Made by a program: the position numbers and the translations under genes. Positions 1 through 64,000 of a stretch of DNA of 64,000 nucleotides are shown here, one piece after another. The DNA is from Qipengyuania algicida (GTDB lineage: Bacteria > Pseudomonadota > Alphaproteobacteria > Sphingomonadales > Sphingomonadaceae), in contig NZ_WTYA01000001.1 in assembly GCF_009828025.1 (NCBI RefSeq), positions 186,001-250,000 on the forward strand, read 5' to 3'. A model generated the notes under the pieces. That model was not told the origin of the DNA, did not search any database, and worked only from the letters and a program-made list of their open reading frames with translations. Position 1 is the first letter of the stretch, and every line of letters starts with the position of its first letter.

Positions 1-2
1 CA

Positions 3-1292
3 GGCCAGAAATTCGACGTCGCTTTAAAGACATCAGATTTCGCACCGGGCGGCAAGTCGACCAGCACTGTCACGTTCCGCCTGTGCAAATCATCTGCCTG
101 TGCGACAGTTTATCCAGGGTCGACACAGACTTTTACAGTCAACCTGGACGTCCAACTCAAGGATTGGGCGATGTTTCAACGGAACAGCGGACACACGGGA
201 TATGTTGCCGCCCGTTATGATGCCCAGAAAATTGCACAAGCTTGGACTTGGAAGGTTGCACCTGGGCTCGACGCTCGTCCGGTTTCAGCAGACGTGGACT
301 CTGTCTACGTCGTGGAAGGGAAGGATGACATTCCAGCCACCGCAGATGTGGCCGATCGAGTTGTTCGGCTCGACGCATCGAATGGCCAGCCCGTGTGGGA
401 CAATGAGCTTAAAATCCACAACAGTATTTCGGGCGCATCGCTAAACGGGGGTATGCTTTACATTAACGGCATCGATCTATCTACCAACACCAATCCAATA
501 TACTTCATAAATAAATCGGACGGATCGATTAAATATAAAAACCAATTTTCTTCACAATATGGTGAGTATATGCAACCCACCATTCACGCTGGCAAAATGT
601 ACGTGGCGGCCGGATTTTATGGCGATCAAGTTTTCGGATACGATGCGCTCACCGGTTCAAAACTTTGGGAGAGTTACGGCAGCTTCGGCATAACCGATGG
701 AGAGTCAGTCGCGGTAGATAGCGATTCTGTTTATTACTATGCAGGAAGAGGCGTCGATTTATTCGATCCAACAACCGGTGTCCTTAAGCGTACCTTGGAA
801 AATCAATATTTCACTGGAGGCGAATACGGCTGGGAGAGTGCGCTCATGCTCGACGGATCAGGCGGCATTTACGGAATGAATGGAACACGCGCGTGGCCCT
901 ATTCTGCAAATGCTATAATCGGCTATTCCACGCTTTCAACACAGGCAGTTTGGAAAACAGCTAAGCAATATATAGCACATCCTGCGTTATCAAATGGGTT
1001 CATCTATGCACTACGGAGTGATTCCCGAGCAATTGACGCGATCAACACAAAAGATGGCAGCGTAGCTTGGTCAATTCCAATTCCTGGGTCCGGAAATCTA
1101 CGGAACAACGTCGTTGTAACAGAAAACCTGCTGTTCGTATCCACTGAAACCGACACATATGCTTTTGATCTCAAATCTTCCGAGCGAAAGATGGTTTGGT
1201 CAGCGCCAGTAAGCGGCATGCTAGCGATCACACCGAACAACTTGCTAATCGTTGCCGGCATAGATTCTGTGACTGCCTTTCAGCTGTCCTGA
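3..1292 (+). CDS. PQQ-binding-like beta-propeller repeat protein, 5' end outside window
   Basis: The reading frame is open from base 3 and runs through the first internal ATG (171), so the gene begins upstream of the window and about 56 more residues are visible before that ATG. The rest contains beta-propeller blades of the PQQ/BamB type, seen as repeated Asp-x-x-(T/N)-G-x-x-(V/L)-W motifs (LDASNGQPVW, YDALTGSKLW, NTKDGSVAW). The stretch before it (about residues 1-50) looks like a beta-rich, Ig-like or BACON-like segment. Such proteins are usually secreted or surface scaffolds; the substrate cannot be told. Codon use is clearly AT-richer than in neighbouring genes (runs such as AAATATAAAAA near 530), which suggests acquisition by transfer. 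The gene stands 127 bp before the M13 peptidase and need not share a function with it. Confidence 0.75.
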   Translation, partial: GQKFDVALKTSDFAPGGKSTSTVTFRLCKSSACATVYPGSTQTFTVNLDVQLKDWAMFQRNSGHTGYVAARYDAQKIAQAWTWKVAPGLDARPVSADVDSVYVVEGKDDIPATADVADRVVRLDASNGQPVWDNELKIHNSISGASLNGGMLYINGIDLSTNTNPIYFINKSDGSIKYKNQFSSQYGEYMQPTIHAGKMYVAAGFYGDQVFGYDALTGSKLWESYGSFGITDGESVAVDSDSVYYYAGRGVDLFDPTTGVLKRTLENQYFTGGEYGWESALMLDGSGGIYGMNGTRAWPYSANAIIGYSTLSTQAVWKTAKQYIAHPALSNGFIYALRSDSRAIDAINTKDGSVAWSIPIPGSGNLRNNVVVTENLLFVSTETDTYAFDLKSSERKMVWSAPVSGMLAITPNNLLIVAGIDSVTAFQLS

Positions 1293-1419
1293 GTGTCAGT
1301 CCGAATGTCCACGCCGCCTAACCGTCCGCAGAGCACAGTCTGTCGTTCGTGGAAAACCCTGCCATTCTTGACGTTTTCCGCTAGACAGGCGCGCAATTGT
1401 TAATCGGGGATCACTCTTC

Positions 1420-3495
1420 ATGACCACATTCACCACGTTCTTGCGCGCCCGCGCACTGGGCAGCGCTGCCTTGGCCGGTGCCTTGCTCGCGGCTGCTCCT
1501 GCCGCCTATGCGCAGGACGCCACAACTCCGGCCGCAGCAGCAGCCAACAATCAGATCGTCGTTATCGGTCATCCCAAGATCGGCGAATTCGGGCTCGATC
1601 TCACGGCTCGCGACCTGAATGTGAAACCGGGCGACGATTTCGAGAAATATGCTTCCGGCACATGGCTCGCGAAGACCAAGATCCCCGCCGACCGCGCCTC
1701 CACCGGCACATTTTACGAGCTTTACGAAGGTGTGCAGAAGGAGCTTCAGAACCTCATCACCACCGCGCCTGCAGACAGCAAATATGGCAAGCTCTATCGC
1801 GCTTTCATGGATGAAAAGGCGGTCGAGCGCGCAGGCCTCAAGCCGTTGATGACAGATATCGACCAGGTGAAAGCGATCCAGGACAAGGGCGCTTTTGCCA
1901 AATACATGGCCGAAACCAATGGCAAGTTCGGCATCGACCTGTTCGATTACAGCGTCGGCTCCGACACCGAGAACCCCAACCTCAACGTGCTCTACATGGG
2001 CCAGAGCGGGCTGGGCCTGCCCAATCGCGATTATTACCTCAAGGCCGAATTCGCCAAGCAGCGCGCGGCCTACAACGCCTATATCGTCCGGACCATGAAA
2101 GCGATCGGCACCCCCGATCCGAAGGCAGCCGCCGAAAAGATCATGGCGTTCGAAACCTATGTCGCGCAATTGAGCTGGGAGCCCGACCAGCAGCGCCAGA
2201 TCGAGCTGCTGAATAATCCCTATTCGACCGAGCAGTTCGAAGCCTATGCCCCTGGCGTCGACTGGAACCAGTATTTCGCCGGTGCCGGCATCCCGCCGCA
2301 AAAACGCCTGATCGCGGGAGAGAACACGGCGATCAAGGCGCTGGCCGAGCTGTATAATTCCACCCCGCTCGAAACTCTCAAGCTGTGGCAGGAATTCCAT
2401 ATCGCCAGCCAGGCATCGCCCTATCTTACCAAGAAGATGGTCGACAGCCGCTTCAAGTTCACCAGCACGCTGTCGGGCGTGACGCAAGAACGCCCACGCT
2501 GGAAGCGCGCCGTGTCGATGGTCGACGGTTCGCTCGGCGAGCTGGTCGGCGAGGCCTATGTGGCGAAATACTTCCCGCCCTCGGCCAAGGCCAAGATGCA
2601 GGATCTGGTTGCCAATCTCAAGCTGGCAATGGCAGACCGGATCAAGGGCAACAGCTGGATGAGCCCCTCGACCAAGGAAGCGGCGCTCGACAAGCTGTCC
2701 AAGATGAGCGTGATGGTCGGCTATCCCGACAAGTGGCGCGATTATTCGGGCCTCACCATCACCGACAACCTCTATGCCGATGCCGAGGCCGCGGGCAAGT
2801 TCAACGCTGCCTACCAGATGAGCTTCCTCGGCAAGCCGGTCGACCGCAAGCTGTGGGGTATGAACCCGCAGACCGTGAACGCGTATAACGGCGGACTGGA
2901 AAACAAGATCGTGTTCCCGGCGGGTATCCTGCAACCGCCGTTCTTCGATCCGGCGGCGGACCCGGCGGTCAACTACGGTGCGGTCGGCGCGGTGATCGGG
3001 CACGAAATCAGCCACGGCTTCGACGATCAGGGCCGCAAGATCGACGCCAATGGCGCGGTGCACGACTGGTGGACGCCGGAAGATGCCAAGCGCTTCGATG
3101 CCAAAGCCAAGGAATACGGTGCCGAATTCGCAGCCTATGACGACAATCCCGGGGTGAAGATCAATCCCGAGCTGACCATGGGTGAGAACATCGCCGATCT
3201 TGCAGGCCTGACCGTGGCGCTCGATGCCTATCATCGCTCGCTGGACGGCAAACCCGCACCGGTGATCGACGGGCTGACCGGCGACCAGCGTTTCTTCCTG
3301 TCGTGGGCGCAGGTGTGGCGAAGCAAGCAGCGCGAAGACGCCATGAAGAACCAGGTCGCCACCGATCCGCACAGTCCGGCGCGCTATCGCACGCTCACCG
3401 CGATGCGGAACATCGACGACTGGTACAAGGCGTTCGACGTGAAGCCCGGCGATGCGATGTATATCCCGCCCGACAAGCGTGTGCATATCTGGTGA
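1420..3495 (+). CDS. Secreted M13 family zinc metallopeptidase (neprilysin/PepO-like)
   Basis: A 691-residue protein of full family length. The N-terminus is a Sec signal peptide with a typical AYAQ-type cleavage site near residue 31. The gluzincin motif HEISH lies at residues 528-532, and the third zinc ligand is the Glu of the ENIADLAG motif at about 589. The family cleaves peptides of limited size outside the cytoplasm or in the periplasm. The ATG at 1420 is preceded by a GGGGA ribosome binding site and is the only start that keeps the signal peptide. It appears monocistronic. With the M3 and S9 genes it makes three large exported peptidases within 28 kb, consistent with peptide scavenging. 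The 705-residue frame on the opposite strand is a mirror artefact. Confidence 0.95.
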   Translation: MTTFTTFLRARALGSAALAGALLAAAPAAYAQDATTPAAAAANNQIVVIGHPKIGEFGLDLTARDLNVKPGDDFEKYASGTWLAKTKIPADRASTGTFYELYEGVQKELQNLITTAPADSKYGKLYRAFMDEKAVERAGLKPLMTDIDQVKAIQDKGAFAKYMAETNGKFGIDLFDYSVGSDTENPNLNVLYMGQSGLGLPNRDYYLKAEFAKQRAAYNAYIVRTMKAIGTPDPKAAAEKIMAFETYVAQLSWEPDQQRQIELLNNPYSTEQFEAYAPGVDWNQYFAGAGIPPQKRLIAGENTAIKALAELYNSTPLETLKLWQEFHIASQASPYLTKKMVDSRFKFTSTLSGVTQERPRWKRAVSMVDGSLGELVGEAYVAKYFPPSAKAKMQDLVANLKLAMADRIKGNSWMSPSTKEAALDKLSKMSVMVGYPDKWRDYSGLTITDNLYADAEAAGKFNAAYQMSFLGKPVDRKLWGMNPQTVNAYNGGLENKIVFPAGILQPPFFDPAADPAVNYGAVGAVIGHEISHGFDDQGRKIDANGAVHDWWTPEDAKRFDAKAKEYGAEFAAYDDNPGVKINPELTMGENIADLAGLTVALDAYHRSLDGKPAPVIDGLTGDQRFFLSWAQVWRSKQREDAMKNQVATDPHSPARYRTLTAMRNIDDWYKAFDVKPGDAMYIPPDKRVHIW

Positions 3496-3586
3496 TTCAG
3501 GCCGGAGCCTGCGCGCAAATTCGGGCAACCGGAAATGCCGTAGGCTCCAGCTTGTTAAGGTCCGCTTAGGAATTTACCCGATAGTA

Positions 3587-3628
3587 ACCCTCCCGGGTGT
3601 GGTGGACCCATCGATTATCCGGGAGGGT
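3587..3628 (+). promoter_or_regulatory. Hairpin covering the ribosome binding site of the next gene
   Basis: ACCCTCCCGG at 3587-3596 is exactly complementary to CCGGGAGGGT at 3619-3628, with a 22-base loop. The right arm contains the GGGAGG Shine-Dalgarno of the gene starting at 3637. No T-run follows, so a translational switch is more likely than a terminator for the upstream peptidase gene. No known riboswitch class was recognised in the loop. Confidence 0.5.
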
Positions 3629-3636
3629 CACAATCA

Positions 3637-3951
3637 ATGCGTGGAATGAAACTGCTTGGCGGAGCCTTGGCTCTCGGCCTTTTGACCGCTGGCACCGTTG
3701 CGCGGGCCGACGATCCCAACGATCCGTCGATGAAAAGCAAGGCGGCGCGCGAGCGCGACCGCGCGGCGATCCGCGAGCTCAATCTGCGCCAGCTCGACCA
3801 TGTTCGCGAGCGCGATGCGCGGCAGGCGGAAGGCTGGAAAGCCTATCGCGACTATCCGCGCCAGCAAGCCGAATACGAGCGTCGCATGGCCGAATGGCGG
3901 CGTGCAGTGCGCCTGTGCCAGAGTGGTCATTACGACTATTGCGACCGTTAG
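3637..3951 (+). CDS. Small secreted charged protein, function unknown
   Basis: A 104-residue protein with a clear signal peptide (Met-Arg-Gly-Met-Lys, then a Leu/Ala/Gly-rich core, cleavage near ARAD at about residue 24). The mature part is unusually rich in Arg, Glu, Asp and Gln and is probably alpha-helical or coiled coil. It ends with two Cys residues (LCQSG and YDYCDR) that could form a disulfide in the periplasm. The start is fixed by a strong GGGAGG site 10 bases upstream, itself part of a hairpin. No family was recognised. Its codon use fits the surrounding genes, so I believe it is expressed. It lies between the M13 peptidase and another small gene, neither of which hints at a role. 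Confidence 0.7.
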   Translation: MRGMKLLGGALALGLLTAGTVARADDPNDPSMKSKAARERDRAAIRELNLRQLDHVRERDARQAEGWKAYRDYPRQQAEYERRMAEWRRAVRLCQSGHYDYCDR

Positions 3952-4106
3952 GCCTGAGGTTAAAACTTGGTCATCGCTGGCTCATTTGCGATCAATCGCG
4001 GACCTTTTTCCGGTTTTCGGCATTGTTTGGGATGAATAAGGGGAAGTCCAGCGGCTGTGGAGGCAAACCTCCCGGCCACCCGCTTCCCTCTGAATGAAGC
4101 CTGGCA

Positions 4107-4385
4107 ATGGAGCATTTTCGCGCCGTGTTCGATGACGCTTATCTCGATCAGAAACCGACCGGAGACAGTCCGGTCGATGACGAGATTCGTCAGTTGATCG
4201 TCGATCTCTACACCCCGCTGGATACCCCGGCGCGCGCGCCTGCCACTGCGCAGGAACGCGCCGCAAAGCGTGAGGAACGAGCCCGCGAAGATTTGCGCCG
4301 CGCACGGGAGGCTGCGCGCAAGGCGTTCAATGTGCGCCCTTCCTTCCTCAAGCGCCGGCAAGCCAAGCAGATCCTGTCCACCTGA
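4107..4385 (+). CDS. Hypothetical protein, 92 residues, basic C-terminus
   Basis: The N-terminal half is acidic, with FDDAYLDQ near the start and a DDEIRQLIVDLY helix. The C-terminal half is a long Arg/Glu/Ala-rich helix (about residues 48-75) ending in a basic FLKRRQAKQ segment. There is no signal peptide or membrane segment. Third codon positions are GC-rich as in real genes here, and the frame ends 54 bp before thpR on the same strand. The ribosome binding site is weak. No family was recognised. A longer frame exists on the opposite strand but overlaps thpR extensively and has poor composition, so I prefer this one. Confidence 0.5.
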   Translation: MEHFRAVFDDAYLDQKPTGDSPVDDEIRQLIVDLYTPLDTPARAPATAQERAAKREERAREDLRRAREAARKAFNVRPSFLKRRQAKQILST

Positions 4386-4439
4386 GTTCACGCAATCGGT
4401 ACGGATGACGCGAGCCGGTCGACACGTTAAGTTCGTGTG

Positions 4440-4982
4440 ATGTCGCATCGCTTGTTCGTCGCCCACCGTCCACCCCCGGCAATCCGTGAAGCTTTGATCG
4501 CGACCATGCATTCGCTGCCGGGGGCGCGTTGGCAGGACGATGCGCAACTCCACCTCACCTTGCGCTTTATCGGCGAAATCGATGCAGGACAGGCCGAGGG
4601 TCTTGCCGCCGAACTGGATCGGGTGCGCGCCGCGCCTTTTCCTTTGGCGATCGAAAGCGTTGGCCATTTCGAAAAGAAGCGCAAACCCCATACACTGTGG
4701 GCGGGCGTGACCGCCTCGCAGCCGCTCGCGGTGCTACAGGGCCGGATCGAGCGGGCCTGTCGCAAGGCCGGGCTGGCACCGGAAACGCGCCGATTTGCGA
4801 CGCATATCACCCTCGCCCGGCTCAATTCCGCCAGTGCATCGCCCGCCGGCTTCATTGCCGCGCACGCTGCGCTGACCAGCGAGCCTTGGACGCTCGATAA
4901 CTTCGATCTCGTCGAAAGCCATCTGGAAAGCGCAGGCGCAAGGTACGAAACCATATGTCGCTACCGCCTCTCCGCCAGTTGA
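4440..4982 (+). CDS. thpR: RNA 2',3'-cyclic phosphodiesterase (2H phosphoesterase)
   Basis: A 180-residue protein, the usual size for the ThpR/LigT family, which opens 2',3'-cyclic phosphates at RNA ends. Both catalytic H-x-T-x motifs of the two-histidine fold are present: HLTL at residues 38-41 (inside HLTLRF) and HITL at residues 122-125. The protein is cytoplasmic. The ATG at 4440 gives the standard N-terminus (MSHRLFVA); a GTG one codon earlier (4437) is also possible. It is a single gene between the 92-residue gene and the M3 peptidase. Confidence 0.93.
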   Translation: MSHRLFVAHRPPPAIREALIATMHSLPGARWQDDAQLHLTLRFIGEIDAGQAEGLAAELDRVRAAPFPLAIESVGHFEKKRKPHTLWAGVTASQPLAVLQGRIERACRKAGLAPETRRFATHITLARLNSASASPAGFIAAHAALTSEPWTLDNFDLVESHLESAGARYETICRYRLSAS

Positions 4983-5151
4983 TAAAGCACCGTCACTGAT
5001 CGACGAACGGCCACGTCCACCCTTGCAATCCATGCTCATCCCCTGTTCAAGCGGAATTGTTAAAACTGTTACTTCTTCCCCGGGCCCGGCGGCTGTCCTT
5101 GCATCGTCATGGAAACCGCGCCGCTGCCCGTCAGTTGATATGGAGAGATGA

Positions 5152-7365
5152 ATGAAGGCCCCCATTCTGGCCACCACTGCCCTCGCCGCCACGCTCCTTG
5201 CCGGATGCATGACGACCTCTGGAGATAGCGCGATGGCCGAAGCACCTGCCGCCCCCGCCCCCACCACCGCTTCGAATGACGCGATTCCGCAGGGCACCGG
5301 CCCGTTCGCGCAGGAAAGCAATTTGCCCTTCCACGCGCCCGATTTCACCAAGATCAAGGAATCGGATTATGTCCCAGGCTTCGAGCAGGGCATGGCGATC
5401 CAGACCGCCGAAGTGAAGGCGATCACCGACAATCCCGCCGCACCGACGTTCGACAACACCATCGTCGCGCTCGAGAAATCGGGCCGGATGCTGGGCCGGG
5501 TGAGCGCCGTGTTCAGCGCGCTGACCAGCGCCGATACCACGCCGGGCCTCGACAAGATCGACGAAGAGATGGGGCCGAAACTGTCGGCGCATTCGGACTC
5601 GATCATGCTCAATCCCAAGCTTTTCGCCCGCGTTTCGGCGGTTTATGACCAGCGCGCGCAGCTGGGCCTCGACAATGAGGACATGAAGCTGCTCGAACAC
5701 ACCTACAAGGCGATGGTCCATGCCGGGGCCAAGCTGACCCCGGCCCAGCGCGAGCGGGTTGTTGCGATCAATTCCGACCTGTCCAAGCTCACCACCCAAT
5801 TCGGCCAGATGGTGCGCGACGGCACCGTCGCCAGTGCGCTGGTGGTTGACAACAAGGCCGACCTCGCTGGCATGTCGGACGCCGAAATCCAGGCCGCCGC
5901 CAAGGCTGCCGCTGAAAAGGGCATGGCGGGCAAATACCTGATCACCTTGCAGAACACGACGCAACAGCCTGCCCTGGCGGAACTCAACAACCGTGATGTG
6001 CGCAAGAAGCTGTTCGATGCCAGCTACTACCGCGATGACAAGGGCAACCAGTACGATACGCGCGATCTGATCTCCAAGATCGTCCAACTGCGCGCCGAAA
6101 AGGCTGCGTTGTTCGGCGATCCCGACTGGGCGACCTATGTCATGTGGGATCGCATGGCCAAGAACCCCAAGACCGCGCTCGCCTTCATGGACCAGATGGT
6201 GCCGCCCCTCGCCGCGACGCAGCGCAGCGAAGCTGCCGAGCTCGACAAGGTGATCAAGCAGGACGGCGGCGATTTCACAGTCAAGCCGTGGGACTGGTTC
6301 AAATATTCCGACCAGCTCAAGAAGGCCAAGTTCGACATCGATCCGGACGAGGTGAAGCAGTATTTCGAAATTCACCGCGTGCTGGAAGATGGCGTGTTCT
6401 ACGCCGCCAACCAGCTTTACGGCCTGACCTTCAAGCGCCGCACCGATATCCCGGTCTACAACAAGGACGTGTGGGTCTACACCGTCTATGACAAGGACGG
6501 TAGCGAGCTGGGCCTGTTCTATTTCGACCCATACCAGCGCGCCAGCAAGAGCGGCGGGGCATGGATGAGCAATTTCGTCGAACAGAGCCATCTGTTTGGC
6601 GACAAGCCGGTCATCTACAACGTCCTCAACATCCCCAAGGCGCCCGCGGGCGAGCCGCAGCTGATCAGTTTCGACTGGGCCGAAACGATGTTCCACGAAT
6701 TCGGCCACGCGCTGCACGGGTTTTTCGGCAACGAGAAATACCCCAGCCTTTCGGGCACCAATGTGGCGCGCGATTTCGTGGAATTCCCCAGCCAGGTCAA
6801 CGAGATGTGGGCGAGCTACCCCAAGGTGCTCGAACATTATGCCAAGAACTACAAGACCGGCGCACCGATCCCCAAATCGCTGGTCGACAAGATCGAGGCA
6901 TCGTCCAAATTCAACCAGGGCTATGAGTTCGGCGAGACGGTCGAGGCCGCCTTGCTCGACATGAAGTGGCATTCGCTCTCGCCGGATCAGGCCAAGGCGA
7001 TCGACACGCCGGCCAAGGTTGACGCTTACGAGAAGAACTCGCTGGAGCAGACGGGGCTGGAAATCGGGCTGGTGCCGCCGCGCTACCGCTCGACCTATTT
7101 CAACCACATCTTCTCAAGTCCGGTGGGCTATTCGGCGGGCTATTACAGCTATCTGTGGACCCAGATGCTGGACCATGACAGCCGTCACTGGTTCCTGGCC
7201 CACGGCGGGCTGACGCGCGAAAATGGCCAGCATTTCCGCGATACCGTGCTCAGCCGCGGTTCGACGCAAGACTACTACAAAATGTTCGAAAACTTCACCG
7301 GCCATGCGCCCAGCCCCAAGCCGCTGCTTGAGGATCGCGGGCTGATGAAAACGCCGTCGAAGTAA
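5152..7365 (+). CDS. M3 family oligopeptidase, exported lipoprotein (Dcp-like)
   Basis: A 737-residue zinc peptidase related to peptidyl-dipeptidase Dcp and oligopeptidase A. The N-terminus is a lipoprotein signal with lipobox LLAGC (Cys at residue 19), so the enzyme is probably anchored in the periplasm; a Ser/Ala/Pro-rich linker follows. The active site HEFGH is at residues 515-519, and the third ligand is the Glu of VEFPSQ at 544, as the M3 family requires. The ATG at 5152 has a GGAGAG site. Dcp-type enzymes remove dipeptides from the C-terminus of short peptides. It is convergent with the B12 operon, only 12 bp apart. Confidence 0.95.
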   Translation: MKAPILATTALAATLLAGCMTTSGDSAMAEAPAAPAPTTASNDAIPQGTGPFAQESNLPFHAPDFTKIKESDYVPGFEQGMAIQTAEVKAITDNPAAPTFDNTIVALEKSGRMLGRVSAVFSALTSADTTPGLDKIDEEMGPKLSAHSDSIMLNPKLFARVSAVYDQRAQLGLDNEDMKLLEHTYKAMVHAGAKLTPAQRERVVAINSDLSKLTTQFGQMVRDGTVASALVVDNKADLAGMSDAEIQAAAKAAAEKGMAGKYLITLQNTTQQPALAELNNRDVRKKLFDASYYRDDKGNQYDTRDLISKIVQLRAEKAALFGDPDWATYVMWDRMAKNPKTALAFMDQMVPPLAATQRSEAAELDKVIKQDGGDFTVKPWDWFKYSDQLKKAKFDIDPDEVKQYFEIHRVLEDGVFYAANQLYGLTFKRRTDIPVYNKDVWVYTVYDKDGSELGLFYFDPYQRASKSGGAWMSNFVEQSHLFGDKPVIYNVLNIPKAPAGEPQLISFDWAETMFHEFGHALHGFFGNEKYPSLSGTNVARDFVEFPSQVNEMWASYPKVLEHYAKNYKTGAPIPKSLVDKIEASSKFNQGYEFGETVEAALLDMKWHSLSPDQAKAIDTPAKVDAYEKNSLEQTGLEIGLVPPRYRSTYFNHIFSSPVGYSAGYYSYLWTQMLDHDSRHWFLAHGGLTRENGQHFRDTVLSRGSTQDYYKMFENFTGHAPSPKPLLEDRGLMKTPSK

Positions 7366-7377
7366 TCGACGTTGTAG

Positions 7378-8106
7378 CTAGAACGTCACCAATGCCCGCT
7401 GGCCCGGTTCGCCGATCCAGCGGGCGGTAACGCCCCAGACGCGCTCGACCACCTCGGTGGCGAGCGCGTTTTCGCATCCGCCGTCGGCGGCCACGCGGCC
7501 TTTGTCGAGCACCACCACCCGGTCCGCATGGTTCATCGCCAGCGCCAGATCGTGCAGCACCAGCACCACGCCCGCGCCCGCTTTCGCCGCGCTGCGCAAA
7601 TGCCTGAGCAATGCGAGCTGGTGCGCAAGATCGAGTGCAGCGAGAGGCTCGTCGGCGAGGATCCATGCAGGTTCGCCCGCCAGCACCCGCGCCAACAGCA
7701 CGCGAGCGGTCTCCCCACCCGATAGCGACTGCGCCCGGCGCTCGGCAAAGCTCTGGAGGTCGAGCGCCGCAAGCGAGGCCGCAACCGGCGCCGGATCGCT
7801 ATCGCCATGCGGCATCCGCCCGAGCGCGACGAGGCTGCGCACCGGCACGTCCCAAGCAATCTCATGCGCTTGCGGGAGATAGCCGATCTTCTGCCCGCGC
7901 GTACGCGGCGTCATGGCGGCAAGCGGCTCTCCATCGAGCAGCGCCGCGCCGCTATCGGGTTCCAGCAAGCCAGCGAGCGTTTCGAGAAGGGTCGATTTGC
8001 CCGCTCCGTTCGGCCCGCAGATCGCTGTGATCGTGCCGGGTTCGAGCATGAGCGACACATCGCTCAGCCGCTTGGCGACCGAGATGGCCTGCGCCGCCAG
8101 CCTCAT
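7378..8106 (-). CDS. btuD: ABC transporter ATP-binding protein, vitamin B12 (BtuD-like)
   Basis: A 242-residue ATPase subunit of a FecCD/BtuCD-type importer. Walker A (GPNGAGKS) is at residues 31-38, followed by the signature LSGGE, Walker B (WILADEP) and the switch His of the LHDLAL motif. The true start is the ATG at 8106; upstream codons in the same frame are only a shadow of the permease gene. Its ATG overlaps the permease stop (ATGA), so translation is coupled. It is the last gene of the riboswitch-controlled operon. Substrate assignment to cobalamin rests on the riboswitch, since the ATPase alone does not distinguish B12 from iron chelates. Confidence 0.92.
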   Translation of the reverse strand: MRLAAQAISVAKRLSDVSLMLEPGTITAICGPNGAGKSTLLETLAGLLEPDSGAALLDGEPLAAMTPRTRGQKIGYLPQAHEIAWDVPVRSLVALGRMPHGDSDPAPVAASLAALDLQSFAERRAQSLSGGETARVLLARVLAGEPAWILADEPLAALDLAHQLALLRHLRSAAKAGAGVVLVLHDLALAMNHADRVVVLDKGRVAADGGCENALATEVVERVWGVTARWIGEPGQRALVTF

Positions 8107-9056
8107 GCCAGCCCCCGCCGCATCCGCAGCAGCAGCCACAGGAAGAAGGGCGCACCCAGCAGGCTGAGGGCGATGCCAAGGCGGATTTCGGTCATGGTCG
8201 GGATCAGCCGGATCGCGCTGTCCGCCACCAGCACCAGCAGCGCCCCGGCAAGTGCGCTTGGCAGGATCAATTGCGAGGGGCGGCGGTCGGTCAGCGGGCG
8301 CACCAGATGCGGCACGATCAGTCCGACGAAACCGATGATCCCGGCAACCGCGGTGATCGCGCCGACAGTCAGCCCGATCCCCGCCACCAGCAGCCACAAC
8401 AGTCGGCGCGGCTGAACGCCCAGCGAACGCGCCACGGCTTCGCCCAGGGTCAGCGCGTCGAGCGCGCGCCCGGCACGCCACAACAGCGCGATACCCGCCA
8501 GCACCAGCGGCGCGGCCAGCTCGACATCGCTCCAGCTCCGGTCCGTCAGCGCGCCGTTGAGCCACATCACGATGGTTTCCATCGCGAAGGCATTGGGCGC
8601 GAGACTGATCGCCAGCGCCATCAATGCGCCGGTGAGGCTGGCGATCATCAAGCCGGCGAGCGTGAAAAGCGCAATCCCGCCGGTGCGCCCGGCGATCAGC
8701 GCCAGCAGCGCCATCGCCCCGCCCGCCCCGATCAGCGCGAAGATCGGCAGCAGCCACGCACTCGCCGCAAAACCGAAGAACAGCGCCACCACCGCGCCCA
8801 GCGCCGCACCGGGCGCGATCCCGAACAGCCCCGGATCGGCCAGTGGATTGCGCAGATAGCCCTGCATCGCTGCCCCGGCCGCGCCCAGACCGCCACCCAC
8901 GATCAGCGCGAGCACGCTCCTCGGCAGGCGCAGTTCGGCGAGGATCAGCACGGCGTTGGGGGTTGTTGCCGGGTCCAGCCACACGCGGCCCGCCAGCAGC
9001 GACAGCGGGAAGGCGATCACCAGCAGTCCGGCAAAGATGGCAGAAGCGCGGGTCAT
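8103..9056 (-). CDS. btuC: ABC transporter permease, FecCD/BtuC family
   Basis: A 317-residue inner membrane permease with about ten hydrophobic segments. It has family signatures: an early LRLPRSVLALIVGGGLGAAG block, the NPLADPGLFGI motif after transmembrane segment 2, and the GFVGLIVPH motif that contacts the ATPase near the C-terminus. The start ATG (9056) overlaps the stop of the binding-protein gene as ATGA, and its own TGA overlaps the ATPase start the same way. In this operon it most likely carries cobalamin across the inner membrane. Confidence 0.93.
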   Translation of the reverse strand: MTRASAIFAGLLVIAFPLSLLAGRVWLDPATTPNAVLILAELRLPRSVLALIVGGGLGAAGAAMQGYLRNPLADPGLFGIAPGAALGAVVALFFGFAASAWLLPIFALIGAGGAMALLALIAGRTGGIALFTLAGLMIASLTGALMALAISLAPNAFAMETIVMWLNGALTDRSWSDVELAAPLVLAGIALLWRAGRALDALTLGEAVARSLGVQPRRLLWLLVAGIGLTVGAITAVAGIIGFVGLIVPHLVRPLTDRRPSQLILPSALAGALLVLVADSAIRLIPTMTEIRLGIALSLLGAPFFLWLLLRMRRGLA

Positions 9057-9865
9057 GATGCGGCGGCCTGGCTGCGTAGGGCGCGCAGGCGGGTCATCGC
9101 GCGAATGATCGTCGGCCCGCCGCAATAGAGCAGGTTCGGCGCAAACGGCGCGATGGTCGTGTGGTTCAATTGGCGCAGCACCGGGTGATGCTGCCCACGC
9201 GCGCTGCCAGCGACCAGCAGCACTTGCGGCGGATGCGCCACCACCTGTTCGAGCGAGAGATAGGCCCCCTGCCCCATGCCGCGCTCCGCCGAATAGCTGG
9301 TGAAACCTGCACGGCCGAGCAGGTCGCTGATCAGCGTTCCCGCACCCGGCACGATCCCGCCCGGTTGCCACAGCGCGGCGGTGATCGGCTTGCCGCCAAC
9401 GAGCTTCGCTGCCTTCGCAATCCGCTGGGCCAGCGCGCTTCCCCGTGCAGGATGCCCCGTCAGCGCGGCGATGCGGCGGACCTGCGCCTCGCTCTCCTCG
9501 ACGGTGCTCGCGATACCGAACGTCTCCACCCTCAGCCCCAGCCGCCGATAAGCCGCGAGCGTCGACGGTGCGGTGAAGCTGCTCGCCAGCACGAGGTCGG
9601 GGTGCAGCTCCAGCACCTCCTCCGCGCTGCCGCCGGTCGCATGGAGGCTGCGCGCGGTGGCAAGGTCCATCGAGGTCGAGCGCGGGTCCTGGCTATAATG
9701 TGAGATGGCGAGGATCTGCGCGCGATCGGCCACATCCGCGACGATCGCATCGGTGCAGGGATTGAGGCTGACGATGGTGGGGTGCTCCCGCGGCGCGGCG
9801 GCAGGCGTGGCGCTGGCCGCGCATCCCGCCAGCATCAGCGCCGCAAGGAGCACGCCGGATTTCAC
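9053..9865 (-). CDS. btuF: Cobalamin-type substrate-binding lipoprotein (BtuF-like)
   Basis: A 270-residue helical-backbone binding protein. The signal peptide ends in the lipobox LMLAGC (Cys at residue 15), so it is a lipid-anchored periplasmic protein. The mature part begins with the class III start (IVSLNPCTDAIV) and keeps the family pattern HPDLVLASS and a late LYCGGP segment. It hands B12 from the receptor to the BtuC permease. ATGA overlaps link it to the receptor gene upstream and the permease downstream. Confidence 0.9.
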   Translation of the reverse strand: MKSGVLLAALMLAGCAASATPAAAPREHPTIVSLNPCTDAIVADVADRAQILAISHYSQDPRSTSMDLATARSLHATGGSAEEVLELHPDLVLASSFTAPSTLAAYRRLGLRVETFGIASTVEESEAQVRRIAALTGHPARGSALAQRIAKAAKLVGGKPITAALWQPGGIVPGAGTLISDLLGRAGFTSYSAERGMGQGAYLSLEQVVAHPPQVLLVAGSARGQHHPVLRQLNHTTIAPFAPNLLYCGGPTIIRAMTRLRALRSQAAAS

Positions 9866-11847
9866 ATCCGGCCCCTCACCCCGATAAACGCCCCGCGTCC
9901 GGGCGAACCATACCCCGCCGCCGTCTGGTAGCTTTCGTCGAAGATGTTTTCGACCCGCCCGAACAGATCGATATCATGCGTCAGTGGTACAGAGGCGGTG
10001 ATGTCGGCCAGCGTGTAGCCCGCCAGCCGGTCAACTTCACCGGCCTTGTCGTAACTTGGGCCGACCAGCCGCAGCTGCCCGCCCAATGTCACCCCGAACG
10101 GTGCGGTGTAATCGGCATGGACCGTCGCCATGTCGCGCGGCCTGCGCGCCAGATCGAGGCCGGTGCCGCGATCCTGCGCGGTCAGATGGGTGTAGTATCC
10201 CGCCAGACGCAGGCCCGGCGCAAGCTGCGTGCCCGCCTCCAGCTCGATCCCATGCGCGCGCGCGCGGTCGGTGTTGTCATAGGTGCCAAAGGGCCGGTTG
10301 GTGCAGATTCCGCCGGTCACGCCGAAGCAAGAGACGAAGGTAATCAGCTGCGAAGAATCGCGCCGGAACGCGGTCAGCGCGAAATGCGTGCCTTCCCCGC
10401 GCGTGCCATGCTCGATCCCGAAATCGACGCTGGTGCTGGTCTCGGGCCGCAGCTGCTGGTTGCCGTAATCGGAATAGAGTTGATACAGCGTCGGTGGCTT
10501 GAACCCCTCGCCATAGCTGGTGCGCAAACGCCAGCCGTGTCCGAGGCCATAGCTGATATCGCCGCCAAGGCTCACCTTGCTGCCGAAGCGTTCATGATCG
10601 TCGACCCGCGCCCCGGCATGGGCCGCCAGATTGCCGAGAACCCAGCCCGCCTGCAGATAGCCGCCGGTGATACTGGTGGCGGCATGGGCGTCATAGCTCG
10701 TCTGGTAGCTGGTGCGTTCATGCTCGCCACCGAACGCCAGCGTCAGCCCGCCGATCAGGCGATATTCGCCGCGCAGGCTGACCATGTCCGAATGCCCGTC
10801 TCCGGTGAACGTCGGCGCGGGTCCGGTCGCGGGATCGAAATTGTCGCGCGCGGTATCGGCAAACGACCATGCGCCGCGCAGGGTCAGATCCATGCCGTAA
10901 TAAGCCAGACCCAGCGCGCCCGAATATTGCTTAGTCGTCTGCGTTTCGTCGGTATCGGCCAGCACGTAATTGGGCGGCGGGAAGCCGTCGATGTCGAGAT
11001 GGGCGTGCGAATAGCGGCCATTGGCGAAAGCTTCGATCTGCGGGGTCAGGTCGACATGCGCCGTGCCGCCCACGCCCCACTGCCTCAGCCCGTCGGGCTC
11101 GGTCCCGTCGGCGGCGGCGGAAAAGCCGTCGGACCGGATCGCCGCACCGCCCAGCCCAATGCTGTAGCCATCGCCCTTGATCCCCGCCGAAGCCTGCGTC
11201 GTCAGCGTGTTGCGCGCGCCATATTCGACGCTCGCGCCAAGGCCGGGCGTCGCGCGCGTGGTGATGTCGACCACCCCGCCCATCGCGTCCGCGCCCCAGA
11301 TGGTGCTGTTCGATCCGCGCAGGAAATCGATCCGGCTGATGTTGCTGGCGAGCAGCGTGCCGAAATCGAAGCCGCCCGCGGGTGAGGACGGATCGGCCAC
11401 GCGCACCCCGTCGATCAGCACCAGCAGCTGATCGGCATCGGCTCCGCGTACGCTGACCCCGGTGTAGGAGCCGAGCGGGCCGTTGCGGGTCAGACTGACC
11501 GAGGGAACCCGCTCCAGCACGCGGGCAATGTCGGCGCCCTGCACGGCGTCGATCTCTTGCCGGTCGATCAGCGTGACCGGTTGACCGGTGTTCTCGATCG
11601 AGGTCGACAGGCCATTGGCGGTGACGGTGATCGTCGGGGCATCGTCGGTTGCTGTCGCAGCGCGATCATGCCGCGCCGCCGGAACGGGTGTCGGTGTCGG
11701 AGCCGGGGCGGGTGCAGGCTCCCCCTGCCGGGCAAGGATTTCGGCGACCGCTGCGTCACCGGCATCCTGCCGCTGTTGCTGCGCATCCTGCGCATGGGCC
11801 GCCGATGCAATCAGCGAAACGGAGAAAAGAAACAGATATTTGGACAC
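9862..11847 (-). CDS. btuB: TonB-dependent outer membrane receptor, vitamin B12 (BtuB-like)
   Basis: A 661-residue receptor: signal peptide ending in AHAQ, a short Gln/Ala/Pro linker, a TonB-box-like PTITVTA segment, a plug domain with SVRGADADQ and GSNSTIWG motifs, and a beta-barrel ending in GVRGRM. Most barrels end in an aromatic residue; the terminal Met here is unusual. I chose the GTG at 11847 because GGAGG stands 4 bases upstream and the residues after it form a perfect signal peptide. An ATG at 11880 in the same frame would add 11 poorly fitting residues. It is the first gene after the cobalamin riboswitch, which assigns the ligand. Confidence 0.92.
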   Translation of the reverse strand: MSKYLFLFSVSLIASAAHAQDAQQQRQDAGDAAVAEILARQGEPAPAPAPTPTPVPAARHDRAATATDDAPTITVTANGLSTSIENTGQPVTLIDRQEIDAVQGADIARVLERVPSVSLTRNGPLGSYTGVSVRGADADQLLVLIDGVRVADPSSPAGGFDFGTLLASNISRIDFLRGSNSTIWGADAMGGVVDITTRATPGLGASVEYGARNTLTTQASAGIKGDGYSIGLGGAAIRSDGFSAAADGTEPDGLRQWGVGGTAHVDLTPQIEAFANGRYSHAHLDIDGFPPPNYVLADTDETQTTKQYSGALGLAYYGMDLTLRGAWSFADTARDNFDPATGPAPTFTGDGHSDMVSLRGEYRLIGGLTLAFGGEHERTSYQTSYDAHAATSITGGYLQAGWVLGNLAAHAGARVDDHERFGSKVSLGGDISYGLGHGWRLRTSYGEGFKPPTLYQLYSDYGNQQLRPETSTSVDFGIEHGTRGEGTHFALTAFRRDSSQLITFVSCFGVTGGICTNRPFGTYDNTDRARAHGIELEAGTQLAPGLRLAGYYTHLTAQDRGTGLDLARRPRDMATVHADYTAPFGVTLGGQLRLVGPSYDKAGEVDRLAGYTLADITASVPLTHDIDLFGRVENIFDESYQTAAGYGSPGRGAFIGVRGRM

Positions 11848-11851
11848 AAAA

Positions 11852-11888
11852 CCTCCATCGTGAACGGTTGTGCCGCTCATGACGGAGG
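11852..11888 (-). promoter_or_regulatory. Ribosome-binding-site sequestering helix of btuB
   Basis: On the minus strand CCTCCGTC (11888-11881) can pair with GATGGAGG (11859-11852) over 8 bp including one G-U. The second arm is the ribosome binding site of the GTG start at 11847. A second hairpin, GAGCGC/GCGCTC (11908-11889), lies directly upstream and could stack on it. No T-run follows, so control is likely at translation initiation. This also supports the GTG start. Confidence 0.55.
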
Positions 11889-11949
11889 GAGCGCAAAGAG
11901 ACGCGCTCACCCGTTTGCCATCGGTGCACCCCGCCCGTGGCCGAACGAC

Positions 11950-12120
11950 CGTCATCGGCAGGTCTCCTGGCTCCCGGATCATCGGCCCGCCCCCGCCTTC
12001 CCGACGCGCCCGAAAGCGGTATCAGTGGCATATTGGAGGCGGCCCTCCCCGGTCACAGTTGCGGGGGCAGCGGGAGCTTCGCACTCCCTTCCCTCTTAGG
12101 ATCCGGCCCTCTTGCGAAGG
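11950..12120 (-). promoter_or_regulatory. Cobalamin riboswitch
   Basis: On the minus strand the segment contains the complete B12 box AGCCAGGAGACCTGCC (11972-11957). Upstream are the core features CTGCCCCCGCAACTGTGA and an AAGAGGGAAGGGAG start, then GGGAAGGCGGGG. These match the class consensus in the right order. The ligand is adenosylcobalamin or a related form; binding switches off B12 uptake genes. The distance from the B12 box to the btuB start is about 110 bases and holds the sequestering helix. Exact ends are approximate. Confidence 0.95.
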
Positions 12121-12145
12121 ATGGATCAACCCATGACGTGCGCGG

Positions 12146-12174
12146 CCCTTAGGCGCGGCTGATCCGGCTGGCAA
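12146..12174 (-). promoter_or_regulatory. Possible sigma-70 promoter of the B12 operon
   Basis: On the minus strand TTGCCA (12174-12169) is followed after 17 bases by TAAGGG (12151-12146). The -35 box matches 5 of 6 positions but the -10 box is poor. The predicted start would fall about 20 bases before the riboswitch core, which is a sensible position and the main argument for it. Confidence 0.3.
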
Positions 12175-12278
12175 GATTTACGGATCGATAACCGTGACCA
12201 CGAACTTACCCTTAGTCGGTCGGTCGCCATAGGGCCGCTAACGCCGCAGAGCGCCATAACAAAAAGGTTCGCCGACAC

Positions 12279-12587
12279 ATGACCATTCGCTTCGCCGCCG
12301 CCCCCCAGCTTCGCCATTCTCACGTTGCGCGGGTGCTGTCATGGAACGGACCACAGGCCGCAGCGAACGACAATCCCGGCCAGCATGATCCGCTGTCCTC
12401 CCGCGCGGTGCGCGAGGCGCTGGCGCATTTTGCAATCCACGGGATGCGCGCCGCAAGCGAAGCACGGCGTGCCGCACTCGACGCGCGCGCGAGCGGCGAT
12501 CCAGCGGGTTTCCGCCATTGGGTCTCGATCTGCCGGGTGCTCGACGATCGGCTGGCAAACGACCTCGCGCCGCAGGAAGCCTGCTGA
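12279..12587 (+). CDS. Small conserved-looking sphingomonad protein, unknown function
   Basis: A 102-residue cytoplasmic protein with no signal peptide. It has an AANDNP motif near residue 28, then a helical segment (LAHFAIHGMRAASEARRAAL), and a C-terminal WVSICRVLDDRLA motif. This combination of a Gly-x-Arg-Ala-Ala helix followed by W-x-x-I-C-R-x-L-D-x-R-L resembles small hypothetical proteins I associate with Sphingomonadales; no function is known to me. It is divergent from the B12 operon and ends 199 bp before mdh. The ribosome binding site is weak (AAAAAGG). Confidence 0.65.
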   Translation: MTIRFAAAPQLRHSHVARVLSWNGPQAAANDNPGQHDPLSSRAVREALAHFAIHGMRAASEARRAALDARASGDPAGFRHWVSICRVLDDRLANDLAPQEAC

Positions 12588-12627
12588 CGGGCGCATTATT
12601 GCTACTGCAAACTATTCGCAAAGATAG

Positions 12628-13749
<1,122 letters not shown>

Positions 13750-13757
13750 TTTCCCGA

Positions 13758-13827
13758 GCCCCAGCGCAGGCTGGGGCCTCCATCGGCCCAGCGCCAGACC
13801 GAGAGAGGTCCCTGCCTTCGCAGGGAC
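13758..13827. repeat. Two short palindromic repeats between mdh and sucD
   Basis: GCCCCAGC-GCAG-GCTGGGGC (13758-13777) and GTCCCTGC-CTTC-GCAGGGAC (13808-13827) are perfect 8-bp hairpins with 4-base loops. They share the pattern YCCC-N-GC...GC-N-GGGR with a third copy at 41161-41178. They look like members of a dispersed REP-like family rather than terminators, as no T-run follows. Confidence 0.6.
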
Positions 13828-13845
13828 TCACAAAGGACCAGAGAC

Positions 13846-14736
13846 ATGAGCATCCTCGTAGACAAGAACACCAAGGTCATCACGCAAGGGATGACCGGCG
13901 ACACCGGCACTTTCCACACGCAGCAGGCGCTCGATTACGGGACGCAGATGGTTGCGGGTGTGACCCCCGGTAAGGGCGGCACCGAGCATATCGGCCTGCC
14001 CGTTTTCAACACGGTCAAGGAAGCCAAACAGGCAACCGGCGCGACCGCATCGTGCATCTATGTCCCGCCGCCGTTCGCAGCGGATTCTATCCTCGAAGCG
14101 ATCGACGCCGAGGTCGAACTGATCGTTTGCATCACCGAGGGCATTCCGGTCCTCGACATGGTGAGGGTGAAGCGTGCGCTCGACGGCAGTAAGAGCCGCC
14201 TTATCGGGCCCAACTGCCCCGGCGTACTGACCCCCGGCGAATGCAAGATCGGCATCATGCCCGGCTCAATCTTCAAGAAGGGTTCGGTTGGCGTCGTCTC
14301 TCGCTCGGGAACGCTGACCTATGAAGCCGTGCACCAGACGACAATGGTCGGCCTGGGCCAGACCACCGCGGTCGGCATCGGCGGCGATCCGGTCAATGGC
14401 ACCAATTTTATCGACGTGCTCGACCTGTTCCTCGACGATGACGAGACCAAGTCGATGATCATGATCGGCGAAATCGGCGGCAGCGCCGAGGAAGAAGCCG
14501 CAGAATTCATCAAGCATCAGGCGAAGAAGGGCCGCAAGAAACCGATGGTCGGCTTCATCGCGGGCCGCACGGCGCCTCCGGGCCGCCGCATGGGCCACGC
14601 CGGTGCGATCGTCTCCGGCGGTCAGGGCGGCGCGGAAGACAAGATCGCTGCGATGGAAAGCGCTGGCATTCGCGTCAGCCCCTCGCCCAGCGAACTCGGC
14701 ACCACGCTCGACGCGCTGCTGAAAGAGCTGGCCTAA
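13846..14736 (+). CDS. sucD: Succinyl-CoA synthetase alpha subunit
   Basis: A 296-residue subunit, full length. The CoA-binding loop [10 protein letters not shown] is at residues 15-24, GPNCPG and SRSGTLTYE are present, and the phosphorylated His is H251 in RRMGHAGAI. Together with the beta subunit it makes ATP or GTP from succinyl-CoA. The beta gene sucC, usually adjacent, is not in this window. The gene lies between mdh and the 2-oxoglutarate dehydrogenase genes, so the cluster still forms a TCA-cycle unit. Confidence 0.97.
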
Positions 14737-14744
14737 GCAGAATT

Positions 14745-14774
14745 GCGGATGGTCCCGCTGGTGGGACCGTCCGC
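14745..14774 (+). terminator. Strong hairpin between sucD and sucA, possible partial terminator
   Basis: GCGGATGGTCCC (14745-14756) pairs with GGGACCGTCCGC (14763-14774) over 12 bp with one G-U and a six-base loop. Only GTTTGT follows, so termination would be weak. It could instead tune the relative levels of sucD and sucA or mark a processing site. Confidence 0.45.
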
Positions 14775-14833
14775 GTTTGTGAGGCATTGGCATAGTGAGC
14801 CGACAATCCGGTCGGCGTTAAGGAAACCCCGTC

Positions 14834-17665
14834 ATGGGTAAAGAACCGCAAGACTTCATCCCCGAGCTGACCGATCAGGAAGGTCCGCAACCCGGCCCGA
14901 GCTGGGCCCGCAAGGGCTGGCCGCTGTCGGGCGTTGCGGCGGAGGACGATCTTACCCAGAGCCTCGACCCGATCGCAATGAAGATTGCGGTCGCCAAGGC
15001 GGCGGACAAGGCGGGCAAACCCACCGATCCCAAGGCGATCGAGCGCGCGGCCGAGGATTCGATCCAGGCGATGCTGCTGATCCGGCTGTTCCGCGTGCGC
15101 GGGCATCTGGCCGCCGATCTCGATCCGCTGGGCCTCAGCCATCGCGACGTGCCCGAAGAGCTGACGCTCGAATGGCACGGCTTTGCGGGCAAGGAAGATC
15201 GCGAAGTCTTCGTCGGCGGCGCTTTCGGTTACGACTGGGTCGCCATCGGCACGCTGTATCAGGCACTCAAAGACACCTATTGCGGCAATGTCGGCCTCGA
15301 ATACATGCACATCTCCGACACGGAGGAACGCCGCTTCCTCCAGGAGAAGTTCGAAAGCCCGGGCGAGACGATCCAGTTCACCGACGAGGGCAAGCGCGCC
15401 ATTCTGGCGGCGGTGATCCGCGGCGAACAATACGAGAATTTCCTCGGCAAGAAATACGTCGGGACCAAGCGGTTCGGCCTCGACGGGGGCGAATCGATGA
15501 TCCCCGCACTCGAAGCGGTGATCAAATACGGCGGCCAGATGGGCGTGCGCGAGATCATCTATGGCATGGCCCACCGTGGCCGCCTGAACGTGCTCGCCAA
15601 TGTGATGGCCAAGCCTTACAAGGTCATCTTCCACGAATTTCAGGGCGGCAGCGCCAACCCCGACGATGTCGGCGGTTCGGGCGATGTGAAATATCACCTC
15701 GGCACCAGCACCGACCGCAGCTTCGACGATATCAACGTCCATATGAGCCTGGTGCCCAACCCCAGCCACCTCGAAGCGGTGAACCCGGTGGTGCTGGGCA
15801 AGGCCCGCGCGCAGCAGGCGATCCGTGACGATCTGAAGAAGCACGAACAGGTCCTGCCCGTATTGATCCACGGCGATGCCGCCTTCGCCGGGCAAGGCAT
15901 CGTGTGGGAATGCCTCGGCTTTTCAGGCATCCGCGGGTACAACACCGGCGGTTGCATCCACTTCGTGATCAACAACCAGATCGGTTTCACCACCAGCCCG
16001 CAATTTGCGCGTTCATCGCCCTATCCCAGCGATGTCGCCAAGGGCGTTCAGGCGCCGATCCTGCACGTCAACGGCGACGATCCTGAAGCCGTCACCTTCG
16101 CCTGCAAGCTGGCGGTGGAATACCGACAGGTGTTCGGTCGCGATATCGTGATCGACATGTGGTGCTATCGCCGCTTCGGCCACAACGAGGGTGACGAGCC
16201 CAGCTTTACCCAGCCGTTGATGTACGACCGGATCAAACGGCATCCCAAGGTCAGCGTGATCTATACCGAACGCCTCGAGAAGGAAGGCGTGATCGAATCC
16301 GGCTATGCCGACGGGCTGACCGCGGAATTCACCGACCACCTCGAAAAGGAATTCGAGGCGGCGACCAGCTACAAGCCCAACGCAGCCGACTGGTTCGGCG
16401 GGCGCTGGTCGGGCCTCAACAAGCCGGCCGATCCGGAAAATGCGCGCCGCAATGTCGAAAGCGCGCTGGGCGACAAGCTGATGGGCAGCCTCGGGCGCAC
16501 GCTCACCACCGTCCCGGATGACGTGAACGTCCACAAGACGCTGGGCCGCATCCTCAAGGCCAAGGCCGAGATGTTCGAAAGCGGCGAAGGTTTCGACTGG
16601 GCAACCGCCGAAGCGCTGGCTTTCGGCAGCCTCGTCACCGAAGGCTTCGGCGTGCGATTGTCGGGCCAGGATTCTGGTCGCGGCACTTTCAGCCAGCGCC
16701 ACGCGGTGTGGATCGACCAGAAGGACGAGCACAAATACATCCCGCTGGCCACCCTGCCCCACGGCAAGTTCGAGGTCTATGACAGCCCGCTATCCGAATA
16801 TGGCGTGCTGGGCTTCGAATACGGGTTCGCCATGGCCGATCCCAAGACTCTGGTGCTGTGGGAAGCGCAGTTCGGCGATTTCGCCAATGGCGCGCAGATC
16901 ATGATCGACCAGTTCGTTGCCGCGGGCGAGGCCAAATGGCTGCGCGCCAACGGCCTCGTGATGCTGTTGCCGCATGGCTACGAGGGACAGGGGCCGGAGC
17001 ATTCCTCCGCACGCCTCGAACGCTTCCTTCAGCTCAGCGCGAACGACAATATGTGCGTGTGCAACATCACCGTGCCGTCGAACTACTTCCACGTGCTGCG
17101 CCGCCAGATGCTGCGCCCGTTCCGCAAGCCGCTGGTGATCATGACGCCCAAGAGCCTGCTGCGCCATCCGATGGCGAAGAGCGCGGCGAGCGAGTTCACC
17201 GGCGAGAGCCACTTCCGCCGGATCGTCAGCGACACGACCGAGATTGCCGACGAGAAGGTCAAGCGGCTGGTGCTGTGCAGCGGCAAGGTCGCCTATGACC
17301 TGATCCAGAAGCGTGACGAGGCGGGATTGGACGATGTGTCGATCGTGCGGATCGAACAGCTTTATCCCTTCCCCGGCGATCCACTGGCGCTGCGGATCGA
17401 ACGGATGACCAATCTGGAATCGATCGTGTGGTGTCAGGAAGAGCCGAAGAACAACGGTGCATGGTTCTTCGTCGATCGCCTGATCGAGGAAGCGGCCGAA
17501 AAGGCAGGCAAGTCCGGTATGCGGCCCTGCTATGCCGGACGCGAAGTGTCCGCGAGCCCGGCCACCGGTCTCGCCAAACGTCACCAGGTACAGCAGGAAT
17601 CGCTGGTCAGCATCGCTCTCGGCCTTGCCGATGGCGGAGCTGCCGCACGCGGCGACAGCAAGTAA
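14834..17665 (+). CDS. sucA: 2-oxoglutarate dehydrogenase E1 component
   Basis: A 943-residue thiamine-diphosphate enzyme that decarboxylates 2-oxoglutarate and passes the succinyl group to the lipoyl of E2. The N-terminal E2-binding helix region is followed by the cofactor motif GDA at 347-349 and NN at 380-381 (the GDG-to-NN thiamine fold), and by the transketolase-like pyrimidine domain with RGTFSQRHAVW near residue 615. Length is normal. AGGAAA upstream supports the ATG at 14834. The order sucA-sucB-lpd indicates one transcription unit for the complex. Confidence 0.97.
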   Translation: MGKEPQDFIPELTDQEGPQPGPSWARKGWPLSGVAAEDDLTQSLDPIAMKIAVAKAADKAGKPTDPKAIERAAEDSIQAMLLIRLFRVRGHLAADLDPLGLSHRDVPEELTLEWHGFAGKEDREVFVGGAFGYDWVAIGTLYQALKDTYCGNVGLEYMHISDTEERRFLQEKFESPGETIQFTDEGKRAILAAVIRGEQYENFLGKKYVGTKRFGLDGGESMIPALEAVIKYGGQMGVREIIYGMAHRGRLNVLANVMAKPYKVIFHEFQGGSANPDDVGGSGDVKYHLGTSTDRSFDDINVHMSLVPNPSHLEAVNPVVLGKARAQQAIRDDLKKHEQVLPVLIHGDAAFAGQGIVWECLGFSGIRGYNTGGCIHFVINNQIGFTTSPQFARSSPYPSDVAKGVQAPILHVNGDDPEAVTFACKLAVEYRQVFGRDIVIDMWCYRRFGHNEGDEPSFTQPLMYDRIKRHPKVSVIYTERLEKEGVIESGYADGLTAEFTDHLEKEFEAATSYKPNAADWFGGRWSGLNKPADPENARRNVESALGDKLMGSLGRTLTTVPDDVNVHKTLGRILKAKAEMFESGEGFDWATAEALAFGSLVTEGFGVRLSGQDSGRGTFSQRHAVWIDQKDEHKYIPLATLPHGKFEVYDSPLSEYGVLGFEYGFAMADPKTLVLWEAQFGDFANGAQIMIDQFVAAGEAKWLRANGLVMLLPHGYEGQGPEHSSARLERFLQLSANDNMCVCNITVPSNYFHVLRRQMLRPFRKPLVIMTPKSLLRHPMAKSAASEFTGESHFRRIVSDTTEIADEKVKRLVLCSGKVAYDLIQKRDEAGLDDVSIVRIEQLYPFPGDPLALRIERMTNLESIVWCQEEPKNNGAWFFVDRLIEEAAEKAGKSGMRPCYAGREVSASPATGLAKRHQVQQESLVSIALGLADGGAAARGDSK

Positions 17666-17697
17666 ATTCAATCGCCTAGATAAGGCAACGAGGTAAG

Positions 17698-18939
17698 ATG
17701 GCCCAGGAGATCAAGGTACCAACGCTCGGTGAATCGGTCACCGAAGCTACTGTCGGCGAATGGCTCAAGCAGCCCGGCGACCCGGTCCAGCGCGATGAAC
17801 CCATCGCCAGTCTCGAGACCGACAAGGTCGCCGTCGAGGTGCCCAGCCCGATCGCGGGCGTGATGGGCGAACTCAAGGTCGGCGTCGGCGACACCGTCGA
17901 AGTCGGCACGGTTATCGCCACCGTCGAGGAAGGCAGCGCCGGAGCGGCCAAGCCCGCCGCGCCCAAGGTCGAGAGCAAGGACGCACCCGCGCCCTCGCCT
18001 GCCCCCGCGCCAGCACAGGCGAAGGCGGCTTCCGGCGACGAATCGATCGCCATGTCGCCGGCCGTGCGCCGTGCAGTGCTCGAAGCCGGCGTCGATCCCA
18101 CGCAGATCAAGGGCACTGGCAAGGATGGCCGGTTGACCAAGGAAGACGTGCTCGCAGCCGCTGAAGCAAAGAAAAGCGGCGGTGCGGCGCAAGCGGCGCC
18201 TGCTGCCTCTGCCTCCCCCGCACCGGCTGCGACCGGCGAACGGCGCGAGGAACGGGTCAAGATGACCCGGATGCGCCAGACCATCGCCAAGCGGCTGAAG
18301 GGCGCGCAGGAAAATGCCGCGCTGCTGACGACGTTCAACGATGTCGACATGTCGGCGGTGATCGAAACGCGCAACCGCTACAAGGATCTGTTCGCCAAGA
18401 AGCACGACATCCGCCTCGGCTTCATGGGCTTCTTCTCCAAGGCCGCCTGTCTTGCGCTGCGGGACGTGCCCAGCGTCAACGCCTATATCGAAGGCGATGA
18501 GATCGTCTACCACGACTATGTCGATATCTCGGTCGCGGTCAGCGCGCCCAACGGCCTCGTCGTGCCGGTCGTCCGCGACGTCGACCAGAAGGGCTTTGCC
18601 CAGATCGAAAAGGACATCGCCGATTTCGGCGCGCGCGCCAAGGACGGCACGCTGACGATGGACGACATGAAGGGCGGCACCTTCACCATCTCCAACGGTG
18701 GTGTGTTCGGATCGCTGATGTCGACCCCGATCATCAACCCGCCGCAGAGCGCGGTTCTGGGCCTCCACCGGATCGAGGATCGCCCGGTGGTGGTGGATGG
18801 TGAGATCGTCATCCGTCCGATGATGTATATCGCGCTGTCCTACGACCACCGCCTGATCGATGGCCGCGAGGCCGTGACCGCATTGAAGATTATCAAGGAA
18901 GCGATCGAAGATCCCGCGCGGATGCTGATCGACCTTTGA
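17698..18939 (+). CDS. sucB: 2-oxoglutarate dehydrogenase E2, dihydrolipoamide succinyltransferase
   Basis: A 413-residue three-domain protein. A single lipoyl domain (about 1-78) carries the lipoylated K43 in ETDKVAVEV. An Ala/Pro linker follows, then the peripheral-subunit binding domain (about 118-155, [13 protein letters not shown] and [11 protein letters not shown]). The C-terminal acyltransferase domain has the active-site YDHRLIDG with H384 and D388. It transfers succinyl to CoA and forms the core of the complex. GAGG precedes the ATG, and it sits 32 bp after sucA. Confidence 0.97.
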
Positions 18940-18949
18940 GGAAAGACAC

Positions 18950-20347
<1,398 letters not shown>

Positions 20348-20351
20348 TCCG

Positions 20352-21332
20352 ATGCCCGGCACCGTCGCTATAGTCGGTGCCGGGCAGATCGGGATTGCTG
20401 CTGCACGCGCATTCGTCGATGCTGGGTGGCAGGTGTTCGTTCACGCCCGTAGTCAGCCTGTTTGGACGGTAGATCAGGCGTATTTCCATTCCTATCGACT
20501 CGGCAGCGATCCAGTGCCCGTCGCCGATGTAATTGTCGACACGATCGCTTTCGATGCCGAGGACATCGCACGCTACGACCCAGACCGCGTTGGCCGGTTG
20601 ATTACCGTTTCCTCGGCCAGCGTTTACTGCGACGAGAAGGGACGCACGCTCGATGAAGCCGCCGGGAACGGCTTTCCCGAATTTGCTGCGCCCAGACTCG
20701 AAACCGATCCCACCGTCGCTGCCGGGCCTGCGACCTACTCCACCCGCAAGATCGCGATGGAGCAAGCCGCCAAGGAGAATTTCGGCGAGCGTGCGACCAT
20801 CCTGCGCCCCTGCGCGATCCACGGCCCTTGGTCGCGCCACCCGCGCGAATGGTGGTTCGTCAAGCGTTTCATGGATGATCGCCATCGCATCCCGCTGGTG
20901 CATCCCCGCGCCAGCCGGTTCCAGACCACATCGGTCGATCTGATCGGTCGATTTGCCGCCAGCGCTGCCGACCGAGATCTGAGCGGAATATTCAATCTTG
21001 CCGATCGCGACGCACCGGATGTTGGCGAAATCGGTCGAACGCTCGCCGCTCGTTGCGGCGCGACAGTTGAACTCGTCGAACTTGAGCACTTGCAAGGCGC
21101 TGTCGGACGAACACCATGGTCGGTGACCCGTCCCTTTGTCATTGCTGGCGACAAGGCAGTCACCGCAGGCAAAATCGAAGCGCAAACATACGCCGAAAGC
21201 ATAGCTCCGGCAGTTGATTGGCTATTCGAGACCGATCGATACGCTTGGCAAGCGACCTTTCCCCAGCTGGCCCGCTATCCGTGGGATATGTTCGACTATG
21301 CCGCCGAGGATGCTCTTTTCCAAACCCTGTGA
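20352..21332 (+). CDS. NAD-dependent epimerase/dehydratase family protein (extended SDR)
   Basis: A 326-residue protein starting directly with a nucleotide-binding GAGQIG motif (residues 9-14). A VSSASVY strand and a YSTRK (Y-x-x-x-K) pair supply the catalytic residues of extended short-chain dehydrogenases, and LRPCAIHGP matches the family's substrate-domain start. The substrate is unknown; sugar-nucleotide or cofactor-linked ketones are typical. It begins 4 bp after the lpdA stop, so it is probably co-transcribed with the TCA block, without an obvious metabolic link. Confidence 0.85.
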   Translation: MPGTVAIVGAGQIGIAAARAFVDAGWQVFVHARSQPVWTVDQAYFHSYRLGSDPVPVADVIVDTIAFDAEDIARYDPDRVGRLITVSSASVYCDEKGRTLDEAAGNGFPEFAAPRLETDPTVAAGPATYSTRKIAMEQAAKENFGERATILRPCAIHGPWSRHPREWWFVKRFMDDRHRIPLVHPRASRFQTTSVDLIGRFAASAADRDLSGIFNLADRDAPDVGEIGRTLAARCGATVELVELEHLQGAVGRTPWSVTRPFVIAGDKAVTAGKIEAQTYAESIAPAVDWLFETDRYAWQATFPQLARYPWDMFDYAAEDALFQTL

Positions 21333-21351
21333 CACGGTATGTTGTGTCAGC

Positions 21352-22191
21352 ATGGGAAATCCGATCGCACAACGCAAACTCGTGACCATCTACGCCTCGG
21401 CAGCACTTGCCGTGCCGGTTCTTTCCGGCCTCGCTTATCTCTGGCATTTCAACGCGCCATCGACATATCTGGCGGTCAATGCAGGGGCTTTGGTCATCGG
21501 GGGGTTAGCCATTGCGCTGACACCTGCGCCACCTGCTGGAAACGCGCGACGCATTGTTTTCGCTGTCCTGCTTGCGCTGCTGTTCGTGCCGCTTTTCACC
21601 GGTCCACAGATCAATCACGTCGCGCGATGGCTGCCGCTCGGTCCGTTTGCCCTGCATGTGGGCGCACTGGTCGTTCCGTCGCTGGTGGTGCTTGCGTCCA
21701 TGGAGGAGAGAGACGCCCCCTTTATCCTCGCAGTTGCCCTGTTCGCGGTCTCGCTCCAGCCGGACATGGCAACCGGGGCGGCGCTGATGCTGGCGGCGGT
21801 CGGTCTTTGTGTCGGCACGCAGGACTGGAAGCTGGTGGTCTTCGCCATTGTCGCCTTCGTCACCAGCCTCGTGATGGCGGTGCATGGGGAATTGCCCGCA
21901 CAACCCTTCGTCGAGCACGTTTTGACGTCGCTTGTCATGGAAAGCCCGTTCGCCGCGCTGGGGCTGTTCGCCGCCCAGCTGGCGTGCTTCCTGATCATCC
22001 TCTATGCGCTACCAGCAGCCGAGCAAGGCCGCCGCGCGCTTGCCGGATCGTTTTTCGGCTTCGCAGTTGCGGCTGTATTCTCGAATTATCCCAGCGTTCT
22101 GATAGGTTACGGCGCCGCCCCGATCCTTGGCTATGGACTTGCGCTAGGCCTGCTGGCGGGAACGGCACCACGCACAGCAATTCGCGTTTGA
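21352..22191 (+). CDS. Polytopic membrane protein with SEDS-like (FtsW/RodA) motifs, reduced
   Basis: A 279-residue protein with about eight predicted transmembrane segments. Several landmarks resemble SEDS glycosyltransferases (FtsW, RodA): ARWLPLGPF at 91-99 (compare RRWI-LG), LQPDMATG at 135-142 (compare QPDLGT), and IGYGAAPILGYGLALGLL at 251-268 (compare ISYGGSS). It is about 100 residues shorter than true SEDS proteins and loses several polar loop residues, so a peptidoglycan polymerase activity is doubtful. I treat the link as inference. The ATG at 21352 lies 19 bp after the epimerase gene; the frame extends upstream but without a membrane-protein start. Confidence 0.7.
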   Translation: MGNPIAQRKLVTIYASAALAVPVLSGLAYLWHFNAPSTYLAVNAGALVIGGLAIALTPAPPAGNARRIVFAVLLALLFVPLFTGPQINHVARWLPLGPFALHVGALVVPSLVVLASMEERDAPFILAVALFAVSLQPDMATGAALMLAAVGLCVGTQDWKLVVFAIVAFVTSLVMAVHGELPAQPFVEHVLTSLVMESPFAALGLFAAQLACFLIILYALPAAEQGRRALAGSFFGFAVAAVFSNYPSVLIGYGAAPILGYGLALGLLAGTAPRTAIRV

Positions 22192-22237
22192 TCGCTCCCG
22201 ATTGGCTGCTTAAAGCAGCAGCAAAGGAGAGTGGCGC

Positions 22238-23572
22238 GTGGCTTATCCCAAATTGACTGAGGAGCCGGGCGCGATTGCGCTGGCTGCGCAAATTTCCGCG
22301 AGGCAATTGTCGCCACTCGAGGCGGTCGATGCCGCGATTGAGCGGATCGAGTCGCTCGACGGACCAATCAACGCCGTTGTCGTGCGCGATTTCGACCGGG
22401 CGCGCGATGCAGCAAAGGCGCTGGGCGATGATCCCGATCCCGAGAGGCCGCTGTTTGGCGTGCCAATGACGGTCAAGGAAAGCTTCGACGTTGCCGGGCT
22501 ACCCACCACTTTCGGGCATGAGCGGTTCAAGGACAATATCGCCCGGCATGACAGCGTGGTCGTGCAGCGCCTGAAGGATGCGGGCGCGATTATCCTGGGC
22601 AAGACGAACGTCCCGCCGGACCTTGCCGACCTGCAGAGCACGAACCCGCTCTATGGCCAGACCAACAACCCGCACAATCACGATCGGGTTGCGGGCGGAT
22701 CTTCGGGCGGCAGCGCGGCAGCGGTCGCCAGCGGCATGGTGCCGTGCGAATACGGCAGCGACATCGGCTCCTCGATCCGCAACCCTGCGCATTTCAACGG
22801 CATATTTGGCCACAAGACCACATTCGGCCTCGTCAGCCGCAGGGGGCACACGCACCCCATGGCCGCCGGCCGCGATATGCACGATGGCCCGCTTTCGGTC
22901 GTCGGTCCTCTGGCGCGCGACCCGCAGGATTTGGCCCTTCTGCTCGAAGTCACCGCCGAACTGCCAATCAAGCGCAAGCCCAAGCCACCTACCGAATTGC
23001 GCTTTCTCGTGCTGCTCGATCACCCGGCCAGCGAAGTCGATGATGGCGTGCGCGCGCCGATCGAGGCAGCCGCTACCGAATTGACGAAAGCCGGAGCTAC
23101 GGTCGCGCACACCAGCGACCTGCTTCCGGATCTTGCGGCGATGCACGCAGATTATATCAAGCTGCTCAATGTGGCTATGGCGCGCGGACGCCCGGCACCC
23201 GGTGGCAAGGAGTTGTCGCTGTGGGATTATTACCAGCTGCTCGACCGGCAGGCGCGCGCCGAATACGCTTTCGCAGCACTGTTCGAGGAATTCGATTTCA
23301 TCCTCGCTCCGCCATTGCCATTTGTCGCCTTCGCACATGATCCGACGCCGATTGCAGAGCGCCGCATCACCATCAATGGCGCGGACCATGCTTTCGGTGA
23401 TAGCCTTGCCTGGGCTGGCCTCGCGACCTTTCCCAACCTGCCTTCCACCGTCGTCCCGGTTGGCTCTGCCGATGGGCTACCCAGCGGGATGCAGGTGATC
23501 GGGCCAAAGTGGGCCGACTATAATTGTATCGCAGCCGCTGCGACCATCAACGGCATGCTCCATGGCGAGTGA
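22238..23572 (+). CDS. Amidase signature family hydrolase
   Basis: A 444-residue protein with the Ser-cisSer-Lys machinery of amidase signature enzymes: K80 in MTVKESFD, the Gly/Ser block AGGSSGGSAAA (cis-Ser S155/S156), and the nucleophile S179 in GSDIGSSIRNP. The family hydrolyses amides such as aryl or fatty amides. There are no gatC or gatB genes nearby, and the sequence diverges from GatA, so a catabolic amidase is more likely than Glu-tRNA amidotransferase. The start is a GTG with AAAGGAGA 8 bases upstream. It overlaps the next gene by 11 bp. Confidence 0.9.
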   Translation: MAYPKLTEEPGAIALAAQISARQLSPLEAVDAAIERIESLDGPINAVVVRDFDRARDAAKALGDDPDPERPLFGVPMTVKESFDVAGLPTTFGHERFKDNIARHDSVVVQRLKDAGAIILGKTNVPPDLADLQSTNPLYGQTNNPHNHDRVAGGSSGGSAAAVASGMVPCEYGSDIGSSIRNPAHFNGIFGHKTTFGLVSRRGHTHPMAAGRDMHDGPLSVVGPLARDPQDLALLLEVTAELPIKRKPKPPTELRFLVLLDHPASEVDDGVRAPIEAAATELTKAGATVAHTSDLLPDLAAMHADYIKLLNVAMARGRPAPGGKELSLWDYYQLLDRQARAEYAFAALFEEFDFILAPPLPFVAFAHDPTPIAERRITINGADHAFGDSLAWAGLATFPNLPSTVVPVGSADGLPSGMQVIGPKWADYNCIAAAATINGMLHGE

Positions 23573-24266
23573 CGGGCGTCTGATGGGGAATTTCGTGCGC
23601 TGGCATATCTGGCTCGGCTGGCTGGCCGGCATACCCCTGCTGCTGTGGACGGTGTCCGGTCTGGTGATGGTCGCCAAACCGATCGAGGAGGTGCGCGGGA
23701 CCGATCTCAGACTGGAGGCGCCCGAAGCGGCCCTGCCCGCCGGTGCCAACATCGCCATCAAGCTGCCCGAAGCGGGTGAGAAGCCGGTCACCGCCGTGTC
23801 GACTTCGATGGAGAGCGGACGCGTCATTACCCGTCTCACCCACGCCGACGGTAGCGTGGTGCGTTTCGATGAGCAGGGCCGCAAATTGGGGCCGTTCACC
23901 AATGTCGAGGCACGGCAACTCGTTGCGCGGCAGATCAAGGGCGGTGATCGTATCGCCTCAGTCAAGGGGTTCGACGCTGCCGACGTGCCACTGGACTTTC
24001 GCAAGCCGGTCGATGTGTGGCAGGTGGTGCTGCATGACGGAACACATGTCTATGTCGGGCAGGACAGCGGGCGGATCGAAGCGGTTCGCACGCGCTGGTG
24101 GCGGGTGTATGATTTCTTCTGGGGGCTGCATATCATGGACCTCCAGACCCGTGAAGACGCGCATAACCCGATCATCATCGCCTTTGCCGGACTGGCCATT
24201 GTCTTTGCAGGGATTGGTTGTGTACTCCTGTTCCGCCGTCGCAAGGCACACCCCAAAATACCGTAG
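23562..24266 (+). CDS. PepSY domain membrane protein
   Basis: A 234-residue protein. An N-terminal transmembrane helix with the HIWLGWLAG motif (about 14-35) is followed by a periplasmic region with PepSY-like features (KPVDVWQVVL, VYVGQDSGRIEAV, WRVYDFFWGLHIMD), and a C-terminal helix (about 207-226) ends in an Arg/Lys cluster. PepSY-associated membrane proteins often occur with TonB-dependent receptors or iron reductases; the role here is unknown. The start may be 23562 (overlapping the amidase) or the ATG at 23583. Confidence 0.82.
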   Translation: MASDGRLMGNFVRWHIWLGWLAGIPLLLWTVSGLVMVAKPIEEVRGTDLRLEAPEAALPAGANIAIKLPEAGEKPVTAVSTSMESGRVITRLTHADGSVVRFDEQGRKLGPFTNVEARQLVARQIKGGDRIASVKGFDAADVPLDFRKPVDVWQVVLHDGTHVYVGQDSGRIEAVRTRWWRVYDFFWGLHIMDLQTREDAHNPIIIAFAGLAIVFAGIGCVLLFRRRKAHPKIP

Positions 24267-24273
24267 CTGACCA

Positions 24274-24891
24274 ATGAATTCCGAAGTTCTTACTCCCGTA
24301 CTCGACTGGCTCGATCTGGCCGGTGTGGCGGTGTTCGCACTGTCGGGCGCGCTGGTTGCTGCGCGCGAGCGGCAGACGATCGTCACCATGGCGTTCTTCG
24401 CGCTGCTGACCGGCGTCGGCGGCGGCACCTTGCGCGACATGCTGATCGGTGCACCCGTGTTCTGGATCCACGACCCTTGGGTTGCCGCCATCTGCCTCGG
24501 CGTCGCCTTTGCAGCATGGTTCACGCCGATGAAATGGTGGCAAGCGCGGCTGATCGACTTTGCCGACGGACTGGGTCTCACCGCTTATGCCGTGCTCGGC
24601 GCGTCCAAGGCGATGAGCTATGGCGTACCGCCAATCCCGGCAATCCTGATGGGTGTCATCACCGGCTGTGCCGGCGGCATCTTCCGTGACGTGGTTGCCG
24701 GTCGCCCGTCGATCATCATGCGGCCCGAACTCTACGTCACGGCCGCCGCGCTTTCCGCCACGCTTGGCGTTCTGGGGGAGGTAATCGGCCTGCCACGCGA
24801 AATAGTGTGGATCGGTGCTACCTCAGCAGGGTTTTTCCTGCGTGCGGCGGCGATCCGCTGGCGCTGGTCGCTCCCCGCCTTCAGCGGCTGA
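24274..24891 (+). CDS. Trimeric intracellular cation (TRIC) channel family protein
   Basis: A 205-residue inner membrane protein of the UPF0126/TRIC family, with about seven transmembrane segments in two repeats of three. Each repeat carries the family Gly/Arg-Asp motif: GVGGGTLRDM near residue 48 and AGGIFRDVV near 132. Bacterial homologues conduct K+ or other monovalent cations. It starts 7 bp after the PepSY gene, forming the end of the plus-strand run that began with mdh. It is convergent with the next gene, 9 bp away. Confidence 0.92.
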   Translation: MNSEVLTPVLDWLDLAGVAVFALSGALVAARERQTIVTMAFFALLTGVGGGTLRDMLIGAPVFWIHDPWVAAICLGVAFAAWFTPMKWWQARLIDFADGLGLTAYAVLGASKAMSYGVPPIPAILMGVITGCAGGIFRDVVAGRPSIIMRPELYVTAAALSATLGVLGEVIGLPREIVWIGATSAGFFLRAAAIRWRWSLPAFSG

Positions 24892-24900
24892 CCGACTGGC

Positions 24901-25800
24901 TCAGATAGTCGTGATCGACGAAGGTGAGGCTTGCATCCGACCGGGATCGAGATCGCCATCGTCGGAACCGTCGCCCTGCCTTGTGGCACTATCGGTGGTA
25001 GCAGCCTCGTCCTGCGCCTGATCCTGTGGCAGGTCGCCCGGATACTCGGGCCTTGTATCGACACCCTGCCCCGACGCAGCGTCGCCGGTGCCGACATCAG
25101 GATAGGCAGGTGCGGCCTCGTGCTCCGTTCCGTTGAGACGGCTGTCGCGATATGCGCGCTGCGCCTCGCTCATGCCCTGATCCTGCGCAGGAGGCGCGAC
25201 ATACCCTTGCCGGTCCGCAGCACCATCATAGGCGACCCGCTCGATCCGCCCGTCGCGCGCGACATCGCACGCAAAGGACGGCCCGTCGATCAACCGGCCG
25301 CGCACGGTGAAGCCAAAGTCACGCGGATCGACCGTCAGACCGCCATCGACGCGGGCGCCATGCTCGATCGCGTTAATGCAGACGCGCGCAGCCGCACCGG
25401 CATAATCGGCACGCTGGTTGGTATTGGGCGCGGTATATGGCGCTGCGTATGGAGCCGCATAGGGCGCAGCGTAATAGGGCGGCGGTGGCGGCGGGGCACG
25501 ATACTCCGCACGACGCGAATCGCGCGTGGCCGCGCTGGCGACGGCAGCGATCCCCCCGATCAGCAGCGCACCGGCGAGCAATCCGCCCACGTCGGTCCCG
25601 CCACGATGGCGCCAATGGCGGTGGCCTCTCCACCTGCGATGATTCTGAGCGGTCTCGACGACCGGTTGCCAGGCGTGCTCCGACGCCATCACACTGCGGC
25701 TGCTCGTCACCGGAATCTCGGCGGCAGTGGCAGGCATTGCGGTCAGCGAAAGCGCGGCCAGAACGGCAGGCGCGGCATAAAAGCGGTTAAACTGGATCAT
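24901..25800 (-). CDS. Secreted protein with glycine-rich hydrophobic segment, paralogue of 25923-26483
   Basis: A 299-residue protein with a signal peptide (cleavage near ATAA, residue 27). Then come a His/Arg-rich stretch, a Gly/Ala hydrophobic segment (GGLLAGALLIGGIAA, about 72-86), a proline run and a short tandem repeat of Tyr-Ala-Ala-Pro (PYAAPYAAPYTAP). A small domain with ARVCINAIE and SFACDV...GRIERVAYDG follows, and then a long acidic, disordered tail. The two Cys may pair. The middle and core domain match the next gene upstream, so the pair arose by duplication. Function unknown; envelope location inferred. Confidence 0.75.
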   Translation of the reverse strand: MIQFNRFYAAPAVLAALSLTAMPATAAEIPVTSSRSVMASEHAWQPVVETAQNHRRWRGHRHWRHRGGTDVGGLLAGALLIGGIAAVASAATRDSRRAEYRAPPPPPPYYAAPYAAPYAAPYTAPNTNQRADYAGAAARVCINAIEHGARVDGGLTVDPRDFGFTVRGRLIDGPSFACDVARDGRIERVAYDGAADRQGYVAPPAQDQGMSEAQRAYRDSRLNGTEHEAAPAYPDVGTGDAASGQGVDTRPEYPGDLPQDQAQDEAATTDSATRQGDGSDDGDLDPGRMQASPSSITTI

Positions 25801-25860
25801 AAGTCACAAGTCCCCAATTCCGTCCGCCCCACCAAACGGACTCGCAACGGCACGGAAATA

Positions 25861-25892
25861 GGCGGTCCAGGCTAAATAAAGCCTGAACCGCC
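25861..25892 (-). terminator. Hairpin downstream of the 186-residue gene
   Basis: On the minus strand GGCGGTTCAGGCT and AGCCTGGACCGCC form a 13-bp stem (one G-U) with a six-base T-rich loop. Only TATTTCC follows, so termination may be weak. It lies 31 bp after the stop of the gene at 25923-26483 and before its paralogue. Confidence 0.6.
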
Positions 25893-25922
25893 CGTGGTGG
25901 TCACTGTATCAGTGAGAGGCCA

Positions 25923-26483
25923 TCAAAGACCGCGGATGCCGTGATAGTCGATATTCGCAACCCGACCGCGATCGGTGTAGCAGGTGAAGCTGCCCGTATC
26001 GGCGCGGTTGTAATAGCCGCGATTGTCGTAGCCGTTGCCGTAGTAACCGCGGTCATAATAGCCCTGGCGGCCATAATAACCGTTGTTGCCACCGACCTCG
26101 ATCCGGCCCTTCACCTTCCAGCCGCCACGCGTATCGTCGACGTCGCGGATCTGGGTGACATTGGCATAGCGATAGCCATAACGCTGGGCGTTGATCCTCA
26201 CGGCGTTGACGCATTGCGCCACTGCATCCCGCGGGTTTCCGTTGTAATAGCCATAGCGGCCATCGCGATAATAGCGCGCGTCGTAGCGGTCGCGGTTGTT
26301 GCCTGCCGAAGCGGCAATCGCGGCGATCCCGCCAAGGATTGCGACACCGGCAATCACTTCGCCGGCGCTGATGCCGTCGCGATCGCGGTGGTAGTAATCT
26401 CGTGCCGAGGCAGGTGCCGCAGCAGTCATAGCCATCGCACCAGCCGCGATGGTTCCGGCGAGAGCTTTGGTAATGGTATTCAT
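25923..26483 (-). CDS. Secreted Tyr/Arg/Gly-rich protein with glycine-zipper segment
   Basis: A 186-residue protein with a signal peptide (cleavage near ASA, residue 27). A hydrophobic Gly/Ala segment (GEVIAGVAILGGIAA, about 41-55) is followed by a core with VAQCVNAVRINA and a GSFTCYT...GRVANIDYHG end, and a Tyr/Gly/Asn-rich linker (GYYGRQGYYDRGYYGN) between them. The two Cys match those of the paralogue at 24901-25800. Such proteins are often annotated only as hypothetical in sphingomonads. An outer-membrane or periplasmic role is inferred from the signal peptide. Confidence 0.78.
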   Translation of the reverse strand: MNTITKALAGTIAAGAMAMTAAAPASARDYYHRDRDGISAGEVIAGVAILGGIAAIAASAGNNRDRYDARYYRDGRYGYYNGNPRDAVAQCVNAVRINAQRYGYRYANVTQIRDVDDTRGGWKVKGRIEVGGNNGYYGRQGYYDRGYYGNGYDNRGYYNRADTGSFTCYTDRGRVANIDYHGIRGL

Positions 26484-26611
26484 GGGCTTCGTCCTCAGTT
26501 GCCCGGGGTGGGATTACCCCGGCTTGAGTTCTTTTCTACCCGAGTCGCACTGAGGACGCGCTGAATTGTCCTGACAGCCATTGTTCAGCTAAATTGCTAC
26601 TTTTATGAATA

Positions 26612-28795
26612 TCACGGTTTGGGTGGAGGAACCTCCAGCCCGGTGTTGTAGGCGAGGAAGCCGAGTATATCCGCTCCTTCCTGAATGATCTTGTCGGTTG
26701 GCTTGCCGCTGCCGTGGCCCGCACGAGTTTCTATCCTGATGAGATGCGGCGCGCCGTTCGGATCGAGGTGCTGGAGCCTTGCGGTGTATTTGAAGCTGTG
26801 ACCCGGCACCACGCGATCGTCGGTATCGGCAGTGGTTACGATCACCGGCGGGTAATCCACCCCGGCCTCAAGATTGTGATAGGGCGAATAGGCGCGCAGC
26901 ACCTTCCAGTCGGCTTCCTTTTCGGGATAGCCGTAATCATCGACCCAATAGCGTCCGGCGGTGAACTTGTCGAAGCGCAGCATGTCCATCACGCCGACCG
27001 CCGCATTGGCCGCATCGAACAGATAGGGATGCTGGTTGAGGCTGGCCCCGATCAGCAGCCCGCCGTTGGAGCCGCCCTGGATCGCCAGTCCATGCGGCGT
27101 GGTATAGCCCTCGCCCTTGAGATACTCGCCCGCCGCGGCGAAATCGTCGAACACGTTCTGCTTGTTGGCGAGACGTCCGCCATCGTGCCACGCCTTGCCG
27201 TATTCGCCCCCGCCGCGGATATTGGCGAGCGCATAGGTGCCGCCCGCCTCCAGCCACGCCATGCGCGTGGCGGAAAAGCCGGGAGTGAGCGAAATGTCGA
27301 ACCCGCCATAGGCATATAGCAGCGTCGGCGCGGGGCCGGTCTGACCCTTCTTGCGCACAATGAACATCGGCACCTTGGTCCCGTCGCGGCTCGAATAGAA
27401 GACCTGCTTGGTCTCGAATTGTGCCGGATCGAAAGTCAGCTTGGGCTTGGCGAAGACGCTCTGCGCGCCGGTATCGACATTGAGGCGATAGATCGTGCCG
27501 GGCTCGGTAAAGCTGGTGAAGGAATAGAACGTCTCCGGATCGCCCGGCTTGCCGCCGAAGCCGCCCGCCGTGCCCAGCGTGCCGAGGTCGATGTCCTTCA
27601 GCTCCTTGCCCGCCAGCGTATAGACCGCAGCCCGCGTGGTCGCATCCTTGAGATAGGTCAGGATCATCCGGTCGCCGACGATCGAAGCCCCTTCGATCGG
27701 CTGGTCGGTCTGCGCGACCACGGTGGTCCATTCCGGCGTTGCAGAGGCAAGGTCGAGCTTGACCACCTGGTAGCGCGGCGCATCCTTGTTGGTCACGAAC
27801 CAAGCGGTGTTGCCCACCGTATCGACGAGCGACCAGCTGTTGTCGAACCCGTCGACCAGCGGCTTTGCCTGCCAACCCTTGGCGGGCGAACCCTTGGTCA
27901 GATCGATCACATGCACCTGATAGCGCGCGTCGGTGCCGACCGAGGAGAAGATGAACCCCCAGTGCTCATCGCTCGAGACGGTCATGTAATGGCCCCAGTC
28001 CTTGTGGTCCGGGGTGGCATAGACTTTTACGTCCTCGCTCTGCGGGGTGCCCAGCTTGTGAAAATAGACCGCCTGATTGTAGGCCAGCGAGTGATAATCC
28101 TCACCCTGCGGCACCTCGGGGAAGCGCGAATAGAAGAAGCCTTCATCGCCCAGCCATTCGATCCCCCCGCCATATTTGATCCATTTGAGATCGTCGGTCA
28201 GCTTCTTGCCCGTGGCAACATCGAGCACACGCACGCTGTGCCAGTCGGTGCCACCGTCCTGGATCTCATAGGCGACGAACTTGCCCTGCTTGGACGGAGT
28301 ATAACCCGCGAGCGCGGTCGCCCCATCCTTGGCCCATGTGTTCGGGTCCAGCAGCATCCGGCCCTTGCCGTCGATCCCGTCGCGCACGAACAATTGCGCC
28401 TGGTTCGCGAGCCCCGGATTGTAGGTGTAGAAATAGCGGTTGCCCCGTTTGCGCGGGATGCCGAAGCGCTGGTAATCCATCAGCTTGCCAATCTCGCTCT
28501 TGAACCAGGCGCGGCCCGGCAGCTTGTCGAGATAGGCGTTGGTCACCGCATTCTGCGCCTCGACCCAGCTTTCCACGTCCTTGTCGGTACGCACCGATTG
28601 TTCGAGCCAGCGATAGGGATCGGGCACTTTCTGGCCGAATTCGGTATCGACAACATCGTCGCGGCGGGTTTCGGGGTAGGTCACGTGTTGGGCATGTTCC
28701 TGTGTGGTGGCAGCGGGGTTGGCAGATGTCTGCGCGCTGGCCTGCATGGGAGCGGCGAGCGCGAGCAGGCTGGCGGCGGCAAGTAGCGTTTTCAT
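26612..28795 (-). CDS. Exported prolyl oligopeptidase family (S9A) serine peptidase
   Basis: A 727-residue enzyme with a signal peptide (ASAQ cleavage near residue 22), an N-terminal beta-propeller and a C-terminal alpha/beta hydrolase domain. The triad is S576 in QGGSNGGLL, D659 in ADTDDRVVP and H694 in AGHGSGKP, with spacing close to that of pig prolyl oligopeptidase. It cleaves short peptides after proline, here in the periplasm. The ATG at 28795 is chosen because it starts the signal peptide; the frame continues 12 codons upstream without purpose. It follows the terminator of the ribosomal cluster and is transcribed separately. Confidence 0.95.
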   Translation of the reverse strand: MKTLLAAASLLALAAPMQASAQTSANPAATTQEHAQHVTYPETRRDDVVDTEFGQKVPDPYRWLEQSVRTDKDVESWVEAQNAVTNAYLDKLPGRAWFKSEIGKLMDYQRFGIPRKRGNRYFYTYNPGLANQAQLFVRDGIDGKGRMLLDPNTWAKDGATALAGYTPSKQGKFVAYEIQDGGTDWHSVRVLDVATGKKLTDDLKWIKYGGGIEWLGDEGFFYSRFPEVPQGEDYHSLAYNQAVYFHKLGTPQSEDVKVYATPDHKDWGHYMTVSSDEHWGFIFSSVGTDARYQVHVIDLTKGSPAKGWQAKPLVDGFDNSWSLVDTVGNTAWFVTNKDAPRYQVVKLDLASATPEWTTVVAQTDQPIEGASIVGDRMILTYLKDATTRAAVYTLAGKELKDIDLGTLGTAGGFGGKPGDPETFYSFTSFTEPGTIYRLNVDTGAQSVFAKPKLTFDPAQFETKQVFYSSRDGTKVPMFIVRKKGQTGPAPTLLYAYGGFDISLTPGFSATRMAWLEAGGTYALANIRGGGEYGKAWHDGGRLANKQNVFDDFAAAGEYLKGEGYTTPHGLAIQGGSNGGLLIGASLNQHPYLFDAANAAVGVMDMLRFDKFTAGRYWVDDYGYPEKEADWKVLRAYSPYHNLEAGVDYPPVIVTTADTDDRVVPGHSFKYTARLQHLDPNGAPHLIRIETRAGHGSGKPTDKIIQEGADILGFLAYNTGLEVPPPKP

Positions 28796-28903
28796 GTGAA
28801 TCTCGACCCTCTCCACTGGTTGTTGGAGCAAGTCATACCGACGCGCGGTGCCCAGTCAAACCGCCTGTTGCGCCCTCCCCGCACTTGTTTGCACCGCGAT
28901 AGC

Positions 28904-28933
28904 AAAAGGGCCGGAAGGTTTCCCTCCCGGCCC
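28904..28933 (-). terminator. Intrinsic terminator after rplQ
   Basis: On the minus strand GGGCCGGGAGG, a GAAA tetraloop, and CCTTCCGGCCC form an 11-bp stem (one G-U), directly followed by TTTT. It stands 27 bp after the rplQ stop and ends the alpha operon. Confidence 0.9.
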
Positions 28934-28959
28934 CGCTTGTCTGCTTGTCGCGTTGGCGA

Positions 28960-29385
28960 TCAGGCGGCTTCGAGTTCGTCCTCGTCGTCGCTCATCACCG
29001 GGCCCGAATCCTGGCCCTTGGCATCGACGTCGCGGTCGACGAATTCGATAACCGCCATCTGCGCCGCGTCGCTGCCGCGATAGCCGGCCTTGATGACGCG
29101 GGTGTAACCGCCTTCACGGTCGGCATAACGCTCGGCCAGAACGTCGAACAGCTTCTTGAGCTGGGTTTCGTCCTGGAGGCGGCTCATCGCAAGGCGACGG
29201 TTCGAAAGCCCGCCACGCTTCGCCAGCGTGATCAGCTTTTCGATATAGGGCCGCATTTCCTTGGCCTTGGGCAGCGTGGTCATGATCTGCTCGTGCTTGA
29301 TCAGCGCGGCGGCCATGTTGCGGAACATCGCATTGCGGTGCCCGGTCTTGCGCTGCAGCTTGCGGCCTTTGATTCCGTGACGCAT
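28960..29385 (-). CDS. rplQ: Large ribosomal subunit protein bL17
   Basis: A 141-residue protein starting with the family block [10 protein letters not shown] and the [10 protein letters not shown] helix; [12 protein letters not shown] and [11 protein letters not shown] close the conserved domain. An acidic tail ([10 protein letters not shown]) beyond residue 125 is longer than in enterobacteria and typical of alphaproteobacteria. It is the last gene of the rpsM-rpsK-rpoA-rplQ unit, 88 bp after rpoA and followed by a strong terminator. Confidence 0.98.
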
Positions 29386-29473
29386 TTCATATTCTCCGTT
29401 CGTAAGGGGCCCGTATCAGGTAGCCCGGTCCGGGCGGCAGTTGGGGTCGCCGCCCATCACCCTGTTGCGTGGA

Positions 29474-30526
29474 TTAACCCAGCAGCTCCTGTTCGAGCTT
29501 CTTGGCCATTTCCTCGATGTTCTCAGGCGGCCAGCCGGGGATGTCCATGCCGAGGCGCAGACCCATCGACGAGAGCACTTCCTTGATCTCGTTAAGGCTC
29601 TTGCGGCCGAAGTTCGGCGTGCGGAGCATCTCGGCCTCGGTCTTCTGGACCAGGTCGCCGATGTAGATGATGTTGTCGTTCTTGAGGCAGTTGGCGCTGC
29701 GCACCGACAGCTCCAGCTCGTCGACCTTCTTGAGCAGGTAACGGTTGAGCTGGTTGGTATCGCTTTCCTGCGGCTCGGCGGCCTGGCCGATCATCGCGCT
29801 CTGCGGCTGCGGAATGCCTTCCTCGAAGTGGACGAACAGCGTCAGCTGGTCCTGCAGGATGCGCGCGGCATAGGCCACTGCGTCCTCGGGGCTGACAGTG
29901 CCATCAGTTTCGACCGTCAGGCTGAGCTTGTCGTAGTCGAGTTCCTGCCCGACGCGGGCGTTCTCGACCTTGTAGCTCACCTGGCGAACCGGCGAATACA
30001 GGCTGTCGACCGGGATCAGGCCGATCGGCGCATCGACCGGACGGTTCATCACGGCGGGGACATAGCCCTTGCCCACATTCGCGGTCAGCTCCATGTTGAG
30101 CGTCGCGCCTTCGTCGAGATGGCAGATCACGAGATCCTTGTTCATCACCTCGATGTCGCCCGAAACGGCGATGTCGCCGGCCTTCACGGCACCCGGGCCG
30201 GTGGCCGAAAGCTGCAGTCGCTTGAGGCCTTCGCCTTCCATCTTGAGCGCGATCTGCTTCACGTTCAGGACGATGTCGGTGACATCCTCGCGCACGCCGG
30301 CGAGCGAGGAGAATTCATGCAGCACGTTCTCGATCTTGATCGAGGTAATCGCGGCGCCCTGGAGGCTGGAGAGCAGCACGCGGCGCAGCGCGTTGCCGAG
30401 TGTAAGACCGAAGCCGCGCTCGAGCGGTTCCGCGACGAAGGTCGTCTTGCGGCCCTTGGTCTGGTCCTTGATGTCGAGCGTGTTGGGTTTCTTGAGTTCC
30501 TGCCAGTTCTTGGTGTTGACGGACAT
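29474..30526 (-). CDS. rpoA: RNA polymerase alpha subunit
   Basis: A 350-residue subunit. The N-terminal assembly domain has [20 protein letters not shown] (about 37-56), which contacts the beta subunits. A flexible linker around 245-265 is followed by the C-terminal domain with the DNA- and activator-binding motif [12 protein letters not shown] and [12 protein letters not shown]. The 110 bp between rpsK and rpoA contain two hairpins that may set the ratio of polymerase to ribosomal protein. Confidence 0.98.
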
Positions 30527-30556
30527 GGATTTCCCCTTGGGATCTGAATGCAGGCA

Positions 30557-30624
30557 GGACCGGATCGCTTTTTGGAAAAGCGCCCGGTCCGTGGGAAGAT
30601 CGGCGGACCGCTAACGGCCCGCCG
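30557..30624 (-). other. Two hairpins between rpsK and rpoA
   Basis: GGACCGG/CCGGTCC enclose CGCTTTT/AAAAGCG at 30557-30590, a nested and nearly continuous stem. CGGCGG/CCGCCG at 30601-30624 forms a second one. No long T-run follows either on the minus strand. Processing or attenuation between rpsK and rpoA is possible. Confidence 0.45.
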
Positions 30625-30636
30625 GGCAGGTACGGA

Positions 30637-31026
30637 TCAGACGCGGCGACGTTTTGACGGTCTCACGCCGTTGTGCGGGATCGGTGTTACGTCCCGGATC
30701 GAAGTAATAGTGAAGCCGACGGCCTGGAGGGCGCGCAGTGCGCTCTCACGGCCCGAACCGGGGCCCTTGACCTCGACCTCGAGCGTGCGGACGCCGTGTT
30801 CGGCGGCCTTCTTGCCCGCGTCATCGGCGGCGACCTGGGCGGCATAGGGAGTCGACTTGCGGCTGCCCTTGAAGCCCATCATCCCGGCGCTGGACCAGCT
30901 GATCGCATTGCCCTGCGCATCGGTGATGGTGATCATGGTGTTGTTGAAGCTGGCGTTCACATGGGCGACGCCGCTGGTGATGTTCTTGCGTTCGCGGCGA
31001 CGAAGGCGATTGGGTTCGCGTGCCAT
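30637..31026 (-). CDS. rpsK: Small ribosomal subunit protein uS11
   Basis: A 129-residue protein with family motifs [16 protein letters not shown] and the C-terminal [18 protein letters not shown], a Pro/Arg tail that contacts 16S RNA in the platform. Length is standard. It lies 55 bp after rpsM in the alpha operon. Confidence 0.98.
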
Positions 31027-31081
31027 CTCGTATCAGTCCTTGTTCTCGAAAGAAGGTAAAAGCTGCGCAGACTAGCGCTGC

Positions 31082-31450
31082 TTACTTCTTCTTGCCGGCG
31101 ATCGGCTTGGCCTTGCCCTTGCGGGTACGGGCGTTGGTGTGGGTGCGCTGACCGCGAACGGGCAGGCCCGCACGGTGACGCAGGCCGCGATAGGACCGAA
31201 GGTCCATCAGCCGCTTGATGTTCATCGCGGTGTTGCGACGAAGATCACCCTCGACGGTATAGTCCGCATCGATCGTCTCGCGGATGCGCAGCACTTCCTC
31301 GTCGGTGAGGTCCTGCACGCGGCGTGACTGGTCGATGCCAAGCTTGTCGGCGATCTCGACGGCGGTCTTGCGACCGATACCGTGAATGTAGGTGAGCGCG
31401 ATAATCACGCGCTTGTTGGTGGGGATATTTACCCCGGCAATACGAGCCAC
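31082..31450 (-). CDS. rpsM: Small ribosomal subunit protein uS13
   Basis: A 122-residue protein with the [10 protein letters not shown] start, helix-two-turn-helix region, and the basic [15 protein letters not shown]-terminal tail that reaches the P-site tRNA. It is the first gene of the alpha operon. Upstream is a 306-bp non-coding stretch with its own promoter candidate, so this operon need not rely on transcription from secY-adk. Confidence 0.98.
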
Positions 31451-31756
31451 TTACTTCTCCATGCTCCACAGGGTCCGGCCGAACGGCGCTTCGCCCTATC
31501 TCATCGCGGTTACCACCGACGGGCACAGCGGGCTTGCTGACACAAAAAGCCCGGATGGCTGGCAAAAAGGCTGCCGCCTGCCGGACTGACCCCGAATACC
31601 TGTCGAATGAAGGGCGCGCTTACGGCGATTCGACCGCAAGGTCAACCGCTAACCACACGCAAACCATCGCGACCGCCGATATGGGCGGTGCGAACCGTGA
31701 TGCAAGGTTTTTTACACCAGCCCCCAAGGTTGTCAAAGCTCTGGCTGGCGCAAGGT
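31451..31756 (-). other. Leader region of the alpha operon, no gene
   Basis: No credible reading frame was found. The stretch holds the promoter candidate at 31709-31736, leaving an untranslated leader of about 250 bases. Within it CGGGCTT/AAGCCCG can pair around 31530-31553 on the minus strand without a following T-run. In other bacteria protein S4 regulates the alpha operon at such a leader; rpsD is not in this window. Confidence 0.5.
31709..31736 (-). promoter_or_regulatory. Candidate sigma-70 promoter for rpsM-rpsK-rpoA-rplQ
   Basis: Minus strand: TTGACA (31736-31731), a perfect -35 box, then 16 bases, then TAAAAA (31714-31709) as -10 box. It lies just after the stop of the preceding SDR gene. 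The perfect -35 and its position make it more convincing than other promoters noted in this window. Confidence 0.6.
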
Positions 31757-32533
<777 letters not shown>

Positions 32534-32578
32534 GGATTGGCTCCCTATGTCCTTCCCTGTCGAAAGGCGTGAGGCGGC

Positions 32579-33190
32579 TTAGTCGTTCCCGTCGCCATCT
32601 GTCTCGGACGACTCCTTGTCTTCACGCGTTTCTGTCAGCGCACCCAGCTTCTGCTGCAAGCGATGCAATTGCTCGCTCATCACCCCGTCGACCGCAGGGG
32701 CGATCTCGTCGATGGTGTAGCGCATGGGACCGCCGACATTATATTCCCACATGATCCGCGTGCCGCCGTCGACGGGCTTGAGCGTGATGGTCAGAACGCC
32801 GGTCGCAGGCTCACCCTGCAACGGCCCCAGCCCGCCGCGCATCCGCAGCACATGAAGCGGGAAGGCCTGCACCACCATCGCGTGCATGGCGCTGCCCTCC
32901 AGCGCGAAGGCACCGGGCTGATCCTTGCCGGGAATGCGCTCGCAAAAGCAACCGCCCGCCTGTGGGGTCAGCGTCATATTGGCTGCATCGCCCGACCAGC
33001 TATGCTCCGGATTCCACCACTGGCCCGGCTTGATCAGCATCAGCCATGTTTCCATCGGCGTGGCCGCGACGCTCGCAGTGTCGCGGGTCACGAAGCCATC
33101 TGCGGTGGTCTTGACCACCTCGCCATGCGCAGCGCCTGTCAGACCGGCTCCGGCAAGAACCGCCCCCAGCCAGATCGCCCTGAAGTTCAT
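32579..33190 (-). CDS. Exported SRPBCC (START-like) family protein
   Basis: A 203-residue protein with a signal peptide (cleavage near AHGE, residue 23). Its core begins VVKTTADGFVTRDTASV and contains PMETWLMLIKPGQWWNPEHSWSGDA, a pattern found in activator-of-Hsp90-like and polyketide cyclase-like SRPBCC proteins that hold hydrophobic ligands. The tail is acidic and probably disordered. Start at the ATG 33190 has GGGGA upstream; a start at 33217 would spoil the signal peptide. It lies 70 bp after adk and is likely exported, which is unusual company for ribosomal genes. Confidence 0.8.
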   Translation of the reverse strand: MNFRAIWLGAVLAGAGLTGAAHGEVVKTTADGFVTRDTASVAATPMETWLMLIKPGQWWNPEHSWSGDAANMTLTPQAGGCFCERIPGKDQPGAFALEGSAMHAMVVQAFPLHVLRMRGGLGPLQGEPATGVLTITLKPVDGGTRIMWEYNVGGPMRYTIDEIAPAVDGVMSEQLHRLQQKLGALTETREDKESSETDGDGND

Positions 33191-33260
33191 CGCTATCCCC
33201 CTGCCCTGCCTGTTCACAGACTAGGCAGAAGGCGTTTGGATGGGAAGCTTTGCCCGTCGC

Positions 33261-33905
33261 TCAGGTAAGGACGGCGTCGATCGCCTCGGTCACTTCCTCG
33301 ATGCTGGCCATCCCGTCGATCCGGTTCACGATCCCGCGCTCGTCATAAAGCGGCAGGATCGGCGCGGTATCTTCGCGATAGATCTTCATCCGGTTGCGCA
33401 CCGTTTCCTCGTTATCGTCGGGACGGCGCTTGAACTCGGTCGAACCGCAAACGTCGCAAACCCCATCGACCTTCGGTTTCTGGAAACGGTCGTGATAGCC
33501 CGCACCGCATTTGGCGCAGGTGTAGCGACCGGTGATGCGCTCCACGAGGGCTTCGACATCGACTTCCAGCTCAATCACATGGTCGAGCTTGCGGCCATGT
33601 TTGGCGAGGATTTCATCAAGCGACCTGGCCTGCGCGACGGTCCGTGGATAGCCGTCGAAGATCGCACCAGTCCCGCTACCCATAGCGGTCAGTTCGGCAT
33701 CGATCAGTTCGGAGACGACTTCATCGGGAACAAGGTCGCCGCGATCCATGATCGCCTTGGCCTTCTGCCCCACCGGCGTGCCCGCCTTCACCGCGGCGCG
33801 CAGCATGTCGCCGGTCGAAAGCTGGCGCATGTCATGCTCAGCTTCGAGCCGGTGCGCCTGTGTCCCTTTTCCCGCTCCCGGCGGGCCGAGTAGAATAATA
33901 TCCAT
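33261..33905 (-). CDS. adk: Adenylate kinase
   Basis: A 214-residue kinase equilibrating ATP, ADP and AMP. P-loop GPPGAGKGT is at residues 7-15. The LID domain carries four cysteines (CAKC and CDVC, about residues 129-153), so it is the zinc-binding long form. DGYPRT and RPDDNEET are conserved nucleotide contacts. It is 26 bp downstream of secY, the usual spc-operon position. Confidence 0.97.
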   Translation of the reverse strand: MDIILLGPPGAGKGTQAHRLEAEHDMRQLSTGDMLRAAVKAGTPVGQKAKAIMDRGDLVPDEVVSELIDAELTAMGSGTGAIFDGYPRTVAQARSLDEILAKHGRKLDHVIELEVDVEALVERITGRYTCAKCGAGYHDRFQKPKVDGVCDVCGSTEFKRRPDDNEETVRNRMKIYREDTAPILPLYDERGIVNRIDGMASIEEVTEAIDAVLT

Positions 33906-33931
33906 GATCCTGCTCCCCCGCTTGGTCGCGT

Positions 33932-35296
33932 TTAGCGAAGACGCCCCTTGAGCTTCGCCTTCTTGATCAGATCGCCATATTGATGGGCCAGCAGATGGGA
34001 CTGGATCTGGCTGATCGTGTCAACCGTCACGTTCACCACAATCAGCAGGCTTGTGCCGCCAAGGTAGAGCGGGACGCCGGTTTGCTTGATCACATACTCA
34101 GGCAGCACGCAGACGATCGTCAGATAGATCGCACCGACCACGGTGATGCGGGTGAGGACGTAATCGAGATATTCCTCGGTCCGCTTGCCCGGACGGATGC
34201 CGGGAATGAACCCGCCGTTCTTCTTCAGGTTCTCAGCCGTTTCCTCAGGGTTGAAGACGACGGCGGTGTAGAAGAAGCAGAAGAACACGATCCCGATGGC
34301 GTAAAGCAGCAGATAGAACGGCTCGCCATGCTGGAGATACTGGTTCAGCGTCACGATGATCCGGCCGCTGAGCTTGGTGGTGTCCACCGAATTGCCGGCG
34401 AACTGGGTGATCGTGAGCGGCAGCAGCAACAGCGAGCTGGCGAAGATCGGCGGGATCACGCCCGCGGTGTTGATCTTGAGCGGCAGGTGGCTGCGATCCG
34501 CCTGCATCATGCCCTTGGCCGTCGCTCGCTTGGGATACTGTATCAGCAGGCGCCGCTGGGCGCGCTCCATGAAGCTGATGAACAGGATCAGCACCACGAT
34601 CATCACGAAAAAGCCGACGATCACGCCGGGGCCGATGGCGCCGGTCCGTCCGCCGTCGAACAGGTTCGAGGCGAACTGGGGGAAACGCGAAACGATACCC
34701 GCCATAATGATGAGCGACACGCCGTTACCGATACCGCGGCTGGTGATCTGCTCACCCAGCCACAGCAGGAACATCGTCCCGCCGATCAGGCTGATGACCG
34801 CGCCCACGCGGAACATGATGCCAGGTTCGACGACCGCCTGAAGACCATTGGCCGCACCGAAGCTTTCCAGCCCCTGCGCCACGAAATAGCCCTGCACCGC
34901 GCACAGGAACACCGTGCCATAGCGCGTGTACTGGTTGAGCTTCTGGCGCCCTACAGAGCCTTCCTTCTTCAACGCTTCGAGCGCGGGATGGAGCGCACTG
35001 GCGAGCTGAACCACGATCGAGGCGGTAATGTAGGGCATGACGCCGAGCGCGATGAGGCTCATGCGTTCGAGGCTGCCGCCGGTGAACATGTTGAACATGT
35101 CGAGCACCCCGCCGCGCGTCTGGTCTGCCAGGCGCGAGAGCACCAGCGGATTGACGCCGGGCAGCGGCACGAAGCTCAGGAACCGGAACACGATCAGAGC
35201 GCCGATCGTAAACCAGATCCGCTGCTTGAGTTCGGTTGCCTTCGAAAAATTGGCGAGCGTCAAATTGCTCGCAAGGGAATCGGCGCGTGTTGCCAT
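33932..35296 (-). CDS. secY: Protein translocase subunit SecY
   Basis: A 454-residue inner membrane protein with ten predicted transmembrane helices, forming the SecYEG channel. Family motifs include the early FRFLSFVPLPGVNP segment (plug region), LWLGEQITSRGIGNG and the cytoplasmic loop GFIPGIRPGKRTEEYL that binds SecA and ribosomes. It lies 100 bp after rplO; this spacer holds a GCGGGGT/ACCCCGC hairpin of unclear function. Confidence 0.98.
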   Translation of the reverse strand: MATRADSLASNLTLANFSKATELKQRIWFTIGALIVFRFLSFVPLPGVNPLVLSRLADQTRGGVLDMFNMFTGGSLERMSLIALGVMPYITASIVVQLASALHPALEALKKEGSVGRQKLNQYTRYGTVFLCAVQGYFVAQGLESFGAANGLQAVVEPGIMFRVGAVISLIGGTMFLLWLGEQITSRGIGNGVSLIIMAGIVSRFPQFASNLFDGGRTGAIGPGVIVGFFVMIVVLILFISFMERAQRRLLIQYPKRATAKGMMQADRSHLPLKINTAGVIPPIFASSLLLLPLTITQFAGNSVDTTKLSGRIIVTLNQYLQHGEPFYLLLYAIGIVFFCFFYTAVVFNPEETAENLKKNGGFIPGIRPGKRTEEYLDYVLTRITVVGAIYLTIVCVLPEYVIKQTGVPLYLGGTSLLIVVNVTVDTISQIQSHLLAHQYGDLIKKAKLKGRLR

Positions 35297-35396
35297 TGTC
35301 AGTCAATCGATCCTGATACGGTGCCAGGCCCTCCCGGCTCGGCCGGATAGATAGGGTGCGGGGTCCGTAATGTCGAACCCCGCTTTCCCTTTTTCC

Positions 35397-35921
35397 TTAC
35401 TTGGCCTTGGCTGCCTTGTTCTTGGCCGTGCGTTCGGCCTTCTTTTCGTGCTCGGGCTGAGCCTTGGCGATCACCTCGACCTTGCCGCCAGCCTTCTCGA
35501 CCGCAGCGACCGCGCCCTTGCTGGCGCCGGCAACCTTGAAGGTCAGCTTGGCGGTCAGTTCGCCCTTGCCGAGCAGGCGCACGCCGTCCTTGCCGCCACG
35601 GGCAAGACCGGCGGCCTTCAGCGCGTCGTGGTCGATCGTGCCCTTCGTATCGAGCTTCTTGGCATCGACCATCTTCTGGATCATGCCCAGGTTCACCTCG
35701 GCATAATCCTTGGCGAAGATGTTGTTGAAGCCACGCTTCGGCAAACGCATGTGAAGGGGCATCTGGCCGCCTTCGAAGCCATTGATGGCGACGCCCGAAC
35801 GCGCCTTGGCACCCTTCTGGCCGCGGCCCGAAGTTTTGCCCTTGCCCGACCCGATGCCCCGGCCCACACGCATCCGACCCTTGCGGGCACCGTCGTTGTC
35901 GCGAATTTCATTCAGTTTCAT
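35397..35921 (-). CDS. rplO: Large ribosomal subunit protein uL15
   Basis: A 174-residue protein with the [14 protein letters not shown] start, the Gly/Arg/Lys-rich [22 protein letters not shown] region that threads into 23S RNA, and [18 protein letters not shown] Lys/Ala-rich C-terminal tail (KNKAAKAK) extends beyond the Escherichia coli length. It is separated from rpmD by an acyltransferase gene and an intrinsic terminator, so it needs readthrough or its own promoter. Confidence 0.98.
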
Positions 35922-35968
35922 AGCACTCGGTTTCCCTTTGGTTCGCGCTGTTGCAGAAGGGCGGCCCC

Positions 35969-37138
35969 TTAGCGGGCCTCAGCAAGCTTGTCACCCCTTT
36001 TGGCAATGGAGCTTGCAGCAGCGCCTCTGCGTTTCAGCCGCTTTCGCAGCGAGTCGCGCATCGGCAGCTCATAGAAGCGGTAGCTGAGCCGGGCGACCAG
36101 CACGACCACCACCATGAATATCGCCAGAAACCAGCCATGTTGCGCGAGTCGGCGCGGTTCCCATTCGGGAAGCAGCACCAGCAGCACGCTCAGCTGGATC
36201 GGGAAGTGCCAAAGATACACACCATACGATGTTTCGCCCAGCCACGCGCAAATGCGACGAAGGACGTCGGGTGCGCGTCCTTCAAGGAAGCGCATGAGAA
36301 TCAGCGTTCCGCCGACGATTCCCACCGCTCCGTAGCGACGGAAGCCCCACTCCCCCTGAATTGCGGTGATCGCAAATCCTGCCGCAATCAGCGCACAAGC
36401 GATGGCTACAGGCCATGAAACGCGCCAATCGCGTTGGCAGAGGCGTGACAAGACCACGCCGGCGAAGAAGAAATAGCCGCACTCGATAACGAGTGAGAAA
36501 TTGCCGTAACGCTGGTTGGCAAGAAAGAAGCCGGCAGACATCAGCGCCGGGATGACCAGCGATCGCCGCGCCCTCCCAGTCACCGCGAACCAGAACACCG
36601 CGTACACCAGCACTTCGACCGATACCGACCAGATCGGCCCATTGAACGATTCGCCCGTGCGAATCCATTCCGACGCCATGAACATCTGCGCCACGAAATG
36701 CTGCCAGTCGAAATTGGAATAGATCGGGGTGTAGCCGAGCTTCGACAGGGCGGCGAAATCGAGTGCGGTGACCACCAGCAGCGTCAACAGATGCAAGGGG
36801 TAGAGCCGGGCGAAGCGGTTAACGAAAAAGCTGCGCCCCCCGACGCGCCGGTCGCGGTAGACATGGGCGAAGACGAAACCCGAAATCAGCCAGAACACCT
36901 GCACCGCCATGAAGCCATAGCGATAGAGCGGTTCGAGCACGTCGGCTGCAGGCACCACATCGAGATAATGTGCCATGCGTTGCCGGTCGGCCCCCGCCAT
37001 GAAGAAATGCACGTAGTGATAGACCAGCACGAACAGCGCCGCCGTGCCGCGCAACCCATCGATCAGCGACAGATAAGGCGCGCCTTCACGCTGATGTGCG
37101 CTCTGAGACGGAGCGCGTGCGGCAGCTTGCCCGTGCAT
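35969..37138 (-). CDS. Acyltransferase family 3 membrane protein (OafA/YrhL-like)
   Basis: A 389-residue polytopic protein with about ten transmembrane segments. The family motif at the first helix is present ([18 protein letters not shown], conserved His at residue 41), as are [15 protein letters not shown] and a late YLWHFP segment. Members transfer acetyl or other acyl groups to sugars or lipids at the inner membrane. I chose the ATG at 37138 with GAGGGGG just upstream; a TTG at 37156 is possible. It stands between rpmD and rplO in the same direction, immediately after a terminator, so it looks like a late insertion in the spc operon. Confidence 0.9.
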
Positions 37139-37171
37139 AACCCCCTCGACGATCAACTGGTATCGGAAACG

Positions 37172-37200
37172 AAAAAGCCCCGGCGATCAGGCCGGGGCTT
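37172..37200 (-). terminator. Intrinsic terminator after rpmD
   Basis: Minus strand: AAGCCCCGGC, loop CTGATC, GCCGGGGCTT, then TTTTTC overlapping the stem end. A perfect 10-bp stem with a T-run, 24 bp after the rpmD stop and 33 bp before the acyltransferase. It should stop most transcripts from the S10-spc unit. Confidence 0.9.
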
Positions 37201-37224
37201 CATTCTATACCATTGCAGGCAATG

Positions 37225-37410
37225 TCAGTCGATCACTTCGACCATGTGCGGAAGCTTGGCGATTGCGCCGCGCACTTCCGGGGTGTCCTGCACTTCGACG
37301 ACGCGATGCATTTTGCCGAGGCCGAGGCCGATAAGGACCTTCTTCTGGCTCTCGGGCCGACGGATCGGGCTGCCGATCTGCTTGATCTTGATGGTTTTCG
37401 CTTTGGCCAT
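37225..37410 (-). CDS. rpmD: Large ribosomal subunit protein uL30
   Basis: A 61-residue protein with [17 protein letters not shown] and the [22 protein letters not shown] core. The length is normal. It follows rpsE by 5 bp. It is the last gene before an intrinsic terminator, which is not the usual end of the spc operon. Confidence 0.97.
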
Positions 37411-37415
37411 GATGA

Positions 37416-38216
37416 TTACTCCGCCATCGCTGCGGCGTCGGCGTCAGCCTCCGCCTCGCTCGCGCCGCCACGACCCAGCAGGTCGGCAACTTTCTTTCCG
37501 CGACGCTGGGCCACCGACTTCGGCGAAGTCTGGTTGGTCAGCGCGTCGAAAGTAGCGCGGATCATGTTGTAGGGGTTGGACGTGCCGACCGACTTGGTCA
37601 CAACGTCGTGAACGCCCAGGCTCTCGAACACGGCGCGCATCGGACCACCGGCGATGATGCCGGTTCCCGGAGGCGCGCTGCGCACGGTGACCTTGCCTGC
37701 GCCGAAACGGCCATTGCCGTCGTGGTGCAGCGTGCGGCCTTCCTTGAGCGGGACGCGGATCATCTTCTTCTTGGCCGAAGCGGTCGCCTTGGTGATCGCC
37801 TCGGGCACTTCGCGGGCCTTGCCGTGGCCGAAGCCAACGCGGCCCGAACCGTCACCCACGACGACCAGCGCGGCGAAACCGAAGCGCTTACCGCCCTTCA
37901 CCGTCTTGGAAACGCGGTTGATGTGGACGAGCTTCTCGATGATGCCGTCGTCTTCTTCCTCACGCCGACGATCGTCGCGACGCCCGCGACCACCACGGCC
38001 ACGACCGCCGCCCTCGCCGCGATCACGACCACCGCGACCGCCACGGCCACCGCGGCCCTGCTGTTCGCGCGGCTGCTCGGGATCGCCACTTGCTGCGGAC
38101 TGCGTGTCGGCGGCCTCCGATGGCGTATCCGCCACCGCCGGCTGCTCGTTGGTCACCGCATTTTCCGTTTCGGCGGTCACCGGCGTTTCTTCGGTCTTGT
38201 TTTCATCAGCCATCAT
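37416..38216 (-). CDS. rpsE: Small ribosomal subunit protein uS5 with long N-terminal extension
   Basis: A 266-residue protein, about 100 longer than Escherichia coli S5. Residues 1-53 are acidic and low-complexity. Residues 54-89 are an Arg/Gly block ([18 protein letters not shown]). The conserved double-stranded-RNA-binding and S5 domains start near 90 ([17 protein letters not shown]). A further Ala/Glu tail closes it. The ATG at 38216 overlaps the rplR stop (TGATG); a second Met follows directly. S5 takes part in decoding accuracy and mRNA entry; the extension should protrude from the solvent side. Confidence 0.97.
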
Positions 38217-38560
38217 CAGAACTCCAGCCCGCCTTCGCGGGCGGCGTCGGCCAGCGCCTTGACGCGGCCGTGGAACAGGAAACCGCCGCGATCGAACACG
38301 ACAGTGGTCACGCCGGCCTTCTTGGCGGCTGCGGCGATATCGCTACCGACCTGCTTGGCCGCATCGACATTGGCACCGGAAGCCTTGCCACCCAGGGTCG
38401 AGGCGGAAGCAAGCGTCTTGCCTGCGCCATCGTCGATGATCTGGGCGTAGATGTGCTTGCCGGTCCGGTGGACCGACAGGCGCGGCTTGCCACCGGCGCG
38501 GGTGCGCAGCGCCGTGCGGACACGACGACGGCGACGTTCGAAGAGGGAAAGCTTTGCCAT
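38216..38560 (-). CDS. rplR: Large ribosomal subunit protein uL18
   Basis: A 114-residue protein with a very basic start ([16 protein letters not shown]), [18 protein letters not shown] and [28 protein letters not shown] at the end. It binds 5S rRNA. The start is the ATG at 38560; upstream codons in this frame are a shadow of rplF. Its stop overlaps the rpsE start. Confidence 0.97.
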
Positions 38561-38561
38561 C

Positions 38562-39095
38562 TTACTTCTTCTTCCCTTCCTTGCGGAAGATGTATTCGCC
38601 GCGATAGGCGATACCCTTGCCCTTGTAGGGCTCAGGCTTGCGCCAGCGGCGGACTTCAGCCGCGAATTGGCCGACCTTCTGCTTGTCGATGCCGGAAATC
38701 TCGACCGTGGTCTGATCCGGGGTCTTGACCTCGACACCTTCCGGCACGTCGAGATCGACGTCGTGCGAATAGCCGAGCTGAAGCTTGAGCTTCTTGCCCT
38801 GCGCCTGTGCACGATAGCCGACGCCCTTGATGATCAGCACCTTGGTGAAGCCATCGGTGACGCCTTCAACGAGGTTCGAGACCAGCGTACGCTGCATGCC
38901 CCAGTGGCTGCGCGCCGCCTTGGTGTCGTTCGCCGGGTTGACCGCGATCGCGCCGTCTTCGAGCTTGTAGTCGATCAATTCGCTCAGACCCAACGACAGA
39001 GTACCCTTGGGCCCCTTGACGTTCAGCTGACCGTTCTCGATCTGGGCGGTGACCCCGTTCGGGATCGCCACCGGCTTTTTGCCGATGCGGCTCAT
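38562..39095 (-). CDS. rplF: Large ribosomal subunit protein uL6
   Basis: A 177-residue protein with [12 protein letters not shown], two related beta-sheet domains, and the signature [14 protein letters not shown] near the C-terminus. Normal length. Its ATG overlaps the rpsH stop by one base pattern (ATGA-type junction), and rplR follows after one base. Confidence 0.98.
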
Positions 39096-39490
39096 CAGAA
39101 CACCTCCGCCAGCACTTCGCCGCCGACGTTGTTGCTGCGGGCTTCGTTGTCCGAAAGCACGCCGCGCGGGGTCGAGACGATGGTGATGCCAAGGCCGTTG
39201 CGCACAGTCGGAAGCTCCTTGGAGCCCGAATAGACGCGGCGGCCCGGCTTGGACACGCGGGCAACGTGCTTGATCGCAGGTTCGCCCTCGAAATACTTCA
39301 GTTCAATCCGCAGTTGCGGGTGCTTGCCCGTCGCGTCCTCGCTGTAGCCACGGATGTAGCCTTCACGCTGGAGCACTTCGAGCACGTTCGCACGCAGCTT
39401 GGACGCAGGCGAAAGGACGGAATCCTTCTTCGCCTGCTGGCCGTTGCGGATACGGGTGAGCATGTCACCCAGGGGATCGGTCATAGCCAT
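39095..39490 (-). CDS. rpsH: Small ribosomal subunit protein uS8
   Basis: A 131-residue protein with [16 protein letters not shown] (after two extra residues), and the C-terminal signature [13 protein letters not shown]. It binds the central domain of 16S rRNA, and in enterobacteria represses the spc operon by binding its mRNA near rplE; whether this holds here is not visible. Standard length. Confidence 0.98.
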
Positions 39491-39501
39491 CTATCGATTC
39501 C

Positions 39502-39807
39502 TCACCAGCTCGACTTGGTCAGGCCTGGGATCAGGCCCTTGTTGCCGAGGTCGCGCAGTTCGATGCGGTTCAGGCCGAACTTGCGGTAATAGCCGCGCGG
39601 GCGGCCGGTGGTGGAGCAGCGGTTGCGCACACGCGTGGGATTCGCATTGCGCGGCAGTTCCGCCATTTTGAGGCGCGCGACGAGACGCTCGGTCTCGTCG
39701 AGGCTCTTGTCATTGGCAGTGGCCTTAAGCTTTTCGTACTTGTCGGCATACTGCTTGACGAGCTTCTTGCGCCGCTCGTTCTTGTTGATCGAACTCAGTT
39801 TCGCCAT
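39502..39807 (-). CDS. rpsN: Small ribosomal subunit protein uS14, long zinc-free form
   Basis: A 101-residue protein with [13 protein letters not shown] and the C-terminal signature [21 protein letters not shown]. The CxxC pairs of the short zinc form are missing, so this is the long C-minus type. It lies between rplE and rpsH, as is standard. Confidence 0.98.
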
Positions 39808-39833
39808 TGGACTTAAGTTCCTTCGCTAGCGGC

Positions 39834-40421
39834 TTACGCCGCTTCCTTCTCTTCACCCGACTGAGTAGCCGGGAACGGGAAACCGAACAGACGCAGCAAT
39901 TCGCGCGCTTCTTCGTCGGTCTTCGCCGTGGTGGTGACGATGATGTCCATGCCCCGGACCTTCTCGATCTTGTCGTAGGAGATTTCGGGGAAGACGATCT
40001 GTTCCTTCATGCCCATGGCGTAATTGCCACGGCCATCGAAGGAACGCGGATTGAGGCCACGGAAGTCGCGGATGCGCGGCATCGCGATGGTGACCAGGCG
40101 GTCCATGAATTCGTACATACGTTCACGACGCAAGGTGACCTTGCAACCGATCGGCATGCCTTCGCGCAGCTTGAACTGGGCGATCGACTTCTTGGCCTTG
40201 GTGATGACCGGCTTCTGGCCGGCGATCAGCGCCATTTCCTCGGCGGCGGTCTGGACCTTCTTCTTGTCCTGGCTCGCCTCGCCCACGCCCATATTGAGCG
40301 TGATCTTCTCGAGCTTGGGCACTTCCATCGCGTTCTTGTAACCGAACTTCTCGGTCATCGCCTTGGCGATCTCGGCCTCATACTTGGCCTTGAGACGCGG
40401 GGTATAGCTCTTTTCAGCCAT
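39834..40421 (-). CDS. rplE: Large ribosomal subunit protein uL5
   Basis: A 195-residue protein binding 5S rRNA and the P-site tRNA. Motifs are [14 protein letters not shown] near residue 35, [16 protein letters not shown], and [15 protein letters not shown] short Glu/Ala tail follows. The start is the ATG at 40421, overlapping the end of rplX by 8 bp; the frame upstream is a shadow. Confidence 0.97.
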
Positions 40422-40734
40422 CGATAGTCTCCCCGGATTTGACAGCAACGCGCACCTTCTTGCCGTCCTTTTCTTCGAAACGGACGCGGGTGGGCTTGCC
40501 ATCCTTGGGATCGGCCAGAGCAACCTTGGCGATCGACATCGGCGCGGGATTGCGATCGATGCCGCCCTGCGGGTTGGCCTGGGTCGGCTTGCGGTGACGG
40601 GCAGCGACGTTCACACCCTCGACGATGATCTTGCCTTCCTTGGGCATGACCTTCGCAACGGTTCCGGTGCGACCCTTGTCCTTGCCGGACAGGACCACGA
40701 CGCTGTCACCCTTCTTGATCTTCGAAGCGGCCAT
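40414..40734 (-). CDS. rplX: Large ribosomal subunit protein uL24
   Basis: A 106-residue protein with the KOW motif [20 protein letters not shown] at the N-terminus (about 5-24) and [20 protein letters not shown]. It initiates assembly of the large subunit. The ATG overlaps the rplN stop by one base, and the gene's end overlaps rplE. Confidence 0.97.
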
Positions 40735-41102
40735 TACAGCACCTCCGGCGCAAGGCTGATGATCTTCATGAAGCCGCGACCGCGCAATTCGCGCACCACG
40801 GGGCCAAAGATACGGGTGCCGAGCGGCTCCTCGTTCTTGTTGACCAGCACGGCGGCGTTGCTGTCGAAACGGATCACGCTGCCATCAGGACGACGGACGT
40901 CCTTCTTGGTGCGCACGATCACGGCACGGTGCACGTCACCCTTCTTCACCTTTGCGCGTGGCTGGGCCTCCTTGACGGAGACCACAATCACGTCACCGAC
41001 ACTCGCGGTCCGGCGCTTCGAGCCGCCCAGTACCTTGATGCACTGGACGCGCTTGGCGCCGCTGTTGTCCGCGACGTCGAGATTGGATTGCATCTGGATC
41101 AT
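40734..41102 (-). CDS. rplN: Large ribosomal subunit protein uL14
   Basis: A 122-residue protein with [19 protein letters not shown] at the start and [15 protein letters not shown]; standard length and strongly conserved. The 85 bp gap to rpsQ is longer than at other junctions here and holds a palindromic repeat (41161-41178). Confidence 0.98.
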
Positions 41103-41160
41103 CGATCCGGTTCCTTCTCACTTGGCTTGCCGAAACCAGTCCGGCAGTTCCTGACGCCTG

Positions 41161-41178
41161 TCCCCGCGGAAGCGGGGA
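41161..41178. repeat. Palindromic mini-repeat between rpsQ and rplN
   Basis: TCCCCGC-GGAA-GCGGGGA, a perfect 7-bp hairpin with a 4-base loop. It has the same design as the two repeats between mdh and sucD, and here it sits inside the ribosomal operon without disturbing a gene. Confidence 0.6.
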
Positions 41179-41187
41179 TCAACTCAA

Positions 41188-41478
41188 TTAATTCCCTGCC
41201 GCCTCGACTTCGAGATCGGCTTCGACCGCCTGCACACCGCCTTCGGTCACACGGTCCTTCACCGCCCAGGTCTTGGTCTTGGAGATCGGTTTGGTCTCCT
41301 CGATGCGGACGATGTCGCCGAGCTGGTATTCGTTCTGCTCGTCGTGGGCGTGATACTTCTTCGAACGGCGGATAATCTTGCCGTACAGCGGGTGCTTCAC
41401 CTTACGCTCGACAAGCACGGTTACGGTCTTGTCGGTCTTGTTGGAGGTGACGGTCCCGATCAGGATACGCTTGGGCAT
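41188..41478 (-). CDS. rpsQ: Small ribosomal subunit protein uS17
   Basis: A 96-residue protein. The conserved part holds [38 protein letters not shown] and [18 protein letters not shown]-terminal acidic extension of about 17 residues follows ([13 protein letters not shown]). It binds the 5' domain of 16S rRNA. It is 10 bp after rpmC. Confidence 0.97.
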
Positions 41479-41488
41479 GGTCTACTCC

Positions 41489-41707
41489 TCAGGCCTTGGC
41501 ATCCGCTGCCTGGGCGCGTTGGCCCTGCAGCGTCTTGATCTTGGCGATCGAGCGACGCACTTCGCGGATCCGCGAAGGCGCCTCGAGCTGGTTGGTGGCC
41601 GCCTGGAAACGCAGGTTGAACTGCTCGCGCTTCAGCGTCACCAGCTCCTCGGCCAGCTGGTCGTCGGTCTTCTGACGAAGATCGGCGGTCTTGGTGGTCT
41701 TGGCCAT
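41489..41707 (-). CDS. rpmC: Large ribosomal subunit protein uL29
   Basis: A 72-residue two-helix protein with ELVTLKREQFNLRFQ and IREVRRSIAKIKTLQ, located near the peptide exit tunnel. Its ATG overlaps the rplP stop by one base. Length is normal for the family. Confidence 0.97.
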   Translation of the reverse strand: MAKTTKTADLRQKTDDQLAEELVTLKREQFNLRFQAATNQLEAPSRIREVRRSIAKIKTLQGQRAQAADAKA

Positions 41708-42141
41708 TATTCGCCTCCCAGATGGCTGGAATCGCCCAGACGGGCAACGACCTTGGTCTTGATCGGCAGCTTCATCGCTGCACGCTCGAACGCTTCGGCG
41801 GCCAGCGGACCGGGAACGCCATCGAGTTCGAACAGGATCCGGCCCGGCTTCACGCGCGCAGCCCAGTATTCGATCGAGCCCTTGCCCTTACCCTGACGAA
41901 CTTCGGCAGGCTTCTTGGACACGGGCACGTCCGGGAACACGCGGATCCACAAACGTCCCTGACGCTTGATGTGGCGGGTGATCGCACGACGGGCCGCTTC
42001 GATCTGGCGTGCGGTAACACGCTCGGGTTCGAGAGCCTTGAGGCCGTAGGAGCCGAAATTCAGGGTGGTGCCGCCCTTGGCAGCGCCCTTGATCCGGCCC
42101 TTGAAGGCCTTGCGGAACTTGGTTTTCTTCGGTTGCAGCAT
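41707..42141 (-). CDS. rplP: Large ribosomal subunit protein uL16
   Basis: A 144-residue protein with [41 protein letters not shown] and ILFELDGV. It organises the A-site tRNA region of the large subunit. Standard length, 15 bp after rpsC. Confidence 0.98.
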
Positions 42142-42156
42142 GGTTCTGGCTCTACC

Positions 42157-42852
42157 TTAACGTGCCGGGCGGACGCCGGACGTCTGCGATTCCATCATCA
42201 GGCGGTCCTGCGCGGTCGGATCATGGCCGAGAATCTCGCCCTTGAAGACCCACACCTTGATGCCGATGATGCCATAGGCGGTCAGCGCCTCGGCTTCAGC
42301 GTAATCGATGTTCGCGCGCAGCGTATGCAGAGGCACACGACCTTCGCGATACTGTTCGACGCGGGCGATTTCGGCGCCGCCGAGACGGCCGCCGCACATG
42401 ATCTTGATGCCTTCGGCACCCAGACGCATCGCGGATTGCATCGCGCGCTTCATCGCTCGGCGGAAAGCCACGCGGCGGATCAGCTGGTCGGCGATGCCCT
42501 GGGCGACGAGCTTGGCATCGACTTCCGGCTTGCGGATCTCGACGATGTTCAGCTTCACTTCGCTGGCCGTCATGCTCGACAGCTTGGCGCGCAGCTTCTC
42601 GATGTCCGCGCCCTTCTTGCCGATGATGACACCGGGACGCGCGGCATAGATCGAGATGCGGCACAGCTTGGCCGGACGCTCGATGACCACCTTCGAAATC
42701 GCTGCCTGCGGCAGGCTGTCGACGATGAACTTGCGCAGTTCGATATCCTCGCTGAGCAGCTTGGCATAGTCGCGCCCTTCGGCGTACCAGCGGCTGTCCC
42801 AGGTGCGGTTGATCTGCAGGCGCAGGCCGATCGGATTGCTCTTGTGACCCAT
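42157..42852 (-). CDS. rpsC: Small ribosomal subunit protein uS3
   Basis: A 231-residue protein with [22 protein letters not shown], the KH-domain motif [16 protein letters not shown] and the C-terminal [13 protein letters not shown]. It lines the mRNA entry channel. The start is the ATG at 42852, right at the rplV stop; the upstream frame is a shadow of rplV. Confidence 0.98.
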
Positions 42853-42853
42853 A

Positions 42854-43231
42854 TCAGGCTTCCTCACTTTCACGGACCACGATGCGCAGCCGACTGAACG
42901 GCTTGAGAATGCGCGTGGACTTGCCACGGCCGCGCGTGTGGAAGCGCTTCATGGTGATCGACTTGCCAACCGAGGCTTCCGCCACGACGAGCGCGTCGAC
43001 ATCAAGATTGTGGTTGTTCTCCGCATTGGCGATCGCCGAAGCGAGCACCTTGCTGGCGTCCTTGGCCATCGCCCGCTTGGAGAAGGCGAGGATGTTCATG
43101 GCCTCTTCGGCCTTCTTGCCGCGGATCAGACCGGCGACGAGGTTGAGCTTCTGCGCCGAACCACGAATGGTGGTTCCCACAGCCAGCGCCTCGTTGTCGG
43201 CGACGCGACGGGGTGCCTTTGCCTTGCCCAT
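42854..43231 (-). CDS. rplV: Large ribosomal subunit protein uL22
   Basis: A 125-residue protein with [17 protein letters not shown] and the long beta-hairpin segment ending [17 protein letters not shown], which lines the exit tunnel. The ATG overlaps the rpsS stop (TAATG). Normal length. Confidence 0.98.
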
Positions 43232-43506
43232 TAGCGTTTGCCCTTCTTGTCGGCGGCGTGACCCGGGAAGGTGCGCGTGGGCGCGAATTCACCGAGCTTG
43301 TGCCCTACCATCTCTTCCGAGACGGAGACCGGGATGAACTTGTGGCCATTGTAGACGTTGAACGTCAGGCCGACGAAATCCGGCAGGATCGTGCTGCGAC
43401 GCGACCAGGTCTTGATCGGCTTGTTGCTGCTCGCTTCCTGTGCGTCCTGCGCCTTCTTCAGAAGGCTGAGTTCGACGAACGGACCTTTCCAGACGGAACG
43501 TGCCAT
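43231..43506 (-). CDS. rpsS: Small ribosomal subunit protein uS19
   Basis: A 91-residue protein with [38 protein letters not shown] and [16 protein letters not shown]. It sits in the head of the small subunit. Standard length, 6 bp after rplB. Confidence 0.98.
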
Positions 43507-43512
43507 GTCCGA

Positions 43513-44349
43513 TTACCTCTTCTTCTTCGCGTGACGCGAACGGATGATCATCTTGTCGGTCGACTTGTTGTGACGCGTGCGCGCACCCTTGGTCGGCTTG
43601 CCCCACGGAGTGACCGGGTGACGGCCGCCCGAGGTACGGCCTTCGCCGCCGCCGTGCGGGTGGTCGACCGGGTTCTTGGCGACACCGCGGGTGAGCGGCT
43701 TGACGCCCATCCACCGCTTGCGGCCTGCCTTGCCCAGGTTCTGGTTCTGGTTGTCGGGGTTCGAAACCGCCCCGACCGTGCCCATGCAATCGGCACGCAG
43801 GTAACGCTGCTCACCCGAGTTGAGACGCACGATCACCATCCCGCGGTCACGACCGACGAGCTGGACATAGGCGCCTGCCGAACGGGCGATCTGGCCGCCC
43901 TTGCCCGGCTTCATCTCGACATTGTGGCAGATCGTGCCGACCGGCATCTGGCCCAGCAGCATCGCGTTGCCCGGCTTGGTGTCGGTCTTCTCACCCGCGA
44001 TCACCTTGTCCCCGACAGCGAGGCGCTGCGGTGCGATGATGTAGGCAAGTTCATCGTCGGCGTACTTGATGAGCGCGATGAAGGCGGTGCGGTTGGGATC
44101 ATACTCGATCCGCTCCACGGTGCCTTCGACGTCCCACTTGCGACGCTTGAAGTCGATGTAACGATACTTCTGCTTGTGGCCACCGGCCATGCCGCGCGAA
44201 GTAACGTGGCCCTTGTTGTTACGGCCACCCGTCTTGCGCTTGCCTTCCGTCAGCGACTTGACCGGCTTGCCCTTGTACAGGCCGGACTTGTCGACGAGGA
44301 TGAGGCCGCGCCGGGCGGGGCTCGTCGGATTATAATTCTTGAGTGCCAT
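43513..44349 (-). CDS. rplB: Large ribosomal subunit protein uL2
   Basis: A 278-residue protein near the peptidyl-transferase centre. It has [16 protein letters not shown], the central RNA-binding fold, and the C-terminal signature [21 protein letters not shown] with the essential His in the HPHGGG loop. Standard length, 10 bp after rplW. Confidence 0.98.
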
Positions 44350-44359
44350 GTTCCTGCCC

Positions 44360-44668
44360 TCAGATCCCGCTGGTGATGTCGATCATGTCACCCTCGGCGA
44401 GGGTAATGATCGCTTTTTTCACGTCGGTGCGCTTGTAGGGCTTACCCTTCCAGCGCTTGGTCTTGCCCTTCACCACGATGGTGTTCACACCCACGACCTT
44501 CTTGTCGTAGATCGCCTCGATCGCTTCCTTGATCTGCGGCTTGGTCGCATCATTGGCGACCTTGAAAACCACCGCATTGCTCTCCGAGGCCAGCGTGGAC
44601 TTCTCGGTGATGTGCGGGGCGAGGATCACGTCATAGTGACGCGCGTCGATTTCCTGCTTCTTAGCCAT
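44360..44668 (-). CDS. rplW: Large ribosomal subunit protein uL23
   Basis: A 102-residue protein with [14 protein letters not shown] and [22 protein letters not shown]. It forms the docking site for trigger factor and SRP at the tunnel exit. The start is the ATG at 44668, which overlaps the end of rplD by 8 bp. Confidence 0.97.
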
Positions 44669-45284
44669 TGAAACGGGCCTCCAGCTTTTCGACCGCGTCC
44701 TTGGTGAGGACCAGCGTGTCATGCTTCAGGATGTCGTAGACATTGGCACCGATCGCCGGCAGCACGTTGACGTGCGGCAGGTTGCGAGCAGCCTTGGCGA
44801 ACCCGTCGTCGACCGCTTCGCCGCCGATGATCAGGACCTTGCCAGCCCAGCCAGCCTTGTCGAAGTGACCCTTGAGCGCCTTGGTCTTGGCATCCTTCAG
44901 CGCGAGACTGTCGACGATCACCAGACCATCCTTAGCCTTGCTCGAAAGCGCCATCTTGAGACCCAGCGCACGGATCTTCTTGTTCAGCGACGGGTTGAAG
45001 TCGCGCTTGCGGGCACCGTGGGCCTTACCACCACCGATGAACACCGGAGCAGCGCGATCGCCGTGACGAGCGGTACCGCCGCCCTTCTGACGACCGAACT
45101 TCTTGCCGGTGCGGGCAACGTCCGAGCGCTCACGCGTCGGACGCGCGGTGGCGCGACGCTTTTCAAGCTGCCAGGTCACCACACGGTGAAGAATGTCGGC
45201 ACGCGGTTCGAGGCCGAAGACGGCATCGTTCAGTTCGATGTCGCCCGAGGCGCCGCCGCCCAGTTTCTGGACCTTGACCTTCAC
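44661..45284 (-). CDS. rplD: Large ribosomal subunit protein uL4
   Basis: A 207-residue protein starting [10 protein letters not shown] from a GTG codon 2 bp after the rplC stop. It has the RNA-binding loop [23 protein letters not shown] and the C-terminal fold ending in [10 protein letters not shown]. In enterobacteria L4 also represses the S10 operon by attenuation in the rpsJ leader. The leader here has a terminator-like hairpin (46768-46817), so a similar loop is conceivable. Confidence 0.97.
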
Positions 45285-45286
45285 GA

Positions 45287-46168
45287 TCAGGACTCCTTGC
45301 TCTCGCCGTCAGCCGCGCCCGCATCGGGGGTGGCTTCGGGGGTGTTTTCGCTGCCCTCGGTCTCGGCACCGGCTTCCTGGCTCTTCAGGAGCTCGGCCTG
45401 ATGCTCGGCATCGACCTGCTCGTGCACTTCGTGCTCGGCATTGTGCTCGACCAGACCGGCGGGCGCTTCCTCGTGCTCGACCTTGCTCTTCTTCTCGAGC
45501 ACGGCACCGGGGAATGGGGCACCTTCAGGCTGCGGCAGCTTGACCGCGTCGCGAACGAGCAGCCACGCATTCGAAGCACCGGGGACCGAACCCTTGACGA
45601 AGATCAGACCGCGATCGGCGTCAGTGCGCACGACCTCGAGGTTCTGCTGGGTGCGCTGACGGTCGCCCATGTGACCGGCCATCTTCTTGCCCTTGAACAC
45701 GCGGCCCGGATCCTGGCGGTTACCCGTCGAACCGTGCGAACGGTGCGAGAGCGAGACGCCGTGAGTGGCGCGCAGGCCTCCGAAGCCCCAGCGCTTCATC
45801 GCGCCGGCAAAGCCCTTGCCCTGCGTGTGGCCGGTGACGTCGACCTTCTGCCCGGCAATGAAGTGCTCAGCGGAAATGTGCGAGCCAACCGGGACCAGCC
45901 CGTCAGCATCGGCAACACGGAATTCCGCGACCTTCATCTTCAGCGACACTTCAGCCTTCGCAAAGGCTTCGCGCTGCGGCTTGTTTACATTTTTCTGCTT
46001 GGCCTCGCCCGCGCCGAGCTGGACAGCATAATAGCCGTCACGGTCTTCGGTACGGTGCGATACGACCTGACAGCCTTCCAGCGCGAGAACGGTAACAGGC
46101 ACGTGCCGTCCGTCCTCCTGGAAGAGGCGGGTCATCCCGACTTTCCTTGCGATAACGCCAGTGCGCAT
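45287..46168 (-). CDS. rplC: Large ribosomal subunit protein uL3 with acidic C-terminal extension
   Basis: A 293-residue protein. The conserved L3 fold spans about residues 1-218 with [34 protein letters not shown] and [22 protein letters not shown] tail of about 75 residues rich in Glu, Ala and His follows and is probably disordered. The ATG at 46168 has GAGGAG 8 bases upstream. The 244 bp between rpsJ and rplC are unusually long for this operon; no gene is visible there, and a leader or internal promoter for rplC is possible. Confidence 0.97.
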
Positions 46169-46412
46169 CGTCAAAACTCCTCAACAGAGGCACACGAGGC
46201 CCATCCCCGCGTGCTTGCATGGCCCGAATTGTGATGCATCGCCCCGTCCGGGCCACTGTGCCTTTCCCTTGCGAGAGAGGCGAGACGGGGGACGCAGACC
46301 CGGATGTTATCCGGCGGTATCCCTATGTCTTGCCGGACCTTTCGGGCCAGCGGGGCAATAGAGAGCCCCTGAACTTCCGGTCAGATTAACGTCCTGCCGA
46401 AGACGGTCGCGA

Positions 46413-46724
46413 TCAAGCCAGCTTGATTTCGACGTTTACGCCAGCAGCCAGATCGAGCTTCATCAGCGCGTCGACGGTCTGGGCGTTGGGCTGCACGATG
46501 TCGAGCAACCGCTTGTAGGTGCGCACCTCGAACTGCTCGCGCGACTTCTTGTCGATGTGCGGGCCGCGGTTCACGGTGAACTTCTCGATACGCGTCGGCA
46601 TGGGAATGGGGCCACGAATAAGAGCACCCGTACGACGTGCGGTTTCAGCGATTTCGCCAGTTGCCTGGTCGAGCACGCGATGGTCGAACGCCTTGAGGCG
46701 AATGCGGATATTCTGAGCTTCCAT
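46413..46724 (-). CDS. rpsJ: Small ribosomal subunit protein uS10
   Basis: A 103-residue protein with [17 protein letters not shown] and [29 protein letters not shown]. It also serves transcription antitermination as NusE. It is the first gene of the S10 operon, with a leader of about 140 bases containing an attenuator-like structure and an upstream promoter candidate. Confidence 0.98.
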
Positions 46725-46767
46725 GTCCTACACCGATGCGAAAGAGCCAAGAAGGGTCACCCCTTCC

Positions 46768-46817
46768 AAAACAAAAGGCCCGCCCTGCTTGAACCGGATA
46801 TCCGGCGAAGGGCGGCC
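46768..46817 (-). terminator. Attenuator-like hairpin in the S10 operon leader
   Basis: Minus strand: GGCCGCCCT pairs with AGGGCGGGCC (one bulged base). The perfect palindrome CCGGATATCCGG lies inside, and TTTTGTTTT follows immediately. This has the form of an intrinsic terminator but sits 44 bp before the rpsJ start and after the candidate promoter, so it would act as an attenuator of the whole operon. Confidence 0.7.
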
Positions 46818-46832
46818 CCGAAATTCGTTACG

Positions 46833-46850
46833 ACGGAGACGAATCTCCGT
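46833..46850 (-). other. UUCG-loop hairpin in the S10 leader
   Basis: Minus strand: ACGGAGA, loop TTCG, TCTCCGT: a perfect 7-bp stem with the very stable UUCG tetraloop. It lies at the start of the predicted leader transcript, 13 bases after the -10 box, just ahead of the attenuator-like hairpin, so it may protect the 5' end or form part of a regulatory fold. Confidence 0.55.
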
Positions 46851-46862
46851 GTGTGTGGGGCG

Positions 46863-46891
46863 CCTATACGTTCATGAGGTTTCAGTTGCAA
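46863..46891 (-). promoter_or_regulatory. Candidate sigma-70 promoter for the S10 operon
   Basis: Minus strand: TTGCAA (46891-46886), 17 bases, TATAGG (46868-46863). Both boxes match the consensus at 4 or more positions with optimal spacing. It lies 24 bp after the end of the SDR gene and gives a leader of about 130 bases before rpsJ. Confidence 0.6.
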
Positions 46892-46915
46892 CCCCGAGAT
46901 GTTGGATTTTTGTGG

Positions 46916-47629
46916 TCACCACGGAACCGTGTCACCGAAGCGATCGAGGTATTCCGCCCCGGGCCGGTTCCGCTTGGCAAGCAATACGTCCACCAGACTG
47001 GGAACAGTCTCTTCCAATGTAAACGGAGCATCGGGACCGCCGAGATCGGTTTTGATCCAACCCGGTGCAAGCACGACGATGGCACGATTTCGATTCTCTT
47101 CATGCGCAGCAAACGCCTTGACCAGCATATTGAGTGCGGCCTTGCTGGCGCGATAGACCTCGCGCTGGCCCTTGAGATTATTGCCGATGCTGCCCTGACC
47201 CGACGACATGGCACCGATCAATCCAATATCGGTCACCAGATCCTGCAATGCCTCCATGACCTGCAACGGGGCATAGGCATTTGTGACCATCACCCTGGCA
47301 AATTCCTCCGCATCGACATCGCGGATCAGAGCGAGTGGGTCGCCGGTCGTTATCCCGGCACATATGAACAGTGCATCGAGCTTCTCGTCTTGCAGGGCAA
47401 GCTTCAGCATCGCGATCTGCTCGGGGTAAACCATGTCGAGTTGTTCGATATGCAAGCTGTCGGGATGATGTTCGGCGAGGTCGTGCAGCAAACACCGCTT
47501 ATCGCCCCGAACCGTCCCGATAACGCGCCAGTTCCGCTTAACGAACTCAGCCGCCAATCCGTAGCCGAGACCTCTCGACGCGCCGACAATCAATACCGTC
47601 GGCTGTTTACCTGCATGCTTGTCATTCAT
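46916..47629 (-). CDS. Short-chain dehydrogenase/reductase between tuf and rpsJ
   Basis: A 237-residue classical SDR. The cofactor motif is GASRGLG at residues 16-22 and the catalytic pair is Y159 and K163 in VYRASKAALN, so it should be active, probably with NADPH (Arg in the glycine loop). The substrate is unknown. The ATG at 47629 starts the normal fold; an in-frame extension to 47707 runs through a terminator and is not real. It lies between the tuf terminator and the S10 promoter, so it is an independent unit inserted at the str/S10 boundary. Its own promoter was not identified. Confidence 0.9.
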   Translation of the reverse strand: MNDKHAGKQPTVLIVGASRGLGYGLAAEFVKRNWRVIGTVRGDKRCLLHDLAEHHPDSLHIEQLDMVYPEQIAMLKLALQDEKLDALFICAGITTGDPLALIRDVDAEEFARVMVTNAYAPLQVMEALQDLVTDIGLIGAMSSGQGSIGNNLKGQREVYRASKAALNMLVKAFAAHEENRNRAIVVLAPGWIKTDLGGPDAPFTLEETVPSLVDVLLAKRNRPGAEYLDRFGDTVPW

Positions 47630-47692
47630 GGGTCTTGCAGTTTCCCTTCCGATGGCATCACCGCTCCGGGCTGACCGGCGTAGTGCAATAAG

Positions 47693-47727
47693 GAAAGGCC
47701 CGGCCACTCCGTCGAGTGACCGGGCCT
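47693..47727 (-). terminator. Intrinsic terminator after tuf
   Basis: Minus strand: AGGCCCGGTCACTC, loop GACG, GAGTGGCCGGGCCT (14 bp, one G-U), then TTTCCTT. It lies 27 bp after the tuf stop and ends the str operon. Confidence 0.9.
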
Positions 47728-47754
47728 CTTGTCTCGCCCGAAAGCGAGAAAGCC

Positions 47755-48945
<1,191 letters not shown>

Positions 48946-49040
48946 TTCTCGAATTACCTCTGTCTGAAAGAATAGAATTTCCGCAGGTGGAAGGCGGCGC
49001 CAAGCGGAATAAGGCGCCGCCCCTAGACCGTGCTCGCCCG

Positions 49041-51173
<2,133 letters not shown>

Positions 51174-51297
51174 GAAAAATTCCTCAGCGGTTCGGGGGGC
51201 TACGGATAGCGACCCCCATATGGGTAATAATGTGACCGGTTAAAGACCGTGGGCGGCGCGCCGTGCTCCAGCTGCGCCGCCCGCGGCCATTACGCCA

Positions 51298-51768
51298 TTA
51301 CCAGCGGTAGTGCGAGAAGGCGCGGTTGGCGTCCGCCATGCGGTGCGTGTCTTCGCGCTTCTTGACCGCGTTGCCACGGTTGTTGGCAGCATCCATCAGC
51401 TCGCCCGACAGGCGTGCGGCCATGGTGGTTTCGGGACGACCGCGAGCCGCACCGATCAGCCAGCGCAGCGCGAGCGCCTGGGCACGCTCGGGGCGAACCT
51501 CGACCGGCACCTGGTAGGTCGCACCGCCGACACGGCGGCTGCGGACTTCGACCTGCGGCTTGATGTTGTCGAGCGCGGCATGGAACACTTCCATCGGGCT
51601 CGTCTTGGCCTTGGTCTCGACCGTTTCGAGCGCGCCGTAAACGATACGCTCTGCAGTGGACTTCTTGCCGTCATACATGAGGTTGTTCATGAACTTCGAC
51701 AGCACCAGATCACCAAACTTGGGATCGGGCAGGATTTCCCGCTTCTCGGGACGACGACGACGTGACAT
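51298..51768 (-). CDS. rpsG: Small ribosomal subunit protein uS7
   Basis: A 156-residue protein with [20 protein letters not shown], the central [15 protein letters not shown] and the C-terminal [17 protein letters not shown]. It nucleates the 16S 3' domain and in enterobacteria represses the str operon. The ATG follows a 144-bp structured spacer after rpsL. Confidence 0.98.
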
Positions 51769-51791
51769 TTTTGCTAACTCCTTCGGAGAGC

Positions 51792-51893
51792 GGCAGCACC
51801 TCCGTGCTGCCTTGCGGCTCCGGCCCGCTCCCCCTCCCGGCCACCCAGAGACTACCGTGTCGGGTAGCCGGGAGTGGCATCGGGCCGGAGCCG
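51792..51893 (-). other. Highly structured spacer between rpsL and rpsG
   Basis: A perfect 13-bp inverted repeat (CGGCTCCGGCCCG at 51815-51827, CGGGCCGGAGCCG at 51881-51893) encloses CTCCCGGC/GCCGGGAG (51834-51841, 51867-51874) and CTACC/GGTAG. A separate hairpin, GGCAGCAC-CTCC-GTGCTGCC, is at 51792-51811. This nested fold, with no T-run, is well beyond a simple spacer. In Escherichia coli the rpsL-rpsG spacer binds S7 as an autorepressor site; an equivalent is plausible here. Confidence 0.65.
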
Positions 51894-51912
51894 GGCTAGC
51901 GCCGCGCCAAAA

Positions 51913-52284
51913 TTACTTCGGACGCTTCGCGCCGTACTTCGAGCGGGACTGCTTGCGGTCCTTGACACCCTGTGTGTCGAGCACGCCGCGCAGCACGTGA
52001 TAGCGCACGCCGGGAAGGTCGCGCACACGGCCGCCACGGATCAGGACAACGCTGTGCTCTTGCAGGTTGTGGCCCTCGCCCGGGATGTAGGAGATGACTT
52101 CGCGCTGGTTGGTAAGACGCACCTTGGCGACCTTGCGCAGAGCGGAGTTCGGCTTCTTCGGCGTCGTGGTATAGACGCGCGTGCAGACACCGCGCTTCTG
52201 CGGGTTCTGCTCCATCGCAGGGACCTTGGACTTGGCCTTCTGCGGAACGCGGCCCTTGCGGACCAGCTGGTTGATCGTCGGCAT
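51913..52284 (-). CDS. rpsL: Small ribosomal subunit protein uS12
   Basis: A 123-residue protein with [12 protein letters not shown], the decoding-site motif [18 protein letters not shown] and [28 protein letters not shown]. The Lys at the streptomycin-sensitive positions in KKPNSALRK are the sensitive-type residues as far as the motif shows. It is the first gene of the str operon, with a long upstream region. Confidence 0.98.
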
Positions 52285-52310
52285 TTGAGTCTCTTCTCTT
52301 CACCGTTGCC

Positions 52311-52359
52311 TGACCCTTCAGCAAAAGTGGACGCCGGTTTTGCGCCCGGAAGGGTCAGA
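52311..52359 (-). repeat. Inverted repeat in the rpsL leader
   Basis: CTGACCCTTC (52311-52320) and GAAGGGTCAG (52350-52359) are perfectly complementary. GCAAAA/TTTTGC (52322-52327, 52339-52344) pair inside. On the minus strand the loop reads CAAAACCGGCGTCCACTTTTGC-like text, which resembles a dispersed intergenic repeat known from several alphaproteobacteria (from memory). It ends 26 bp before the rpsL start. Confidence 0.55.
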
Positions 52360-53018
52360 GTTAATGATGGCGACTAGCGGGTGAGGATGGTTCGTTCGGG
52401 TCGGGCGAGACACACGCACGGCGCAGCGAAGCGCCGGAGCGGATATTCGCACGAGCCTGAAACACTCCACCTTCGGGCCCACACGGCCACCGGGTTACTT
52501 TGACGGCTGCCCCGAAGCGCTCTCGATAAGAGACCGCCCCAATAGAAAAGAGCCTCGACGCATAAGCGACAGGCCCCGGGTCATGACCGGCAATGTTCAG
52601 CTCTATTTGACCGGCGCGGGACGAATCCTGCATCGGATAGGGGCGCGCTTAGCTGGGGTTGGGGTTTGGGTCAAGGTTCAACGAGCTCATCGGTTAGATC
52701 GAATGTGCTCGCATTATCACCCCGAATTCATGCCAATATGCAATACGTCCTCAATCCACGGGAGCACCGTCAGTAATCTTCCGGACCTCGCGACACCAAT
52801 CAGCGAAAAACAAAAACCTATCTTCTTGTGGGGACGCTACGCTGCGGCTGAATGAAATTGAGGGCGCGCCGACAAATTCCCTCGCCGCATGAGTGTTCGC
52901 TGTCAGAGTGTCCAAAAAGCGCCTTCCATGGCCGATATGTTGGGATAGTGGACATTCTGTTTACGTTTTTGAAAACGAAATGGCCGACTTTCTTTACCTC
53001 GCGATGCAGGACTTGTGC
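52360..53018. other. Non-coding stretch upstream of rpsL, no convincing gene
   Basis: No frame shows both a good start and a recognisable product. Base composition falls from GC-rich near rpsL to clearly AT-richer beyond about 52,700. On the minus strand TTGACC (52674-52669), 17 bases and TAAGCG (52651-52646) could be the str operon promoter, but the leader would be about 360 bases; confidence in it is low. A small CGGCGC/GCGCCG hairpin is at 52419-52436. Confidence 0.4.
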
Positions 53019-53384
53019 ATGATTTTTCCGATGCTTCTTATTTCGCTGGCGATCCCTGGGCAAAGCGACGATCCGTATCCCCCTGACACCATTTGCATGG
53101 CGGAAGACACGGTCGGAATGATCGAATGCCAAAAGCGCGCTCTTTCCGTTTGGGATGTTCGTCTCAATGACGAGTATAAGAAAGCACTAGATCGCGTCGG
53201 CATGGCTAGCCGGGAAAAGCTAAGGCAGGCTCAGAAATCCTGGCTTCGATATCGCGCTGCGAACTGTGAAGTCTATGAAAGCCACGGCGGCACGATACAC
53301 TTTCTACTTGGAGGAGGTTGCATGCTCCGAATGACTCGGGAGCGAACGTTGGAGCTTCGCGGCTTTGACGCGGGTTATGAATGA
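53019..53384 (+). CDS. DUF1311/LprI-like secreted protein
   Basis: A 121-residue protein. A short signal peptide (MIFPMLLISLAIPG) is followed by the lysozyme-inhibitor LprI / DUF1311 pattern: C26, C37 in MIECQKRAL, a W-x-x-R-L-N-D-E-Y-K-K helix, LRQAQKSWLRYRAANC with C83, and a final C101 before the T-R-E-R-T-L-E-L helix. These four Cys form two disulfides in the family, which includes periplasmic lysozyme inhibitors of unclear true role. The ATG at 53019 has AGGA 7 bases upstream and gives the best signal peptide; starts at 52980 or 53004 are possible. Codon use is AT-richer than average here. Confidence 0.82.
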   Translation: MIFPMLLISLAIPGQSDDPYPPDTICMAEDTVGMIECQKRALSVWDVRLNDEYKKALDRVGMASREKLRQAQKSWLRYRAANCEVYESHGGTIHFLLGGGCMLRMTRERTLELRGFDAGYE

Positions 53385-53459
53385 TCTGTCCGCTTTGAAG
53401 CGCGTCGGAAAGCTTTCGCTAAGTCCATTATGTTGCCGCAATCGTTAGACCGGTAGCCG

Positions 53460-53831
53460 CTATTGTTCGCTGATCCCGTATCGCCGCTTCATTTCAACAA
53501 GTATCGGCTCGAAATCATCCAACGTGCGGGACAAGCCTTTCCTGACGGCCTGCCGATCTCTGTAGGCGATGCAACCCGAGGGAACAATGAGTTCGTCGTC
53601 TTGAGACTTTTTATCACCCTTGGCGGCGATCGCAGAAATCAGTTTGGACACCCTCCTTCCAAAACGCTTGTCAAATCGTCGCTCCTGATTTTCTCTGAGA
53701 TTGTGATTGCATAATTTGGCACCAGAGGCGCGGTAGGAGGCCCAATAAACCTCGCTAGGCACTTTCAGCATTTCAATCTGCTTGGCGGGGCCTAAATCGG
53801 ATAAAAGCACCGCCATCAATACCAAGCTCAC
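53460..53831 (-). CDS. Hypothetical protein, 123 residues, possibly exported
   Basis: The frame begins with a GTG preceded by AGGAG at 6-7 bases, a good ribosome binding site. The first 14 residues (MSLVLMAVLLSDLG) are hydrophobic and could be a short signal or anchor. The remainder is charged, with two Cys (KLCNHN, SGCIAY), and ends in LDDFEPILVEMKRRYG. No family was recognised. It is AT-richer than the cluster genes and convergent with the DUF1311 gene. The opposing plus-strand frame lacks these features. Confidence 0.6.
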   Translation of the reverse strand: MSLVLMAVLLSDLGPAKQIEMLKVPSEVYWASYRASGAKLCNHNLRENQERRFDKRFGRRVSKLISAIAAKGDKKSQDDELIVPSGCIAYRDRQAVRKGLSRTLDDFEPILVEMKRRYGISEQ

Positions 53832-54051
53832 TACTTGCTCCTGACGATAGAGAATAGTCCGGCTATCGCTGAAGGCTGCCGATCACAAGGTCTGCAATCG
53901 ATGAGCCCGCAGCTGTGCGGCTATGTCGCCAATGTTGTCAGTCGCGAATGTTTCGCTCCAGTTCGGGCCGCGACCAGCGGCCCGCAAGCGCGACTGCGCG
54001 CCCGTAGGGGTGGCCCCGCAGGGGTCGGGTCCCCGGAGGATAGCCAAGCGG

Positions 54052-54195
54052 GCGGATGCGCGGCGCCCGGCGCTTGAGGCCGAAAAAAGACTCTCCGCGC
54101 CAAGAACCGAGCGTAGCTGGTGCGAACCGCAAACCATTTTCCTACTCTGCATTTTTTTGTTTTCGTCCCTCAAGCGCCGGGCGCCGCGCATCCGC
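54052..54195. repeat. 28-bp perfect inverted repeat with 88-bp spacer
   Basis: The arms 54052-54079 and 54168-54195 are exact reverse complements over 28 bases (left arm begins GCGGATGCGCGGCGCCC). The spacer contains AAAAAAG near the left arm and a T-run (ATTTTTTTG, 54151-54159) near the right. No transposase is near. A smaller hairpin CGGGCCGC/GCGGCCCG is at 53964-53984. Nothing in the spacer looks like a gene or tRNA. Confidence 0.8.
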
Positions 54196-54481
54196 GCGGC
54201 TTAGCTTTCCTCGCATAAGCTCGGGCGGCCGGTCGGCCTTGCCTCGCCTGCGGCTCGGCTATTTCGCCAGCGTGAGAGGTTCGTGCGTGTCCATTGTCAC
54301 AGCCCAGCGCCCAACCTTCTCCCCTCCCCGCCCGCACCGCCACACGCCCCGCACGAACACGTCCACGGCCCTTGGCGGTTTTTACCGCCAGGACCGTGTT
54401 CCATGTGTTCCATATGGAGCCTCGCCCGCGTGGCCCTACATCGGTCCTTCGCGGCTCTCTCGCATCATCCAGGCACGTCGG
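54196..54481. other. Non-coding stretch downstream of the PilZ gene
   Basis: No supported gene; the frames crossing it in all directions are low-complexity. A hairpin TGGCGGT-TTTT-ACCGCCA (54373-54390), extended by CACGG/CCGTG (54364-54368, 54394-54398), may be the end structure of the PilZ transcript, but no T-run follows it on the minus strand. Together with 53832-54051 this makes about 500 bp of non-coding DNA around the inverted repeat. Confidence 0.4.
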
Positions 54482-55252
54482 TCAGCGGAACAGGCCGCCC
54501 ACCCCTACCCTTCTCGTGCCCGCGTCGAACGGGTGGACGGTTGCCCCGCCCAGCCCTGCTCCGGAGGGTGCGGCCGGGTTTTGCGCTCCGCCCGTCTCCT
54601 CGAGCGCGGCCATGTCCATCAGGCCGGAGATCGTCTCATAGTCGATCTGCTCCTTCAACGACACGCCCACACAGCCCGAGCGGCTCCAGCGGACCTCGGC
54701 ATCGGGGAACATATGCCCGCACACCGTCAGGTCGAGCCGCGAGCCCGCTTCCATGCCCGGTACGCCATAGACCAGCAGTCCGCGCTGCGAGATATTGCCG
54801 ATGAAGCCCTTGAAGCTCTCGCGGCCGCGATCGATCCGTGTCGGCAGGCGGCACGCGACGCGCAGGGCGCGCGGGACGCGGGCGGAGGGCTGGTTCGCTT
54901 CCTGCGGGAGATTGCGCAGGCCGATCAACCCGTCGCAGGTCCACGCAACACGCGCCTTCAAGGGGGGGAGACCATCCCAGAAGTAATGGATCTCGTCGCC
55001 CACGGTCAGCTCGATCTGCGTTTCGATCTGCGCGCCGTTGGAGGACAGGTGGCGGAGGAACCCCGGCGCGCTGCCATGCCTTGCGGTGATGCCGCAGGGG
55101 CGCAGGTTGCGCAGCGGGCTCGACGCCGTGCCAGCGTAGTCGTCGCTGTCGGGGGTTTGAGATATGGGGGGGAAGTTGCCGTTCCCGAAATCCTGCATGC
55201 GGCGCGGCGTATGTTCGCCGTCTTCCGCAGCTGCAACCCTACTGAAGATCAT
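54482..55252 (-). CDS. Tandem PilZ domain protein
   Basis: A 256-residue cytoplasmic protein with two PilZ-like domains. The first (about 45-113) has LRHLSSNGAQIET, where the usual Asp/Asn-x-Ser motif has His, so it is degenerate. The second (about 125-205) keeps the R-x-x-x-R region (RVPRALRVACR) and N153-I-S-Q-R-G158. PilZ domains bind cyclic di-GMP; the second could do so and the first may be structural. The last 35 residues are low-complexity. It starts 14 bp before the end of a small secreted-protein gene, with which it is translationally linked. Confidence 0.85.
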   Translation of the reverse strand: MIFSRVAAAEDGEHTPRRMQDFGNGNFPPISQTPDSDDYAGTASSPLRNLRPCGITARHGSAPGFLRHLSSNGAQIETQIELTVGDEIHYFWDGLPPLKARVAWTCDGLIGLRNLPQEANQPSARVPRALRVACRLPTRIDRGRESFKGFIGNISQRGLLVYGVPGMEAGSRLDLTVCGHMFPDAEVRWSRSGCVGVSLKEQIDYETISGLMDMAALEETGGAQNPAAPSGAGLGGATVHPFDAGTRRVGVGGLFR

Positions 55253-55556
55253 AATAGATCGTCTCCGTCTTCCCTGATGGATTGTCCTTCACCAATTTCG
55301 TGACGAGCCGCCCTCCGGCAATCACACCTGTAGACCCTGCGGTATCTCTCCCGGCCGCCAAACCAGACCATTGGAATTTGGCAGCCGGGAGGATCCGCGC
55401 CGAAGCGAGGGATGCTACGGTACTGTGTGTGCCGTTCGGCCGGGGCAATGGATCAGACTGGCCCGCCGGAGCGACACTGGCAGAACGGTCTTGAGCACTG
55501 GTAGTCGCCGGGATCAGGGCGATTACGAGTGCAACTAAGAGACGCGCTCCAACCAT
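55239..55556 (-). CDS. Small secreted protein, unknown function
   Basis: A 105-residue protein with a signal peptide ending TTSAQD near residue 22. The mature region has a central Ala/Ser stretch and ends in a positively charged strand (RLVTKLVKDNPSGKTETIYYDLQ). No family was recognised. It overlaps the PilZ gene by 14 bp, so both are probably made from one transcript. A ribosome binding site is not obvious. Confidence 0.6.
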   Translation of the reverse strand: MVGARLLVALVIALIPATTSAQDRSASVAPAGQSDPLPRPNGTHSTVASLASARILPAAKFQWSGLAAGRDTAGSTGVIAGGRLVTKLVKDNPSGKTETIYYDLQ

Positions 55557-55607
55557 GCACCGACTTATCAGGCACTTTTGGTGTTCACGGCAGTTTCAAA
55601 CGGAGAA

Positions 55608-55619
55608 TGTAACGTTACA
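55608..55619. promoter_or_regulatory. 12-bp palindrome TGTAACGTTACA, possible operator
   Basis: A perfect palindrome in the AT-rich 193-bp space between the divergent secreted-protein and winged-helix genes. A half-site TGTAAC recurs at 55664-55669. Such a symmetric site between divergent genes is typical for a dimeric regulator; the adjacent winged-helix protein is an obvious candidate, though that is inference. Confidence 0.45.
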
Positions 55620-55749
55620 CGCGCATCTAGATCTTAAAAACACTAGATTTTGGCCGTTTTTCGTGTAACCTTGCGGAAGTTTACTTGAGCATGGTTAACA
55701 GAAATTAATAAGCGTCGCCTCAATTGTAAACAAATTCTTAAAGGCCTTT

Positions 55750-57534
55750 ATGCCCCAAAGCGCAGAAAGACTTGCCAATTTCGATGAGCTCTTGCTGAGC
55801 GAGGTCGAGCACGTCCTTGACGACCCCGTCTTCGAGCGCTCGCCGACGCAAAGCAAGCTCCTCAAATTCCTGTGCGACGAGACGATCATCGGGCGGGGGA
55901 AGCCATCGCAATTCTCCGTCGCGGTGGATGGCCTGGGTCGACCTGAGGATTACGATCTTAACAGCGACAGCTATCCGCGCGTGCAGATTTCGCGGCTGCG
56001 CCGCTCGCTGGCCAACGTCTATTCGCGCATCGACCCGCTGAACGAATTATGCGTGTTCATTCGCAAGGGCGAATATCGGCTCTATCTTGCACCGCGAACG
56101 ACAGCCTATCCGGACGAACGCGCGCGCCGCTCGGACTTCAGGACGCCCGAGCAGGATGCACACGGAAACGATGGGAACAGCACTGGTGCCGCATGGAGTG
56201 GCGCTGCGAGCCGGCAGGATCATGCCCGCAATGGCGCGCCCCCGGAACTGATCGGATTGTCCAGTGGCGCAGCTCCACCTTCAAATGCCATCGACGCTCC
56301 ACCGCCAGCATCTGCACAATCGAGCCCATTAAGGACGGGTATATTGATGGCGATTGCATTGCTGCTGGCAGCAATCCTCGCCATCGTCCTGGGCCGGAAC
56401 ATGCTTGTCGGAGATCGCAGCGGAGGAATGCAGAAAGTCCCGCTGGTCCACTTCGCGATCCGCGCCAGCGCGGCTGCGTCACCGTCATCGGCGATGGGCG
56501 ATCTCGAAAATCTCGTCCGGCAAACGGTTACCAATCGTATCAGCGCATCCTTCATCGCGGGCATAGCGCCACCCGATCTTCAGGCGCAGGACGCGCAGTT
56601 TAACCTCGGATTGAACTTGCAGGGCACGGCGCAATCACCGCAGACGCTTGACCTGGTGCTGACCGATGACCGCAATACCACGCTCTACCGCGCTTCGATA
56701 CCCTATGATGGGCGCAGCGCGAACTTTCTGGACGGTCTGGGCAGCGCGCTCGATGATCTGCTCACCCCCTATGGCATCATTGCCCAGCACGAGCTCGATA
56801 TGATGTCTGGCAAGCCACAAACCGATTACGGCTGCTTCGTCACGATAGAGGTACTGCGCAGCCGGGGTATGCCGGCGAGCGGTCAGATCGATGAATGCAT
56901 CAAGCGCTTCCCGAACAGCGAATTCAAGCCTTACTGGCTCTCCCGCAAGAGCTACGAACTCTATCAGGAGGGCATCGCCAAAGGCATTCCACTCAACAAG
57001 AATGCACCTGCCCAAGCGCTTTACCACGAGGCTTTTGCGCTCGCTCCGAACAATGCCTTTGCCAATACTTTGGCGGCCAAGATCTCGATCGCCGATGGCG
57101 ATTGCACCAATGCGGCGATCTTCTCTCGCCGTGCGCTGAAAAGCGGCGAAGGCTTTCCCACGCTGAGGATCTTGATCCGAGCGGATATGACGTCCTGCCC
57201 GATGCCCGCTGCGCAACGGGCAACCTTTATCACCCAGCTGCGCAACGTCGCACTTCGGTCAAACCAGCTCAACGGGCAGTTAGCGATCCTGATGAACCTG
57301 GCGGCGCTGGGAACAGGCGATCGAGAACTGATAAGGCTGATCCAGAGCGAGACCGCCCATGTCCCGGTGGAAGGTCCGGCCAGCCCACTCCTCAAGGCAA
57401 TCGGGAATTCCGCCTATTTCAATAGCCATCAGGCGGAGATCCGGAAGGCGATAGATACGCTGATCTGGAACCCCAATTCGCGGGACAAGATCATGAAGGG
57501 GCTGGCGACGATCGAAAAACGCCGGCCTGCCTGA
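55750..57534 (+). CDS. Winged-helix transmembrane regulator with periplasmic TPR-like region
   Basis: A 594-residue protein. Residues about 10-115 form a winged-helix DNA-binding domain of the type seen in large membrane-bound regulators (SYPRVQISRLRRSLANVY and a closing IRKGEYRLYL hairpin). A Pro/Ala/Gly linker follows, then one transmembrane helix at about 197-218, then a large periplasmic part. Its C-terminal half has helical repeats resembling TPRs (YHEAFALAPNNAFANTLAAKI at about 420-440). The architecture is that of a one-component ToxR/CadC-like regulator sensing outside the cytoplasm. It is divergent from the PilZ pair. Confidence 0.8.
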   Translation: MPQSAERLANFDELLLSEVEHVLDDPVFERSPTQSKLLKFLCDETIIGRGKPSQFSVAVDGLGRPEDYDLNSDSYPRVQISRLRRSLANVYSRIDPLNELCVFIRKGEYRLYLAPRTTAYPDERARRSDFRTPEQDAHGNDGNSTGAAWSGAASRQDHARNGAPPELIGLSSGAAPPSNAIDAPPPASAQSSPLRTGILMAIALLLAAILAIVLGRNMLVGDRSGGMQKVPLVHFAIRASAAASPSSAMGDLENLVRQTVTNRISASFIAGIAPPDLQAQDAQFNLGLNLQGTAQSPQTLDLVLTDDRNTTLYRASIPYDGRSANFLDGLGSALDDLLTPYGIIAQHELDMMSGKPQTDYGCFVTIEVLRSRGMPASGQIDECIKRFPNSEFKPYWLSRKSYELYQEGIAKGIPLNKNAPAQALYHEAFALAPNNAFANTLAAKISIADGDCTNAAIFSRRALKSGEGFPTLRILIRADMTSCPMPAAQRATFITQLRNVALRSNQLNGQLAILMNLAALGTGDRELIRLIQSETAHVPVEGPASPLLKAIGNSAYFNSHQAEIRKAIDTLIWNPNSRDKIMKGLATIEKRRPA

Positions 57535-57564
57535 CCATCTCGACACCAGCGCAACCCGATCGGA

Positions 57565-58356
57565 TCAGACACCCTTGGACAGAAAATCCACCAGCGCCTT
57601 GACCTTGCGCTGGCGCCATTGCGGCAATGGAGCGACCAACCAATAGGCCCGCGTTGCAGGTTCAGGACCAGCCAGCGCCTTCAGTCGGCCGTCTGCCAGC
57701 GCCTCTTCGACAAGCAATTGCGGCAGCATCGTTCGCCCTAAGCCCGCCAGCGCGCTCGACAAAGCCTGCCCCGCATTGTTGACCGAATAATGCGGCTCAG
57801 CGCCGTCCGGCAGGGCCGGACCCCAGTGAATCCAGTTGTCCGGCGCATCTTCGGTAGCAACGGTGACGCGTTCTGCCGGAGCGAGTTCGATCCCTTCCAG
57901 CTCGCCGGGTCCATCGACCAGCCGGATCGCGCAATCGAGATTGGCCTCTGTAAAGTCGGCCCCCTCGTCGGCCACGAAGGTGAAGCGTGCGTCGGGATAT
58001 TCGCGTGCAAACTGGGCAAGTCTCGGCGCAAGCCATTGCGCGAAGAATTCACGCGGGGCGGCAATGGTGAAGCGGTCCGAAGCCTGTCCGGCCTGCATCG
58101 CCTGGACACTTTCCTCAAATTTGAGGAAACCTTCGCGCAAGGGCTCAAGTCCGGCAAGGCCTTCCTCGGTCAGCTCCAACCCCTTGCTCGTACGGCGAAA
58201 AAGGACGGTGCCCAGGTGATCCTCAAGCGCGCGAATTTGCTGGCCAACCGCTGCCGGAGTGACCGCGAGCTCGTCCGCTGCACGGGTAAAGCTTAGGTGT
58301 CGGGCGGCCGCGTCATAGACGCGCAGGGCGTTGAGGGGCAGATGGGTGCGCTTCAT
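57565..58356 (-). CDS. LysR family transcriptional regulator (GcvA-like)
   Basis: A 263-residue regulator. The N-terminal helix-turn-helix includes LRVYDAAARHLSFTRAADELAVTPAAVGQQIRALE (about 8-42), typical of GcvA and AmpR relatives. The effector domain begins near residue 95. The start ATG 58356 fits the family; the frame extends slightly upstream without need. It is divergent from ppk, separated by 181 bp, so a role in controlling ppk-ppx is possible but not shown. Confidence 0.92.
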   Translation of the reverse strand: MKRTHLPLNALRVYDAAARHLSFTRAADELAVTPAAVGQQIRALEDHLGTVLFRRTSKGLELTEEGLAGLEPLREGFLKFEESVQAMQAGQASDRFTIAAPREFFAQWLAPRLAQFAREYPDARFTFVADEGADFTEANLDCAIRLVDGPGELEGIELAPAERVTVATEDAPDNWIHWGPALPDGAEPHYSVNNAGQALSSALAGLGRTMLPQLLVEEALADGRLKALAGPEPATRAYWLVAPLPQWRQRKVKALVDFLSKGV

Positions 58357-58537
58357 GGTAGGGTGCGAGTTAGGCCAGAGCGGCAAGCGGCACAAGCGTG
58401 CGCTCGCGTGGGTTCTCTTGGCCGGCGAATAGTCCGGATTGAACCGGAGAAACTTCCATCACTGGCGCGTGCAGTCGCCGCGCTGTAACATGTTCGACTT
58501 ATTGCAAATGGCAAACCATGTGGAAAGAACGCCAAGT

Positions 58538-60685
58538 ATGAATGCCCCGGAGACGATAGCAAACCCGGCCATGGAGCAGGAGCGCCACCAGCGCTATGTC
58601 AATCGTGAACTGTCGTGGCTGGCCTTCAACCGCAGGGTTCTGGCCGAGGCCGAGAACACGCGTTACCCGCTGCTCGAACGGCTGCGTTTCCTGTCGATCT
58701 CGGCCAGCAACCTCGACGAATTCACGATGATCCGCATTGCCGGTCTCGAAGGCATGGCAACGCGCGGGATCGAAACCACCGCGATCGACGGTACTACGCC
58801 GCGCCAGCAGCTCGACGCCATTCGTGAGGATGTTTTGCAGATCGAAGACCGACAGCAGGCGATCCTGACCGACCTGCGGCACATGCTCGCAGAAGAAAAT
58901 ATGCTGATTGCCGAGATCAACCAGCTTTCTATGCGAAATCAGGAATGGTTGCAGCAGTATTTCGAAAACGAAGTCCTGCCGCTGATTACCCCGCAGGCGA
59001 TCGATCCCTCGCACCCCTTCCCCTTCGTCGCCAATCTCGGAATGGGGGTGATCTTCACGCTCGAACGGATCAAGGGTGGCAACGATCTGGTCGAGATGGT
59101 GCTGATCCCCAGCGGCGCGCCGCGTTTCGTGCGCGTTCCGGGCGACAAGGCAATCTATATCGCGATCGAGCAGCTGATCGTGCGTTTTGCCGACCTGCTG
59201 TTTCCGGGCTTCCGGATCAAGGGCGATGGCCTGTTCCGGGTGTTGCGAGACAGCGATATCGAGGTCGAGGAAGAGGCAGAGGATCTGGTGCGCGTGTTCC
59301 GCAGCGCGATCCAGCGCCGCCGCCGTGGCCGCGCGGTGCTGCTGGAACTCGACGAGGAATGCGATGCTGAGGCCGAGGCTGTCCTGCGCGAGGAATTCGA
59401 CGTCGACAGCGCGATGGTGGTCAAGACCGAGGGTATGCTGGGTCTACGCCATCTCGATGCGATCTGTGCCGAGCCGCGCCCGGACCTCAAATTCTCGCCC
59501 TTCAGCCCGCGCTATCCCGAGCGCGTCCTGGAGCATGACGGCGATTGCTTCGCCGCCATCCGCGAGAAGGACATCATCATCCACCACCCTTACGAGAGCT
59601 TCGAGGTGGTGGTCGACTTCGTCCAGCAGGCGGCACGCGATCCTTCGGTCGTTTCGATCAAGCAGACGCTCTATCGCGCGGGCGACCAGTCGCCGATCAT
59701 AAACGCGCTGGTCGAGGCGGCGCAGAACGGCAAGGCCGTGACCGCGGTGGTCGAATTGAAGGCCCGCTTCGACGAGGAGCGCAACCTCAAATGGGCCAAT
59801 GAGCTTGAACGCGCAGGCGTGCAGGTCATTTACGGGTTCGTCGAATGGAAGACCCACGCCAAGGTCAGCCTGGTGGTCCGTCGCGAGGACAATTCCTATC
59901 GCACATACTGCCATTTCGGCACCGGCAATTACCATCCCGTGACGGCAAAGATTTATACCGACCTCAGCTTCTTCACTGCCAACCCGTCATTCGGGCGGGA
60001 CGCCGCCAAACTGTTCAATTTCATCACCGGCTATGTCGAACCGCACGACCTTGAACAGCTGGCAATCTCGCCCCTGAATTTGCGCGACGAACTCTACGCA
60101 CGGATCGACCGAGAGATTGAATTCGCACAAAAGGGCCGGCCGGCAGGTATCTGGGCAAAGTTCAATTCGCTCACCGAAAAGGGTGTGATCGACCGTCTGT
60201 ATGCCGCAAGCCAGGCGGGCGTGGAGATCACGCTGGTGGTGCGCGGGATCTGTTCGCTGCGTGCGGGCGTTCCGGGCCTGTCGGAAAATATCAAGGTCAA
60301 GTCGATCATCGGACGCTTCCTCGAACACAGCCGCATCTGGGCCTTCGGCAATGGCTACCAGCTGCCGAGCCGCCGGGCGAAGGTGTATATCACGTCCGCC
60401 GACGCGATGGGCCGCAATCTCGACAGGCGCGTCGAAGTGCTGGTGCCAATCACCAATTCCACCGTGCACGACCAGGTGCTCGATCAGGTGATGCTGGCCA
60501 ATATCCTCGACACCGAACGCAGCTGGCGACTCGATCCCGATGGGGAATACCACCGCATGGCCATTGGCGACGGCGGCTTCAACTGCCACGACTACTTCAT
60601 GAGCAACCCTTCGCTTTCGGGCCGCGGCGCAGCGATCGAGGACCGTGATGTGCCGCGCCTGTCGCTCAGAGATCGCCGCAAGTGA
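58538..60685 (+). CDS. ppk: Polyphosphate kinase 1
   Basis: A 715-residue enzyme that reversibly makes polyphosphate from ATP. Catalytic histidines are H440 (KTHAKV) and H459 (HFGTGNY), 19 residues apart as in Escherichia coli (435 and 454). The N-terminal RYVNRELSWLAFNRRVL and the ATP-loop segments are present. I take the ATG at 58538 with GGAAAG 10 bases upstream; in-frame ATGs at 58508 and 58439 would add non-conserved residues. It overlaps ppx (GTGA). Confidence 0.96.
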   Translation: MNAPETIANPAMEQERHQRYVNRELSWLAFNRRVLAEAENTRYPLLERLRFLSISASNLDEFTMIRIAGLEGMATRGIETTAIDGTTPRQQLDAIREDVLQIEDRQQAILTDLRHMLAEENMLIAEINQLSMRNQEWLQQYFENEVLPLITPQAIDPSHPFPFVANLGMGVIFTLERIKGGNDLVEMVLIPSGAPRFVRVPGDKAIYIAIEQLIVRFADLLFPGFRIKGDGLFRVLRDSDIEVEEEAEDLVRVFRSAIQRRRRGRAVLLELDEECDAEAEAVLREEFDVDSAMVVKTEGMLGLRHLDAICAEPRPDLKFSPFSPRYPERVLEHDGDCFAAIREKDIIIHHPYESFEVVVDFVQQAARDPSVVSIKQTLYRAGDQSPIINALVEAAQNGKAVTAVVELKARFDEERNLKWANELERAGVQVIYGFVEWKTHAKVSLVVRREDNSYRTYCHFGTGNYHPVTAKIYTDLSFFTANPSFGRDAAKLFNFITGYVEPHDLEQLAISPLNLRDELYARIDREIEFAQKGRPAGIWAKFNSLTEKGVIDRLYAASQAGVEITLVVRGICSLRAGVPGLSENIKVKSIIGRFLEHSRIWAFGNGYQLPSRRAKVYITSADAMGRNLDRRVEVLVPITNSTVHDQVLDQVMLANILDTERSWRLDPDGEYHRMAIGDGGFNCHDYFMSNPSLSGRGAAIEDRDVPRLSLRDRRK

Positions 60686-62193
60686 TCACCGGCGCAACGC
60701 GCACTCGCAATGGTAAGCGGCGAAGCCACGAAACAGCCCGCGCGGTTATCGACATCGGTTCGAACACCGTTCGCCTGGTAATCTATGGCGGACCGAGCCG
60801 TGCGCCCACCGTGCTGTGGAACGAAAAAGTCGCCGCCCGGCTCGGTCGCGATCTTGCAGCCAGCGGAACCATTCCCGACGAAGCGATGGACGAGGCGCTT
60901 TCCGCGCTGGCCCGCTATGCGGTGATCCTGCGCGACTGGGAGATTACCGAAGTCGAGGCCGTCGCGACCGCCGCTCCGCGCGACGCTGACAATGGCATGT
61001 TGTTTCTCGATCGTGCGGCATCGCACGGGCTCGATATAAGGTTGCTCAGCGGTGAGGAAGAAGCCTGCGCAAGCGCCTATGGTGCTATCGGCGCGTTTCC
61101 CGGCGCATGCGGCACGGTGATCGACCTTGGCGGCGGCAGTCTGGAACTGGTGGTGATCGGTGACGGCGAATGTCGCGAAGCTGCGAGTCTGCGGCTGGGT
61201 ACGTTGCGTCTCCCGGCCATGCGCGCGAAGGGCAATTTTACGAAGAAAGTCCGCAAGGCGCTGGACGAGGCAGGCTGGGCGCACAACGAGCCGGGACCGT
61301 TCTACATGGTCGGAGGGACGTGGCGTGCTTTCGCCACCTACGCCATGCGGGCAAGCGAATATCCGCTGACCGATCCGCACGGCTTCGAGCTACCTGCCGA
61401 AGAAGCCGCACGGCTGGCGACAAAGCTGATGCGCTTGCGGCCGGAAAAGCTCGCCAACATCCGCGGCATCAGTTCGATGCGCGCCGAAAAGCTGCCCGAT
61501 GCTGCGGCATTGCTGCAAGTGCTGATGGCCGAGATATGCCCGGAACAGCTGGTGTTCTCGAGCTGGGGCTTGCGCGAGGGATTGCATTACCAGCGCCTCG
61601 AACCGCTCGAACAAGCCAAGGACCCACTGCTCGCGGGCGTTGCGGCATTTGCCGGTACACGTGGGGCAAGCGTGACCGATGCAGCGCTGCTCGCAGGCTG
61701 GAGCGCCGCCGTCGCGCGCCATGGAAGCGCGCAGAATGAACGACTCCGGCTCGCCGCCGCCCAACTCGCTCTCGCGCTGCACCGTGTGGAACCCAATCTG
61801 CGTGCCGCCCACGCGCAGGAATGGGCGCTCGACAAGCGGTGGATCGATTGCGACGGACGCAGCCGGGCGATGCTTGCCGCTGCGCTGCTCGGCAGTCTCG
61901 GGATCACCGCAATGCCGGAGAGGATCCGCCTGCTCGCAAATGAAGACGAATTGGGCGAAGCGATTACTTGGGGTATGGCCTATCGTCTTGCCCAGCGTCT
62001 CGGAGCGACTGCGCGCGGTGCGCTATCGGCCAGCGCACTGGCGACCGAAGATGACCGGCTGACCTTGAGCATCGCCGAAGATCATGCCGCGCTGGCGGTC
62101 TATCCGGTGATCAAGGACTTGGCTAACCTGGCGTTCCGGCTGGACCGGGAACCACATATCGAGATCAGCGCCGGCGTGCAGGAAGACATCTGA
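60682..62193 (+). CDS. ppx: Exopolyphosphatase / guanosine pentaphosphate phosphatase
   Basis: A 503-residue ASKHA-fold phosphatase releasing phosphate from polyphosphate chain ends, with possible activity on pppGpp. Motifs are VIDIGSNTVRLVIY at about 22-35, ATAAPRDA, the LSGEEEA site and the second phosphate loop IDLGGGSLELVV. A C-terminal HD-like helical domain follows. It starts with GTG overlapping the ppk stop by 4 bp, so both are translated together, forming a synthesis and degradation pair. It is convergent with the broken regulator gene, 11 bp apart. Confidence 0.95.
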   Translation: MITGATRTRNGKRRSHETARAVIDIGSNTVRLVIYGGPSRAPTVLWNEKVAARLGRDLAASGTIPDEAMDEALSALARYAVILRDWEITEVEAVATAAPRDADNGMLFLDRAASHGLDIRLLSGEEEACASAYGAIGAFPGACGTVIDLGGGSLELVVIGDGECREAASLRLGTLRLPAMRAKGNFTKKVRKALDEAGWAHNEPGPFYMVGGTWRAFATYAMRASEYPLTDPHGFELPAEEAARLATKLMRLRPEKLANIRGISSMRAEKLPDAAALLQVLMAEICPEQLVFSSWGLREGLHYQRLEPLEQAKDPLLAGVAAFAGTRGASVTDAALLAGWSAAVARHGSAQNERLRLAAAQLALALHRVEPNLRAAHAQEWALDKRWIDCDGRSRAMLAAALLGSLGITAMPERIRLLANEDELGEAITWGMAYRLAQRLGATARGALSASALATEDDRLTLSIAEDHAALAVYPVIKDLANLAFRLDREPHIEISAGVQEDI

Positions 62194-62204
62194 GTGGTCC
62201 CCTC

Positions 62205-63116
62205 TCAGACCGGCGTTGCAATCCCTGAGCCCAGTCGATCGAAATTGCGTGCCATCGCCTCAGCGGTGCGATCGGACAAGGCAATGAACACGCGGCGGCG
62301 GTCCTCCCCATCCTCTTCGCGCACCAGCAGCCCGGCTTCGACCATCTGCGCGATTCAGCGCAAAGCCATCGTCGCCGGAACCGCTGCGGCGATACACAGC
62401 GTGGATGCGGACACACGCTTGTGCTCGGCGCGCGCGGCCGTCAGGTCGAGCAGCATATCCCATGCCGGATCGGCAAACAGCTCAGCGCCGAGAAGTTCAT
62501 CGCGCAAACGGCGCTGGGCGATGATCTGCCGGACCAGCCGCGGATCGGGCAGCGGCGGGCGGGCATGGCGCCGTTGATTCTGCGCGTCGTGTGACATAGC
62601 ACGATAGGAGAGACTGGATGCCGCCAACCTCTCGCCTTGGTCCTCCATATCGCTTTCAGACGAAATACCCTCGAGCCGCGCCGCCAGCCGCCCGACTTCC
62701 TGCGTGAGCTTGAGCAGGGTCGAACGGTCCTGCGGGTCCAATTCACGCAGACGGCGCCCCGGCATTCGTGTCAGCGCCTCACCCAGCGCGACCAGCCGTT
62801 CGGCACGGCTCGGCCTGACCAGCAGGATCGGTCTGGACCATTCGAGGCAGGCGAACACGTCATCGAGCGCATCGTGCGAGGTGGCCACCACGAGTTGCGC
62901 GCCGGAGCGTCTGGCCCGCTCATCAAGGCGCAACAGCGCCACGTATTTCGAAGCATCGAGGGATGGTCAATCGACCAGCACCACGCCGCCGAGGACTCCC
63001 GCATCTGCGTCCACCAGCGTGCGGAGCGAGAGCCCCGCAGTCGGCACGAGCCCCGCGCTGCGCGCATCCTCCGCCATGATCGCGAGAGTTTCGGAACTAT
63101 CCCCAAAAAGCGACAC
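62205..63116 (-). pseudogene. Regulator of the sphingomonad winged-helix type, broken by two in-frame TGA codons
   Basis: One frame of 304 codons is intact except for TGA at codon 50 (62969-62967) and TGA at codon 254 (62357-62355). The text around them reads GVVLVD-stop-PSLDA and PATMALR-stop-IAQMVEAG. In relatives, as I remember them, these places hold Cys (LVDCP) and Trp (ALRWI), each one base from TGA. The C-terminal part (LLDLTAARAEHKRVS, then REEDGEDRRRVFIALSDR) is a MarR-like winged helix; the N-terminal part looks receiver-like. The presumed GTG start has no good ribosome binding site. No frameshift is present, so decay is recent or the stops are errors. Confidence 0.8.
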
Positions 63117-63285
63117 CGTTACAGCGAGTTGCGAGAGCCATGAGCCCTCTTCTTACACCGCGTCATCGCATCGATAGGCAGCCTGCGCCATGCGTGTTCC
63201 CCCTTGTTTCACAGAGAACAAAAGTCGAATGAGTCAAGAATGAGTACAGCAGAATCCTCCCGCCATTCGGGCGGTCCGTGAGGAC

Positions 63286-64000
63286 TCAATCCATGAACGG
63301 GTCGCGCACCAGGATCGTGTCTTCACGTTCGGGACTGGTCGAAATCAGCGCAACCGGTGTTTCGATCAATTCTTGGACGCGGCTGATATATTTGATCGCC
63401 TGCGCGGGCAGATCGGCCCAGCTGCGCGCACCCGCCGTGGTCTCGCGCCAGCCTTCCATTTCCTCGTAGATCGGCTCGACCGCGGCCTGATCGGCAGCGT
63501 GGGAAGGCAAATAGTCGAGAATCTTGCCGCGCAGCCGATAGCCGGTGCAGATCTTCACCATATCGAAGCCGTCGAGCACGTCGAGCTTGGTCAGCGCGAT
63601 CCCGGTGACGCCGCTGATCGCGCAGCTCTGGCGCACCAGCACCGCATCGAACCAGCCGCAGCGGCGCTTGCGCCCGGTGACGGTGCCGAATTCATGACCC
63701 CGCTCGCCCAGCTTCTGTCCGATCTCATCATCGAGCTCGGTCGGAAACGGACCGCTGCCGACGCGGGTGGTGTAAGCCTTGACAATTCCCAGCACGAAAC
63801 CGGTTGCGCCAGGCCCCAGCCCCGATCCGCTGGCAGCAGTGCCGCTGACGGTGTTGGAGCTGGTCACGAAGGGATAGGTGCCGTGATCGACATCGAGCAG
63901 CACGCCCTGCGCGCCTTCGAACAGGATGCGCGCGCCTGCCTTGCGCACCTTCTTCAGGCGCTTCCACACCGGCTGGGCGAAGCGCAGCACGAAGGGCGCA
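63286..64000 (-). CDS. purA: Adenylosuccinate synthetase, C-terminal part (start outside window)
   Basis: The frame is open to the last base, so the N-terminus lies beyond the window; 237 residues are visible. They contain [25 protein letters not shown], the [12 protein letters not shown] segment and the C-terminal [24 protein letters not shown] signature of PurA, which makes adenylosuccinate from IMP, Asp and GTP. The stop is followed by only a short CCGCC/GGCGG hairpin without a T-run. The adjacent upstream gene is unknown. Confidence 0.97.

Follow-up and report, generated by a model that had tools for sequence, protein, structure and literature searches.

A regulator gene of Qipengyuania algicida that is interrupted by in-frame stop codons raises the question of whether it has decayed, is intact and was miscalled in sequencing, or is still translated, wholly or in part, despite its stops. 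The gene was analyzed in the window, that is, the whole stretch of 64,000 nucleotides. On the minus strand, positions 62205–63116 read as a frame of 304 codons, interrupted by TGA at codons 50 and 254 and closed by a final TGA, and translation of this strand confirmed the two TGA codons at 62967–62969 and 62355–62357 that had been noted in a preliminary description. However, that description began the gene at a GTG codon and reported no damage beyond the two TGAs, and both statements had to be revised. Upstream, the frame extends to an ATG at 63189–63191, from which it reads through the residues MAQAAYRCDDAV, a TAA at 63153–63155 and EEGSWLSQLAVT before reaching the GTG. The 11 nearest homologues (L003–L013) start with MAQLAY or a similar sequence, 25 to 33 codons ahead of the GTG position, the spacing in L005 being 25 codons and identical to that of the window gene. 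By eye, the ATG is preceded by the Shine-Dalgarno-like AAGGGGGAAC, while no Shine-Dalgarno sequence was seen before the GTG. The true gene is therefore placed at 62205–63191, with three premature stops, and a tblastn match with the G054 protein likewise crosses three stops. The TAA site falls in a poorly conserved N-terminal segment. The features of the gene are as follows.

62205..63191, minus strand: very probable pseudogene, 329 codons from ATG to TGA, of a regulator with receiver-like and MarR-type winged-helix domains (translation, alignment to 109 homologues, Pfam HTH_27)
63192..63205, minus strand: Shine-Dalgarno-like AAGGGGGAAC and spacer before the ATG (motif judged by eye)
63153..63155, minus strand: premature stop TAA, codon 13 of the 329-codon frame (translation of the extended frame)
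62967..62969, minus strand: premature stop TGA, codon 75 of the 329-codon frame and codon 50 of the shorter one, where 106 of 109 homologues have Cys (translation, alignment, model of L003)
62355..62357, minus strand: premature stop TGA, codon 279 of the 329-codon frame and codon 254 of the shorter one, where 108 of 109 homologues have Trp (translation, alignment, model of L003)

The frame is taken as a real gene because of its homology, with an E value of 3e-97 to G042. In 500 base shuffles of the gene, a frame carried 8.6 stops on average and 6% had four stops or fewer, to be compared with the four stops of the window gene when its final stop is included.

The distribution of the gene was then assayed by searching 60 genomes of the same genus with a query that began at the GTG. 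Matches were found in 58 of them (own genome included), the two misses being genomes of 79% and 75% completeness, and in 57 of the 57 genomes with a completeness of 90% or more and a contamination of 5% or less, again with the own genome included. A pseudogene is expected to be disrupted by mutations while its relatives stay intact; against the three stops of the window copy, no internal stop was found in the best match of any other same-genus genome that had one (57 genomes), and the open frames around these matches reach 329 aa or more everywhere but in G027. In a broader search of the family, over 397 genomes drawn from a larger group, 161 had a match at an E value of 1e-40, and among the matches listed, stops were seen by eye only in G000 and G324, the stop in G324 being the protein end. 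At 79 of the 109 homologue loci the gene adjoins purA, and the same holds for 10 of the 11 nearest; the remaining loci often have short flanks. The two neighbors in the window are given below; polyphosphate kinase also lies on the exopolyphosphatase-like side, opposite purA.

63286..63999, minus strand: purA (adenylosuccinate synthase), upstream neighbor, open frame, C-terminal 237 residues in the window (NCBIfam adenylosuccinate synthase, E 1e-108, partial and hence under the cut-off)
60682..62193, plus strand: exopolyphosphatase-like gene (ppx), convergent neighbor, open frame of 503 aa (NCBIfam TIGR03706, E 4.8e-78, under the cut-off)

To examine the residues replaced by the two TGA codons, the gene was aligned with 109 homologues, 29 from same-genus genomes and 80 from the genome collection, leaving out the own-genome loci L001 and L002 and the weak paralogues L032 and L033. 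Homologue starts were chosen by rule within limits, the N-terminal lengths of distant rows being partly set by that rule, and the reading of row L095 (the N. album gene, from G324) runs beyond the final stop of that gene. The Cys and Trp proposed earlier for these positions were borne out: the first TGA column holds Cys in 106 of 109 homologues (78 TGC, 28 TGT) and V, V and A in the remaining three, and the second holds Trp (TGG) in 108 and R in one. No homologue in the alignment carries a stop at either column. Val or Ala stands in place of Cys in 3 of the 11 nearest homologues, so that the Cys is not strictly required.

The homologues span about 320 to 350 residues, and the AlphaFold2 model of one of them, L003 (mean pLDDT 80, pTM 0.47), runs from a domain of five-fold beta-alpha order through a long helix and a low-confidence stretch to a winged helix. 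Foldseek matches of the modeled protein in the PDB include receiver domains (TMt about 0.6–0.7) and MarR-family structures. The read-through protein of the window gene matches PF13463 at 29.7 bits, above the cut-off of 22.2, with the MarR models under cut-off; HTH_27 matches 38 of 38 homologues and MarR 31 of 38 (E 0.1), L003 itself matching HTH_27 at 20.1 bits, under the cut-off. Thus, the C-terminal domain matches the family model of the MarR-type winged helix, and the protein resembles MarR-family regulators both in these matches and in the structures found with the model. The modeled protein also matches receiver structures, and its N-terminal part, a candidate receiver domain, has the five-fold beta-alpha order; in contrast to receiver-domain regulators, the Pfam receiver model reaches only 2 of 38 homologues, and weakly (E 0.1). 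In the L003 model, the third strand of this receiver-like part is directly followed by the site of the first TGA, next to an Asp just before the Cys that is nearly invariant in 38 sequences and is a candidate phospho-acceptor, and the second TGA cuts a helix of the winged-helix domain. Judging from the model and the family matches, the product of the intact gene is most likely a transcription regulator.

Besides the stops, the window copy carries missense changes at conserved sites. Among the 64 columns that show a conservation of 97% or more in the other sequences, it departs at eight, two by stops and six by missense changes (A84V, V262A, S264T, T275M, A301V and Y316N, in window numbering), while the other 109 sequences depart at three at most, with a median of 0. 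The preliminary description had argued that the damage consisted only of TGA codons in an otherwise intact gene, and this argument fails because of the TAA and these changes at conserved sites. The excess of departures depends on the conservation threshold: the window copy departs at 5 of 48 columns at 99% or above (others at most 2) and at 8 of 69 at 95% or above (others at most 6), while at 90% or above its 11 of 90 are second to a maximum of 12 among the others. Inspection of 17 alignment rows by eye showed no frameshift, which counts against a pseudogene, as some tens of neutral substitutions are inferred.

Selection on the gene was evaluated with 17 chosen sequences, of which L005 and L036 were dropped for want of a full purA, leaving 15. 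Whole-branch dN/dS gave no sign of relaxed selection (0.10 vs. 0.14, 2 delta lnL 0.52) on a branch that is saturated; the highest value on six control branches was 0.33, for L007. The long terminal branch is probably mostly older than the damage. A first neutral-tail test, which combined three site classes with codon-frequency mutation, did not support a neutral tail (0.017 per codon, 2 delta lnL 0.26); scores above that of the window copy came from two intact genes (L008, 3.01; L113, 2.17). With a nucleotide mutation process and the stops masked, the best tail length was about 0.15 substitutions per codon with a gain of 4.1 lnL, the largest of the 15 taxa for the regulator gene (next, 2.55 and 2.54), and the same test on purA of the same genome lost 17 lnL units. 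However, this version is noisy, because for purA of L049 it raised a false alarm, with a gain of 11 lnL units. At 0.15–0.3 substitutions per codon, 0.8–1.5 stops are expected and the probability of three or more is 0.05–0.20. The data fit a pseudogene that is young relative to its long branch, although the statistics alone would not prove so.

If the gene were intact in the organism, the three stops would have to be miscalled bases from sequencing or assembly. The absence of stops from the same-genus relatives and the low branch-wide dN/dS are what such errors would also leave, and many putative bacterial pseudogenes are attributed to assembly errors in PMC11017572. However, three substitution errors in one gene without an indel would be odd, six conserved-site missense changes accompany the stops, and the genome, in 21 contigs, has a rated completeness of 99.99% and a contamination of 0.02%, so that errors are an unlikely source of the stops.

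Alternatively, readthrough or recoding of UGA would yield the full-length regulator, perhaps at a low level. Both TGAs lie at conserved positions, a Cys and a Trp, one base away from the usual codons of the homologues, and in-frame stops in genes with dN/dS below 1 are described by Belinky et al. (2021; PMC7918605) as widespread in bacteria and are proposed there to be read through. The window gene is similar to those genes in its in-frame TGA and its long-term dN/dS below 1, but that study focuses on stops in orthologues of two or more species, whereas neither TGA column has a stop in any of the 109 homologues. Moreover, the TAA precedes both TGAs and must also be passed, and a single UGA decoder would need to supply two different residues, Cys and Trp.

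Machinery for reading the stops was sought in the genome. There were no matches to selA and seven to selB, none of them over the cut-off, and of 12 matches to the tRNA-Sec model the only one over the cut-off is a tRNA-Ser by ARAGORN; 8 of the 12 were read and none was tRNA-Sec. Selenocysteine insertion was not supported on these grounds. The locus shares with selenoproteins a UGA at a conserved Cys position, but differs in lacking this machinery among the matches obtained, in its second UGA at a Trp and in the TAA upstream. None of the 43 tRNAs found, a set that is incomplete in that it is without tRNA-Ile GAT and tRNA-Ala TGC, has a stop-reading anticodon (TCA, TTA or CTA). The tRNA-Trp has the anticodon CCA and, by eye, a normal 5-bp anticodon stem; a tRNA-Trp with a 4-bp stem is the form linked to UGA reading in PMC13092985. 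Neither a suppressor tRNA nor such a 4-bp-stem tRNA-Trp was found among the 43. With no Sec machinery or stop-reading tRNA found in the genome, readthrough or recoding in the gene is very unlikely. That near-cognate misreading still yields very small amounts of the regulator, its stops being tolerated for that reason, is very improbable; if true, it would amount to a permanent tuning-down of the regulator instead of its loss.

A shortened product could still be made and serve a purpose, such as one that begins at a downstream start and ends at the second TGA, and a 195-aa open frame is present between the TGAs (62355–62942). However, this frame is without part of the receiver-like domain and without the end of the DNA-binding domain, no Shine-Dalgarno sequence is seen by eye ahead of the in-frame GTG at codon 26 or the ATG at codon 39, and conserved winged-helix residues are changed. 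A useful truncated regulator is thus hardly to be expected. Of the explanations offered in the preliminary description, namely a recent pseudogene, sequencing error or readthrough, the first gained support from the three stops and the conserved-site missense changes, and readthrough lost it, as no machinery was found.

In another genome of the genus, G027, the match to the regulator is split over two contig ends, L222 at the end of G027:C3 and L223 at the end of G027:C31. By eye, a 14-base perfect inverted repeat lies next to CTAG, with CTAG at both ends, within the coding sequence. This orthologue looks to have been broken independently by an insertion-sequence-like element, because an insertion sequence that breaks the assembly would leave such a repeat and CTAG at the contig ends. 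If so, the gene would be dispensable in another species of the genus. Two same-genus genomes hold a second, shorter relative that covers the C-terminal ~180 residues (G028:C1:2209803-2210336 and G037:C7:1002117-1002659). In the viral_contigs collection, five records (L193, L195, L197, L201 and L205) start or end within ~210 bases of a relative of the regulator; these contigs are perhaps the bacterial flanks of prophages near the gene.

Interrupted frames elsewhere in the window were also sought. A codon-usage scan gave nothing usable, being swamped by antisense shadow frames, and comparison of the window with two 200-kb stretches, from the relatives G042 and G054, gave matches only at the regulator, at purA and at one weak place. 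The last, at 31739–32566 on the minus strand, has 28% identity to a G054 protein frame with one stop in the match, which may be only a gene end. A cobalamin riboswitch lies at 11940–12149 on the minus strand (Rfam RF00174, 122.5 bits) and overlaps the start of a TonB-dependent receptor gene (9862–11982, minus strand).

Taken together, the locus is very probably an ordinary nonsense pseudogene, derived from a regulator that combined a receiver-like part with a MarR-type one. The ancestral gene, probably functional, would have lain just downstream of purA and encoded an N-terminal receiver-like alpha/beta domain, a helix with a linker and a C-terminal MarR-type winged helix. A nonsense mutation would have inactivated it in this lineage; at least two more would then have followed, along with several missense changes where the family is conserved, all ahead of any visible frameshift or deletion. 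Translation from the proper start would now end after 12 residues, and a complete DNA-binding domain would be impossible without reading a stop. The three stops, the conservation of the gene and of the replaced residues, and the missense changes are direct observations; from them we infer the order of events, the loss of function and the present absence of selection. The locus resembles other bacterial nonsense pseudogenes in being a conserved gene with in-frame stops in one lineage, intact orthologues and missense changes at conserved sites; it differs in having three stops with no visible frameshift, and is otherwise not unusual.

The finding matters little beyond correct annotation. It removes one candidate for UGA recoding in this bacterial group, and the stops are not a sign of an altered genetic code. 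It also suggests that the genus can do without a regulator present in all 57 of the well-completed genomes searched, since the gene seems to have been broken on two separate occasions and in different ways, through nonsense mutation here and through an apparent insertion sequence in G027.
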